Below are positions 1 to 64,000 of a stretch of 64,000 nt of DNA, piece by piece. This stretch comes from Xestospongia bergquistia (taxonomy: Eukaryota; Porifera; Demospongiae; Haplosclerida; Petrosiidae). A program made the position numbers and the translations under genes. Within the stretch, counting starts at the first letter, position 1. Each line of letters begins with the position of its first letter. The stretch is from contig OZ014413.1 in NCBI GenBank assembly GCA_963965975.1, forward strand, positions 436,501 through 500,500, read 5' to 3'. Below the pieces are notes generated by a model, which had not been told where the DNA came from, searched no databases, and was given only the letters and a program-made list of their open reading frames with translations.

Positions 1-58
1 GATGGAATTCTGCTATTCCGTCACCTGACAATTTAATTCTTAATATTAAATAACCATA

Positions 59-153
59 TAATATTATTTATACAAATACTAACTAATAATATTATTTATA
101 CAAATAGTAACTAATAATATTACTAACTATTAATATTATTTATGCAAATAGTA
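59..153. repeat. short AT-rich tandem repeat
   Basis: A unit close to TAATATTATTTATACAAATA recurs three times, at about 60, 86 and 131, with small differences. No gene is seen in the first 330 bases. Confidence 0.6.
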
Positions 154-342
154 AATTATAGTAGTTGTTAATGGAGCATGTAGTATAGGAATGTAAACAT
201 TAGTATCTACTAATAGAATTAATTGAGTATAGAGTATATTATATTATACATACTTGATTGGTTTTGAGGTGGAGGGGTTTGAAAAAAGGTTTGGTCTATG
301 GGGATATGGTCATCACACTATCTATAAAAACAATCTACTTAC

Positions 343-808
343 CATACTCTTTGAGTATATCATTTCCTACATGTACTGTGTCTTCAGATTGTAACAAGAC
401 AGACCCAAACACTCTTAACTTGTTAGGATCTTCAGATACAGTACTAAACAGTGCTCTTAATGGACCATCAATTAGTGATCCTCCTGAACTCTCGACTTCA
501 TCAAATGTCTCCTTAGAGATAACTCCCTCTGTATATAATGTCTCCACAGGAAGAGTCTGCAGTGAGAGATTTACTGAATGTCTTTGTAATATTTGGCAAG
601 CTGGATGAGATTGTTCTTCTGTCAAAAGAATAACACACATATATGAAGTTTGCTATCAAATTGCTTACTGATCTTTTCTGCAGCAGCAACTTCTCTAATA
701 TTCCTCAGAGCACTAGCTAATGAGTCCAGTGTTGGTCCTCCTTTCTCAATCACTTTGTCAGCTTTACTCAACCATTGAGATATACACTCCAGTAGACATC
801 TTGATAGA
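343..808 (-). pseudogene. fragment of a death-fold gene: truncated Death exon plus CARD-like exon
   Basis: On the minus strand an exon at 618-343 (276 nt, 92 codons, AG before and GTAAG after) encodes the CARD-like module that recurs in genes A-D; it contains LYTEGVISKETF and SEDPNKLR. Upstream, 808-669 encodes the second half of a Death domain (ISQWLSKADKVIEKGGPT) followed by a GTAAGC donor. The first half of that Death domain is missing: the sequence before 808 no longer aligns and no start codon is visible. This is the same exon order as the front end of gene A. It is either a truncated relic or the inner part of a gene whose 3' end lies beyond the left edge of the window. Confidence 0.75.
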
Positions 809-829
809 CCTCTTTAAAATTCAACAAAA

Positions 830-3118
830 TCATAGATATGTCATGATAATAATTTGGGAAACCATCATGTACAATATACCCCCAGGCCCTTTTTTGCTAT
901 ATATTTTAAGTTGTCTCTGGAATTATATTGTTGTAATTATCAAAAAATCATAAACTATTTTGTCTAAATAATGTACATTGAGGATTCTACTGTTAAGAGA
1001 ATAATATATTGTTAATATGAACACGAAAACAACAACTTTTAGTTGTCTTATATAATGACATCATAATGACATCACTGTAGTTATTACAATGTATGTAGTG
1101 TCTACATATTACTAATGAATAAATGTAACATATGATTGTATTATTGATGGAGTAGTTGGATAATGTGTAATACTATTAGTTAAGACTAAGAAGGATACTG
1201 AAATATACTAGAGTAGTTATATAAAAAAAATTAAACTACAATATTTATGAATTCTAATAAATTCTGTGTTGTCTATATTAACTAAATGAAGACACTTAAG
1301 TGCATTCTTAATATAATTATGTAAATTAATATAAAAATGTTGTCTTGAATATCCAAACTGCAGCCAAGATTCTTTAAATTACAATGCACGAGATAATATA
1401 AATAAGTATTAATAAAATGACATAGAGTAAACATTTCTTAGAAAAGATCTAGTGATAGCTATTAATTGTTTAGTGATCGTAACCTCAAATTAAATAACTC
1501 ATGAACTCAGACAATACAAATAAGATAATTATTAGAACAATGGCACAGAAAACATTTCTTGGAAGAGATCTAACAGCTTTTAACTTGATAATAGCCATTA
1601 ATTGTTTGGTGATCTAAACCTAAAATTACATAACTCATGTATTGTTTATCATACCTCTATAATATATGTGTGTACATATTGCTACACAGCAAAAAACACA
1701 AGTTTAAAACTACCAACAATGGTTGTATCAACTACAATACAAATTGGTTATATTAACCTACATGTAATTGAAGTGACACTACTCCTGGGTAACTTTAACT
1801 AAAATGGATTAATGTAACTAAGTTGGTTGAAGCTATCATGTTGACTGACTGTTACTATAACTAGGTTAGGTAGTTTAACACCAAAATAACAATGTAATGT
1901 AGTTATTAAAACAAATTGGTAAAATGGAGAAAAAACAATAGTAGTTTACATAACATAGTGTTTTAGATAAATATAAGTCAAATCATCTGTTAGTTTATGA
2001 CCATGATAAACATTATAATTAAATAAATCAGATATTAATGACTGGCGTGAAGAAACAGAAATGACATAGGTATAATAATGCACTTAAAATAGAATTTTGT
2101 CATTTCAACTGTTGTCCTCGTTACCAGAATCTCATCAAGTTGATGTAAGCCCAATATTGAGTTACCATAAAGCCAAAAACTGGTCTAACTTAATATGTGA
2201 AAAGCCAACTAGAAGCCAAAAGTAGTTTTTGTAGTTTATTGTCCAATAACTGAAATTATGAGGGTAAAGTGGATACTGTTTTAACCTAACTAATTAGGTT
2301 AATTAAGTTGAAATAGTATCTACTTATAGCTTCAATTGAAGCCATGATTCGACTACTAAAGCAAAGTGGGTGTAAAAGCAATGTGGTTGTAGATGTAATT
2401 ATAGCTAGTGTAACTCAATAAGCATTGGCTTGATGGTTATTGAGTTACACTAGTATTGGTCTTGTAGCAACTTGGCTTACATCATATTGATGTAAATGTG
2501 GCTATCAAAATAAAGTACATTACATGATGAAACCAAAAAGAAGCATATCACCACCAATGATTTACATTAACAATATCAACCTATTTTGTTAGTTATGATA
2601 ACTGCAACATATGTTAGAATCAAACCTATTAAGTGTTACAGTAACCACAGTGCATGAAATTAAAGTAACAGCAATTGTTACCTCAACTACTTATATCAGA
2701 TGTTACTTAAACTATAGGTTTGGGTTATAATCACTAATACATTTGACAGTTGCTTTAACTATTATTTTCATTGGGTTATTTTAACCTAAGACATGGGTTA
2801 CCTGAGTTGCAGGTGTTTTGACCCAAAAGTTTGGGTAATTTCTACCCATCACTTTTTACTGTGTATACTATTATTATTAATGTAAATGTGCAGTAAACAG
2901 TTCCTACAAAAGATCTGATAGCTTTCCTTAATTTAGCAGACTTATATGATAGCATTCTATATATTATATTCTTTCAGTGCTAAAAGTCATTTAACATTTG
3001 AGTCATATAGCCTAAAAGATAATTCAAGATAACTCATTTTTTACTCTTTTTTACTATATAAAGTATGCTTATACAAACATTTCTTTAACCTCAGAATCAT
3101 CCATCACTTGGACATGTG
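830..3118. other. gene-free AT-rich stretch with minor repeats
   Basis: No coding exon recognised. About 1429-1506 and 1551-1640 are diverged copies of one another (both carry ACATTTCTT, AGATCT and ATTAATTGTTT). The part from about 1,800 to 2,870 is rich in GGTTA/TAACC words, which may be an old unclassified repeat. Confidence 0.5.
2405..2453. repeat. perfect 17-bp stem hairpin
   Basis: CTAGTGTAACTCAATAA at 2405-2421 is exactly the reverse complement of 2437-2453, leaving a 15-nt loop. It lies in noncoding DNA and may be the centre of a decayed inverted-repeat element. Confidence 0.7.
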
Positions 3119-3355
3119 TACACTGTAAACATTAATATGTCATTCTAACAGCTAATTTGTACCTGACATGAGTAGATTACTATGGAATCTAAAATTTATG
3201 AGAAGTACTCACTGTATAATTTGTTGGTATGTAAAATTACAACATACCAACAAATTATATAGTGAGTAATTCATATAAATTATAGATTCCATAGTAATCC
3301 ATCCATGTCAGGTACAAATTAGTTGTTAAAATGACATATTAATGTTTACAGTGTA
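3119..3355. mobile_element. foldback (palindromic) MITE, copy 1
   Basis: The element begins TACACTGTAAAC and ends with its exact reverse complement. The inversion continues inward almost to the centre near 3235 (ACAAATTA blocks, ATTACTATGGAATCTA/TAGATTCCATAGTAAT, and AATTTGTTGGTATGT/ACATACCAACAAATT). No coding capacity. It lies about 600 bp upstream of the first MACPF gene. Confidence 0.85.
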
Positions 3356-3533
3356 TAGTTATAGAAAGAAGACCTCTGATGTGACTTGCCTGAGATATTT
3401 TCTAATAATATCAATGGCCATCAATGTCATCCCTACATATAGTCAGTATATTGTATGTCTGACAAAAATAAATCTTTTTGGAATTTGGAAGGTCTAGTAC
3501 AAACAATTCCTAGAAACAACTGACAGGCTTCTT

Positions 3534-3774
3534 ATACTGTAAAAATTAATATGTCATTTTAACAACTAATTTGTAGTTTATAATTACATGGATAGATTAC
3601 TATGGAATGTAGAATTTATGTGAATTACTCATTGTATAATTTGTTGGTATGTACCGTACAACATGCCAACAAATTACATAGTGAGTAATTCTCAAGAAAT
3701 CTAAATTCAATAGTAATCCATTCATGTAAACTACAAATTAGTTGTTAAAATGACATATTAATTTTTACAGTGTA
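3534..3774. mobile_element. foldback (palindromic) MITE, copy 2
   Basis: Same family as the element at 3119-3355, with the same internal blocks: AATATGTCATTTTAACAACT near the left end and its complement near the right, and TTTGTTGGTATGT at the centre. Point differences show an independent insertion or an older duplication. It ends about 185 bp before the MACPF start codon, so it sits in the proximal promoter region. Confidence 0.83.
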
Positions 3775-3810
3775 CGTCACAGACAACTGTTGGAACCTTC
3801 GGCAACAATG

Positions 3811-3821
3811 ACTATTTAAAG
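3811..3821 (+). promoter_or_regulatory. putative TATA-like element of MACPF gene 1
   Basis: ACTATTTAAAG, followed by a conserved ACCAG, lies about 140 bp before the start codon. The same word and context recur upstream of the second MACPF gene at about 23734. Conservation between the paralogues supports a promoter role; the start of transcription is not known. Confidence 0.5.
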
Positions 3822-3959
3822 ACACCAGATTTTACCAAACACACACCATTCACTTTCATATTGTTTTCTGGATTGATTACTTATCATATAGACTTAACAG
3901 CAGAACAGAATTGAGATAAAATATATCTGGCAATACGTTCCTTGAAATTCACAGGCATT

Positions 3960-5381
3960 ATGAATTTCCTTCTTTCTGCTTTCACAGCACTTGTTCTCCT
4001 AGGAGATGTTCAATCCCATCCATCTATTGGGAGTGGCTTCTATATTCCGAAGTACAACTTGCTTGGTGAAGACTTGTTTGGAGGATATAGGTTTTTCAAA
4101 GAAATACCCAAGAACTGTATAAAAACTCAAGAGCTAAATGTTAATTATGACGCAGATGCTTATTTTTCCAACACCAAGTCCTTTTACAATTCTTTATCAA
4201 CACAAAGCTCACTTTCAGTGGAGTTGCAAAGTGATTTTACTATGGGTACAACATTGGATGCTACCACAAAAAGTGTCTCTGGACAAACACGTACGATCTC
4301 TGGTGTGACTTTAGATATTCATGCTTCCAGATCTGTGGACTACCTTGAAGCTACTTGTGCACATCAACTTGTTTTAAACGACAATGTTCGCAACAGTTTT
4401 GAACAATTACCACTAGAAATCGAAAAACCATGGAAGAAGTCTAGTTGGTATAAGTATCAACTATTTCTGGAGACTTATGGTTCCCATGTAGTGAAACAAG
4501 TGGTCTATGGATCTAGCATCTATCAACATTGTTTCGCTAAGTCATCAGAAGACTATACCAAAAGAGAGTTTTCAGTAAAGGCCTGCGTTCAATTAGAAGG
4601 ACCAACTCAAGTGGGGAAATTAGGCGTTAAAACTTGTGGAAATATTTCACAAGAAGAAATTAATTCTGTTTCGAGTCTTGGAACATCTTCTCTACTAATC
4701 TTACGAGGTGGATCTGCAGAAACTAGAGCTGAACTGAATAAACATCGCACTAAAGACCTAATCGTAAAGTTTTTATTTGAAGCAAACAAAACTCACCAAC
4801 CAATTAGATATAAATTTGATGCAGTCTGGACGCTGTTGCAGTCAAAATATATTGGCACTGAACATTTTGATAAAGCAATAAATTTGGAATATTTCTACAA
4901 AGGATTCCTGAACTATGGGTGTAAATATGAAGTTGATAAAACGTTTGCTCTTCAAAAGTTCATAAGAGTACCTCAAATGAATTCCAAACATCCAGAATAT
5001 GAATGTATTCTTGCTCCAGAAGGTTGTCATAGTGACAATGACTGCCATTTTAGAGCTCCCAATTGGTGTGAATGCAGAGGAGACTCATGTGTGAGGTATT
5101 ATGAAAAGAAACTTGATACAGGAAATGAAAAGGTAGTTGCTAAAATATACAGAGGGTCAGGTTGGGGATGGCAAGGATGTACAACAAGTTTTTTCTCATG
5201 CTATTGTACAAATCCAAAAACACACTGGAAAGTGGTTTGGGGTCCTTCTGTAGACGAGATGCAGTTCAAGATTGGATTGCATGAGAGAATGAAGAACTTG
5301 CTCATAATCCAAGAAGAAAAAAAGCCAGCTGAAGCCGAGCAAGCTACCACATTCACCTCAATGGATCTGGACTACTACTGA
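3960..5381 (+). CDS. secreted MACPF-domain (perforin-like) protein 1
   Basis: One uninterrupted exon encodes 473 residues from the ATG at 3960. That start aligns with the ATG of the paralogue at 24197; upstream in-frame codons include no ATG, only a TTG. Residues 1 to about 20 form a hydrophobic signal peptide. The MACPF hallmark Y-x6-YGSH is visible as YQLFLETYGSH near residue 175, preceded by DYLEATCAHQL. The last 120 residues are cysteine-rich (CILAPEGC, CECRGDSCVRYY, WQGC, CYC) and end in MDLDYY, as in the paralogue. MACPF proteins form membrane pores in immunity, predation or development; the target here is unknown. It is intronless beside intron-rich neighbours. Flanking DNA downstream is also shared with the second copy, so the pair arose by segmental duplication. 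The function of the C-terminal domain is not recognised. Confidence 0.92.
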   Translation: MNFLLSAFTALVLLGDVQSHPSIGSGFYIPKYNLLGEDLFGGYRFFKEIPKNCIKTQELNVNYDADAYFSNTKSFYNSLSTQSSLSVELQSDFTMGTTLDATTKSVSGQTRTISGVTLDIHASRSVDYLEATCAHQLVLNDNVRNSFEQLPLEIEKPWKKSSWYKYQLFLETYGSHVVKQVVYGSSIYQHCFAKSSEDYTKREFSVKACVQLEGPTQVGKLGVKTCGNISQEEINSVSSLGTSSLLILRGGSAETRAELNKHRTKDLIVKFLFEANKTHQPIRYKFDAVWTLLQSKYIGTEHFDKAINLEYFYKGFLNYGCKYEVDKTFALQKFIRVPQMNSKHPEYECILAPEGCHSDNDCHFRAPNWCECRGDSCVRYYEKKLDTGNEKVVAKIYRGSGWGWQGCTTSFFSCYCTNPKTHWKVVWGPSVDEMQFKIGLHERMKNLLIIQEEKKPAEAEQATTFTSMDLDYY

Positions 5382-6150
5382 CCATGATGAGATGTAACAT
5401 CTCCTTTTCTATACATTAAAACTGCACATAATAGACTAGGTATAGGACTATAGGTTTGTTGTTTTAGGGTTTTTTTTATCTAATGCCATTGTACTAACAG
5501 TAGTACTTTGTGCATTATTTAGCATCAGTTGTAGTAATAGTTGATGCTTTATATTTTATATAGTTTTCATTTTGAGTGCAGTTTTTCATTTTCAAGTAAA
5601 AAATATAAATTTTCATAAAAATTTGAAAGTTGATTTCTATGCATGTAACACACACATCATGAACACTAATTAATGTACATGTAATATATAAACATGTACA
5701 TTTAATGTTTTTGAATCTACATATTTACTAACTTGTTAATATACATCATGACTTAAATATCTATGCAGTTATTTCTCTTTCCCTTTCTCTCTCTCTCACA
5801 CACACACACACACATGCAGTATTATGCCATTCTCTCCATCCAATTCACTTTCAACTTCTCCTATTAGTTAGCAGTTATATTAAATTATCAAATCTACTTG
5901 AGAACAATATTAAAACTGCACTAGTTACTATTATTAGTATTGAACTTACTGAAGTCATATAACAAGTAGAGTATTGTATTCTCGTTGACTAATGGACATA
6001 TCAGAACAGAAGACAGAGACCCATGTACGTGGTATGAAATTAGAAGTTATTTCCATGATGATCCGCATGTTTTTTAAGTTTAAGTGGGCGTGGCTTATTT
6101 GCAATAATTATGTGGGTGTGTTTGAATCATTTACTGCTAAACTCTTGGAA
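5382..6150. repeat. 3' flank shared with MACPF gene 2
   Basis: This segment aligns throughout with 25607-26400: the GATGAGATGTAACATCTCC 3' UTR, the TAGCATCAGTTGTAGTAATAG block, a short CT/CA microsatellite at about 5778-5812 (much longer in the second copy) and TTGAACTTACTGAAGTCA. It marks the downstream extent of the duplicated MACPF unit. No coding exon is seen. Confidence 0.8.
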
Positions 6151-6309
6151 ATAACATCACTCTATCATGTATCAATGCTATATATGGCATGCATATTTAT
6201 ATTATATATTGAATTTGATAACTATATAAAGTTCAAAACCTGAGACAGTTATACTTATTAAAATACTACATTTAAATCACTTTATTATTATTCAAAATCA
6301 ACATTCCAT

Positions 6310-6595
6310 AGCTACAGAAACAATGCTATTAATAACCATCATAGTTAATGTTTTATTTTTAGTTAATATATCAGAGAGTTGTTGTCTTCCAAAGTCGGTG
6401 ACATTGGGACAATAAAGACGCAGATCATTTAATGTTGTGTCATCAATCATGTGATCACAGATATGAGCTATGTCGTCATCTGTGATAGAATGGTCACAAA
6501 TCAGCCATAATCTCTTAAGCTTAAAGAGAGCTTTACCAATTGTCTGTATAGAGTTAGGTAAGAGAGGAGAAGTTACTTGAACATGGCCTTCATAT
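6310..6595 (-). pseudogene. decayed leucine-rich-repeat exon, copy 1
   Basis: Minus-strand translation gives NLR/RNase-inhibitor type LRR text: KALFKLKRLWLICDH, then DDTTLNDLRLY, then FGRQQLSDILTKNKTLTMM. This is the same LRR family as the tail of gene A (KLSDILTENEKMEELRL). The upstream part of the exon breaks off into unrelated sequence near 6600, and no gene around it can be assembled. It lies in a duplicated segment shared with 17581-18010. Confidence 0.7.
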
Positions 6596-6599
6596 GCAA

Positions 6600-7350
6600 G
6601 AGTTAAGGGGATTATTCATTGATATCTCAAAGACAAATACTGCACAGTGAGAAAGTTTCAATACAAGAAAATTTAATGAATTTATTATAAATAGTGTTTG
6701 GTGACTTAAAGTATCTAGTATTAAAAAATCTTGACAATATTATGTGTGTCAAGATGCATATTGATAGAACACAACTACTATATGTTATTACTACTAATAG
6801 AACAACAATAGTATTGTATAATAAATTTCAGAACAATTCCATACACTCTGCATCTAAAAGTACTTATAGTACTGTATGAGTTCTTGTCAGTAATACCAGA
6901 ACAATATTTGATGCACACAAACTAATAAACATTCCACATGAAAAATATATCATCATATCAATAAGGTTGTCACTTCTTTCCCCATTCTCAATAGTCCTGC
7001 CACTGATTGGCTGATTTGATTAAAAGAGTGGGTGGAGGTATTTATGATGTCAGCAAAATTGATATTGGTATAATTATAATTATACAGAAAATCAAATAAA
7101 GTCATTGAAAAGGCTCATATAAACAGAACTAAACTCAAAGGTAAACCGATCTACTACATATACATGTATATATCTCAAGTTAACTGTAAACTAGCAAATA
7201 CAAAATTAGAAAATTAATGTAAACTACATGAACTGCATGTGCAAGATCTTTTCTTTCTTTATGACTAATTAATGAAATGTAGACTTCTTTGCTTGCGTAC
7301 TTTTAGCTAAAACTGAAAAGAAAGTGGATTAAATTATACTTAGTAATAAA
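6600..7350. other. gene-free AT-rich stretch
   Basis: I see no supported exon, RNA gene or element here. It separates the LRR relic from the 3' end of the ROC-COR gene. Confidence 0.4.
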
Positions 7351-7354
7351 TATA

Positions 7355-10300
7355 TTATATACCTTCATATTTTACGATAATCTCATTGGCTAGATCATTG
7401 AAACTCAAATCTTTTAAAGTGTTAACAAAAGTTATAAAGGTACTAGTATCATGTTTGACATGATCTTTTAAATGATCAAGAATCATTTCAAGACGGTCTT
7501 CAGTTGAATCTCTAGTTTGCTTGTCTTTCACTCTCTTATAAACAGAGTCAGAAATGACTTCTTTTGAATAAAGCTTCCTTATCAAAGCAAAGGGATCAAT
7601 AGTTGATTCAATAATAATTTCAGTACATTGAACTAATGCTCGTCTAGCACATTCAGGATTCAGAATACCATCTATAATGTACAGAGATATAACAAAGAAT
7701 GTAACTATTAAAATAATAATTATATTATCTAACAGTATTTTACTGATCATAATTATAGTCAGTCCATTATGTATAACTACTTCATGTTCTAACAAAATCT
7801 ATAGCAAGGTAAACCTTCCTCCTTTTTGATAATCTGCCAGTCAGATTATCAAAAGGATGAGGGTTTAGCTCACTTATCTACTTCTAAAGACGTTAATAGA
7901 TACGTGACAAGGTTATGTAACAATGTTAAATTACATGTCTTACCTATATCTCTATGAGTAGATACACTCTCATTAGATGATTTTGTACTTGACACTCCTT
8001 AAAAGATCATGAAACTTTTACATGTAACAGTACATCAGTACTTACCATTATTACTACTGTGTAGTGATCGTATAATATATATCTTTGCATCATCAGGACT
8101 GATTCCTCTCAATGGTACACAATAATTTAATCTAGTGACTGCATTTTGTTCAGTTGATATTGTGATCAATATAGAAGGTACATATGCAGGAGTTTTAGCA
8201 CCATAGTTGTCCACATCAGCTTGATGGATCTATGTGCATGTAACATATGCAAAAAAACATTTAATATATACACTTACCACTGTAGGATATGCATGTGGAT
8301 GAATATTCCAACCATCATAAGATTGGTTTTGTTTTTCATCAAGAATTAATTTAATGTGGCCAGAACAATTTTGAAATGTGAAGGATAAGCTAACATCTGT
8401 CTCAGTATTAGATGGGAGAGTTCTCTTTACATGCTATAACAATACTATCATTTAAATATAGTTATGTATACTACTATTACCTCTAGTAGGACATCAAGAT
8501 GTTTAGCTGCCATAAAATGCATTTTCCATTCACTATTATCACTTCTTTCGTATGCCACTTGACATACATATTTGTTATTAGGATAGGTACTAACTACACA
8601 CTTATCTAGTATATGGTGATCATATCAGTTCAAATTCATGAAGTATGTACCTTTAACTGGATTAGTTGTTGAAGACTGTACATTCAATAAAGAAGTTGGT
8701 TGAGTAGGTTGTGGACAATATTCTGAATTAGATTCAGGAAGTGGTTCCACAGAAGGAGCTTTATTTTCACTGGTTGAGGAGTGTGGCAATGATCGAGCCT
8801 TATCAATGATCTCAGAACGTATTAGTGAGTTGTCTATAGACAAAAATTAACTAAACAATAATTCAAATTTCACATGTAGTTTACCATTTGATGAGCTAAT
8901 GTGAAATCCAGTTAGTGGTTCTACTATATCTATTATCTCTTCATGATCACATGGTATTTCTAAATCATCTAAATCAAGATGAAGAAAGGATATTGTCTTT
9001 AAAGTCATATGTATCTATACCTTCTACTGTAGAAGTATCAATAATTGGAGATGTTTCATTAACAGAAAAAAATCTGTTGAATTTAGTGACTTCTCTTGAT
9101 ATAGAATTTCCAATGGTATCGTTTGATTGAACAAATGAATGCATTAATTCATTGCCACTCCAGTGTGATTTAACAATAGCCTTTAAACAACGAGAATCAG
9201 TACAAAGACTAATGCTACCATACTGATCACCAGGAAAGAACTGTCCTCCTTCTTCAATCTGAAATTGATAAGGGGGTATAGGTTGGCTTATTAAAACTGT
9301 AGCAAAACTAAGACAGTGAGTATGTTTCTCAGTGACTAGATCTGTACAATGTTGGATCTTTAATTCGACTGGCTTGAGCAGAGGTTTAGAGACAGATATA
9401 TCATACACAGCACTGATTAGTTCAATTCCTTTAGGTAACTGAAACTGTCCACCAACCAGTGCTGTCACGGATACTTCACAGCTGTCTGTTAAAGATAATG
9501 TGCCTTCAGAAACAGTAATTCTCAATCCATATTGTTCCCAGTTGAAGATCTGAGCAGAGTTTCCTTGAATTAGGAATATCTCCTCCTCTACAATACACAC
9601 ATCTGGTAGAGTGTCTAAAGAACAAGTAAAGAACAAATACATAAAGAGCATCCTTTAGTTAGCTAGATTTATTGCTTTGTATATGCAAAATTCTGATCTA
9701 TTTTAGAAAAAGCACTAAATTTGCAACAAAGAAAATAGGCAAAACATTACAAAAAAATAGTTAGATCTTCATTTAGGAAAATCATAATAACTTGAATTTT
9801 GTTAATAATATTACATAGAAAACTCACCTTTAACTACAGGAACAAACCAAGGTAACTGACGAGTCTTGTTAATAGGAACAGTTGTAACATCTTTGTAACA
9901 TGTGAGTTCTGTTTTGAAATTAGACAAACGACAGAAATGTTCTGTTGTATTACAACTTGAACAATAAAATTGTTCTTCAGGATCTTCAAGGGTCTGCATA
10001 TAATGAAATTTGTTAACAACTGCCTCAATTCCTTCTTTAACAGCTTCATAAATACGATAACACTTTGTTGATGGACCAGTGTAGAATAGTTCTAGCCAAT
10101 AAATTCCATCTACTAATAGAACTGCCCCTCCTAGAGTAGTACACATCAAGGAAATAGCATTGCGATACTGTGGCATCAGAGATATTTGTGACAGATCAAA
10201 CTTTGGTGAATTATTGCAAGAGAGAAGGTTGATGACTAATGCAGGAAGAAGACCTTGTGGAAGAGGTTTCTCCTTCCATGTTAAAATAAGAGGATCAACA

Positions 10301-13300
10301 TTCATTCTGAAAGCCTCTCTTAATGACTCTAAGTCAGTAGTAGTAGGCAGGACACAAGGAAGGAAGTATTCTCTTGACTGAGGTAGAGGAGAGAGAATAA
10401 ACAAGTATTCCATTAAATTCAAGAAATCATCAGCTGAAAACTCCTTTGAAAATCCTTGTGATAGGGACTCTGTTAATAGATTCAGTGAAAATATTCCTTG
10501 AGTCTTGAGTTTTTCATGAGTACTATGATGAACATGAATACCTAGCATTGTCTTTAAGTGATCAACAGCATCAGCAAAAGAGATACTAATCAACAAAGAC
10601 AGTTTGTCAAGAAGTGGCTTTGGATTAAGGAAGACAACATTAGGTAGGACTTCAGGAAAATACAAATAGATAGTCAAATCATGATAGTACATTAAAGCAG
10701 CCTCTATATCTACTTCATCCATTTTAAGAGTCCTGCCAATCCTGATACAGTCAGCTTTGCTGATGACATACATGTAGGTTTCCTGATGTTTCTCTAACTC
10801 TACTTGAAACAAGAACCATCGAACAGGGATATTTGCCTCAATGTAAGACTGGCATATTTCACGCCGAATTTCTTCAGCTATTGTTTGTCCTTCCACATCT
10901 CTAGAAATATTGTTAACAGGAAATATGACTTCTTTTTCACGAAAACGATGTACAATTAAAGCATTTCCATATTGCTTTAATGTTGACAAGAGCTTACTGT
11001 TTTTCTCATCTAAAGACTCACCAGAATCACTTATCCTATCATAAAATGTTCCTAGTACTAGAGAACGAGGTTTTTTGATTGAACAGGGAATACCAGGTAA
11101 ATTAGGTGGATTAACAGATGTGAGTGAGCGAAATGATGCTTCAATAAGTTGTAAGTTTGTTATTTGTCGTTCCACAGGATTACCAATCATCATTCCTTCA
11201 ACACTGAAGTAAAACTGTGATACATCTTCAAGTTTTTCATTTAGTTTGTGTGTGAGAATATTAACTGAATTATAACGTAGCAAAGCTGGGGCTATATCTA
11301 AGAAAGCAGCCTGACCTCCAGAGTCTACTGCATATATCCAGTGTGATTCTAAGAGTGGAGTAGATTCCTTCACATCAGGTAACATCAGCAAGATATCTTT
11401 GGTAACATTAGAAACTGATAATGAATCTTGAGGTTGAAAAACAATTTCCATAGATGCTTGTTGTTCAAGACTATGTGCTTCATCAGGAAAAAAGTAATCG
11501 TTACCATCATCTTTATCTCTTTGTACTGTTGGCAATGAACATCCTCTCTTGATGGTTTCAGCAAGCATCTCCTTTAGTAAGTCAAGATCTACCTTAATCA
11601 AAGACTGCATAGATTCTCCCACTATAAGTGGTGTAGTCGTTATCATTCTTACTTCAGGTACTGCCACTACTGGAGTGCTATGATGACAGTCTGGTGGATC
11701 TTCATTAAGTAATAGTTTTATAAAAGATGATTTTCCACTTCCAGGAGGACCAGAGACAAAGAGACTAGTCCATTTTACTTTGATATGACCCTCTTTCAAA
11801 GCTCTACCAAGTATACTGGAATAATCTCTGGCAGGACGACTCTCAAAATAATCTAATATAGAAAAAGAAGTTTGCTTAATAAATAATGCACCATTACAAT
11901 AGCATTTAGTTTATATCTGATCAATATACATAGTTAATTAAAGTGAAAAGTGTCTAAGTGATTAAAAACATGTGAAAAGTAGTTAATATTATTTGTAGAG
12001 AGTCATTTTAAACTGGTACAGTAGTATGCTACATGTATGTTCATACTCACATGGTTTCTTAGATAGTTTTTGATCCTCCAATTTTGAGTCATTTACTTTT
12101 CTTTTCCTTTTTGCATTATTAAAACTTTCTAAATCATATGCTGCCCTCTTAACTTCATGATCACATTTGGTAGGATCAACTACTTTACGTTTTCTTACAA
12201 GAACTGATGGAATAACATCACATATTTCGTTGCTTTCCTCGCCTAAAAGCAGAAAAGTCTTGTAACCATAGTTATGTCAGGAGATGTAGGGTTACATTTA
12301 ACTATAGTATATATTACCTTCATTAGAGTAAACTCCTTCCCCTTGTGCACCACTTTCATCACATGTTGTTTCTGTATATTAAAAAGGGTGTATGATCAAG
12401 TATTTCAATTGTTTTTGCAGTTCTAGCTTTGTGTGTGTACATGTGTATGTCAGTTCCTTACAGACACTTTGCATATGAAACACATTTTGCATACTCATGC
12501 AAGGACAGAAATGTCAATATGTTTTGTAGAATGTGGGGGAGCGCCACAAAGTTGACATAATTGATATCTACCACATCGACAAATTATTATTTTCTTTGCT
12601 TATGCTGTTTTTCAAGCTGCAATGCCACACTATCCATGTTAATAGCTTCAAGGTAAGCCTAGAATCTCAATAGAAGATTTGTTAAAAATCATCCCAAATT
12701 TAGCTCCCTTCGCTTATTTGAAAGTTATTGGTCTACCAATTATCCCTCCAAGCTTACTAAGGTAGCAATTTATGCAAGCTTCCATAAGCAATGCTTCAAG
12801 TTTAACCAAAATTGCAGTGCTAAGAACTTATCTTCCAAAATGGTTACTGTAATAATAATATTAATAACCACAATGACAACTTTGTAGTTATTATCACTGC
12901 TATGGTAAATGATAAGGAAAAATTGTGTCTGCCTACAATAGCTGCAGGTATACACTTTGTTGCTTAGGATGAGATGTATCAGTTCAACTTATCAAATGCT
13001 TACTTTTGATAATGATACAAACCACTTACCACTCTCTTTGAATATATCTAATACTGTGCAATCTGATTGTTGTGAGGTACCAGGAAATTCTCCTAACTTG
13101 TTAGGATCCTCAGATACTATACTAGACAGTACTCTCAGCAGACCACCTCCTAATCTTTCTACTTCAACATATGCGTCTTTAGTGATAAATTCTCCTGGGT
13201 AAAATGACTGAGCAACTTCCATAGGAAAAGCAGTTGAAAGTCTGTAAACATCTGTTTAATTAGCAAAAAATAAAATAGTTTTGAATAAATACCATTTACT

Positions 13301-13699
13301 CACTTAATAATTCTGTTACTGTCACAGCAGTGTTCTCTTCTCCTATTTTCTTGAGAGCATTAACTAAAGAGTCCACTGTAGGTCCACCATTCTCATCAAC
13401 CTTGTCAGCTCTACTCAACCATTTAGTCAAACACTCATGAAGACACATATGTGGATCATTATTATACTTTTCTTTAATATTTGCTAGAGTACTACGTAGC
13501 AGACCAAGTTGTAGACCAAGAGAAAACCATCTGTGACTTGGAAAGTATCCCTGTCTCAAAGAACTGACAATGTCATTTAAAGAGCCAACACCTAATTATA
13601 AAAGAAATAAGTAATATAATTATTTTACAAAATAATTCGATACATTATTCACTTACCAAGCTCTACATGGCTCTGTTCTAAGGACTGTTCTGCACCCAT
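7355..13699 (-). CDS. Death / CARD-like / ROC-COR GTPase / ZU5 / CARD-like multidomain protein
   Basis: Exons read on the minus strand: 13699-13657 (ATG, MGAEQSLEQS), 13593-13302 (Death), about 13247-13024 (CARD-like, with SIVSEDPNKL), about 12373-12318, about 12243-12055 (basic, nuclear-localisation-like VRKRKVV and KRKRKV), 11852-9828 (675 codons), about 9617-8985 (ZU5), then small exons to a final one at about 7671-7355. The big exon has a Walker A GPPGSGKS, a switch-like DSGGQ and a COR-type stretch (VRWFLFQVELEKHQ to LNPKPLLDKLSLLI), as in Roco proteins and DAPK1. The ZU5 block resembles those of UNC5 and PIDD. Exons at about 8610-8050 may be UPA-like, which is uncertain. The last exon is another CARD-like fold (LIRKLYSKEVISDSVYKRV). 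Total is about 1,500 residues. The likely role is a GTP-regulated death-fold signalling scaffold; small-exon borders are approximate. Confidence 0.8.
7811..7866. repeat. intronic hairpin
   Basis: CCTCCTTTTTGATAATCTG and CAGATTATCAAAAGGATGAGG are near-perfect inverted arms around a few bases. It lies in the intron before the last exon of the ROC-COR gene. It could be a small foldback insertion. Confidence 0.6.
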
Positions 13700-13786
13700 A
13701 ACGAAGACGCTAACTTGCTAAGCAACGTTAACATAGGGTGGAGTTCACTAGATCTGCGCATGCTCAGTAGGGTGGTGCTCGTCACC

Positions 13787-14586
13787 CAGTGGTGTACCTT
13801 ATTTGCAAAAAGGAACCATTTTCAGGCCTGGAGATTCCACCCAGGCCTTCAGGTCATGGCCTGGGCAATAATTTGAGGACAACTATTTTTTTCTTTTTAA
13901 CTATAATAGTAATTAAATGCCTTGATGTCTCCACTTCTGCAATCAAAAGCAGGTTCCATCAGAAAGATTTTTCCATCCACTGCAATTTAGAGCAGCTACT
14001 GGTGAAAGCATTGGAAAAAAAAAGATTATTCAAATGAGCTTATCATAATCACAGAGCTATACAGCTCTGATTTCAACAAATCTGATCTAGAAACACAGTT
14101 GGAAATTTAGTTCAATTGATATTCAACCAAGTGGAAGATTTTTGAATATTTATGACATTCACCAGCACTTCAAATCATTGCCTGACTCTCAAATCAGATA
14201 CCCAAATCAGGTAGTTTTGGTTGTCAAGTTCATTCTTCTAATGCCCAGTACCAACGCCGTCTCTGAAAGGAGTGCTTCTGCTGTACGTAGAATAAAAAGT
14301 TATCTTTGTACAACGATGACACAGCAAAGAATGAATAATATCATGATACTACATATTCACAAACATTTAACTGACACAGTTAATCATTAAAAAATACTTA
14401 ATTACTTTATCACTACTAATGATGAACATTGTGAACATTTTAGAATATTTCCTTAAGAAACAAACATTTGATTTGTGTATACAATAAACATTTATTTTAT
14501 TCTTTTTTCAATGATCATGAATTGCTGCAATTTTAGTACTTCATTTGCAATGGCCTGGGCAGCTCATTTGAGCTTCCTCCACCCCT
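13787..14586 (+). mobile_element. hAT-family DNA transposon remnant
   Basis: Imperfect terminal repeats CAGTGGTGTA at the left and, in reverse complement, CAGGGGTGGA at the right enclose about 800 bp. The interior near 14142-14390 translates to the C-terminal hAT dimerisation region (MPSTNAVSERSASAVRRIKS, then TMTQQRMNNIMILHIHKHL). About 13910-14040 matches the preceding transposase stretch but has frame breaks, so the copy is dead. No clear 8-bp target-site duplication is seen. Confidence 0.75.
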
Positions 14587-14589
14587 GAT

Positions 14590-15045
14590 TTTTGTTAATA
14601 AATCTCAAAAACGTTAATTTTAGTTATTGTGTACACAAACATACATTTATCACTAGATGTTTGCTAAATTATATCTCAGTTGAAAAACAATAGGTAAGTT
14701 GAATGTAAAATTTACTAGATATCCTTTAAACAGAATTGCTTCGTGATCTCTTGCATAATTGATCATAATCTGTTTGTTGTCATTAGTAATATAAAAAAAA
14801 GTAACATAAAATATTTTACTTGGTTTCCATCAATTTCATCAGCAGCTTGATCTTTGAATGCGAATCCCCAAGAACCACCAATCTCCCAATCAGTAATGTT
14901 ACATTTAAGTGTTTTTATATAAATATTAAATAGAAGTGGTCCTTATTGCAAATCAGGTCACATATATACATACACTTCGTGTTTTGTCATCAAATAACAA
15001 ATTTACAATACATGTATTATTGTACTATTTTGGTAGTTATATTAT
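14590..15045. other. gene-free stretch
   Basis: No exon or recognised element; ordinary AT-rich noncoding sequence. Confidence 0.4.
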
Positions 15046-15604
15046 TAACCTCGCTGCGCGTGGGCGCATAGCGAGGGTACTGTAGTCTAGATCTGTCAGT
15101 GTGTGTGTACCCGGGCAAATGGCTTTGAACTGCTTTAACTCGGCAAACACGGCACTGGTATTAAAAGTCTGAAAAACATTTGAAAAAAAGCACAGCTTTC
15201 AGTGAAGATTCGAGAATTCAATAAAAACCTCCTGCATACAGCTTATGACATTTTCTAACTTTTTAAAGTGAGAATTTCTGCAAAAATACTTCTTTGGAAA
15301 GTTATGACAGTTTTACTAACTTTTGGCAGTTATCTTTTTCGATACATTGAACGCGAACTAAAAATACTATTCACCATAGCTGTCATTGGAGAATCACTAA
15401 CTTTTACTAAGAAGTTGGAAAGTATTGGACCTTTTGTCAATTAGAGTGCAAAGTACCCAGTAGACGCACTAAACGGCAAAGCTGAATGCTGAGTCATCAA
15501 TAAGCATCTTGCGCATCACGTGAGATATCTCTTGTCTGTATTAGGTCACTTGAGGAGGCTAAAGAGAATAAAGAAAGTTTCTGCATAAGACTGCAGCGAG
15601 GTTA
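15046..15604. mobile_element. non-autonomous element with 12-bp terminal inverted repeats
   Basis: TAACCTCGCTGC at 15046-15057 is the exact reverse complement of GCAGCGAGGTTA at 15593-15604. The enclosed ~559 bp is clearly more GC-rich at its ends than the flanks and holds no reading frame of note. It looks like a MITE. A TA or TTA target duplication is possible but cannot be told apart from the repeat itself. Confidence 0.75.
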
Positions 15605-16007
15605 AGAAATTTATTTTAAACTGATTCTGAATAACAGAAGGTTCACCCTAAGTAGGCCTTCTTCAGCTTTTGGAATCAGTAACAAAATGGAAAAAAATGG
15701 AGGAGCACAATGAATGCTGTATGCTTTCATGATACATTTACCTATAATGCACAATTGTTATTTCGAAATGACTTCTCTGGATCTAATACTTCTCAGATTA
15801 GGTTGTAGCAAACATTGATTTATATTCCCTTGTGTCTTTTTATTTAAATTTCATAATGTTTCTGTTCTTGTTCTAGTGTATACTGTATACTTACTAAAAC
15901 ACGTCCAAAATTACTAAACTAATGGAAACAAACAATTAATGAATAAATATTTATATGAATAATTCACCAGATCAAATGATGTAAAAAATGTAAACTGTAT
16001 TACATTG

Positions 16008-16931
16008 TTTTAAATATAGAGATTAATTGAGCTTTATGAACGTGATAGAATTCTGAAAAAAAGTTAACAGAACGTTTCGGCCAAAGGCCTTCATCAGCTG
16101 TTTAAGAAACATTGGCAAAAAAACAGTCACTTATATAGCAATGCATGATGTTTACAGTTATTATGTAGGCCAGAAGTTGTCCTAGGAAGATAGAAAAGGA
16201 CGCTAAGTTGTACCATGTTGGAGATCACGAGTACAGAGTTGTACCACGAAGCACGAAAAGGACGCGAACTAGTTAATTAAATTATAGGGGGAGTGGCTGT
16301 AAGTTATTACGAAGATCGTTAACTGCAGAATAGAGAGGTCCAGGTAGGATTAATGATTAGGCCTGGATCAGAGTTGATGGTGTTGCTGGTGGTTTTTATG
16401 TAGATGGCCTCTTTAGTTCTCCTCTTCCACCAGTTGATTTCTTGTTCTAGTATTCTGCTTTCAACCCATAAAATCCTGTGTCCTGTATCAATGTAGTGGC
16501 ATGCAAGAGCATTGTTGGTATCCCTGTTCATGACAGCTCTTTTGTGTTCAGCTATCCTAGTCTTCAATGTTCGGCCTGTTTCCCCGATGTAGACAGCTCC
16601 ACATTCACAGGGGATCTTATAGATGACTCCAATCTTTTCTTCCTGTGGAATGGGGGTCTTGACACATGATAAGGACCTTCTGAGGGTATTCTTTGAGGTA
16701 AAAGCTGTTGTGATGTTGAGGTGGCGACAGGCTTTCCCAATGTCCTCACTGAGACCTCTGACATAAGGGAGAACTAGGGTTCTTTTTCTGTCTGTCTTTG
16801 TTAAAGGGTCACAGGGAGAAGGCCTTTGGCCGAAACGTTCTGTTAACTTTTTTTCAGAATTCTATCACGTTCATAAAGCTCAATTAATCTCTATATTTAA
16901 AATTATGAATAACGTGATAAACAAAATTCCT
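16008..16931 (-). mobile_element. Penelope-like retroelement fragment with inverted terminal arms
   Basis: About 16011-16095 and 16818-16903 are near-perfect inverted copies of each other (TTAATTGAGCTTTATGAACG and GAACGTTTCGGCCAAAGGCC in the left arm). A 14-bp direct repeat ACTGTATTACATTG flanks the whole at 15994-16007 and 16932-16945. Between the arms the minus strand encodes a GIY-YIG nuclease. The words CTGATGA, a GGCC/GGCC stem and GAAAC in the left arm (minus strand, 16097-16074) match the conserved core of the hammerhead ribozymes reported from Penelope-like elements. The reverse transcriptase is absent, so this is a 3' fragment. Confidence 0.75.
16319..16770 (-). pseudogene. GIY-YIG endonuclease region of a Penelope-like element
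   Basis: Two overlapping minus-strand frames join as one domain. IGVIYKIPCECGAVYIGETG carries the GIY-YIG pattern; TLKTRIAEHKRAV and NNALACHYIDTGHRI follow, then NWWKRRTKEAIYIK. The upstream frame (RTLVLPYVRGLSEDI) is also typical of the sequence before the nuclease in these elements. One frame change near 16565 and loss of everything upstream make it nonfunctional. Confidence 0.75.
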
Positions 16932-16944
16932 ACTGTATTACATT

Positions 16945-17600
16945 GATTATTAGGATGTGACTGTCTCCATGCCAACATTGTTTGTAAAAGATCAATAATA
17001 TCAGACTAAAGAGAGAACAACTTTAGTGTTATAACAATACATATGTACATTCACCTCAAAACTACGCCCTCTAATAATGACTAAACAACAAAGTCAAACA
17101 CAGACTATGATCACTTTATGTCTATTAAAGATATCACTACTGGACAACCTCAGCTTGCACTATAACTATTGTATGAAAGATATGGATGTCCTTTTCTTTG
17201 CGTATATACTCAAAAAGTGGATGGGCCTTAATTTGAAGCAGTAACTTCATGAGTGGGTGTGGTAGGTATCACATCATAATTTACTGGAGAGTCATACTTT
17301 TATGATGACACAAATGTCAGTTCGTTATCATTACTGGAAAACAGCAGCTACTATCAAGTTAACAAAAATGGATTCTCCCATGTCCTCAGAGAGCTGACCT
17401 CTTATATAATGACATTATTGTAGTTAAACATAATTTTTTTATTTGAGCTACAGATAAAATTGTAGATATGTAAATTTAATATGTCATTTTAAAAGAGAGT
17501 CAATGGGGACTGGTATTGGGTACGGCAAGTGCAGATTGGAATTCCACTTGCACACCACATGGCAATTAACATAAACTGCTATAACTCTTGGAAATAACAT
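16945..17600. other. gene-free stretch
   Basis: No supported exon. AACATTGTTTGTAAAAGATC at about 16975 recurs at about 26860 downstream of BRCA2, and AATATGTCATTTTAAA near 17470 is a scrap of the foldback family at 3119. Confidence 0.45.
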
Positions 17601-17764
17601 CACTCTATCATGTATCAATGCTATATATGGCATGCATAATTATATTATATATTGAATTTGATAACTATATAAAGTTAAAGTGTGGTTATAGAGACAGTTA
17701 TACTTATTAAAATACTACATTTAAATCATTTGACTATTATTCAGAATCAACAAAAATTCCTTAG

Positions 17765-18255
17765 CTATGGAAACAATGACCATTAATAACCATCATAGTT
17801 AATGTTTTATTTTTAGTTAATATATCAGAGAGTTGTTGTCTTCCAAAGTCAGTGACATTGAGACGATAAAGACGCAGATCATTTAATGTTGTGTCATCAA
17901 TCATGTGATATGAACTATGTCTTCATCTACAATAGTATGGTCACAAATCAACCATAATCTCTTAAGCTTAAAGAGAGCTTTACGAAATGTCTGTATAGAG
18001 TTAGGTAAGAGAGGAGAGGACAAAAGGTGTAATCCCTCCATTGTTCTATTATAATAAAGTGCACAAGATAATCCGTGGACACAGTCACTGTCAAAAGGAG
18101 TATTCCATATATCGAGTCTTGTAACTAGACATTCATTGATGTTATTTAACACTATTAGTAAACTGTCAGATGATGACCAGAGAGTTATCTCCCAATAGTT
18201 GTTTCTTTGTAAGTTTAATTGATTCATAACACATTGTTTCAAAGTAGGTGAAACT
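17765..18255 (-). pseudogene. decayed leucine-rich-repeat exon, copy 2
   Basis: The minus-strand frame from about 18242 encodes MNQLNLQRNNYWEITLWSSS and ECLVTRLDIWNTPFDSDCVH, then KALFKLKRLWLICDHTIVDE. This aligns with the start of the LRR tail of gene A (IDECPVKALHIENTPLNSCC). A small deletion near 17910 shifts the frame; the next repeat, FGRQQLSDILTKNKTLTMM, continues in another frame to about 17770. Its 3' half and flank (17581-18010) are a near copy of 6145-6600. No promoter or N-terminal domain is attached, so it is a relic. Confidence 0.75.
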
Positions 18256-18259
18256 CTAT

Positions 18260-20015
18260 CACCATGCCATACAAGGTGTTGACCTTACCTACACTTTGAT
18301 CCCATGTTCAAAAGGGGTGGGTCTCACAAAGGACACATTATTTGTGCAATGTGTGTGCTCAGTAAAATAATAAGAAACAGAGCTTATTGACAAGTCATAG
18401 TTGCCTCTCAAATTATTTCCTACTAATGAGCTCCACCGTAATTCACTTTACTGAAGTATGAAATTTTATTAAAAACACAATAAATTTTCTTTTATGCTAA
18501 ATATTTGAATGTTATTATTATACACATAAACTAATTTAATAGAGTTTCCATTTCAGTTTAAATCATTGTTTAATTACCTATTGGAAATAATAAAAAATAT
18601 TATTAAAGATACAGTTAAGAATCATCATTACCGAATGAAAACATACTTACTACATCACTGATACTAATCTATACAAATAATCAAACACGTTATCAATATG
18701 CCAAATAATAAACCTGGTACTATAGAAATAATATACCATTGGTTATTGTTCAAACCAGCAGCACACAGAGTGAACAAGGTAGTCTTAAGATCAATTCTAT
18801 ACTTTTATTTGTTTTCACTTTATGACTTTAAAAGATGAAAATTAACTGACTACATTCAATAAATTTATTTAAACTACTGTGGTTATGATCAATTTGTATA
18901 ATACCAAAAAATTGTATGATCTTAAAAAATTTAGGAAAACTTTTACAATTATAATCTTTTAAATAAAGTGTAATCACAAGAGAACAAGTCAATAAATTTC
19001 AGAAATTCATCAAACATAGGGATGATGACAAAAGTATCTCAGATAAAGTCACAATAGGAATAGCAGTGTGAAAATCCCTACATGTAACTAAACAGTACTG
19101 TTTCATAGCTACATTTATTCTGGAACAGACCTTGTCTCTTTTTGAGGAACAATGTCTCCTTATAAATATGGAAAAAATATATTATCAAATGTACTTACAT
19201 AGGAAGAAGCCTTGAGACAAGATAGAAAATTGGCTTAATGATTATTTTGTTTACTGAATTTTTCCTTATGAATTAATTCAATGTAAACAATTGGTGTCTC
19301 TCAGCAAGACTGATTAAAAGTCACTACTTTCAATATTAAAATATAGAATAGAATACCTCATGTAAAAACATAATTATCTATGTAAAAATAATTCTTAACA
19401 ATTGTTTAGTTTTGCAGTTAGAGTGTGTTAAATATAAAGATTAAACACAACACCATGTCATCACTACATGTACTGGCTACCTGATAGATACATGAGTACA
19501 ATTGATACAACTATCATTATATTACTTTCATTTTATTACTCTAACTGAAACTCATATCTTCAAATGCTTTACATAACAGATCTTGTATTTCACTTAGCGT
19601 ATGTTCATCTGTCTTCCATTCTAGGATGAACTCAACTGATTTCCATTGCATTTGGTCTACTAACAGTGGAAAGTAATATACTACCAGTATGTCAGTATGT
19701 AAGTTGCAAACTATTAAAGAAAACAATCTGTTGTCTTAACTATTTATTTGAACTGATTATTTTGTTAGACAATTGTTTATAGAAAGCAATTTTTACTCTA
19801 ATGTAGTAAAATACTTGGATTCATATACAATTAGAATACTTTCACAATTCACATCAAAATAACATCACAAACACACACCAACAAATTCATTGATAAAGTG
19901 ATGTGTCATTTTTAATATATAAAAATGAGTTTTATATACAAATATGACAACAATTTGTTTTTATATGTGATCATGAATAGAGTTAAATTAATCAGGTACA
20001 ATACATGAAGTTCAT
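18260..20015. other. AT-rich stretch, no intact gene
   Basis: Apart from the small relic exon listed at 19545-19665, nothing is recognised on either strand. Confidence 0.4.
19545..19665 (-). pseudogene. scrap of the TCYAPRHIM-type module
   Basis: Minus-strand text QWKSVEFILEWKTDEHTLSE followed by IQDLLCKAFEDMSF matches the centre of the conserved module of genes A-D (IEFTLEWNIDEHTLSEIKEL in B). Only about 40 residues survive, with no splice partners visible. Confidence 0.7.
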
Positions 20016-20019
20016 TGAG

Positions 20020-20260
20020 TGAGTTTATAGATCATATTCAAGTAATTAACACAAAATACCATCAAATATATTACTTATATATCTGTCTACTTAGAAGAAT
20101 TAGACCAGCTGTCAGAGCCATATAAGGTAATCAAATTTAGAATCATATGATGTTTGTAAGTACATATAAACTTTGAGTTGGTCTCAGTAGTCTAGACCAC
20201 TAACGAAACCAATTAATTATAAGTACAAGGAAATGTTAATTATGTATATTATATGATATC
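20020..20260. repeat. duplicated flank, copy 1 of 3
   Basis: The block with CAAGTAATTAACACAAAATA, AGAGCCATATAAGGTAATCA and ACATATAAACTTTGAGTTGG recurs at about 21325-21560 and 22985-23190. The three copies bracket the decayed MACPF genes and record repeated tandem duplication of the unit. Confidence 0.75.
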
Positions 20261-20821
20261 TGTTTACCAATATTAACTATGAAAACATAGAAAAGGAAAA
20301 TTTATAAGTGACATCAAATCAAATCAATGAAACCATGTATTGAAATGACCCATCACTATTAACTCTTCAATGAGATTTTCAATTTTAGAAATTAGAAAAT
20401 TATATTTTAAATTTTTCACTAATTTTCCAATGCACAAAAAATTACCAACTGATTTGTGTGTTGGCCACATCATGAATTATTCCATTTAATGTAAGTGAAT
20501 GAGTTAGCAGTGACCAATTATTAGTTGAAGTCACATTACTAAAACCTCTAATACTGAGGACAGGTCTAATACACAGTTTATTGTTTGGAGGTTTCATGTC
20601 TAGACTATTCTCCTTATTTCACTATATGGATGTACTCATAATGTTTTGTGGTCTGTACATATAAGTATAGATTAGATTCCTGTTTCTTTATGACTTAAGA
20701 CTATCAATTCAAGAGGTAGTTTAGTAACCTTAGACCTTGGGCACTATATAAACAATCCATTGGCTGTCAAAGAAACAGATAACAGGTGTCTAACCTATAC
20801 TTACTTAGTCTTCATATAATT

Positions 20822-21333
20822 ATCATTCCTTGAATCTCTTTCTCCTTTCTATTTTACTCTTTCTCCTAGGAGCTGTTCGTTTCATTCACATCCATCTATT
20901 GGGAGTAGTTTCTATATTCCAAACTACAACTTGCTTAGTGAAGATTTGTTCGGAGGATAAAACCATTTTCAAGAGAATCCCTTTTACCTAGATAAAAAGC
21001 TAATAATTACATCATATTTAGGACACAGATACATATTATGTAACACTGAGTCCTTTTATACTGCTTTATCAAAATAAACTTCACTTTCAGTGAAATTACA
21101 GGGTGCATTTACTATGGGGCAACACTATATGCTACTACAGAAGGTATACAGTCTCTGGTGTGACTTTAGATATTCATTCTGCCAAATCTGTAGAGTATTT
21201 TGAAGCTACTTGTGTACATCAACTAATTTTATATAATAATGTTCATAAAGCTTTGAAAAGTTAACCAAAACAATTAAAGAACCATGATTGAAGTCTAGTT
21301 GGGTTAAGTAACAGTTATTTCTGGAGACTTATG
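20822..21333 (+). pseudogene. decayed MACPF gene copy 1
   Basis: This aligns with the first third of the MACPF genes, from signal peptide to the segment before the YGSH motif. The start ATG is replaced (CCTTGAATCTC where gene 2 has ATGAATCTC), a 5-nt insertion disrupts the signal-peptide end, and several stops and indels follow. Homology stops at about 21333, where the flank repeat takes over. It is not functional. Confidence 0.85.
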
Positions 21334-21769
21334 TTCATTGAGTAAGTTTATAGATTTTTTATATCCATATTCAAGTAATTAACACAAAATACCATCAAAT
21401 GTATTACTTAAATATCTATCTACTGACAAGTATTACAGCAGCTGTTAGAGCCATATAAAGTAATCAAATTTAGAATCCATATAATGCTTGTAAGTACATA
21501 TAAACTTTGAGTTGGTCTTATTAGTCTAGACCAGTAATGACCAATTAATTATAAATAGGAGGAAATGATAATTATGATATCTGTTTACCAATCCTAACTA
21601 TGAAGATATAGAAAGAGAAAATATTAATGAGCAACATGCAACTCAAATAATAAATAAATATTGTTACACACTGCCTACTTCTAGTTAATGACTATTTTAT
21701 TTTATTGTTCTTATAATAATAGTTGTTTTCTCTTGTTGTTATATATTGTAAAATCAATTGTTTGTTCTA

Positions 21770-22188
21770 TACGGAAGCCAAAAGCAGCCATCCATGTCTA
21801 CTTCGTAATTTCATATTCTACTTTGCTGTTTTCTCAATTCCAATTCTATTTTCTATCCTTCAATGGAATATTTAACAAATAAAATCCTATATTCCCACAC
21901 TAACAAGAAACATGTTGCTTCACTCCATTCTAAGAGACGGCTCGCGGTGGTCGCTTCACTTCATTGAGCTCAATAAAGTAAAGAGCGAGCACCGTGAGCT
22001 GTCTCTTAGAATGGAGCAAAGCAACATGTTTTTAGTTAGAGTGGGAGTATAGAATTTTAGTTGTTAAATATTCCATCAAAGATAGAAAATAAAATTGCAA
22101 TTAGAATATTTTTAGAAATCTTCAAAGTAGAATATGAAATTAAAAAGTAGAATATGAAATTACAAAGTAGAAATGGATGGCTTCCGTA
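21770..22188. mobile_element. foldback MITE with GTTCTA target duplication
   Basis: The element starts TACGGAAGCC and ends GGCTTCCGTA. Long inverted arms meet at about 21985 (the GGAGTGAAGC region and its complement, and AAGAGACGGCTCGCGGTGGT against its imperfect complement). GTTCTA directly precedes and follows the element, consistent with a 6-bp target-site duplication. It lies in the unit of the first decayed MACPF copy and not in that of the second. Confidence 0.85.
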
Positions 22189-22744
22189 GTTCTATTATAT
22201 TATTTTAATGATCCTAAATGTCAAAATTGTGGGTAACTTCCAAGTATGTTTTTGTATGTATTTTATTTATTCTATCACACCATAATGTCTTTATACAGTT
22301 CATAATTCATTATCAATCAATTTTTCTCACTGCTTCAAACTAATGCAATGAAAAACAATTTTTAAGTAAGTTTAACAGCTGATTTGAGTGTTGGACCACA
22401 GCATGAATTATTCCCTTTGATGTAAGTAATGAGTTAGAAGTGTTAGTTGAAGTCACATTACTAATACTGAGGACAGGTCTAATACACAGTTTAATGTTTG
22501 GAGGTTTCATGTCTAGACTATTCTCCTTATTTCACTATATGGATGTACTCATAATGTTTTGTGGTCTGTGCATATAAGTATAGATTAGATTCCTGTCACA
22601 TGTTTCTTTATGACTTAAGACTACCAATTCAAGAGGTAGTTATAGTAACCTTAGACCTTGGGCACTATATAAACAATCCATTGGCTGTCAAAGAAACAGA
22701 TAACAGGTGTCTAACCTATACTTACTTAGTCTTCATATAATTAT

Positions 22745-22985
22745 CATTCCTTGAATCTCTTTCTCCTTTCTATTTTACTCTTTCTCCTAGGAGCTGTTCG
22801 TTTCATTCACATCCATCTATCGGGAGTAGTTTCTATATTCCAAACTACAACTTGCTTAGTGAAGATTTGTTTGGAGGGTAAACCCTTTTTCAAGAAAATC
22901 CCTTTCATACCTAGATAAAAAGCCAATAATTACATCATATTTAGGACATATTATACAACAGAGAGTCCTTTTATACTGCTTTATG
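22745..22985 (+). pseudogene. decayed MACPF gene copy 2
   Basis: This is a shorter relic with the same lost start codon and the same 5-nt insertion as the copy at 20822, so both descend from an already broken gene. It covers only the signal peptide and about 60 residues, then jumps to flank repeat. The upstream 350 bp also match between the two relics, including the CACTATATAAACAATCC promoter-like word. Confidence 0.83.
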
Positions 22986-23509
22986 TATCAAATGTATTAC
23001 TTAAATATCTATCTACTGACAAGTAGTACACCAGCTGTTAGAGCCATATAAGGTAATAAAATTTAGAATCAGTATGATGTTTGTAAGTACATATAAACTT
23101 TGAGTTGGTCTTATTAGTCTAGACCACTAATGAACCAATTAATTATAAATAGGAGGAAATGATAATTATGTATATTATATGAAATCTGTTTACCAATATC
23201 AACTACGAAAAACATATAAAAGGAAAAATTATAAATGACATTAAACTCAATAATAAAATGATGTATTAAAAATGACCCATCACTGTTAACAATGAAATCA
23301 AATAATGACTTTTAGTTTGATGAAAAAAAGATAGATCCATATAATGGACATTATATATATACCAATAACTGACTATCATGTCCATATAATGAATGCAGTA
23401 TATATATATACTAATAATTGACTATCCTACAGAGTCAGGTGGTGGTATAATTTATTGCAATATTCAAACAAATACAAGTTACTTCCTCAATGAATTATTC
23501 ATTTTTTAG

Positions 23510-23604
23510 TACCGTAAACGTCAAACTTTTCGAAGTAATTATATTTTCGTGGTTGACACAAAATGCGAAATTATGAGTTCGGGAAAATTTTGACATTTAC
23601 GGTA
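23510..23604. mobile_element. 95-bp MITE, TACCGTAAA type
   Basis: TACCGTAAACGTCAAA at the left and TTTTGACATTTACGGTA at the right are inverted terminal repeats around a short centre. It is noncoding and lies upstream of MACPF gene 2. Confidence 0.8.
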
Positions 23605-23733
23605 ATTGGAAAATTACATTTCAATTTTTTTTTCACTAATTCTCCTCCAATGCACAAAATAATTACCTATCTGATATAGTATCTATAATATATAGCTGCT
23701 TTCGGTTTCCATAGAAGACTTTCAGTAGCAATA

Positions 23734-23744
23734 ACTATTTAAAG
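23734..23744 (+). promoter_or_regulatory. putative TATA-like element of MACPF gene 2
   Basis: ACTATTTAAAG plus GGACCAG matches the equivalent upstream of MACPF gene 1. A second TATA-like word (CACTATATAAATAATCC, about 24101) lies closer to the ATG and matches those before the two decayed copies. Gene 2 may therefore have two promoters, or an intron in its 5' UTR. Confidence 0.45.
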
Positions 23745-24196
23745 GGACCAGACTATATTAATACACATTATTTTAAACTGTAGTCTCATCAATTAGTTAT
23801 ACATCTTACAAGCTCAATGTAACAGGTGATGTAAATGATGTAAGCTCATTGCTAAGTTACCACAAAGATAAAACACTTTTCAGAACAAGGCTAATATACT
23901 AATAATGTCACAATGGTATGCAAAATAAGGCTAGTATAGATTACTAACAATATCACAAAAGTGTACAAGAAACAGTGCAAAACCACTTTGTGGTCGTCAT
24001 CTAATTATACAGGTGGAGGTTTGATATTTGTGGCAGGTGTCTTAGTGACCTCGTTTCTTAGAGACCAATAACTCAAATAACCTCAGCTTTGGTCACTATA
24101 TAAATAATCCCTTGATAGTCAAAGTCACTAAGAACCCTGCGACAGGTTTCTAACCTATACTTCTATACGATTATCATTCTTGAATTTGCATGCAGA

Positions 24197-25606
24197 ATGA
24201 ATCTCTTTCTCCTTTCCATTTTACTCTTTCTGCTAGGAGCTGTTCATTCACATCCATCTATCGGGAATAGTTTCTATATTCCAAACTATAACTTGCTTGG
24301 TGAAGACCTGTTTGGAGGATATACCTTTTTCAAGAAAATCCCTTCTAACTGCATAAAAAGCCAACAACTACATCGTATTCAGGACACAGATACATATTAT
24401 GCCAATACTGAGTCCTTTTACAGCGCTTTATCAACACAAACCTCAATTTCAGCGGATTTAAGGGGCGCCTTTACTATGGGAGCAACACTGGACGCTACTA
24501 CAAAAAGCATTTCAGAAAACAAGCGTACAGTCTCTGGTGTGACTTTAGACATTCACTCTGCCAAGTCTGTGGAGTACCTTGAAGCTACTTGTGCGCATCA
24601 ACTATTTTTACATGATAATGTTCGCAAAAGCTTTGAAAAGTTACCTAAAACAATCAGAGAACCATGGCTGAAGGCTAGTTGGGTTGAGTATCAGTTATTT
24701 CTGGAGACTTACGGTTCCCATATTGTCAACGAAGTGGTCTATGGATCGAGCATGTATCAACATTGTTTCGCTAAGTCATCTAGTTCCTACAACAAAAGAG
24801 AATTTTCCGTGAAAGCTTGCATTGAGTTTGCAGGACCAACTCAAGTAGGGCTATTAGGCATCAAATCTTGTTCAAATATTACACAAGAAGAAATTCGTTC
24901 CGTTCAGAACCTTCAAACATCTTCCCTACTAATCATACGAGGTGGATCGGCAGAAACTCGAGCTGAACTACATAAAGGTCGTACTAAAGAGCTAATTAAT
25001 AAGATTTTAGTTGAGGCAGACAAAACTCATCAACCAATCAGATATAAATACACTGCAGTCTGGACGCTTTTGCAGTCAAAATATATTGGCACTGAACATT
25101 TTGATAAAGCAATAAATTTGGAAGCTTTCTACAAAGGATTCTTGAGTTATGGGTGTCCACATCAGGTTGATAAAAACACTGAGCTTCAAAGGTTCATAAG
25201 AGTACCTCAAAGCAAAATCCCGACATACCAATGCATCCTCGCTCCAGAAGGCTGTCGAACTAACAGTGACTGTCATTACAGAGCTGCCCTTTGGTGTGAA
25301 TGCAGAGGAGACTCATGTGTAAGGTATTACACAAATACACTAGGTTCAGGTAAAGAAAAGACAATTGCTAAAATAAACAAAGAATCAGGTTGGGCATGGC
25401 AAGGCTGTAAATTGGGCTTTTTCACATGCTCTTGTAATGCTCCAAACAAGCACTGGAAAATGGTTTGGGCTTCTTCCACTGAGGAGATGCAGTTCAAGAT
25501 TGTAGTACATGAGAAAATCAAGAACTTGCTTGCAACCCAAGAAAGAAATCCATCCAAATCAACTGCGCCTACAAAGTTAAGCTTAATGGATCTGGACTAC
25601 TACTGA
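24197..25606 (+). CDS. secreted MACPF-domain (perforin-like) protein 2
   Basis: A single exon of 469 residues from the ATG at 24197, which follows GCAGA. It has a hydrophobic signal peptide (about residues 1-18) and the conserved start of the mature protein SHPSIGNSFYIPNYNLLGED. The MACPF signature YQLFLETYGSH is near residue 175, and the cysteine-rich C-terminus has CECRGDSCVRYY, ending in MDLDYY. It is closely similar to the protein at 3960-5381 along its whole length with scattered substitutions, and the frame is fully preserved, so both copies appear functional. It may act as a pore-forming defence or lytic protein, by family; the actual target cannot be read from sequence. Confidence 0.92.
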   Translation: MNLFLLSILLFLLGAVHSHPSIGNSFYIPNYNLLGEDLFGGYTFFKKIPSNCIKSQQLHRIQDTDTYYANTESFYSALSTQTSISADLRGAFTMGATLDATTKSISENKRTVSGVTLDIHSAKSVEYLEATCAHQLFLHDNVRKSFEKLPKTIREPWLKASWVEYQLFLETYGSHIVNEVVYGSSMYQHCFAKSSSSYNKREFSVKACIEFAGPTQVGLLGIKSCSNITQEEIRSVQNLQTSSLLIIRGGSAETRAELHKGRTKELINKILVEADKTHQPIRYKYTAVWTLLQSKYIGTEHFDKAINLEAFYKGFLSYGCPHQVDKNTELQRFIRVPQSKIPTYQCILAPEGCRTNSDCHYRAALWCECRGDSCVRYYTNTLGSGKEKTIAKINKESGWAWQGCKLGFFTCSCNAPNKHWKMVWASSTEEMQFKIVVHEKIKNLLATQERNPSKSTAPTKLSLMDLDYY

Positions 25607-25989
25607 TCAAGATGAGATGTAACATCTCCTTTTTCTTTACATTAAAACTGCACATAGTAAGCTAAATTTGTTATTTTTTAGGTTTTTTCTTATCCAATGC
25701 CATTGTACTAACAGTAATACTTTATACATTATTTAGCATCAGTTGTAGTAATAGTTGATGCTTTATATTTTTTAGGTATTTTTCATTTTGAGTGCAGTTT
25801 TTTTTTCATTTTCAAGTAAAAATATAAATTTTCATAAGAAATTTGAACATCAATTTCTATAAATGTAACACACACATCATGAACACTATTTGATGTACAT
25901 GTACAATAAACATGTACATTTAATGTTCTTAATTGAATCTACATATTTACTAACTTGTTAATATATTAGGACTTATCTATGCAGTTCTC

Positions 25990-25996
25990 TCCCCCC

Positions 25997-26081
<85 letters not shown>
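25990..26081. repeat. (CT)n(CA)n microsatellite
   Basis: A CT run is followed by about 60 bp of CA. The homologous position after MACPF gene 1 (about 5778-5812) has a much shorter version. Confidence 0.95.
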
Positions 26082-26084
<3 letters not shown>

Positions 26085-26099
26085 CAGTGTTATACTATT

Positions 26100-26930
26100 C
26101 TCTCCATCAAATTCACTTTCAATTTCTCCTATTAGTTAGTAGTTATATTAAATTATTAAATCTACTTGAGAACAATATTAAAACTGTACTAGTTACTATT
26201 ATTAGTATTGAACTTACTGAAGTCAAACAACAAGTAGAGTATTGTATTCTCGTTGACTAATGAACATCTCAGAACTGGAGACAGAGACTCATGTACGTGA
26301 TATGAAATTAGGAGTTATTTCATGAGGCAATGACCCACATGCGTTGAGTTTTAGTGGGTGGGGTTTACTTTACAACAATTATGTGGGTGTGCATGAATCA
26401 TTACTGCATTGAGAATTTTTATCTACAAACTTTAAATATAGCAAATATTGTCAGAGTTAATTATAAATACTTTAACTAAACACCATTTTGGAAGAAATTC
26501 GTTAAATTTTATATTCTCCAAATTTCCCACTATACACTATATAATATGTACCTTTGCTTCATTGTTCTTACACTTACAAGATGTTACTATTAATAGAAAC
26601 ACTCATACATGTTACTATTAATAGAACATTACTAGTATTATGGACAATCAAGTATTTTCCAGAATATTTCTATTCTTGTTCTAATTCTGAAAGTAGTTCA
26701 TCAGTTCTAGTTAGTAATGTGAGAATAATTTGATGAACACAAATTAAATAGATATTTAACATAAATAGCACAATATATTATCAGATCATGTGATATATTA
26801 TAAAATATAAAATATATTACATATATTATCAGTGTAGATCTCTGATTGTCTCTAACATTGTTTGTAAAAGACCATTAATATCAGACTAAAGGAAGAACAT
26901 TATTGATAATAACATTACTCCACCCATCCA
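26100..26930. other. intergenic, partly duplicated
   Basis: The first 300 bp continue the homology with the 3' flank of MACPF gene 1. The rest is AT-rich with no supported exon. BRCA2 ends on the opposite strand at 26931. Confidence 0.45.
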
Positions 26931-29900
26931 TCATCTCACAGGTAAGTTCTCTCTTAGTTGAGACATTCCTTCTATTAAATGTTTCTCTGACGGTTTTTGA
27001 CTAAATACAGTACGATCAGTAACAGTCCCCACACGATGTCCTAATGCTCCACCCCCTCTCTGATATCGTAGATTACTAATAGCAACCAAACATCCTGCTT
27101 TGACCACACCTTCTAATGCTAAGGACTAATTGGTACGTAAACAACAATTTAGGGGTGTGGCTAACTCACTTTAAGCCCCTCCCATACTTTAATAACAAGT
27201 AGACACCCATCAAAGTCAGTTAAGTAGACAGTATCAACTGATCTATCCCTAAAAATACATGTAATATATGTACATGTAATGAGGATACATTATATTGAGT
27301 CATTATATTAGGGACATACCCATTAATAGTTTCATTAATACACAATACTACTAGACCTATTGTATCAATCTCTTGATATGGTGATCTCATTAATGAGACT
27401 ACTTCACATAATGAGGATACATATATTGGGTCATTATATTAGGGACATACCCATTAATAGTTTCATTAATACACAATACTACTAGACCTATTGTATCAAT
27501 CTCTTGATATGGTGATCTCATTAATGAGACTACTTCACATAATGAGGTATACTATATAATGGACAGATAGAAAATGATGATGGATATATAGTGTGATCAA
27601 TGGATATATATCATACATTATGGATGGTCAATGTATTCATGTAGATAATGGGTGTCCATACTTACACGACGTGGTTGATAGTTGACCATATATGGTAATG
27701 TCATTGGTAAGGGTTCGTAACGTGTGGTCTTTAGTGAACTTAATTGAAGTCTTCCTTGATGTAATCTAGATAATATCACCATAGCAACAGTAGTCAAGAC
27801 AACAGATATACTATAATAGAGTATCACAGATTATCCATCCATCCATTTAGCTTTATAGATCCATTTTCTTACCCTTGCGTTGAGGTAGTTCCGATAATCC
27901 TCAGGGGAACACCCTCTTGTAATATCTCATCAAACGCTTCACAATATTTCCATATTGTCAATATACACTCTATATTATATAATATTGATATTATAATAAA
28001 CATATAAACACATTAATTTATTAATATTAAAAAATAAACTTAATTAATTACCTGGTGAGTTGGGGGTGTGGCCATATTGTACCAGTAATAGACGCAAAAG
28101 TATTGTGACATTTCGTGGACTTGGTAACTAAATATACAATGGATGAGTGATTTTTTAATGGATACACAGCTAAGACTAACTTCATTTTCAGCTTCAGTTA
28201 AAGCCTTTTTTAAACGAGACTGGAATTCATCTTGTTTCTTTGTTGCCATGGCAACTTTATAACTCTCTAATAGAGCACGTTGTGTAGATGACAACATTTC
28301 CTACAAGAGTACATGTAATATATTAGATTGGATAACTGTACCATAAAAGAGTCTGGATCAGAGACACTTTGTAAATAATAATATATCTCTTCACCATCTT
28401 GTAGTTGTCTTACAGATCTTGTTGTAAGACGTCCTGACCTCCTCTTCTTTTGTCTAAGCTGACTGTCTGTGTGTGTGTGCGAGAGAGTGAGAATCTTTGC
28501 CATTATTCATTCAATCCATTCATTACTTACCTAAGTATTCTTGATATTCTTTCTCAACTCTCTGATATATTCTCTCTTCTTTCTTTGCTCGTATTTCCTG
28601 CCACTCACTAACAACTTTCTTCTCTGTCCTCAAACTACGAAATACTTTCTGTCCATCTTGTAATCTTTCCATATATAATAATGGATAACGTCGAGCTATG
28701 ATGACCTAGAGAAGTCACATGACTATGATATAAGTCACATGACTATCATATGATCTATACCTTAATAGATGGTATCACTCCCCCTTGTGGTATCAATGAA
28801 GATAATAAAAAGGATGGTGGGTGTGTCCGAGGTAGAAACCCAAGATGAGCTGACCAATGAGCTCTTCGTACAGCATTAGCACATAATGAAAGGGATTTCC
28901 CCACAGAGACCTAATGACATCATAAATATCATAAATTATGTCTCCATAGTAACCTCAAGAGGATGGCCAGGTGTATCTCCTCCTATTAGTTCAGCTCCCC
29001 ATATCATAAGCTTGTATCCAATACGAATAAGACCACGCCCCACAAATGTAGAAAGAGGTGTGTCCAATGTGGCTGGAATAGAATACCATCCATCCATTAG
29101 CTCTAATGAATAGTGTATCTAAGGAGATAAAATGGACACACAGTCATGCATTATGGATCCATAAATTACATAATGGACATACCCTTTCCTCTTTCTCTTG
29201 TTGTATAATATTACTAACACACAATATCATTAAACGAGTGGGTGTATCATCACCTTCATATATCTTATGTAATGCAGACCTGTATAATATAGTGACCACA
29301 CCCACTAATTAAACATAATACCTCTTAGCACGATCAATTTCAATATCATAACGATATTTCATCTGCATCATTAACCAGTCTAATGTTAAAAGTCTAATGG
29401 ATCAATGAAATTAGAAATGGACAAATGGACAACAGAAAGAACCAAATGACAACATGAATGAATAGAAAGACAATAGATGTTTTTAATGATAAGATCACCA
29501 TGGTAACTATATTAATTAGCTTGCCTTCCTGCCCATTTGTCTGGGAAACACACTTCTATTGATGATAACTTCCATACAATCCAACGATAATGATTCTCAA
29601 ACCATTTCCTTGAAATAAGAGAGACATCAACTCCTGGACTCACTGAAAATGCACTATAGAAAAGAGAGATTCTATCACATCATTGACTATAAATCGTTAT
29701 TCATCTATTTGTGACTTCATTTATCCATCCATCATTTCAATGCATCCATAATTCATCTATCTATCCATTACATACGTCCACAACTCATCTATTCCAGCTG
29801 TCCCGTTATTCAATTTGACAATAGCACCATCTCCCACACACACCCATCCTCTCCTCAAAGAGGCTGCACTAAAAAACTGACTACCAGAAAATACAAAATC

Positions 29901-32900
29901 TTGAGCAGTAGATGATGTTACAGTTAATAACAATGAGGAAACTCCTTTCATTAGAAGCTATAATTAATAAATACACAAGAATGGATAAAAAAATGGATGA
30001 ATGGAGTAATACCTCCTCTCTGCTGTATACTCCTGGTTTTCCCATAGCAACCAGAGGTACTCGTTGACAACAAGCTTGTTCCCTTGCTCGTAATATAGTC
30101 CCTTCCTGTCGATGTACCTCTTTCCCCGGAGTCCTGACGATAAGGGGAAGGGGTAGTTCCTCTTTTTCAGTTATTGTATGAGTTAATCTACTACTGTTGA
30201 GAGTGTCCTGACTTAATGTAGGATCAGTAAAGTCATCAAGTTGACTAAGGGTAAGATGAAGTGGAGATATGGGAGGAGAAGAGTCACGTCGCTCTTTGGG
30301 GGTGTGGTCTTGCTTACGTAAACTACCTTTCCATACTGGAGTGAATGATTTAGGACGATGGTATCCTGTGACAACCATATCAGATGAACCAGTATGACCA
30401 GTTTTTTGAAACCTGTTTATGTGAATAGTTAACAATGAATATGATAGCTAGTACCACTGACTTCAGGTGATTGGGTGTGATTATTGTTGTGGGTGTGGTC
30501 TCCATTGAGTTGTACTTGCTCTTCTTAGCAGTCAACTGACGTCTTGACTTTCTATCCAATAAAATGGCTGGAAAATTAATTAAATGAGTGGGTGTTATAT
30601 TATCATTCTTACCATCAGGATTAGAAATTAATCCTTTCTTTAGACCACGCCTACTTGAATGTCCTACACGTAATAGTATTATATATTAATAATAATAATA
30701 TGATACCTTTATTAGTAGTGGGTGTGGTTAGTAGATCATCTTTATCATTCAAAGTTCTGGAATTATCTGATAAATTATTTTGCTGACAAGATGACGTGGT
30801 TAGTGAATTTTCTAAGGTTTGTTCAGATATTGTAATGCTGTCATTGCCAGTTGCTGTAAAACTCAGTTGATGAGGAGGAGTGGTCAATGTGTTCCTTACT
30901 TCCTTTAGAGCTTGTTCAGAAATTAGAATGTTTCTACCACCTGCTGTCGTAAAACTGAACTGATGAGGAGGTGTGGTCAACACAGACCTTGCCTCATTTA
31001 AAGCTTGTTCAGATACATTGGCTTCTTTACCACCTGCTGTTGTAAAATGTAGTTGATGAGGAGGTGTGGTCAATACAGACCTTGCTTCTTCTAAAGCTTG
31101 TTCAGATATCTTAACTTCTTTTCCACCAGCTGTCGTAAAACCTAGTTGATGAGGAGGTGTGGTCAATACAGACCTTGCTTCTTCTAAAGCTTGTTCAGAT
31201 ATCTTAACTTCTTTTCCACCAGCTGTCGTAAAACCTAGTTGATGAGGAGGTGTGGTCAATACAGACCTTGCTTCTTCTAAAGCTTGTTCAGATATCTTAA
31301 CTTCTTTTCCACCTGCTGTCGTAAAACCTAGTTGATGAGGAGGTGTGGTCAATACAGACCTTGCTTCTTCTAAAGCTTGTTCAGATATCTTAACTTCTTT
31401 ACCACCTGCTGTCGTAAAACCTAGCTGATGAGGAGGTGCGGTCAATACAGACCTTACTTCTTCTAAAGCTTGTTCAGATATCTTAACTTCTTTTCCACCA
31501 GCTGTCGTAAAACCTAGTCGATGAGGAGGTGTGTTCAATACAGACCTTGCTTCTTTTAAAGCTTGTTCAGATATCTTAACTTCTTTTCCACCAGCTGTCG
31601 TAAAACCTAGTTGATGAGGAGGTGTGGTCAATACAGACCTTGCTTCTTCTAAAGCTTGTTCAGATATTTTAACTTCTTTTCCACCAGCTGTCGTAAAACC
31701 CAGTTGATGAGGAGGTGTGGTCAATGTATTTATTGGCTCACATGGTGTATCATTTTCAGTAAACTTTGTAGTAGTGTTACGTAATGCATTATCAGATATA
31801 TGTATAGCTTGTCCACTAGCTGTATTAAAACCAATCATAGAAGTGGGAGGAGCAGGAGGTGTGGTCACTGTGGAAGTTGGTGGGAGTTCTACTTCACATA
31901 AAGTATCAAGATTGTGATGAGATGAATTATTTGGTAATGAAGGGTCAATCCCCTTTTTAGTACTAATAGAAGGTATCTGAGTAAAACGAGAAAACTCCTC
32001 CCAGTCAACATCCAGAGGTAAACCCTCTCCATCATCAACATTATTACTTCCACCTTGCTCCACTGTCAAGTCACATGACATAGGCTCCTCCTCCCAACCA
32101 TCAAACAATGACTTGGCATGATCTAATGCTTTCTTTGAAAATACTAGATCTTTACCAGAACCTGATTGAAAACCACAAGAAACTCCACCCACTTTATTAA
32201 TACCAATATTGGGAATATGTCTTGTAGATATACTAGGAGTTGAAGTGAAGTTAGGGTTAAAATTAGATAATATACGATCACGTGACTTTGTTTCTTCTTC
32301 TACACTGACTTCAGTTATTGGACGAGGGGGTTTGAAAGATGGGCGTGATCGACTCAAAGGAGTTTGAAATGCCTGGGTCTGTTCTCCTTTTGATAAAATA
32401 GGTGTGATTGCAGTGGGTGTGGTCTTGGTTTGTAGTTGTATTGGTGACATAGCAAGATCAGCAAGTTTGGGTTTTTTAATTGACGAGACTCTAGCCATTC
32501 CGGGTGGTCGTGGCCTTTTAAGGGGTGGGGCTGTCTTCAATAATTGAGTATTTGTTGGATATGTGAACTTTAAAGTCTCTTTACTTTGATTTACTGGTGA
32601 TTCCACGTTATTAAAGTGGGTGTGGTCTCCATCAACTATATTTAATGGACTACGTGTAACTATGTCCTTTGTTATTTGGGTGTGGTCAACAATACTACCA
32701 ATAGGGGAACTTCCTATAAATGTACTTTTGTTTTCCATATCTGATGGGATATCAAGCTTATTGATTAAGTGGGTGTGGTCATTACAATTCTGACCATCTT
32801 CAAAAGCATCAAGTTGACTATTACTCATAAACAATACATCAAGCGATAATGAGGTAGTAGTAGTAGTAGCCATTTTGTCTACACCTACTGTTGGAACTTG

Positions 32901-33911
32901 ATTAATTTTGTTGTTGCCATGGTTACTAGGACTGACAAATAATTCCATATCATTGTGGGTAGGGCTAGGTAACGAGTCCATTTGGACATCATTAGATAGA
33001 GTGTCAATGTTTAATAGAGGGTCTATAGGTAAAGTGGGTGTGGCTTTAGTAGGCATATCAGCATGAAACAAACGTCTTACTAAAGGCTATAAAAAAGAAG
33101 ATCCTACATTATATAGTAATAGTCTGTCCATTGTATAGTAATAGTCTGTCCATTGTATAGTAATAGTCTGTCCATTGTATAGTAATAGTCTGTCCATTAC
33201 ATTTGTCATCCAACAACTATCTGTCTATCTGGTATCAATTCATCCATTTTCTATCCATCTATCCATCCATCATTTAATCCATTCATCTATAATACCTCAT
33301 TAAAAGATGTCTGTAGTCTAACTTTTCCTTTCATTTTCTCTTCACTCATATTGTTACTAGTATCACTATCATCATATGAGGTAGACCAGTTTGACAAGTT
33401 TAGAGAACTGCTTTTACTAGCATCATTAGATATAGAAAGTCGGTGACAAGGAGGTGTGGCCATTGCTGGTGACCACACCCTCTCATCAAGGTCTACTTTA
33501 AGTGATAGTGGAGTTGATACCTTTGCATATAATGAGATAATTATATAGCATTATAACAGGAGCATACTTTTCTAGTAGGTGTCTTAGCCACACCCACTAA
33601 TAATGGTAATTGGAGTGTTTTAAATTTAGGTACCGGGCTCTCAAATAATGAGACACTTAAATCTGATTGACTGGAAAAACAGGTTTTTATTTAACATAAG
33701 AATACTTACTTTTCTTCTTGTTCTACTTGACCTAATTCATTATCTTCATTAATAATATCATTATTACAGGGGCAGTCACGTGATTGGAGAGCATGTAGTA
33801 GACAGAATGTAGTTAATGTCTTTCCTATATAATACAATATTACTAATATCAGTATATTGTCTATATACCTTGTATTAATTTGGTGAATGGACCAGCTTCT
33901 TCATTACTCAT
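26931..33911 (-). CDS. BRCA2: BRCA2 orthologue (homologous-recombination mediator)
   Basis: A multi-exon gene starts at 33911 (MSNEEAGPFTKLIQ). Exons: 33911-33869, about 33824-33712, about 33672-33575, about 33522-33298, a large one from about 33087 to 30705, then about 18 small exons. The large exon holds BRC repeats (GFTTAGGKEVKISEQAL), which bind RAD51 through FxxA. Later exons match the DNA-binding domain in order. The helical domain is at 29957-29320 (PGVDVSLISRKW, ENHYRWIVWKL, MKYRYDIEIDRAKR). OB1 is at about 29285-28760 (DGWYSIPATLDTPL, MIWGAELIGG). OB2 with a short tower-like segment is at about 28706-27870 (RRYPLLYMERLQDG, RSVRQLQDGEEIY). OB3 follows to 26931 (YQEIDTIGLVV, GCLVAISNLRYQRGG). 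The protein stops a few residues after OB3, without a long C-terminal tail. It loads RAD51 onto single-stranded DNA in the nucleus. It is divergent from gene A. Confidence 0.95.
27281..27545 (-). repeat. tandem duplication of a BRCA2 OB3 exon
   Basis: About 131 bp containing a whole exon, its acceptor and its donor occurs twice in direct tandem, nearly identical. The exon encodes MRSPYQEIDTIGLVVLCINE and ends in ATGG before GTATGT. Its length is 79 or 82 nt depending on the acceptor, 1 modulo 3, so including both copies would shift the frame. One copy must be used at a time, or one copy is an assembly artefact. Confidence 0.9.
30795..31725 (-). repeat. tandem array of ten 93-bp BRC repeats
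   Basis: Ten contiguous 31-codon units, each of the form TTPPHQLGFTTAGGKEVKIS plus EQALEEARSVL. Seven are nearly identical; the last three diverge (LHFTTAGGKEANVS, FSFTTAGGRNILIS, LSFTATGNDSITIS). Two isolated divergent BRC-like units lie upstream (GFNTASGQAIHISDNAL near 31820 and GFQSGSGKDLVFSKKAL near 32150). There is no spacer between units. Confidence 0.95.
33111..33200. repeat. 22-bp minisatellite, four copies
   Basis: TAGTAATAGTCTGTCCATTG with a TA extension repeats four times in a BRCA2 intron. Confidence 0.9.
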
Positions 33912-33990
33912 GATTACACGTGGTTAAAGAGAGGGTTAAATTAACATATTAGGGTGGAGTCAACTATTGAGCCCCACCCAATTTATCCAA

Positions 33991-34150
33991 TGGCTGATAG
34001 TTGTTGGAACGAAAAACCAACTCTACACGAGTTATATGAGCATATCAAAGTTGATACTAAATGGTTGGTGTGCTACTCAAGTTAAATACTAATAAGTTAG
34101 GGATTGTTAGAAAGATGAATGAAGACTGTGACCTCAAAACTATAAAATGT
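33991..34150 (+). pseudogene. decayed Death-domain exon next to the BRCA2 start
   Basis: The plus strand reads ATG then WNEKPTLHELYEHIKVDTKW, aligning with the first exon of gene B (NDKPTLSELCEHV). A small deletion after KW shifts the frame; the rest (GVLLKLNTNKLGIVRKMNED) is readable only in another frame. No donor or downstream partner is evident. It lies 80 bp from the BRCA2 start on the other strand, the same head-to-head arrangement preserved upstream of gene B. Confidence 0.8.
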
Positions 34151-34523
34151 TACATTCCTACTGGAGAGCTATACTCACCATAATGCTAAACTAACGAATA
34201 GTTAATTTTACTGCTACATATATAATTCTATAATCAAATAGTCTATATATTATATTTTTGATAAGAATACAATTGTTACTGTAACTGAATAACAACTAGT
34301 TTATATTCAAGATGTCAAAGAATATTAAAGAACACTGGCTACTAGCTTTAGTTGTCCTCGAATCATGCAAGGAGCATGATTTCTCAGTCATATACAAATG
34401 TATAGTTATGTAATCACTAAACAATGATATTATGCAAGCTGGTTTATTAAAGTTAACTTAAGGATGTTAACTTACAAAAAAGAGGAGTGGCTGACTAGCA
34501 AACCAGCTCGATAATCACCAACC

Positions 34524-37347
34524 ATGGCAACTCCATTTCAGAAGTTAGGTAAGGACTTTAACTGTACTAGATGGGTCAATATAGTCATAATATCTCTACA
34601 GATATTAGTCATTTAGATGAAATACTACAAGTATTAAGAACTTGTAACTTCTCTCCACCAAAATGGTATACTCTTGGAGTAGATTTAGGTCTACTAAAGC
34701 CAACACTAGATACTATTGAAGATGAATATCCACACAATGTATCAAGATGTCTACTGGAGTGTATATCTCAATGGTTGAAAAAAGCTGACAAAGTGATTAA
34801 GAAAGGAGAACCAACATGGGACTCACTAGCTAGTGCTCTGAGGAATATTGGAGAAGTTGCTGCTGCAGAAAAGATTCTTGAAATTGGTAAGTTTGTTTCA
34901 TTGTGTAAATAATAATGTACATATGTATATAAACCTGCTTGTTTCAACAGAGAAGGAACTTTCTGTTCCAGCTTGTCGTGTATTTCAAGTTTGCAGTGGA
35001 AGTCTTCAACAAATCACACTTCCCAAGGAGTTGATTCAGAGGTTATATACAGAAGGATTCATCTCAAAGGAAACGTTACAGGAAGTGAATACATCAGAAG
35101 GTTCACCACTCTCTGGTAGTCTATTGAAATCATTATGTAGCACTTTGGCTAAGGATCCTAATAAACTGAGAGCATTTGCGACAGTTTTAATACAATCAGA
35201 GGAAACACAGGACATTGGTAGAAATATACTCAAAGAAAGTGGTAAGTGGAACATGGCCTGGTGTTAATTAAAATAACCTATTCTTGTTATAGAAGTAGCC
35301 CTTCTCCAACCTTATTCTCAGACTAATTTTATGAACACATTGAATTTAGGAGAAAAACAGCATGAAGTTGAAGAAAACACTGAAGACAAGCCAAGTTAGA
35401 GAAAAATTATAAAGACTCATCCTCTTAATCTGGTATTGCTTTATTTCAAAAGGTGTGACTGATAGCAATGGAATGAACATTACCTCAAAAGGTTTGTTCA
35501 CATACATCATTAATATGATTTTATATTCCTAAAGTAGATCATATTGAAAACATCCAAATTGTCTTTGAGCAGCTTAAAATGACAGTCACAGAAACTATAG
35601 TAGCTAAAGTCCCACTAGATAAACTTAAAATTTATCTTCAATGGGGTTATAAAGAACTAAGACCTCAACTAGCTGCCGCAAAATCAGTCAAAGAAGTTAT
35701 GCATATTATTGAAGACAAGTACAACATTACTAATATCTATTGCTTAGAGATGATTGCTGAACGTTTCGTAATCAAAGAATTTGAAGATTGCATCACTGCT
35801 TACAAAAAAGAGCTCAACCATTTTTGTGAGATAAAGATTAGTCAATATTTAAATAAGAGTTTTGGATCGATTTTATTTCCTGAACTTGCTTATGTACTGA
35901 TAAAATTTGTACTTGATTGGAAATCTGACAGCTGTACTTTTAATGATATCAGAGATCTATTACACAAAGCTTATAAAGAAATGGCCAATGATATCAATGT
36001 TAAAGTTATAACAGAAGACAACTCTATCACTGTAACTTGCTATGCTCCACGACATATAATGGATGCTCTACTAATGGAAGCAGAGAAGAATCTTCATCTA
36101 CTGAGGGGAATTGGATTAATAAAACTAACTATTGGCTACCACACTATTTGGAATGAACATGCAAGAGATATGGTAAGAACCAATACAATATGTATGTATG
36201 TATGTATGTATACACGCAGCAAACTAGACATCTCAATAGAGATACTGTTCAGTTGAAAGAGAGCAATAGAAAACAAGACATATTAACAACTAGTGAGTAT
36301 ACTAGTGAATGACTGAATTTTATAAATATATTAGTAATTTCTGGAATTAGACAGTTAAGAGAAACAGAAATGCCCAAAGAAACAAAAGGTAAGATTGAAT
36401 AATGTGAACTATAAAAAACAATACTTCCTCTTCTACTAATAGCTACTGGAGAACAAAATCAATCATCATCATCATTTGAATGTAATGAGACAATTATTAA
36501 GGAGGAGGTTTTTTCACAGAAAAACTCCTTAGCTGATACAGATCAGCTCATAATGGCGTTAATATCTCTTCTTGGAGGTGAGTATTTAACCGAGATCATT
36601 GTTATATAAGCATACTGTTGCATATTAGTTATTACCAGTGATGGCAGTGAACAGCAACAAGACCAATCATCAACTGACACTTTATCAGGTACAAGTACAT
36701 TTATTAAAGTTATGATATTATTGTATGCATGTGTGTATAGCTATTATAATCTATGTTTTATAATAGAACATACTGGAAGTGTTCAGTGGTATTTTGAATG
36801 TGTTGAACTTACTTCGCCTACTAAGGACCTATGGGAACAAGTGATGAGTCAATTAAAAAGAAGTAGAATACACTGGAAAATTATTATAAAGTCATCATCT
36901 CCTGAGAGTGTACTACTAGTGTTCAGTAACATTGATGAATGCCCAGTCAAGGCACTTCATATAGAGAACACTCCTCTTAATAGCTGCTGTGTCACTAAAT
37001 TATCTGATATATTAACTGAGAACGAAAAAATGGAGGAACTACGTCTTTCCTATTCTCCTCTCTCACCTAACACTCTACAAATGATAACTAATGCTCTCTC
37101 AATAAACACTACACTGAAGTCATTATGGTTATTAAATGATGATAACATTACAGACAATGATTTACCTCACATATGTTATATTATATCCATTAACAGAAAG
37201 CTAAGAAGACTCTCTCTTGACTGTCCCAACATCACAGAATTTGGAGTACAGCAAATCTCTAAAATATTAGACAAAAATAATACACTAACTTATTTGTATG
37301 TCAATGGTAACAAGCTCCGTGGTGATAGGTTTTCTTGGAATTGCTAA
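34524..37347 (+). CDS. gene A: Death / CARD-like / TCYAPRHIM module / LRR protein
   Basis: Exons 34524-34548, 34602-34886, 34951-35241, 35293-35394, 35453-35491, 35538-36172, 36355-36388, 36443-36577, 36629-36688 and 36767-37347 join in one frame of 728 residues. All introns are phase 1 except the one after 36172 (phase 0). Residues about 9-103 are a Death domain (FSPPKWYTLGVDLGL, ISQWLKKADKV). About 104-200 is the CARD-like module (RLYTEGFISKETL). About 248-459 is the conserved module (TCYAPRHIMDALLMEAEKNL, KLTIGYHTIW). From about 536 come NLR-type LRRs (ALHIENTPLNSC, LKSLWLLNDD). There is no NACHT, no signal peptide and no membrane span. A cytoplasmic adaptor or sensor in death or immune signalling is inferred. 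The C-terminus stops abruptly within an LRR, so a further exon is possible. The donor after exon 4 (GTTAGA) is weak but recurs in gene B. Confidence 0.82.
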
Positions 37348-37587
37348 AATAACATGTACTATATAATCTTTATCATATAATCACATATCAAAACAATGAA
37401 AATTACCAATTGTCTTAATAGCACTATAGCAGTACTTAATAGTACTTGGGTTACATTGTCTTGAGTCTATTCATTGTTTTCTACTGTGTAATGAAATAAT
37501 GGTATATATATATATAATATATATATTTAAAAACAATCCTGGTAACACTAAATGTTCCATAAAGGGAACAGCTTCACTTAGGTTAAA

Positions 37588-37920
37588 GAAGGTGTCTATG
37601 ACAATGTTTATTACTGACTTTTTCAAAATAATACTTTATTATTCTGCTTACCAAATCAAAAAAATTTTTATCTACACAATTGATGGTCATAAAATTGGAG
37701 AGTATAGTAATGGACTAATTTGTGGTCCAGGAGGAATTGCTATTGATAAATATGGCTACCGATATGTAACAGAGTACAGCTTTCAAAGACGGTTAGTGAT
37801 ATTTAACAGAGAAGGAGAGGTTGTCTCGACGAGTGATCCATTAAATTATCCAATGGATGTATGTATTGACACAGATTGATCTATCTATGTAGCTTGTAAT
37901 CTTTTACACTGAATTGTCCA
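37588..37920 (+). pseudogene. NHL-repeat gene fragment
   Basis: The frame reads YTIDGHKIGEYSNGL, CGPGGIAIDKYGYRYV and LVIFNREGEV, typical NHL beta-propeller text as in TRIM-NHL proteins. At 37877 a TGA interrupts the next NHL unit (CIDTD, stop, SIYVACN). A related upstream scrap (GTGTCTATGACAATGTTTAT) recurs near 44475. It is probably a broken exon inserted after gene A. Confidence 0.7.
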
Positions 37921-38067
37921 GTTTTAATGCTATTATTTTGACATTAAAAAGTTTATATTTCATAGTTTGTTTATATTGTTATTTATATATTTTTGTGTGA
38001 TTTACATTGCTACATACTGCAAAATGAATTACAAATTGTGTATATGGTCTACTACACATCTGTATTA

Positions 38068-38565
38068 GGTACTACATTATTAGATACTACATTATTAGGT
38101 ACTACATTATTAGATACTACATTATTAGGTACTACATTATTAGATACTACATTATTAGATACTACATTATTAGATACTACATTATTAGGTACTACATTAT
38201 TAGATACTACATTATTAGGTACTACATTATTAGGTACTACATTATTAGGTACTACATTATTAGATACTACATTATTAGGTACTACATTATTAGGTACTAC
38301 ATTATTAGATACTACATTATTATACTACATTATTAGGTACTACATTATTAGATACTACATTATTAGGTACTACATTATTAGATACTACATTATTAAATAC
38401 TACATTATTAGGTACTACATTATTAGATACTACATTATTAGGTACTACATTATTAGATACTACATTATTAGGTACTACATTATTAGATACTACATTATTA
38501 GATACTACATTATTAGATACTACATTATTAGGTACTACATTATTAGGTACTACATTAGGTAGCCC
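38068..38565. repeat. 15-bp minisatellite, about 33 copies
   Basis: The unit TACTACATTATTAGR, with R being A or G, repeats across about 500 bp, with one 5-bp-short unit near 38320. Related sequence (CTGGTAACA, AATGTTCCATAAAGGGAA) flanks it on both sides, at about 37530 and 38705, so it lies between direct repeats. Confidence 0.97.
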
Positions 38566-38889
38566 ATAATGATATTAGGAATATAAATCATCCTCCCAAT
38601 CAATTCTTAACATATTAGGGTGGAGTCACTTAATAGTTTTGTCTAGAGTCTACTTACTGTTCTTTACTGTGTAATGAAATAATGGTATATAACTATTTAA
38701 AAATGATCCTGGTAACAGTAAATGTTCCATAAAGGGAATGGCTTTACTTAATGTCAAGAAGGTACAGCCATAACTGATGACCAGTAATATTGTAGCAGAG
38801 ATGTTAACAGTAATACTGGTAATTCTGAATTGGCTCTAAAATAACAATATACTTAATTAAACCTGAGTGATAGCTTATTATTTAATATA

Positions 38890-39075
38890 ATACTCGCTTT
38901 CCTTGTTCTTGTTCTACTGTTGTTCAATTCATTATCTTCAATCACAGACAGTCATGTGATTGAAGAGTATATAGTAAGCAGAATACAGTCAATGTCTGTC
39001 GTCTTCTCTGCACATTATTAGCACTACACGTATATATACCATAACTTCACGCATGGTTCAGCATGGTTTGGGGAA
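38890..39075 (-). pseudogene. relic of BRCA2 exons 1-2 upstream of gene B
   Basis: TTCTTGTTCTAC, AATTCATTATCTTCA, AGTCATGTGATTG and GCAGAATACAGTCAATGTCT match, in order, the BRCA2 5' end at 33713-33940 (AGTCACGTGATTGG, ACAGAATGTAGTTAATGTCT). The homology continues past the BRCA2 start (AGGGTTAAAAATTAAC against AGGGTTAAATTAAC) towards the Death exon. It is too decayed to encode anything. Confidence 0.8.
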
Positions 39076-39148
39076 AGGGTTAAAAATTAACTTGAGACTG
39101 CCGCCTGTCACGAAATTTTCAAAATTTTGCGTGACACGCCCCTCTAAT

Positions 39149-42100
39149 ATGGCAGTTGGAGGAAAATTAACGTGTTTTGACGACTTTTTGAACGATAAGC
39201 CAACTCTGTCTGAGTTATGTGAACATGTCACACTTGGTACTGACTGGTACGTGTTTGGTGTACTCCTCGAATTAGATAACACAAAGCTGGATGCTATCAG
39301 AGTAATGAATGAAGAGAATCCATATTTCAAAGCTACAAAAATGTTTGAATTATGGCTGGATACTAACCCAAAGTCTACAAGAAAGGAGATTCTAGAAACC
39401 CTGGAGAAACCTGCCATTGGTAAGAATGCAGTTGCTAAAGAATATAAGAAAGTAATAAAAGAAAGTAAGCATTCAGTTTGGTTGTTTAAATTTATTGCAA
39501 TGAAATATCATTAGTAATAGCGGTGCAAAAAGCAACAATAAATCAAATATTACAGACACATTCTGAAAGTCTTTCACACTTGGTTCTTCCAACTGATGTG
39601 ACTCAGACATTATATACAGAGGGAGTCATCTCTAAGGAGACGTTTGATGAAATCGAGACCTCAAGTGGATCTCTAGTTGGTGGTTCATTGAAAGCCTTGT
39701 CTAGTGATGCATCTGAAGATCCTAGCAAGTTGAGAACATTTGGTACTGTCTTATTACATTCAAGGGACACTGTAGATGTAGCAAAAGATATCCTCAAAGA
39801 TTATGGTAAGTGTTCATGGTTATAGAATATGTAATTGTTATAATCTTATGTTTAGACAAAAACTTTCCACAAGTATATGTATCTTCACCTCAAAAGCAAC
39901 CAGGTATAATCATTTTACTGGGTTTTTATTAAATATTGCAAAAACTAATAATCCTTCTTTTCTAGACACTACTGCTCTCGGCACTCCATTACAGAATACT
40001 GATGTGGCAATAACTAAAAGTTAGTGTTTTTGAGTCTTATGGAGTGATCAATATAATATACTATCAGGCAATGTAACAGAGGTCCATCTTGAACCTGAAT
40101 ATCAGTACAAACTTGATGAAATAAAAGGAAAATTGGGTAAACTTTTTCTTACTGTAACACATCTTATTGAATCTACTGTTGGATTTGAGCTCAAAGAGTT
40201 AAAAAGGTCTCTTCGATTGTCTTATCCAGAGTTAATACCTCAATTGTCTAAAGCTGAGTCAGTAGATGATGTTATGGACATAGTGCGTAAAAAATGTACC
40301 ATCATCAATATTGCCTGTTTGGAGGCTATTATCAATCATTGCAATATTGAAAGCGCCGAACAACATGTGACAGCTTACAAATCAGAAGTTGAAACATTCT
40401 GTGAGAAGGTCAAACTTAGTGTATGTAAAAATGAGAACTTCATAACCAGTTCATCCTCTCTACTGAAATGTGAGACTATTGAGTTTACACTAGAATGGAA
40501 TATAGATGAACACACACTTAGTGAAATTAAAGAGCTGTTATGGAAAGCGTTTGGAAAGATTGCTAAGAGAGTCTTAGTTAAAGTAGTAAATGAAATCAAC
40601 TCTATCATTGTAACCTGCTATGCTCCACGACATATAATGGATATTCTACTGATGGAAGCAGAGAAGAATCTTGACGTACTGAGGGGAATTGGATTAATGA
40701 AATTAACTATCGGCTATTGTACTGTTTGGGACATGACCACTAAAGATAAAGTAAGAGATGAGTAATAAATAGTATATATCTTTATAGTATATCTTCATAT
40801 TGATGTGTTGTTATAGTATGTAAAAGATCTTGAAGAAATGGTTATTGCACAAAGAAAGACATTAGCTGAGAATGATCAACTAATAATTGGATTGAAATCT
40901 TCTCTTGAAGGTACATTTGCTACTTTAGGATTTTTATAATAAAGCATGTATACTACTATCACTATTGTAATGTCTCTCTTTTAGTTACTACCAGTATGGA
41001 CAGTGAACAACAACAAGATCAATCATTAATTGACACTTTATCAGGTACATGTACATTAATTGAAATATAACTATGTACCTAATGTAAATATATAGAGAAG
41101 ATTAAACTATTGGAGAAAAAGAATAGAGCAAAGACATTTGACGTTGAGAAGTTAACCAGAGAGAAAGAAGGTGAGCTATAGTACTGTTAGTAGTACATAC
41201 CATATATGGTTATGTTCTATAGCTACTGATAAAGTATTAGTAGAGAAACAAGAAGAGATTGAGAAGTTGATCAAAGAGAAAGGTGAGCTATAGTACTGTT
41301 AGTAGTACATACTATATATGGTTATGTTCTATAGCTACTGATAAAGTATTAGTAGAGAAACAAGAAAAGATTGAGAAGTTGATCAGAGAGAAAGGTGAGC
41401 TATAGTACTGTTAGTAGTACATACTATATATGGTTATGTTCTATTGCTACTGATAAAGTATTAGTAGAGAAACAAAACAATAATTGTAAAATTGTTTTTG
41501 TAGTATCCTTATCCTTCTGATTAGTAAAGGTCAATTAATTTTATTAACTCTAATCATGAGTGCTATTACAATAGGTATGACTGATCGTGCTTGAAACAAA
41601 CTTCTTGCTAGTGCAAGTTTATGTCTCTGCCTATTTTTCTAACATTTCATAGCTATAGTCTTCCAGAGACACTGCTGCTAATTATACAATCTTTGTATAT
41701 CCCTAGACAGTGTTTCACTGTTAAGTTAGTATATTCCAAAACAATTATAGGATGAATAATATTTTTGTTTTAAATATTAATTATAATATTCATTATGTAG
41801 GAAAATGGTGGATCATGATAGCCTTTTCAATGTGTATACTACTATTGGGAATTGTTATTACTAACTTCACTATTACTGATGTAAAGAAAAGTAAGATGGC
41901 ACTCTAGACCCTAAAATGTCTACACATAATGAATGGATGGACAGATAATGAGTGCATGCATGCATATGGAAGAATGTGATATAGGACTCTTAAGACATAT
42001 TTCAACCTGGCATACACAATGTGCCACAAGGTTCTAAGATTATTTCGATGGTTTTGACCATAAATGTATGCATATATACATACATATATAAATATACATA

Positions 42101-43876
42101 TATATTACATTCTATAACTACTGATAAAGTATTAGTAGAGAAACAAGAAGAGATACTGTTGAAGAAGATAAAAACTTTACAACTAAGAAAGAAAGGTGAG
42201 CTATAGTACTGTTAGTAGTACATACCATATATGGTTATGTTCTATAGATACTGATAAAGTATTAGTAGAGATAAAACAAAACATTATGATGTTGACCAGA
42301 AAGAAAGAGGGTAAGCTATAGTACTGTTAGTAGTACACATACCATATATGGTTATGTTATATAGCTACTGATAAAGTATTAGTAGAGAAACAAGAAGAGA
42401 TTGAGAAGTTGACCAGGGAGAAAGAAGGTGAGTTATAGTACTGTTAGTAGTACATACTATATATGGTTATGTTCTATAGCTACTGATAAAGTATTAGTAG
42501 AGAAACAAAAAGAGATTGAGAAGTTGACCAGGGAGAAAGAAGGTAAGTTATAGTACTGTTAGTAGTACATACTATATATGGTTATGTTCTATAGCTACTG
42601 ATAAAGTATTAGTAGAGAAACAAAAAGAGATTGAGAAGTTGACCAGGGAGAAAGAAGGTAAGTTATAGTACAATTAGTAGTACATACCATATATGGTTAT
42701 GTTCTATAGCTACTGATAAAGTATTAGTAGAGAAACAAGAAGAGATTGAGAAGTTGACCAAAGAGAAAGAAGGTACTCAATGATGACATAACCATGTTGT
42801 TATTTTTTAAATACATAACAGATGCTAACGTACCATTGCTACTAGACAATTGGAAAGTATTAGAAAGTCCACCAGTTCAAACTGTTATGTCTAATTTTAA
42901 CTACTACATGAAAAGTGAAGAAGAGTGGTATAGTCCTAGTTTCCTCTCTCATACTAATGGCTATATAATGTGTGTTCGTATAGCAGCTAATGGTGAAGAT
43001 GAGGGACAAGGAACACATCTGAGTCTCTATATCCATCTAATGGCAGGTAAAAATGATGACAATTTGTCATGGCCATTTCAAGGAGAAGTAAAGGTTCAGC
43101 TCATCAATCATAGAGATGATCGTGATCACTATGAACAGAATATAGTGTTTGATGATTCCTCTAATGTACAAGCTTGTAGTCGAGTTATTAATGGTATTCC
43201 AGTTAAAGCTGGTCTAGCAAATAGAGTGGGTGAAGGTAAAGCTCTCTTTATTCATCATGATAAAGTTCAACTTAGTACTTCTGATGAACCTGAATATCTG
43301 AGATATGATAGCATTAAACTTTTCATCAAAGAGGTTATTGTCTATTCTTCTGACTTAGTACCCACTCCACATATTGAATCTTTGCCTGTTATTCACGATT
43401 TTGTAATCGAGAACTTTTCAAAGCGTAAACAATCTAATGAAGAATGCATCAGTGATCCATTTTATTCTCATGAAAATGGTTACAAATTGTCTCTTTATGT
43501 TTATCCCAATGGCAGAGATAAATGGATAAACAAGTACATCTCCATGTTTGTTCATCTCATGAAAGGTGAAAATGACAACAACTTAACATTTCCATTTCGT
43601 GGTAATATTCTTGTTCAAATTGTCAACTGGAGAGAAAACAAGAGTCATGCTGAACGACTTGTGGAATTTAATGACAAGACTGACCCAAGAGGAGAGTATG
43701 GGGCTCGTTTAACAGGATTAACTGGGTTCATCTCAGGAAGACAGTATCGAGGATACGGATATCCAAACTTTTTATCACATAATTTTTTAAAGTTTGATAA
43801 ATCACGTAATACTCAGTATGTTAGTGATGATGATACTCTTCATATTAGAATAATGAAAATAACACTTACTACTTGA
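39149..43876 (+). CDS. gene B: Death / CARD-like / TCYAPRHIM module / coiled coil / MATH-MATH protein
   Basis: Exons 39149-39464, 39521-39805, 39856-39903, 39966-40019, 40068-40750, 40817-40910, 40985-41044, 41096-41170, the coil array, and 42822-43876. Using the seven array exons with proper splice sites gives about 1,034 residues in one frame. Residues 1-105 are a Death domain (CFDDFLNDKPTLSELCEHV). About 106-200 is CARD-like (LYTEGVISKETFDEIE). About 235-462 is the shared module (TCYAPRHIMDILLMEAEKNL). About 463-683 is a charged coiled coil (VEKQEEIEKLTREKE). The last exon holds two MATH/TRAF-C domains, each with YSPSF or similar, then NGYxM/L and HLMxGxNDNxLxxPF. It resembles TRAF-type architecture (coiled-coil stalk plus MATH) with a death-fold front instead of RING. 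A trimeric or oligomeric signalling adaptor is inferred. Confidence 0.85.
41223..42772 (+). repeat. tandem array of coiled-coil mini-exons in gene B
   Basis: A unit of about 114 bp, an exon of 60-63 nt plus a ~52-nt intron, is repeated. Usable exons: 41223-41282, 41335-41394, 42248-42310, 42365-42427, 42480-42542, 42595-42657, 42710-42772. Each begins (A/D)TDKVLVEKQ and ends in EKE or similar, with phase 1 on both sides. Introns are almost identical (TATAGTACTGTTAGTAGTAC, then GGTTATGTTCTATAG). Two decayed units lie inside: near 41446 (acceptor AG changed to TG, exon truncated) and 42118-42195 (acceptor changed to AA). Genes C and D have one unit each. Confidence 0.93.
41801..41890 (+). CDS. 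candidate optional transmembrane exon within the gene B array
   Basis: Between the two halves of the coil array a 90-nt segment has AG before it and GTAAG after it. In the array's phase (1 on both sides) it reads without stops: K, then WWIMIAFSMCILLLGIVITN, then FTITDVKK. The 21-residue hydrophobic stretch is typical of a membrane span, and NFT right after it is a possible glycosylation sequon. Skipping or including it keeps the gene B frame. Usage is not shown; the acceptor has only a weak pyrimidine tract. Confidence 0.5.
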
Positions 43877-44072
43877 CTAAAAGAGAATTTACATAACAAT
43901 CAGCATAAAATAATGTCTATCACAATAACTAACTTTTTCCTATTATATATTATATTGTTTTGTTATAGTTTTTCTTATGCTTATTAGTATTATAACAATT
44001 TTATTGAGACAGACATGTTCCATCAGTTAAGTATGACCTGTGCTATAACTCTACTTCATATACCACATCATC

Positions 44073-44225
44073 CAGGTCTATTAAGACAAAACCATTGATA
44101 TATAGTTAACAGTTCTTGATGTTGTATTTCAACATGAGGATTACTACAGAGACAACAATGATAGGAGAGAGAGAGAGATAATTATATAACAAGTGATCAT
44201 GTGACATACTTGAGTACTTGATTCA
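44073..44225. repeat. ~150-bp dispersed repeat, copy 1
   Basis: The block runs from GGTCTATTAAGACAAAACC through TTCTTGATGTTGTATTTCAA and a GAGA run to AACAAGTGATCATGTGACAT. It recurs five more times downstream (near 51101, 51911, 53570, 62059 and 63742), always in this orientation, 3' of MATH genes. Confidence 0.85.
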
Positions 44226-44229
44226 ACAT

Positions 44230-45330
44230 TATTGTTAATGTCTGATAAAAGTTATATTCAGTACATGTTCCTTTCCTACAGTAATTGATCATATAGTACG
44301 TGACACATTAGCAGTCTTACCAGTTTGTTCAACTTTTAAAGTTTATAATATAGTGTGTGACATTGCAAGAGGTATGAGCAAACTGTGAGAACACTAGCGC
44401 AGGCCAACATTAATGTAAAATACAGTGATTTCCTCAAGAAATATTTTTGATAGTGTAAGGTGTGGCTGCTGGTGCGGTGTCTATGACAATGTTTATTACT
44501 GATATTTTCAAAATATTAATTTATTATTCTGTATTACCAAATCAAAACTGATAAGTATGCAAGACGTTGCTGTTCTCATGACAAGTGATAACATCCTCTT
44601 CTCTGAGACCAAGGACTGTTGTCTCTACTTTGTATAAACCATAGCCTCTTGTTCCAATATTTTTCACTCAGTAAATTATTAATCAAGTTTTTTCTCTTTG
44701 TATGACAGTATTTTTCCAATGGATTAATTAATGTGATATGTCCCTTTCCAGAAATATACACTGTTAATAGTGTACCATAATTTCCCATTTATGTTACAAT
44801 ATCATGTGATACATTAGCAGGCTTGCCAAATTTAAAACTTATAATAACAACGTATATATAATATTATAATCTTGATCTATGAAAATTATGATCTAGCCAA
44901 CTATATATATGTATATAGTTGACTAGATCAATGCTCCCATTTCTATATTATACAACTATGACTTGACATGACATTCAGAAATATATGTATGTGTGTGAGA
45001 TAATGTGTTATTATTGACACATATAACTATAATATATGATATTTGTGAACTGTTACACTCATAGCAGAGTATAAATTATCTGTGCTAATGTATCATAGCA
45101 ACAGAATATTATTATATTCATAATAAACATCACTGACTGTATTCTATTGTTATATGTCAATTAAAATATCATCAGTAATTAGATGAAGATAATGATTTAA
45201 CTATATAAACTAATTGAACAATATATATTATGTATTTTATAAATTATAATTGAATGACTTTCATTATTTCCATTTCTATCACTAGTTAGTATTAAAAAAC
45301 AATTAATGTCTCAATAATAATTGAAACACT
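44230..45330. other. intergenic with duplicated pieces
   Basis: About 44795-45140 is copied in the large first intron region of gene D (about 55690-56010). A palindrome lies at about 44889-44930 (TGATCTAGCCAACTATATAT and its approximate complement). No supported coding exon. Confidence 0.5.
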
Positions 45331-45334
45331 GAAT

Positions 45335-45530
45335 TACATTGAACTCCACATAACTACTGAGCTATATAGATCACTTTATATATATATACTGTGTAGTAGG
45401 AGAATGACTGACCTTAGAACAACGTAGGAAACTGACTTCACTCTCATTGTGTCTGAAAAAAGTCCAAATGAGCTCCACCCTAACTATTGGCTTACTGAGC
45501 ATGCGCATATTGATAGCTTTCAAAAACCTC
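45335..45530 (+). promoter_or_regulatory. conserved upstream region of gene C
   Basis: The block from GAACTCCACATAACTACTGA through GATCACTTTATATATATA to CTGACTTCACTCTCA is almost identical to 54866-55000 upstream of gene D, more so than the introns. It includes a TATA-like TTTATATATATA. It is the likely promoter of the C/D type genes. Confidence 0.5.
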
Positions 45531-45551
45531 GCTCTCATACGCCCATTGTAT

Positions 45552-48500
45552 ATGGCTGCCAACGCCGAAACTGAGGATATTAATGGCTACAGACGAGCTG
45601 TTATTGATGTTTTCGTCTCATACTATGACAGAATTCGCCTCGTACTGAAGGGAAGTATGGAGGATTTTGCTAGCAAAGCACTTTCAGCACATCTTATATC
45701 CTCACAAAATATGGAGTTTGCTAATATATTTGAACAGTTCAAAACTGGTTTTGAGTCGTGTAGGAGTATTTCAGACATACAACAACGATATAAATGTTTT
45801 ATTGATATTCTTCTTGACATTGGTGGACCAGTGGGAGATACTGGGAAAGAAATTAAAGAAGAATTAACAAATTTAACTGGTAAATAGTTATGATACGATA
45901 TGATAATATGTACATAATATTATAACTAATGTTAGTTCCTTGTCATTCTCTACAAGAAGAAGCATGAGCCACACACTACTCATGAGAATAGTTCTGATGA
46001 TCAGTGGCAACCTTATAACAACAGTATGTGTATTTATGTTTAAACATAAAATTATTAAATACACATACCATTATAAGGTTGCCAAAGAAACAAGAAACAA
46101 GGTAGGAATAAAATTTTATTCCAACCTTGTTTCTTTTCCTTTTTTACACTGTCATCTTTACTCTGATCTTTCATTTTTTTGAAATGTTATTTATTACTCA
46201 TTTTATTATACTATCACTCTATATAGTTCCTCCTTGTCCTCAGTCAAAGGTAAAAATAGAGCTAGAAAGTGAAGAGAAGGAAAAAGTAGTTCAAGATTCT
46301 TTAGTGAGATTACACCGAAATTTCAATAAGTTGATGAATGTTGTTGAATCAGGACTTGATCGTAAGCTGAAACATCAACAATTACAATTTGTTGAACTTA
46401 CTAGATGGATAAAACGTGAACTGAAATTGACTAAAGAGTTGAGAGATCTCAATGAATGTACTGATTTAGAAGACCTTTTCGATAAGCTTGATCCATATTT
46501 TGACTTTTTAGAATGTGATTTGATCGTGAACATGAGTGAAGAGTTTCTCAAAGATGAAAAATTGGGGGAAGACAATATGCTTCACAGTGAACTCAAGAAT
46601 CATATGAGTGAAGCTAACACCCTTCGTTGCTCATCTACAGTAAAAGATCTCATAGCTCAATTAACAAACATATGTGACCAACATCATCCAAACGTGCCCA
46701 AGATTCACATAAAATTGCATATACACAATGAATGGTATAAAACTACCATTGCAAAACTTCGTAAACTTATAGAGCATTTACTTCCTTACAACTCAGGGCA
46801 ATCCATCTTGAAACATATCGATTTTGAACAAGGCTCGATTATCATCAAGTACAATGTACTCAAATCACAAGCTAATTGTTTCATAGCTTTTGCTCAAAGC
46901 AAACCACAGTTCATGTGTCTCATTGGTATCTTTCATCTAGAAATTAATGATGTAACCATTTTGAAAGAAGAAGAGAATGTTGTCTTTACCTTTGATTCTG
47001 CCTTATTCGAATCAGCCAAAGTTGGTCATGTTGAAGCAACTCAGTTTTTACTTGAGTTAGGAGCTAACATTGATGTTGCTCTTAATGAAGCAAAAAAAGC
47101 TAATCACAGCAATGCAGTTGAATTCCTTTCTAAATGGAGAAATCTACCAACTCCAAATACCTATATTGGTAAGATTTTATACAGTACATTATCATTATAA
47201 TTTATACATATACATTGCTTTCTTTCTCTGAAACATAGATATTAGTCAATTACATGAGATGCTACAAATACTGAAAAGAAGTAATTTATCCCCACAAAGC
47301 TGGTTTCCTCTTGGACATCGTCTCAGTCTTCCAAAACCAACATTAAATTCTATTGAAGCAGAGCACAGTAAAAATGCATCTCGGTGTCTACAAGAGTGTT
47401 TATCTCAATGGTTGAGTAAAGCTGATGAGGTAGCTGAGAATGAAAGACCAACATGGGACTTTTTAGCTAGTGCTCTGAGAAGTATTGGAGAAGTTATTGC
47501 TGCAGAAACCATTGAAATCAGTAAGAAATATATAATTTATAATATAGTTTAACTTTTCTTTGTATTAAACAGAAACAGAACTTTCCCATCAAGCCTGTCA
47601 AATATTATTAAAACATTATGAAAAGCTTATACAGCTGGTTCTTCCTGTGGAGATGTTATATACAGAGGGAGTCATTTCTAATAAGATGTTTCATGGAATA
47701 AAGAATCAGGAGGGGTACTAGTCAATGATCAATTTAAAGCACTATGTTCTATAGTGTCTGAGGACACTGAACAATTAAAATTATTTGCTAGTATCTTACT
47801 TCAATCAAAAGAAACAATACAAATAGCTCAGTTCATGCTCAGTGAATATGGTAAGTAATAAGTGAACTTAATAGATCACAATATGCTGTCTTTGTAGAAT
47901 CATTTACTATACCACATCAAATATCAGCTGATGTATCTTTTTTAAATGACCAAAAGACAGAAAAAGACCCTCCAGGTTTGTATTACCTAATATAACTAAT
48001 TAATATTTTATTATGTTGAATATACACAGGAATTACTTTTGAACAAATGCGAATGGACTTTAATATTCTTTTTGACACTATTGCTTGTCTCATTGAAAAT
48101 AAAGTCCCTTCTTTTGAAGACCTCAAAACCTATCTTCAAATGTGTTATTATGAACTGAGGCTTCAATTGGAATATGCTGAATCCTTTGAAGAAATCATGC
48201 TTATCATGAAAGACAAAGATATCATTATCAATATCAACTGCCTACAAACTGTTGTAAATCACTTTAATATTGAAGAAGCCAAAGATCATATAGTAGCTTA
48301 TCAACTAACAATTGAAGAGTTTTCCAAAGAGATTAGACTTAATGTTTGTTATAATGAGTGTTTCAAATCAACTAACTCTTCTCTTCTCAAATGTGAGACA
48401 GTTGAGTTTGTTCTAGAGTGGAATGGAGATGAGCACTCACTTAATGACTTCAAAGTTTTGTTACAAGAGGCCTTTCAAGATATGGCTAATAGAGTTCAAG

Positions 48501-50710
48501 TTAGATATGTCAAAGAAGACAACTCTATCATTGTAACCTGCTATGCTCCACGACATATAATGGATATTCTACTGATGAAAGCTGAGAAGAATCTTGACCT
48601 ACTGAGGAGGAATGGAGTAATTAAATTAACTATTGGCTATCATATTATTTATGATGTAAGCACAAGAGATAAGTAGTACTAGATAATATATGTGTGTTGA
48701 TATATAGGAGGTGACAAAACTTGAGAAGGTACTCAAAGAAAAGTTGAACTCCAGTAAAGAAGAGAAAGAAAAAGACATAGATGATGTTAAAGGTAAGTTA
48801 TAATACTATAACTTATCAGCTACTATTGGTAAAAAACTAGAGCCTGTTAAACACAAGAGAGAAGGAGAGAAAAAGAAATTATCTACACAAAAAGAAGAGG
48901 AAGGTGTGACAAAGGAATAGATAAATAATATAATTATATATTTTATATCAAGATTAGTAATTCCATATGTGTAATGTTATATTTCCTCTCTTCTACATAC
49001 TATAGTATCTAGTAGTATGGACAGAGATGACCTGACTGGAGAGTCTTTGTCAGGTAAATACAATATAAATTGCAATGTAATTATATATTAACTGTGCATA
49101 GGAAAACTGAAACTATTAGATAGAATGAATAAGGCAAAGATATTAGAGATAGAGAAGTTAACAAGACATAAAGAAGGTAAGCTATAGTACTGTTAGTAGT
49201 ACATACCATATATGGTTATGTTCTATAGCTACTGATAAAGTATTAGTAGAGAAACAAGAAGAGATTGAGACACTTCAGAAAAAGATAACAAGTCTAAGTT
49301 TACAACTAATAGAGAAAAAAGGTGAGCTACAGTACTGTTAGTAGTGTTAGTATTACACTGTATACAAAACATGTATTTATTTGTAACTACAGAACATAAC
49401 TATATATATAGTATGTTCAGTAGCTCTAAAACATTCATGAAGAGATAAGTATAGACCTAAAGAAGATACTCTTTGTAGCACATATATCATCATCATCATG
49501 CACACATACATCATAGTGTGCCAACCATCATTGAAATATCCATTACTGTTAGTCCCATATTAGTTTTGTCTTCAGTTTCCCTTATATTTGTTTTCTAGTA
49601 TGTAAACAATAAAGAATAACATTTTACTCAATTTTGACATAAACCATGTTATTTTTTATTACATTAACAGATGCTAATATATCATTACTACATTACAATC
49701 GAAAAGTATTACAAAGTCCACCAGTTCAAACTGTTATGTCTAATTTTAACAGTTACAAGAATAGTGAAGAAGAGTGGTATAGTCCTAGTTTTCTCTCTCG
49801 TTCTAATGGCTATGAAATGTGCCTTCATATAGCAGCTAATGGTGAAGATGAGGGACAAGGAACACATCTGAGTCTCTACATCCATCTAATGGCAGGTAAA
49901 AATGATGACCTCTTGTCATGGCCATTTCGAGGAGAAGTAAAAGTTCAGCTCATTAATCGTAGAGATGATCGTGATCACTATGAACAGAATATAGTATTTG
50001 ATGATTCCTCTAATGTACAAGCTTGTAGTCAAGTTATTAATGGTATTCCAGTTAAAGCTGGTCTAGCAAATAGAGTGGGTGAAGGTAAAGCTCTCTTTAT
50101 TGGTCAAGACAAACTTCAGACCAATACATCTGACTTTCTAGAAGATGATAGCATTGTAATTTGTATTAAACAAGTAATCGTTCATTCATCACCATCTATA
50201 GTACCTTCAACATCAAGTGATCCCTTGCCTGTTCTTGACTTTATAATTGAGAACTTTTCAAAGCGTAAACAATCTAATGAAGAATGCATTAGTAAGCCAT
50301 TTCATTCTCATGAAAATGGTTACAAATTGTCTCTTTATGTTTATCCCAATGGCAGAGATAAATGGAAAAACAAATATGTCTCCATGTTTGTTCATCTTAT
50401 GAAAGGTGATAATGACAACAACTTATCATTTCCATTTCGTGGTGATATTCTTGTTCAAATTGTCAACTGGAGAGAGAACAAGAGTCATGCTGAACGACTT
50501 GTGGAATTTAATGAAAAGACTGACAGAGAATATGGGGCTCGTGTAACAGGACTGGTTGGGTTTTTGTCAGGGATACAGTATCGAGGATGTGGATTTCCAA
50601 ACTTTTTATCACATAAGTTTTTAAAGTTTGATGAATCACGTAATACTCAGTATGTTAGTGATGATGATACTCTACATGTTAGAATAATGAAAGTAACACT
50701 TACTACTTGA
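45552..50710 (+). pseudogene. gene C: gene-D-like death-fold / MATH gene with three lesions
   Basis: Exon order matches gene D. 45552-45879 is the N-terminal domain. 46227-47168 is the divergent module plus an ankyrin-like repeat (AKVGHVEATQFLLELGANID). 47239-47520 is Death, 47573-47850 CARD-like, 47898-47975 linker, 48030 to about 48672 the TCYAPRHIM module; small coil exons follow to 49319, then a MATH-MATH exon from 49671 or so to 50710. Three lesions against D: exon 2 (45936-46023) lost 8 bp and is 88 nt instead of 93; the CARD-like exon lost 1 nt near 47697 (278 against 279) and runs into a stop; about 13 bp are missing after 48671, removing the GTAAG donor so that the frame hits TAG. 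The first two could be avoided by skipping phase-1 exons; the third would cut off coil and MATH. The MATH exon itself stays open for 354 codons. Confidence 0.8.
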
Positions 50711-51100
50711 GTAAAAGACAATTTACATAATGATCAACATATAATGTCTAATACAATAACCAACTTTTTCCGTTTATATATTATATTGTTTAGTTATTTA
50801 GCTTGAATTTTCTTTTGTTTATTAGTGTTACAATTATAATTGTTTTATTAAGACAGACATGTTCCTTTAATCAAGTGCAATATAAGATATAACTCCACTT
50901 TATACACCATGTCATCAGATCACAAGACTGGGAGTCATTAGTGCCTATATCAAAATCATATTGATATTCATAGTTCATACAAAGCAGTCATTCTACTGCA
51001 TTACATTTTATTGTGTATATTGCATTGAAACACTAGTGTTGTTAACCTTCTATACATATACTAACTAGTAATATAACTAGTGATTATTATCTGTAATGTG

Positions 51101-51231
51101 TATGGTCTATTAAGACAAAACCATTGATATATAGTTAGCAGTTCTTGATGTTGTATTTCAACATGAGAATTACTACAGAGACAACAATGATAGGAGAGAG
51201 AGAGAGAGAGACAATTATATAACAAGTGATA
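51101..51231. repeat. ~150-bp dispersed repeat, copy 2 (interrupted)
   Basis: Same family as 44073-44225. It stops at AACAAGTGAT, where a MATH tail fragment follows directly. Confidence 0.85.
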
Positions 51232-51430
51232 ATAAAAGACTGACAGAGAGTATGGGGCTCGTGTAACAGGACTAGTTGGGTTTTTGTCAGGGGTACAGTA
51301 TCGAGGATGTGGATTTCCGAACTTTTTATCACATAAGTTTTTAAAGTTTGATAAATCACAAAATACACAGTATGTTAGTGATGATGATACTCTACATGTT
51401 AGAATAATGAAAATAACACTTACTATTTGA
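51231..51430 (+). pseudogene. duplicated 3' tail of the MATH exon
   Basis: This encodes the end of the second MATH domain (GARVTGLVGFLSG, FPNFLSHKFLKFD, then QYVSDDDTLHVRIMKITL and a stop). It nearly matches 50520-50710, and its 3' UTR also follows, to about 51560. No upstream part exists. It is fused to copy 2 of the dispersed repeat. Confidence 0.9.
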
Positions 51431-51910
51431 GTAAAAGAGAATTTCACATAACAGTCAGCATAAAATAATGTCTATTACAATAACTAACTTTTTCCTATTA
51501 TATATTATATTGTTTTGTTATAGTTTTTCTTATGCTTATTAGTATTATAACAATTTTATTGAGACAGACATGTGACAGCCCATACTGCCCTGATTGAAGC
51601 TACTTGTGATACAATAGCAATTGATGACCATTCTAGATGAATGACCTGTAGCCAGTCTCTGCCCATGAGGCAGGGGGTTCCATCAATCAAGTATGACTTG
51701 AGCTATAACTCTACTTCCTATATCACATCATCAGATCACAAGACTAAGATCAATCAGTGCCTTTATCAAGATTATATTGATATTCATAGTTCATACAAAG
51801 CAGTCATTCTACTGTAATACATTTTATTGTGAATATTGCTTTAAAACACTATAGTCTTCTATACATATAATAACTAGTAATATAACTAGTGATTATTATC
51901 TGTAATGTGT

Positions 51911-52060
51911 ATGGTCTATTAAGACAAAACCATTGATATATAGTTAACAGTTCTTGATGTTGTATTTCAACATGAGGATTACTACAGAGACAACAAGAGA
52001 GAGAGAGACAATTATATAACAACTGATCATGTGACATACTTTGAGTACTAGATTAGTAGA
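51911..52060. repeat. ~150-bp dispersed repeat, copy 3
   Basis: Same family as 44073-44225, with a shorter GA run. Confidence 0.85.
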
Positions 52061-52259
52061 GCGCCAACAAGGTACATAATATTATAGCAGTAAATGATAA
52101 TAACATTATCCTCACATAATAGCACACAACTAATGTTCAATGAGATTATCAATAGTCATTGATCTCAGGTAATTATTTTATGTGATATTTATGATTTATT
52201 GTGTGTACTATATTATATATAATGTTCATTGTGTGGTTTACACATTATCTCTTTGGATT

Positions 52260-52670
52260 TAAGAAAGGAAATAAAATAAGGAGTAAAAATGAAGTTTAGG
52301 GTGATCATGTTTCCGCCATTTCTCCTTCCCAAAGGACAGAATTACTATAAAGAGATTACCAGGCCTTGCAATAAAATTACAGAGTTGCTAAAAGTAATAT
52401 GCAATACATTACTTTGAAATGTATATTTAAAAACATATTCAAGAGCACTCATTCATTCATAATAGTTGAGATCTACTGAGTATCTTGTTTAGCTTTCTTC
52501 TCTTCCAATCGTTTCTGTTGTATCAGATATTGATGATGTTTAAATGTCTGCCTGTAAGGATTAAGACCAATCATGACTTGTGAATATCATATTGTTGTTG
52601 TATCGCTGAAATACTCCTACATGACTCAAAACCAGTTTTAAACAGTTCAAATATACCATACAACTTATGT
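52260..52670 (-). pseudogene. chimeric relic: N-terminal-domain scrap joined to RPL4 last-exon scrap, copy 1
   Basis: On the minus strand, about 52665-52585 matches the first exon of genes C/D (ATATTTGAACTGTTTAAAAC, then TTTTGAGTCATGTAGGAG). It is followed directly by 52580-52485, which encodes MIGLNPYRQTFKHHQYLIQQ like the end of ribosomal protein L4. The 3' flank (CAGAATTACTATAAAGAG) is shared with the larger RPL4 fragment at 54116. The same chimera recurs at 62390-62850. Confidence 0.8.
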
Positions 52671-52801
52671 TCTCTATGACAGACTGACTAGTTTTTTCCC
52701 AGTAAATAGATTTAAGATTTATAAAAATTAAAGAAAAGATGTTGTGTTGCCCAAATTCCCAGTAAATTTATAAAAAAATATAAAAAATCAAAAAAAAAAC
52801 C

Positions 52802-53280
52802 CTTGTGTGTTGCCCAAACGATTCCTACTCGCTCACCCACTCAGGCTTCCACTTAGGCTCCAGGATTCCCTGCTATTGCTAGCTGGGACCGCCACCTGGC
52901 TTGGTAACCCTCGTCTTCGCGAGGTAATCCTGGCTGGAGCATCGCCCTAACTTAAAACCAGCCGTACGGGATTCCAGCTCTTAGGGAATGTCGCATTCAG
53001 GAACCGGGAACTACAAATACACCAGCCTCTTCTCGTTTAAAGGGAGACTACCAGCCCTATCCTAGTCGGCCTTTCGGATACTCCGTAGAGTATGCTGGTA
53101 CCATCTCAGAGGTCTGATGCATTGCAGAACGCTGGCCCACAACACACTGGCACTTATGACTGTTTCAGTTTCTTTATATATGTACGTCAGATTTTGTCTT
53201 CATGTTCTTGTGGGGCGCGTTGGTGTAGCGCTATGAATCTCATTAACGATACTTGTGACTATGGTCATAAACGTTAATAA
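52802..53280. repeat. GC-rich structured block, copy 1
   Basis: A ~470-bp island of high GC in AT-rich surroundings, preceded by an A-run (CAAAAAAAAACCCTTG). It is almost identical to 62963-63440. It contains clean hairpins, for example CCTCG-TCTTCG-CGAGG and ATACTC-CGTA-GAGTAT. No convincing protein frame, tRNA box pair or known rRNA/snRNA was recognised. It could be a SINE-like element or a noncoding RNA gene; the identity is unknown. Confidence 0.7.
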
Positions 53281-53569
53281 ACTAAAGAGGTTGTTTAAAT
53301 AAATAACCATTTCAATAAATTACAACACTACTACTAATTATAATTATTAATTTTATTATTATTTAATTTTATAGACACCACAAAAAAGAAACAATCTCAT
53401 TAATTGTAAGTTAAATTCTTTTAAAACTTTGAAATCCAACAAAATCATTATCTGAGAAATTTCTAAGTTTATCAATGAGATTACTTAATGTACTATAAAC
53501 ATAACTATAATTGTATAAACCCTGAGGTATAATTGTTTATATATTGAATTATATATAACATGTTTTATG

Positions 53570-53705
53570 TTATAATAAGACAAAACAATTAATACTGTTA
53601 TTGATGTTGCATTTCAACATGAGGAATACTACAGAGACAACAATGATAGGAGAGAGAGAGAGACAATTATATAACAAGTGATCATGTGACATACTTGATT
53701 ACTTC
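53570..53705. repeat. ~150-bp dispersed repeat, copy 4
   Basis: Same family as 44073-44225; the 5' part is slightly diverged (AAGACAAAACAATTAATACT). Confidence 0.8.
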
Positions 53706-54115
53706 ATTAATATTAACATTAGAGCACTAACAAGGTACATAAGCAGTAAATGACAATAACATTATCCTCAGGTACACAACTAATGTTCAATGACATCATC
53801 AATATTGTCAATGATCACAGGTAATTATTAATGTGATATTTATGATTTCTTGTGTGTACTATATACAATGTTCATTGTTTGGTTTATCCTTTGACTTGAG
53901 AGAAGAAATAAAATGAAAATAAGCAGTAAAAATGAAGTTTAGGGTAATCATGTCTCTGCCATTTCTCCTTCCCAAAGGACAGAATTACTATGAAGAGAAT
54001 ACCAGGCCTTGCAATAAAACTAGATTTGCTAAAAGTACTATGCAATACATTACTCTGAAATGTATATTTAAAAACATATTCAAGAGCATTCATTCATAAC
54101 AGTTGAGGTCTACTA

Positions 54116-54665
54116 TTAAAATTGAGTGTCCTGTTTAGCTTTCTTCTCTTTCAATCGTTTCTGTTGTATCAGATATTGATGACGTTTAAATGTCTGCCAG
54201 TAAGGATTAAGACGAATCATGACTTGTGAATTCTTTAGAGGGTTCTTCTTAATAGGAGCACGTCGAGATCGTCTGGGACTACAGAGAAGAGAGTGAGTAA
54301 GCAAGTACAGTTATAAGAAATATTTACCCTTTACGTCTGAGCTGTTTCTGGACTTCTTCAGAGTTAATAATACGAGCTAAATCACTGTTTGTCATTGTGT
54401 GACGAGGTAACCTGTATAGGAGGAACAAAAAAGACAAATTATTATTAATTATTAATATATAAAACAAAAAATTATGAACTAAACAATGGGTCCAGCATAA
54501 CAATACTTACTTGTAATTTTTCTTGCATTTTGATAGCTTGTTAAATGTTCCATAAATTCGATCTAATTTCTCAAAGGCACTCTTTGTCCAAATACAAAAT
54601 CGTCCCATGTGACCTCCAGGAGCAAGTCGTAACAAATTCACTTTATTCACATTTAGCAGCTCCAC
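54116..54665 (-). pseudogene. RPL4: 3' fragment of ribosomal protein L4
   Basis: Three minus-strand exons: about 54665-54512 ([20 protein letters not shown], then [13 protein letters not shown]), about 54414-54328 (HTMTNSDLARIINSEEVQKQ) and about 54280-54116 (KKNPLKNSQVMIRLNPY). They match the C-terminal half of eukaryotic RPL4 in order. The N-terminal two-thirds is absent upstream and the frame stops soon after IQQKRLKEKKAK, without the usual long lysine-rich tail. It is therefore a truncated relic, with introns retained, that was captured in the duplicated region; it is not a processed pseudogene. Confidence 0.85.
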
Positions 54666-54865
54666 TCCAAGAAGATTATTAGAAACATTAAATTACTGTC
54701 ATTATTGATACATCATATGTGATATAGGTTAAAACACAGAAGTATACCTATGAAAAGCCTATGTCGCTAGTGTTGCTAGGTACTGTTTTTGGTCAATAAT
54801 GATGTTGTATGGAGTGACTCTCCTCTGTTGTATCCATGTATAGACTGTTGTAGTCCATGTATCAT

Positions 54866-55000
54866 CTTGTTGAACTCCACATAACTACTGAGCTATATAG
54901 ATCACTTTATATATATATATATATATACTGTGTAGTAGGAGAATGACTGACCTTAGAACAACGTAGGAAACTGACTTCACTCTCAATGTGTCTTTACTGC
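54866..55000 (+). promoter_or_regulatory. conserved upstream region of gene D
   Basis: Matches the block upstream of gene C, with an expanded TA run (TTTATATATATATATATATA). The ATG follows about 150-280 bp downstream. Confidence 0.5.
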
Positions 55001-55146
55001 AAACGAGCTCTATCCTAATTATTTTGGCTTACTGAGCATGCGCAAATTGATAGCTTTCAGGACCTCGCCCCTTATACACCCTTTCATTTCAGTTGACACA
55101 TTCCTGGCCTCACATTCTACGTCATAGAGACTCCAAACGCTCCTAA

Positions 55147-58100
55147 ATGGCTTTCAACACTGAAACTGAGGCTATCACAAGCTACAGACGAACTGTTAAT
55201 GATGTTTTCGTCTCACAGTATCATAGAATCCGCTCTGTACTGAAGGGAAGCATGGAGGATTTTGCTAGCAGAGCACATTCAAAGCGGCTTACATCCTCAC
55301 CAAATATGAAATTTGCTAGTATATTTAAACAGTTCAGAACTGGTTTTGAGTGGTGCAGGAGTATTTCAGAGATACAACAACGATATGAACGTTTTATTGA
55401 TATTCTTCTAGACATTGGTGGACCAGTGGGAGATGCTGGGAAAGAAATTGAAGAAAAGCTATCAAGTTTAACTGGTAAATGTTTGTGATACAATAATGTA
55501 CGTAATATTATAACTAATGTTAGTTCCTTGTCATTCTCTACAAGAAGGAGCGTCTTCCTTTGAACCACACCCTAATCAAGAGAATACTTCTGATGATCAA
55601 TGGCAACCTTATGACAGTATGTAACTTATTATGATTTATATAATATATGTGTGTTTTGTAGCATTACTAAATGATAATAAATGTTCCTTTCCTATAATAA
55701 GTGACCAGTACACATTAGCTGGCTTACCAAATGTTAAAGCTTATGATATCAATGAATATATAATATTATAAGAGTACAGTTGACCAGAACAGAGTGTTCC
55801 CATTTCTATATATTATACAACTATGACATGACATGACATTCACAAATATGCATGTGTGTGAGATAAATATGGTATTATTGACATGTATAACTGTAATATA
55901 TGATATTTGTGAACTGTTGTACGCATGGCAGAATGTAATAGTATATGCTAATGTATCATAGCAAGAGAATAATGTATTAATAATAAACATCACTGACTGT
56001 ATATATTCTATATTTTAAATGAGTAAGCTTAGAAGTTAAAATATTATCTGTTAATAACTAGTTATGAAGAAAATAACTTTATGAATATTTGACATTAACC
56101 AAACAGATCATGTTGACAAAATAGAGTCTTTTGTAAAATGTGAATTATTGATCTTTGTTATTTTGATTTTGTCTTAACTTTTGAATAATAAAAGTTAACT
56201 GAAAGATTTTATTAACATGAGAATATTGATAAGTCATACAATATGGTATAGTTTAAACACAGAAGTATACTAATATATATGACTTGTCATGTAGTGTACT
56301 ATATTTAGTAAACATTTCTCTAAAGTAATCTGTTACTAGTGTTAATAAAATCATTCATATGACTCAGTTTGGGGTAATACTGAGAACTTAGTATTCATGA
56401 GATGTTACATTCCTGTGTATGGAGATAAAGTATATTTATATGCTTTGTTTTGTACAGCAATGTTGTTTTAATAGCTATACTTATATTCATTAAAATAAAC
56501 AAACATCAATGACACTATCCAATTGTTAAAGTCAATATGATTTTTGCCATTTTTGGGTTGTTATTATTGACAAGTTATTGAAATTATTGTAGTGAGAAAT
56601 TGCTGTATAATACTGATTCCCACAAAAACAATACATAATTGACATGATATTTGGTTATATATGAGGTCAGGAGCATGTTAAAAATGGGAGAACAAGAACT
56701 TGAGATCTCTACTATAGGTGAAGCTTGCCATTGACTATGTTAATGTGTTCATATACTCTAGACTACAGATTGTGAAATACAAGTCACAAACAATAGAATA
56801 CATAATAATTTATGAACACATTGTTAACATAGTCAATGCCAGCAAGATTTAACTCTATTAAGTGATTGTAGATATGTAATAAACAGAATGTAGTCAATCC
56901 CTTCTCTATATAATGTATCAATATACCAGTACATTAGCTATATACCTTGTAATGAGTTAGAAAATGGACCAATGATTGTGATCACACATGTATGAGGGCA
57001 GAGTCACTGTGTATGCATATAATTATAGATTGTATAGACAAGGTTATGTAATTTATACAATCTATAATACAACTCTTCAAGCCCCACCTGACATAAACAG
57101 CTTTTTGCAATGACTGTTGGAGGAGATGTAGCATGTTTTGATGGTATTTTAAATAAAAGACCAACTTTGGCTGAATTATGGGAAAATGTCAGAGTTGATG
57201 CTAATAAGTGGTACAAGTTTGGTGCACCTCTTGACCTAGGCACTAATAAGTTAGATAATATCAAGCAACAATACAATGAGAGTGATATTTAATTTTTAAA
57301 GATATTCCAATTGTGGTTTTTGCATGGACTTGTGTTTATCCCTAACTTGTTTCTTTTCTTTTTGTCATTGTCATGCTTACATCTTTCATTTTTTTAAAAA
57401 TGTTTTATTACTTGTTTTATTATATTATCATTCCATATAGCTCACTCAAAGGAGAAAATAGAACAAGAAAGTGAAAAAAAGAAAAGAGTAGTTCAAACCC
57501 CTTTAAACTACGAATGTGATGACGACAAACTTCAACAATCACAATTAGTCGAGCTAACTGGATGTATAAAACGTGATCTGAAATTGGCTATTGAGTCAAT
57601 CATTCACAACAAATGCATTGATTTAAACAAGCTTTTCGATGAGCATAAAGTTTCGGTTATGAACACAAGTGAGAGGTTTCTCAAAAATGAACAAGTTGAT
57701 CTCGAAACTCAATTGACAAATGTACATGACCAACATCATCTAAACATTCACATTAAGTTACGTATGCAGAAAAATTGTACTCCAAATCTTGTACAACGTA
57801 AACTTATAGAACATTTAGCTTTTTTTAGAGCTTTGTACAACAATATTGATCCAGGCTCAGATAGTGTCAAAATTGAATTGGAAGCTAATTATCTCATAGC
57901 TTTTGTTCAAGGCAAGCCACAGTTTCTGCACCTTGTCGGTATTTTTCATCTAGTAATTAATGATGTAACCATTTTGAAAGAAAAAGAGAACATTAACTTT
58001 AGCTTTGATTCTGCCTTACTTGAAGCAGCTAAAGTTGGTCATATTGAAGCAACTCAAGTTTTACTTGAGTTTGGAGCTAACATTGATGTTGCTCTTAATG

Positions 58101-61100
58101 AAGCAAAAAAAGCTGAGAACAGCAGTGCAGTTGAATTTCTTTCTAAATGGGGAAATCCACCAACTCCAAACACCTGTATTGGTAAGGTTTTACATAGCCA
58201 TTGTGATTATAATTTATAATTTATACATAATACATTTAGATATCAGTCAATTAGATGAGATACTGCAAATACTGAAAAAAAGTAATTTCTCTCCACAAAG
58301 CTGGTTTTCTCTTGGACTTAATCTCGGTCTTTCGAAACCAAGATTAAATTATATTGAAGCAGAGCACAATAAAAATGCATCTCAATGTCTACAAGAGTGC
58401 TTATCTCAATGGTTGAGTAAAGCTGACAAAGTGATTGAGAAAGGAGAACCAACATGGGACTCATTAGCTAGTGCTCTGAGGAATATTGGAGAAGTTGCTG
58501 CTGCTGAAAGCATTGAAATAAGTAAGAAGTTTATAATTTATAATATATTTTAACTTTTCTTTGTATTAAACAGAAATAGAACTTTCCCATCAAGCCTGTC
58601 AAATATTATTAAAACATTATGAAAAGCTTAGACAGCTTGTTCTTCCTGTGGAGATATTATATACAGAGGAAGTCATATCTAAGGAGATATTTCATGAAAT
58701 AAATAGATCAGGAGGTGTACTAGTCAATGATCAATTTAATGCACTATGTTCTATAGTGTCTGAGGACACTGAACAATTAAAACTATTTGCTAGTGTCTTA
58801 CTTCAATCAAAAGAAACAACACCTGTAGCTGAGTTTATGCTCCATGAATTAAGTAAGTAATAAGTGAACTTCATAGATCAAAATATGTTATATTTTATAG
58901 AATTATTTACTATACTACATCAATCTCAAATATCAGATATGTCTTCTATAAATGACCAAAAGACAGGAAAAGGTTTGTATTTACAACCTTTTAAAATTTT
59001 ATTATGTTTAATAATACAGAAACTACTTTTGATCAAATGCGAAAATCTTTTGGTATTCTTTTTAACACTATTGCTTGTCTCATTGAAGATAAAGTCCCTT
59101 CACTTAAAGACCTCAAAACTTATCTTCACATGTATTATAATGAACTGAGGCTTCAATTGGAATATGCTGAATCCTTTGAAGGAATCATGCTTATCATTAA
59201 AGACAAATGCACCATTATTGATATCGACTGCCTACAAACTGTTGTAAATCACTTTAATATTGAAGAAGCCAAAGATCATATAACAGATTATCAACAAGCA
59301 ATTGAAGAATTCTGTGAAGAGACTAAACTTAATGTTTGTTATAATGAGTGTTTCAATTCAACTAATTCTTCTCTTCTCAAATGTGAGACAATTGAGTTTG
59401 TTCTAGAGTGGAATGGAGATGAACACTCACTTAATGACATCAAAGTTTTGTTACAAAAGGCCTTTCAAGAGATGGCTAATAGAATTCAAGTTCGATACAT
59501 CAAAGAAGGCATTATTGTAACCTGCTATGCTCCACAACATATAATGAATATTCTACTGATGGAAACAGCGAAGATTCTTGACCAATTGAGGGGGAATGGA
59601 TTAATGAAATTAACTATTGGCCATCATATTGTTTATGATGTCTATGCTAGAGATAAGGTAAGAAATGAGTAGTACTAGATAATATGTGTGTATGTTGATA
59701 TATAGGAGGTGAGAGAGCTTGAGAAGGAAAATGCTCTACTCAAAGAAAAGTTGAACTCCAGTAAACAAGAAGAGGGAAAAGATGTAAATAATGTTAAAGG
59801 TAAGTTGAATGTATCTTTGAATATAAGTAATAATATCACATTTAAAATAATAGTTACTAGTGATGAAGAATTAGAACCTGTTAAATATAAGAGAAAGGAA
59901 GAGGAAAAGAATACACTAAAAGAAGTGGAAGGTAAAATAAAGGAGTACAGAAATAATATATATAATTTATATGATGATTAGTATAATTCCATATGTATAA
60001 TGTAATATTTCCTCTCTTCTATGTACTATAGTATCTAGTAGTATGGACAGACATGATCTGGTTGAGTCTTTGTCAGGTAAATACAGTGTGAATTATAATA
60101 CAATCATATATTAACTGTGTACAGAGAAGCTAAAACTATTGGAGAGAATGAATAAGGCAAAGACCTTAGAGATTGAGAAGTTATCCAGACAGAATAAAGA
60201 AGGTAATCTATAATACTGTTAGTGGTACATACCATATATGGTTATGTTCTATAGCTACTGATAAAGTATTAGTAGAGAAACAAGAAGAGATTGTGATACT
60301 TCAAGAAAAGATAACAAGACTAAATTTACAACTAATAGAGAAAAAAGGTGAGCTATAATATTTTTATATTACACTATGTACAAAACATGTATTTATTTGT
60401 AACTACTGAACATACCATATATATGGTATGTTCAGTAGTTCTAAAACAAACACGATAAGATAAATAAGTTAATGAATAAATCACTATTGATATAAATAGA
60501 GGACAAACTTAAGATGAAGCAATTAAAAATCAGACAAATGAAACAAAAAATTGAGTATTTGCTTTAACTGGTAGCTCTAATAATACATTTCTTTGTTACA
60601 GGTTCACGAGTACCATTACTGTATGATGGTTGGAAAGCAGAGTTACAGAGTCCACCAGTTCAAACTGTTATGTCTAATTTTAACTATTACAAGAATAGTG
60701 ATGAAGAGTGGTATAGTCCTAGTTTTCTCTCTCATAGTAATGGCTATCAAATGTGTGTTCGTATAGCAGCTAATGGTGAAGATGAGGGACAAGGAACACA
60801 TCTGAGTCTCTATATCCATCTAATGGCAGGTAAAAATGATGACAAGTTGTCATGGCCATTTCGAGGAGAAGTAAACATTCAACTCATTAATCATAGGGAT
60901 GATCATGATCACTATGAACAGAATATAGTGTTTGATGATTCCTCTAATGTACAAGCTTGTAGTCGAGTTATTAATGGTATTCCAGTCAAAGCTGGTCTAG
61001 CAAATAGAGTAGGTGAAGGTAAAGCTCTCTTTATTGGTCAAGACAAACTTCAGACCAGTACATCTGACTTTGTATGTGACAGTATTAAAATATGTATTAA

Positions 61101-61650
61101 ACAAGTAATCGTTCATTCATCACCACCTACAGTACCTTCAACATTGACTGATCCCTTGCCTATTATTCATGACTTTGTAATTGAGAACTTTTCAAAGCGT
61201 AAACAATCTAATGAAGAATGCATCAGTGAATCATTTTATTCTGATGAGAATGGTTATGAAATGTCTCTTTTAGTTTATCCCAATGGCAGAGATAAATGGA
61301 AAAACAAATATGTCTCCATGTTTGTTCATCTCATGAAAGGTGAAAATGACAACAAACTAACCTTTCCATTTCGTGGTGATATTCTTGTTCAAATTGTAAA
61401 CCTGAGGGAGAACAAGAGTCATATTGAACGACTTGTGGAATTTAATGAAAAGACTGACCCAAGAGAAGTATATGGGGCTCGTGTAACAGGACTGGCTGCA
61501 TTGTTGTCAGGGAGACAGTATCGAGGATATGGATTTCCAAAGTTTTTATCTCACAAGTTTTTGGAGTTTGATAAATCACGTAATACACAGTATGTTAGTG
61601 ATGATGATACTCTACATGTTAGGATAATGAAAATAACACTTACTACTTGA
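55147..61650 (+). CDS. gene D: death-fold-like / divergent module / ANK / Death / CARD-like / TCYAPRHIM module / coil / MATH-MATH protein
   Basis: Thirteen exons: 55147-55474, 55524-55616, 57441-58181, 58240-58521, 58574-58852, 58901-58972, 59020-59657, 59706-59799, 59854-59931, 60032-60076, 60125-60202, 60255-60347, 60602-61650. They close to exactly 1,289 codons plus stop, phase 1 throughout except one phase-0 junction after 59657. Residues 1-109 form an alpha-helical, probably death-fold, domain. About 141-335 is a divergent copy of the module, and about 340-385 an ankyrin-like repeat (AKVGHIEATQVLLEFGANID). About 389-481 is Death (SPQSWFSLGLNLGL, QWLSKADKVIEKGEPTWDS), about 482-574 CARD-like, and about 600-811 the module (TCYAPQHIMNILLMETAKIL). 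A short coiled coil follows, then two MATH domains. No lesion was found. The likely function is a cytoplasmic death/immunity adaptor. Its long second intron holds a foreign relic. Confidence 0.87.
56870..57292. pseudogene. relic of BRCA2 5' end plus truncated Death exon inside a gene D intron
   Basis: About 56870-56975 matches the BRCA2 5' exons (AACAGAATGTAGTCAATCCC, TATACCTTGTAATGAGTTAG and ATGGACCA against 33800-33900). On the plus strand 57110-57292 encodes a Death domain start (GILNKRPTLAELWENV, YKFGAPLDLGTNKLDNI) that ends in a stop halfway. It is the third example of the BRCA2/Death head-to-head unit in this window. Confidence 0.78.
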
Positions 61651-62058
61651 GTAAAAGACAATTCATATAACAGTCAACATATAATAACATCTAATACAGT
61701 AACTAACTTTTTCCTTTTATATATTCTATTGTTTAGTTATTTGGTTGAAGTTTTTCTTATGCTTATTAGTATTATATAATTGTTTTATTGAGATATAAAT
61801 GTTTTATCAGTCAAACATGACCTGTGCTATAACTCTACTTCATATACCACATCATCAGATCACAAGACTGAGACCATGAGTGCCTATGTCAAGATCACTT
61901 TGATATTCATAGTTCGTACAAAGCAGTCATTCCACTGTAATGATACTGGTCATATTGAAACATTTTATTGTAAATATTGCATTGAAGCACTAGTGTTGTT
62001 AACCTTCTATACATATAATAACTAGTAATATAACTAGTGATTATTACCTGTAATGTGT

Positions 62059-62210
62059 ATGGTCTATTAAGACAAAACCATTGATATATAGTTAACAGTT
62101 CTTGATGTTGTATTTCAACATGAGAATTACTACAGAGACAACAATGATAGGAGAGAGAGAGAGACAATTATATAACAACTGATCATGTGACACACTTTGA
62201 GTACTAGATT
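62059..62210. repeat. ~150-bp dispersed repeat, copy 5
   Basis: Same family as 44073-44225, 3' of gene D. Confidence 0.85.
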
Positions 62211-62389
62211 AGTAGAGCGCCAACAAGGTACATAAAGTTATATCAGTAAATGACAATAACATCATCCTCACATATAGCACACAACTAATGTTCAATGAGA
62301 TTATCAATATTCATTGATCTCAGGTAATTATTCTATGTGATATTTATGATTTATTGTGTGTACTATATTATATATAATGTTCATTGTGT

Positions 62390-62850
62390 GGTTTATACAT
62401 TATCCCTTTGGATTTAAGAAAGGAAATAAAATAAGGAGTAAAAGTGAAGTTTAGGGTGATCATGTCTCCGCCATTTCTCCTTCCCAAAGGACAGAATTAC
62501 TATAAAGAGAATACCAGGCCTTGCAATAAAATTACAGAGTTGCTAAAGTAATATGCAATACATTACTTTGAAATGTATATTTAAAAACATATTCAAGAGT
62601 ATTCATTCATAACAGTTGAGATCTACTGAGTACCTTGTTTAGCTTTCTTCTCTTCCAATCATTTCTGTTGTATCAGATATTGATGATGTTTAAATGTCTG
62701 CCTGTAAGGATTAAGACCAATCATGACTTGTGAATATCATATCGTTGTTGTATCACTGAAATACTCCTCCTACATGACTCAAAACCAGTTTTAAACAGTT
62801 CAAATATACCATACAACTTATATGTTCTCTATGACAGACTGACTAGTTTT
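62390..62850 (-). pseudogene. chimeric relic: N-terminal-domain scrap joined to RPL4 scrap, copy 2
   Basis: Near copy of 52260-52670. The RPL4 end is at about 62740-62645 and the inverted N-terminal-domain piece at about 62830-62745, here with an extra CTC insertion. It shows that the chimera existed before the larger block was duplicated. Confidence 0.8.
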
Positions 62851-62962
62851 TTACCAGTAAGTTAAATAGATTTAAGATTTATAAAAATTAAAGAAAAGAT
62901 GTTGTGTTGCCCAAATTCCCAGTAAATTTATAAAAAATATTAAAAAATCAAAAAAAAAAAAC

Positions 62963-63440
62963 CCTTGTGTGTTGCCCAAACGATTCCTACTCGCTCACCC
63001 ACTCAGGCTTCCACTTAGGCTCCAGGATTCCCTGCTATTGCTAGCTGGGACCGCCACCTGGCTTGGTAACCCTCGTCTTCGCGAGGTAATCCTGGCTGGA
63101 GCGTCGCCCTAACTTAAAACCAGCCGTACGGGATTCCAGCTCTTAGGGAATGTCGCATTCAGGAACCGGGAACCACAAATACACCAGCCTCATCTCGTTT
63201 AAAGGGAGACTACCAGCCCTATCCTAGTCGGCCTTTCGGATACTCCGTAGAGTATGCTGGTAACCATCTCAGAGGTCTGACGCATTGCAGAACGCTGGCC
63301 CACAACACACTGGCACTCATGACTGTTTCAGTTTCTTTATATATGTACGTCAGATTTTGTCTTCATGTTCTTGTGGGGCGCGTTGGTGTAGCGCTATGAA
63401 TCTCATTAATGATACTTGTGACTATGGTCATAAACGTTAA
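62963..63440. repeat. GC-rich structured block, copy 2
   Basis: Only a handful of substitutions separate it from 52802-53280 over about 470 bp. Both are preceded by an A-run and followed by AAACGTTAATAAACTAAAGA. Flanking homology extends in both directions, so this copy came by segmental duplication and not by independent insertion. Confidence 0.75.
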
Positions 63441-63741
63441 TAAACTAAAGAGGTTGTTTAAATAACTAACCATTTCAACAAATTACAACACTACTACTAA
63501 TTATTATTAACATTATTATTATTTAATTTTATAGACACCACAAAAAGAAACAATCTCATTAATTGTAAGTTAAATTCTTTTAAAACTTTGAAATCCAACT
63601 AAACCATTATCTGAGAAATTTCTAAGTTTATCAATGAGATTACTTAATGTACTATGAACATAATTATAATTGTATAAACACTAAGGTATAATTGTTTATA
63701 TATTGAATTATATCATAAAATATAACGTGTTTTATGTTACA

Positions 63742-63875
63742 ATAAGACAAAACAATTAATACTGTTATTGATGTTGTATTTCAACATGAGGAATACTACA
63801 GAGACAACAATGATAGGAGAGAGAGACAATTATATAACAAGTGATCATGTGACATACTTGAATACTTCATTAATA
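63742..63875. repeat. ~150-bp dispersed repeat, copy 6
   Basis: Same family as 44073-44225; closest to copy 4 and in the same position after the GC-rich block. Confidence 0.8.
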
Positions 63876-64000
63876 CTATCATTAGAGCACTAACAAGGTA
63901 CATAAAAGCAGTAAATGGCAATAACATCATCCTCAGGTAATAATAGCAAACAACTAATGTTCAATGACATCATCAATATTGTCAATGATCACAGCTAATT

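Follow-up and report, generated by a model that had tools for sequence, protein, structure and literature searches.

A row of mini-exons in sponge death-fold genes looks like an in-frame join site between the front half of one gene and the back half of another

An array of near-identical mini-exons is the point where homology between paralogous genes switches in the genome of the sponge Xestospongia bergquistia (146.5 Mb in 21 contigs). We consider that this array probably acts as a phase-neutral recombination junction, and also as a helical linker, which connects an N-terminal half with death-fold and TRADD-N-like parts to an exchangeable C-terminal half. The array was found in a window of 64,000 nucleotides (C3:436501-500500), by which we mean the whole stretch of DNA that was analyzed, and it was compared with its paralogues across the genome.

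The gene of the window was modeled with 16 spliced exons that yield an open protein of 1,034 amino acids. All of its introns are in phase 1, with the sole exception of a phase 0 intron ahead of position 40817. Pfam matches on the exon model give the order Death domain, array, and two MATH domains. The exons found on either side of the array are the following (positions are those of the window):

39149..39464, + strand: first coding exon, Death domain (PF00531, E 1.6e-6; exon model)
39521..39805, + strand: second exon, weakly CARD-like (PF00619, E 0.097, below the cut-off; exon model)
40068..40750, + strand: large exon, with a helical part and a TRADD-N-like alpha/beta part (PF13820; predicted model)
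40817..40910, + strand: small exon ahead of the array, the sole exon entered in phase 0 (exon model)
42822..43876, + strand: terminal exon, two MATH domains, ending in a stop codon (PF21355, E 8.3e-47; PF22486, E 6.4e-42)

The Death match scores 28.6 bits relative to a cut-off of 22.6, and this provides the N-terminal death fold that is looked for when testing membership in the NCOA6-clade of TRADD-N proteins. The TRADD-N match on the large exon is below the cut-off (PF13820; E 0.069; 13.4 bits relative to 22.5). The predicted model of this part (mean pLDDT of 74.9) presents the b-a-b-b-a-b order, as expected for the strands, and a fold search against the PDB returned no match at E 0.001 or better, its matches to ACT domains being weak. 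We regard the large exon as a weak TRADD-N candidate. Neither a RING nor an Ig domain was present among the Pfam matches of the four window-gene exons that were scanned. Of the 7,989 candidates scored, a single relative of the gene model reached E 0.001 or better: LOC109587362 of Amphimedon queenslandica (34% identity).

The array of the window contains nine units of about 115 bp, with cores at positions 41231, 41343, 41455, 42126, 42256, 42373, 42488, 42603 and 42718; the core common to these nine units is AAAGTATTAGTAGAG. Single-unit cores were also found in two neighboring genes (49237 and 60263). The exons and broken units of the array, and the two single units, are as follows:

41096..41170, + strand: leader exon of the array, unit-like at its 3' end, phase 1-1 (exon model)
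41223..41282, + strand: intact unit exon, 60 bp (splice sites, exon model, intron profile)
41335..41394, + strand: intact unit exon, 60 bp (splice sites, exon model, intron profile)
41447..41484, + strand: broken unit with acceptor TG and without a recognizable donor, diverging after ~38 bp
42118..42195, + strand: broken unit, 78 bp, acceptor AA
42248..42310, + strand: intact unit exon, 63 bp (splice sites, exon model, intron profile)
42365..42427, + strand: intact unit exon, 63 bp (splice sites, exon model, intron profile)
42480..42542, + strand: intact unit exon, 63 bp (splice sites, exon model, intron profile)
42595..42657, + strand: intact unit exon, 63 bp (splice sites, exon model, intron profile)
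42710..42772, + strand: last intact unit exon, 63 bp, weak donor GTACTC (exon model)
49229..49321, + strand: single 93-bp unit in the next MATH gene
60255..60347, + strand: single 93-bp unit in a further MATH gene

A preliminary description of this DNA had reported nine exon-intron units, seven of them with intact splice sites, with exons that are multiples of three in length and in phase 1 at both ends, whose introns would be as conserved as their exons and which would form a stalk between the death-fold and MATH parts. Our analysis bears out this anatomy: seven of the nine units have AG as acceptor and GT as donor, these seven exons (60 or 63 bp) are entered and left in phase 1 within the open model, and Pfam places them between the N-terminal Death domain and the two C-terminal MATH domains. 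Introns and exons present similar site heterozygosity (respectively, 0.097 and 0.089) and similar p-distance within the array (respectively, 0.051 and 0.057). The nine units are real, but they do not form the single array initially described: they are split into two sub-arrays of two and five intact units, about 650 bp apart. Tandem Repeats Finder reports two blocks, at 41144-41475 (period of 112) and at 42186-42775 (period of 115). The possibility of a structured intron was rejected, the 52-nt intron folding no better than its shuffles (z = +1.23).

We observed the same element in many other genes. Comparing the array DNA with its own genome yielded at least 82 matches (40 of 476 candidates were scored). 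A 24-base exon pattern, allowing up to three mismatches, was found 259 times in the genome, and 2 times when reversed as a control. For an intron pattern of 33 bases the corresponding figures were 227 and 0; the unit pattern is not due to chance. From 300.8 kb of DNA in 39 merged pieces we defined 46 loci, two of which were antisense false matches (C3_268683- and C3_281390-), leaving 44 loci, each of which carries between 1 and 20 unit positions when broken units are counted; the figure of 44 is a lower bound, as the DNA was taken for part of the pattern-search matches. Most of these loci (37 of 44) are carried by contig C3. Different C-terminal modules follow the same kind of N-terminal half: MATH, LRR, a ZU5-like module (below the Pfam cut-off; E 0.0051 and 0.066) and an unnamed module. 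A motif resemblance had led us to consider the name "CASP" for the latter, which received no support from Pfam or from a sequence search of the PDB. The array of the window is one case of a family-wide element.

The units present the properties of coding sequences. Among the 168 internal exons that we cut out with an intron profile, 163 are multiples of three, with lengths of 63 bp (122 exons), 42 bp (20), 93 bp (8), 60 bp (5), 54 bp (4) and 69 bp (2), the rarest in-frame lengths being 30 and 135 bp (one each). The five exceptions consist of two 62-bp exons that are one-base boundary slips of 63-bp exons, a 41-bp exon with a dead acceptor, a 128-bp exon with acceptor AA, and a 181-bp exon made of two units between which the donor was lost. 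The unit introns measure between 43 and 56 bp, apart from three that are longer, and show no tie to multiples of three. Across 87 distinct 63-bp exons, none of the 85 distinct changes produces a stop codon, relative to a simulated mean of 8.05 (5,000 simulations based on the intron spectrum, none of them free of stops). There is no deficit of nonsynonymous changes (66 distinct changes relative to 57.5 expected), synonymous changes number 19 (simulated mean of 19.0), and the pooled pN/pS over all pairs of units is 0.66. The lack of stop codons indicates that the units are under coding constraint. Outside this set of 87 units, locus L038 presents one unit with a stop codon and an adjoining frameshifted unit, which shows that some loci are decaying.

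The two dominant exon lengths, 63 and 42 bp, correspond to three and two heptads. Three residues are nearly invariant among the 87 distinct units (L6 in 86, I13 in all 87 and L16 in 80), and it is plausible that the 21 amino acids of a unit, i.e., three heptads, form a coiled coil. The 3.5-residue hydrophobic periodicity was not significant (1,403 of 5,000 shuffles were as strong). We infer that splicing includes the units and that they fold as a coiled coil. The array might be taken to serve a change in stalk length, by splicing or by copy number, the mixing of gene halves being incidental. The 1 to 20 unit positions per locus, the exon lengths in whole heptads and the conserved L6, I13 and L16 all fit this explanation; the periodicity test, not being significant, lends it no support.

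The comparison of the sequences on both sides of the array led to a different picture. It was conducted on 23 of the 44 loci, those in which either side of the array extends over 1,400 bp or more, and flanks were considered homologous when their alignment reached 300 bp and an identity of 78%. Across the 253 pairs of loci, 27 are homologous on the left only, 17 on the right only, and 3 on both sides. Using 400-bp windows, the coupling across the array was 0.10 (5 of 51 pairs, the other 46 matching on one side only; the pairs are not independent), relative to values between 0.44 and 0.71 for the seven left-hand cuts and between 0.57 and 1.00 for the five right-hand ones. The low coupling at the array was recovered under six combinations of threshold and window size, and with one setting the array presented the lowest coupling in all 2,000 subsamples of 15 loci. 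Because the windows that flank the array lie further apart than those at other cuts, we used distant windows as a control: the coupling was 0.43 (800 bp) and 0.36 (1,200 bp) on the left and 0.95 (800 bp) on the right, relative to 0.10 at the array. The contrast was weaker when limiting the comparison to loci with short arrays (n = 11), where both sides match in 4 of 16 pairs. The left side contains further switch points, with coupling down to 0.44, and exchange is therefore not confined to the array.

BLAST homology between these genes begins or ends at unit boundaries. We defined positions within the array as those from at most 120 bp before the first unit to at most 130 bp past the last unit start, in both loci. 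By this definition, 23 of the 27 left-only matches enter the array and end there, the other four ending before it, and 13 of the 17 right-only matches begin within the array, with three beginning downstream and one upstream. The best left partner and the best right partner are different for 14 of 19 loci and the same for 5; four more loci lack one of the two. Genes without flank homology at the 78% threshold (112 pairs) nevertheless share units that are on average 94.1% identical in exons and 95.1% in introns, as compared on 63-bp exons with a 52-bp intron from 17 of the 23 loci. One identical 115-bp unit is common to three such genes, which occupy both strands and lie as far as 621 kb from one another; two of these genes do share a left class under a looser threshold. 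The units of contig C6 are more divergent (~21% in the intron).

These identical units, found within and between genes, agree with the recent exchange that had been proposed from the window alone. The reading of the array as a stalk of variable length stands in part: the number of units does vary from 1 to 20 over the 44 paralogous loci of one genome, but the homology switch had been overlooked. Since homology between paralogues switches at the array, the data favor an exchange of whole C-terminal halves over a tuning of stalk length, and the latter predicts neither this switch nor near-identical units between genes without flank homology. We consider it unlikely that stalk length is what the array serves, a role that would in any case be compatible with that of a junction and not exclusive of it. 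Ordinary exon shuffling would invoke non-homologous breaks in phase-1 introns, of which the in-frame joins survive, with an array that expanded separately and had no guiding role. Almost every junction of the gene model is indeed in phase 1, and the other, weaker switch points of the left side are in line with such a process. However, breaks would then be expected across the flanking introns, whereas all 27 left-only matches end no more than 103 bp past the last unit start (23 of them within the array), and the near-identity of unit introns between genes is left unexplained, which makes this scenario quite improbable.

The exchange is documented by a set of four loci that, from two kinds of left half and two kinds of right half, contain every possible pairing: L017 (C3:760 kb), L018 (775 kb), L019 (784 kb) and L025 (844 kb). 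The left halves of L017 and L018 are 77.0% identical and those of L019 and L025 are 89.3% identical; the right halves pair differently, L017 with L025 (94.8%; LRR type) and L018 with L019 (93.0%; unnamed module). The cross comparisons yield 42.6-48.5%, the level of non-aligning DNA. The BLAST match between L018 and L019 starts 20 bp before the first unit (1,913 columns; 91.0%), that between L017 and L025 starts in unit-like sequence (2,176 columns; 93.5%), and that between L019 and L025 covers the left half and stops inside the last L019 unit, 41 bp from its start (3,256 columns; 86.2%). Near-identical repeats are a usual cause of misjoins, but it is very unlikely that the assembly created these chimeric genes: the four arrays extend over 115-345 bp from first to last unit start and would be crossed by long reads, and the paired right halves differ by 5-7% and the left halves by 11-23%, which indicates distinct copies.

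The gene of the window is itself a mosaic, in which DNA of another gene type parts the two sub-arrays:

41454..42100, + strand: segment between the sub-arrays, resembling DNA of ZU5-like-type loci (similarity of 74-77%)
41801..41890, + strand: symmetric 90-bp exon, transmembrane-like, inside this segment (open, phase 1-1)

The segment matches sequences at C3:954, 978, 1049 and 1085 kb (74-77% over ~660 columns), with pieces at 307 kb, and a ZU5-like exon comes next after its relatives at C3:307, 954 and 1085 kb. At six loci, including the window, the transmembrane-like exon has an open frame and intact splice sites; a seventh match (C3:838727) is out of frame. Its use as an alternative terminus is not favored, the donor being intact at all six loci. 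A codon-position count on this exon, of which only one copy measures 90 bp, gave no signal. On its left, the window gene is closest to a locus at C3:298 kb, whose right half differs; on its right, it is closest to its MATH neighbors.

Our results suggest that the array operates as a junction in the following manner. The units are small exons of whole codons with phase-1 introns on both sides, and they are near-identical across genes, introns included. Since each unit is bounded by phase 1 and the likeness extends to the introns, any two units could cross over and the frame would stay open; whichever unit of either gene is involved, crossover or conversion would create an in-frame chimera. The same crossover would alter the number of units, and changes in stalk length are likely a by-product of recombination at the array. 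Homologous, non-allelic recombination is presumably what made the switches. It is possible, though we propose this tentatively and would not expect it, that the array is an evolved adaptor, in which selection keeps the units near-identical across dozens of these death-domain genes for the continued re-pairing of N-terminal signaling halves with C-terminal modules, perhaps to this day, and individuals would then differ in their pairings.

TRAF proteins combine a MATH domain with a coiled-coil stalk. In the PDB, the MATH exon of the window matches several TRAFs, among them TRAF2 (best E 1.3e-13), with the putative helical stalk located just ahead of it. The sponge gene differs from TRAFs by its two MATH domains, its death-fold N-terminus, its stalk encoded by repeated symmetric exons and the lack of a RING domain in the four exons scanned. 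In some invertebrates, adaptors with death folds form very large families whose C-termini vary. In Amphimedon, the NCOA6-clade TRADD-N expansion is reported to comprise 357 proteins, in which one to three death-fold domains are followed by a TRADD-N domain and by a C-terminus that varies, MATH and LRR being among its forms (PMC8195603). The genes analyzed here similarly present death folds and a variable C-terminal module, their TRADD-N-like part being found only below the Pfam cut-off. The available portion of the Amphimedon account concerns proteins only, with no exon array or exchange junction and no occurrence of the term coiled coil (PMC8195603). Based on the domains and on this description, the family presumably has a role in immune or cell-death signaling (PMC8195603). 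The protein family would thus be already known. No published account of such an array in sponges was found in the open-access literature. A definite DNA feature is located at the switch point and suggests how new domain combinations may originate in these probably immune-related sponge genes, and with the exchange documented by the four combined loci, this origin becomes testable.

The closest published parallel that we found, at least from the portion of that account considered, is the BG family of the chicken, an immune multigene cluster of the butyrophilin family (PMC4046983). BG genes possess 13-36 tiny in-frame exons of 21 or 24 nt each, which encode a heptad coiled-coil region, and hybrids that have exchanged their 5' and 3' ends are also described (PMC4046983). 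As in the chicken, the sponge genes combine many tiny in-frame exons of heptad size with hybrid genes, here seen in the four combined loci. The protein, however, is unrelated, with no Ig V-like domain of the B7/butyrophilin type in the four window-gene exons scanned. As far as the chicken account details them, the BG mini-exons form the cytoplasmic tail and the exchanged ends are regulatory and 3' parts, whereas the sponge exons of 63 and 42 bp, in phase 1-1, lie between domain halves, and the swap appears to concern complete C-terminal modules (MATH, LRR, ZU5-like and unnamed). The behavior of the array would then parallel that of BG genes while differing in the protein, in the position of the exons and in the parts exchanged. 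Such likeness in an unrelated animal and an unrelated protein hints that repeated symmetric helical mini-exons might be a recurring solution.

The array at L002, a locus on the same contig as the window gene (C3:1017774-1019512), comprises 18 exons in which 63-bp and 42-bp units are intermixed. Three of these units present the acceptor AA and the sole frameshifted unit of the array (41 bp) is one of the three, a pattern that would be predicted if the loss of symmetric exons does no harm. Directly 5' of this array and 3' of an LRR ORF, we recognized by eye an additional Death-like segment at positions 2317-2706 of the DNA piece L049 (C3:1016816-1017205). At another locus of this contig, L012 (C3:285614-286346), the exon lengths in order are 63, 54, 93, 63, 54, 93 and 63, which shows a higher-order duplication of three units.

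Within the window, a MATH exon ends at 50710; judged by eye, its 3' portion recurs at positions 51220-51460, which apparently represent a truncated duplicate of this exon. Tandem Repeats Finder identified 33 copies of a 15-bp tandem repeat just upstream of the window gene (38063-38557), as well as a repeat with a period of 93 bp (30856-31725; 9.4 copies, 92% matches). Since this period corresponds to 31 codons, the latter may be a protein repeat.

In the nearest named relative, Amphimedon queenslandica LOC109587362, a 10-residue unit of the KMKQDIQ type is repeated about seven times between the TRADD-N-like and MATH parts (identified by eye). This short repeat differs from the array unit of the window gene but occupies the same place, and the interval between these two parts therefore seems to be repeat-prone.
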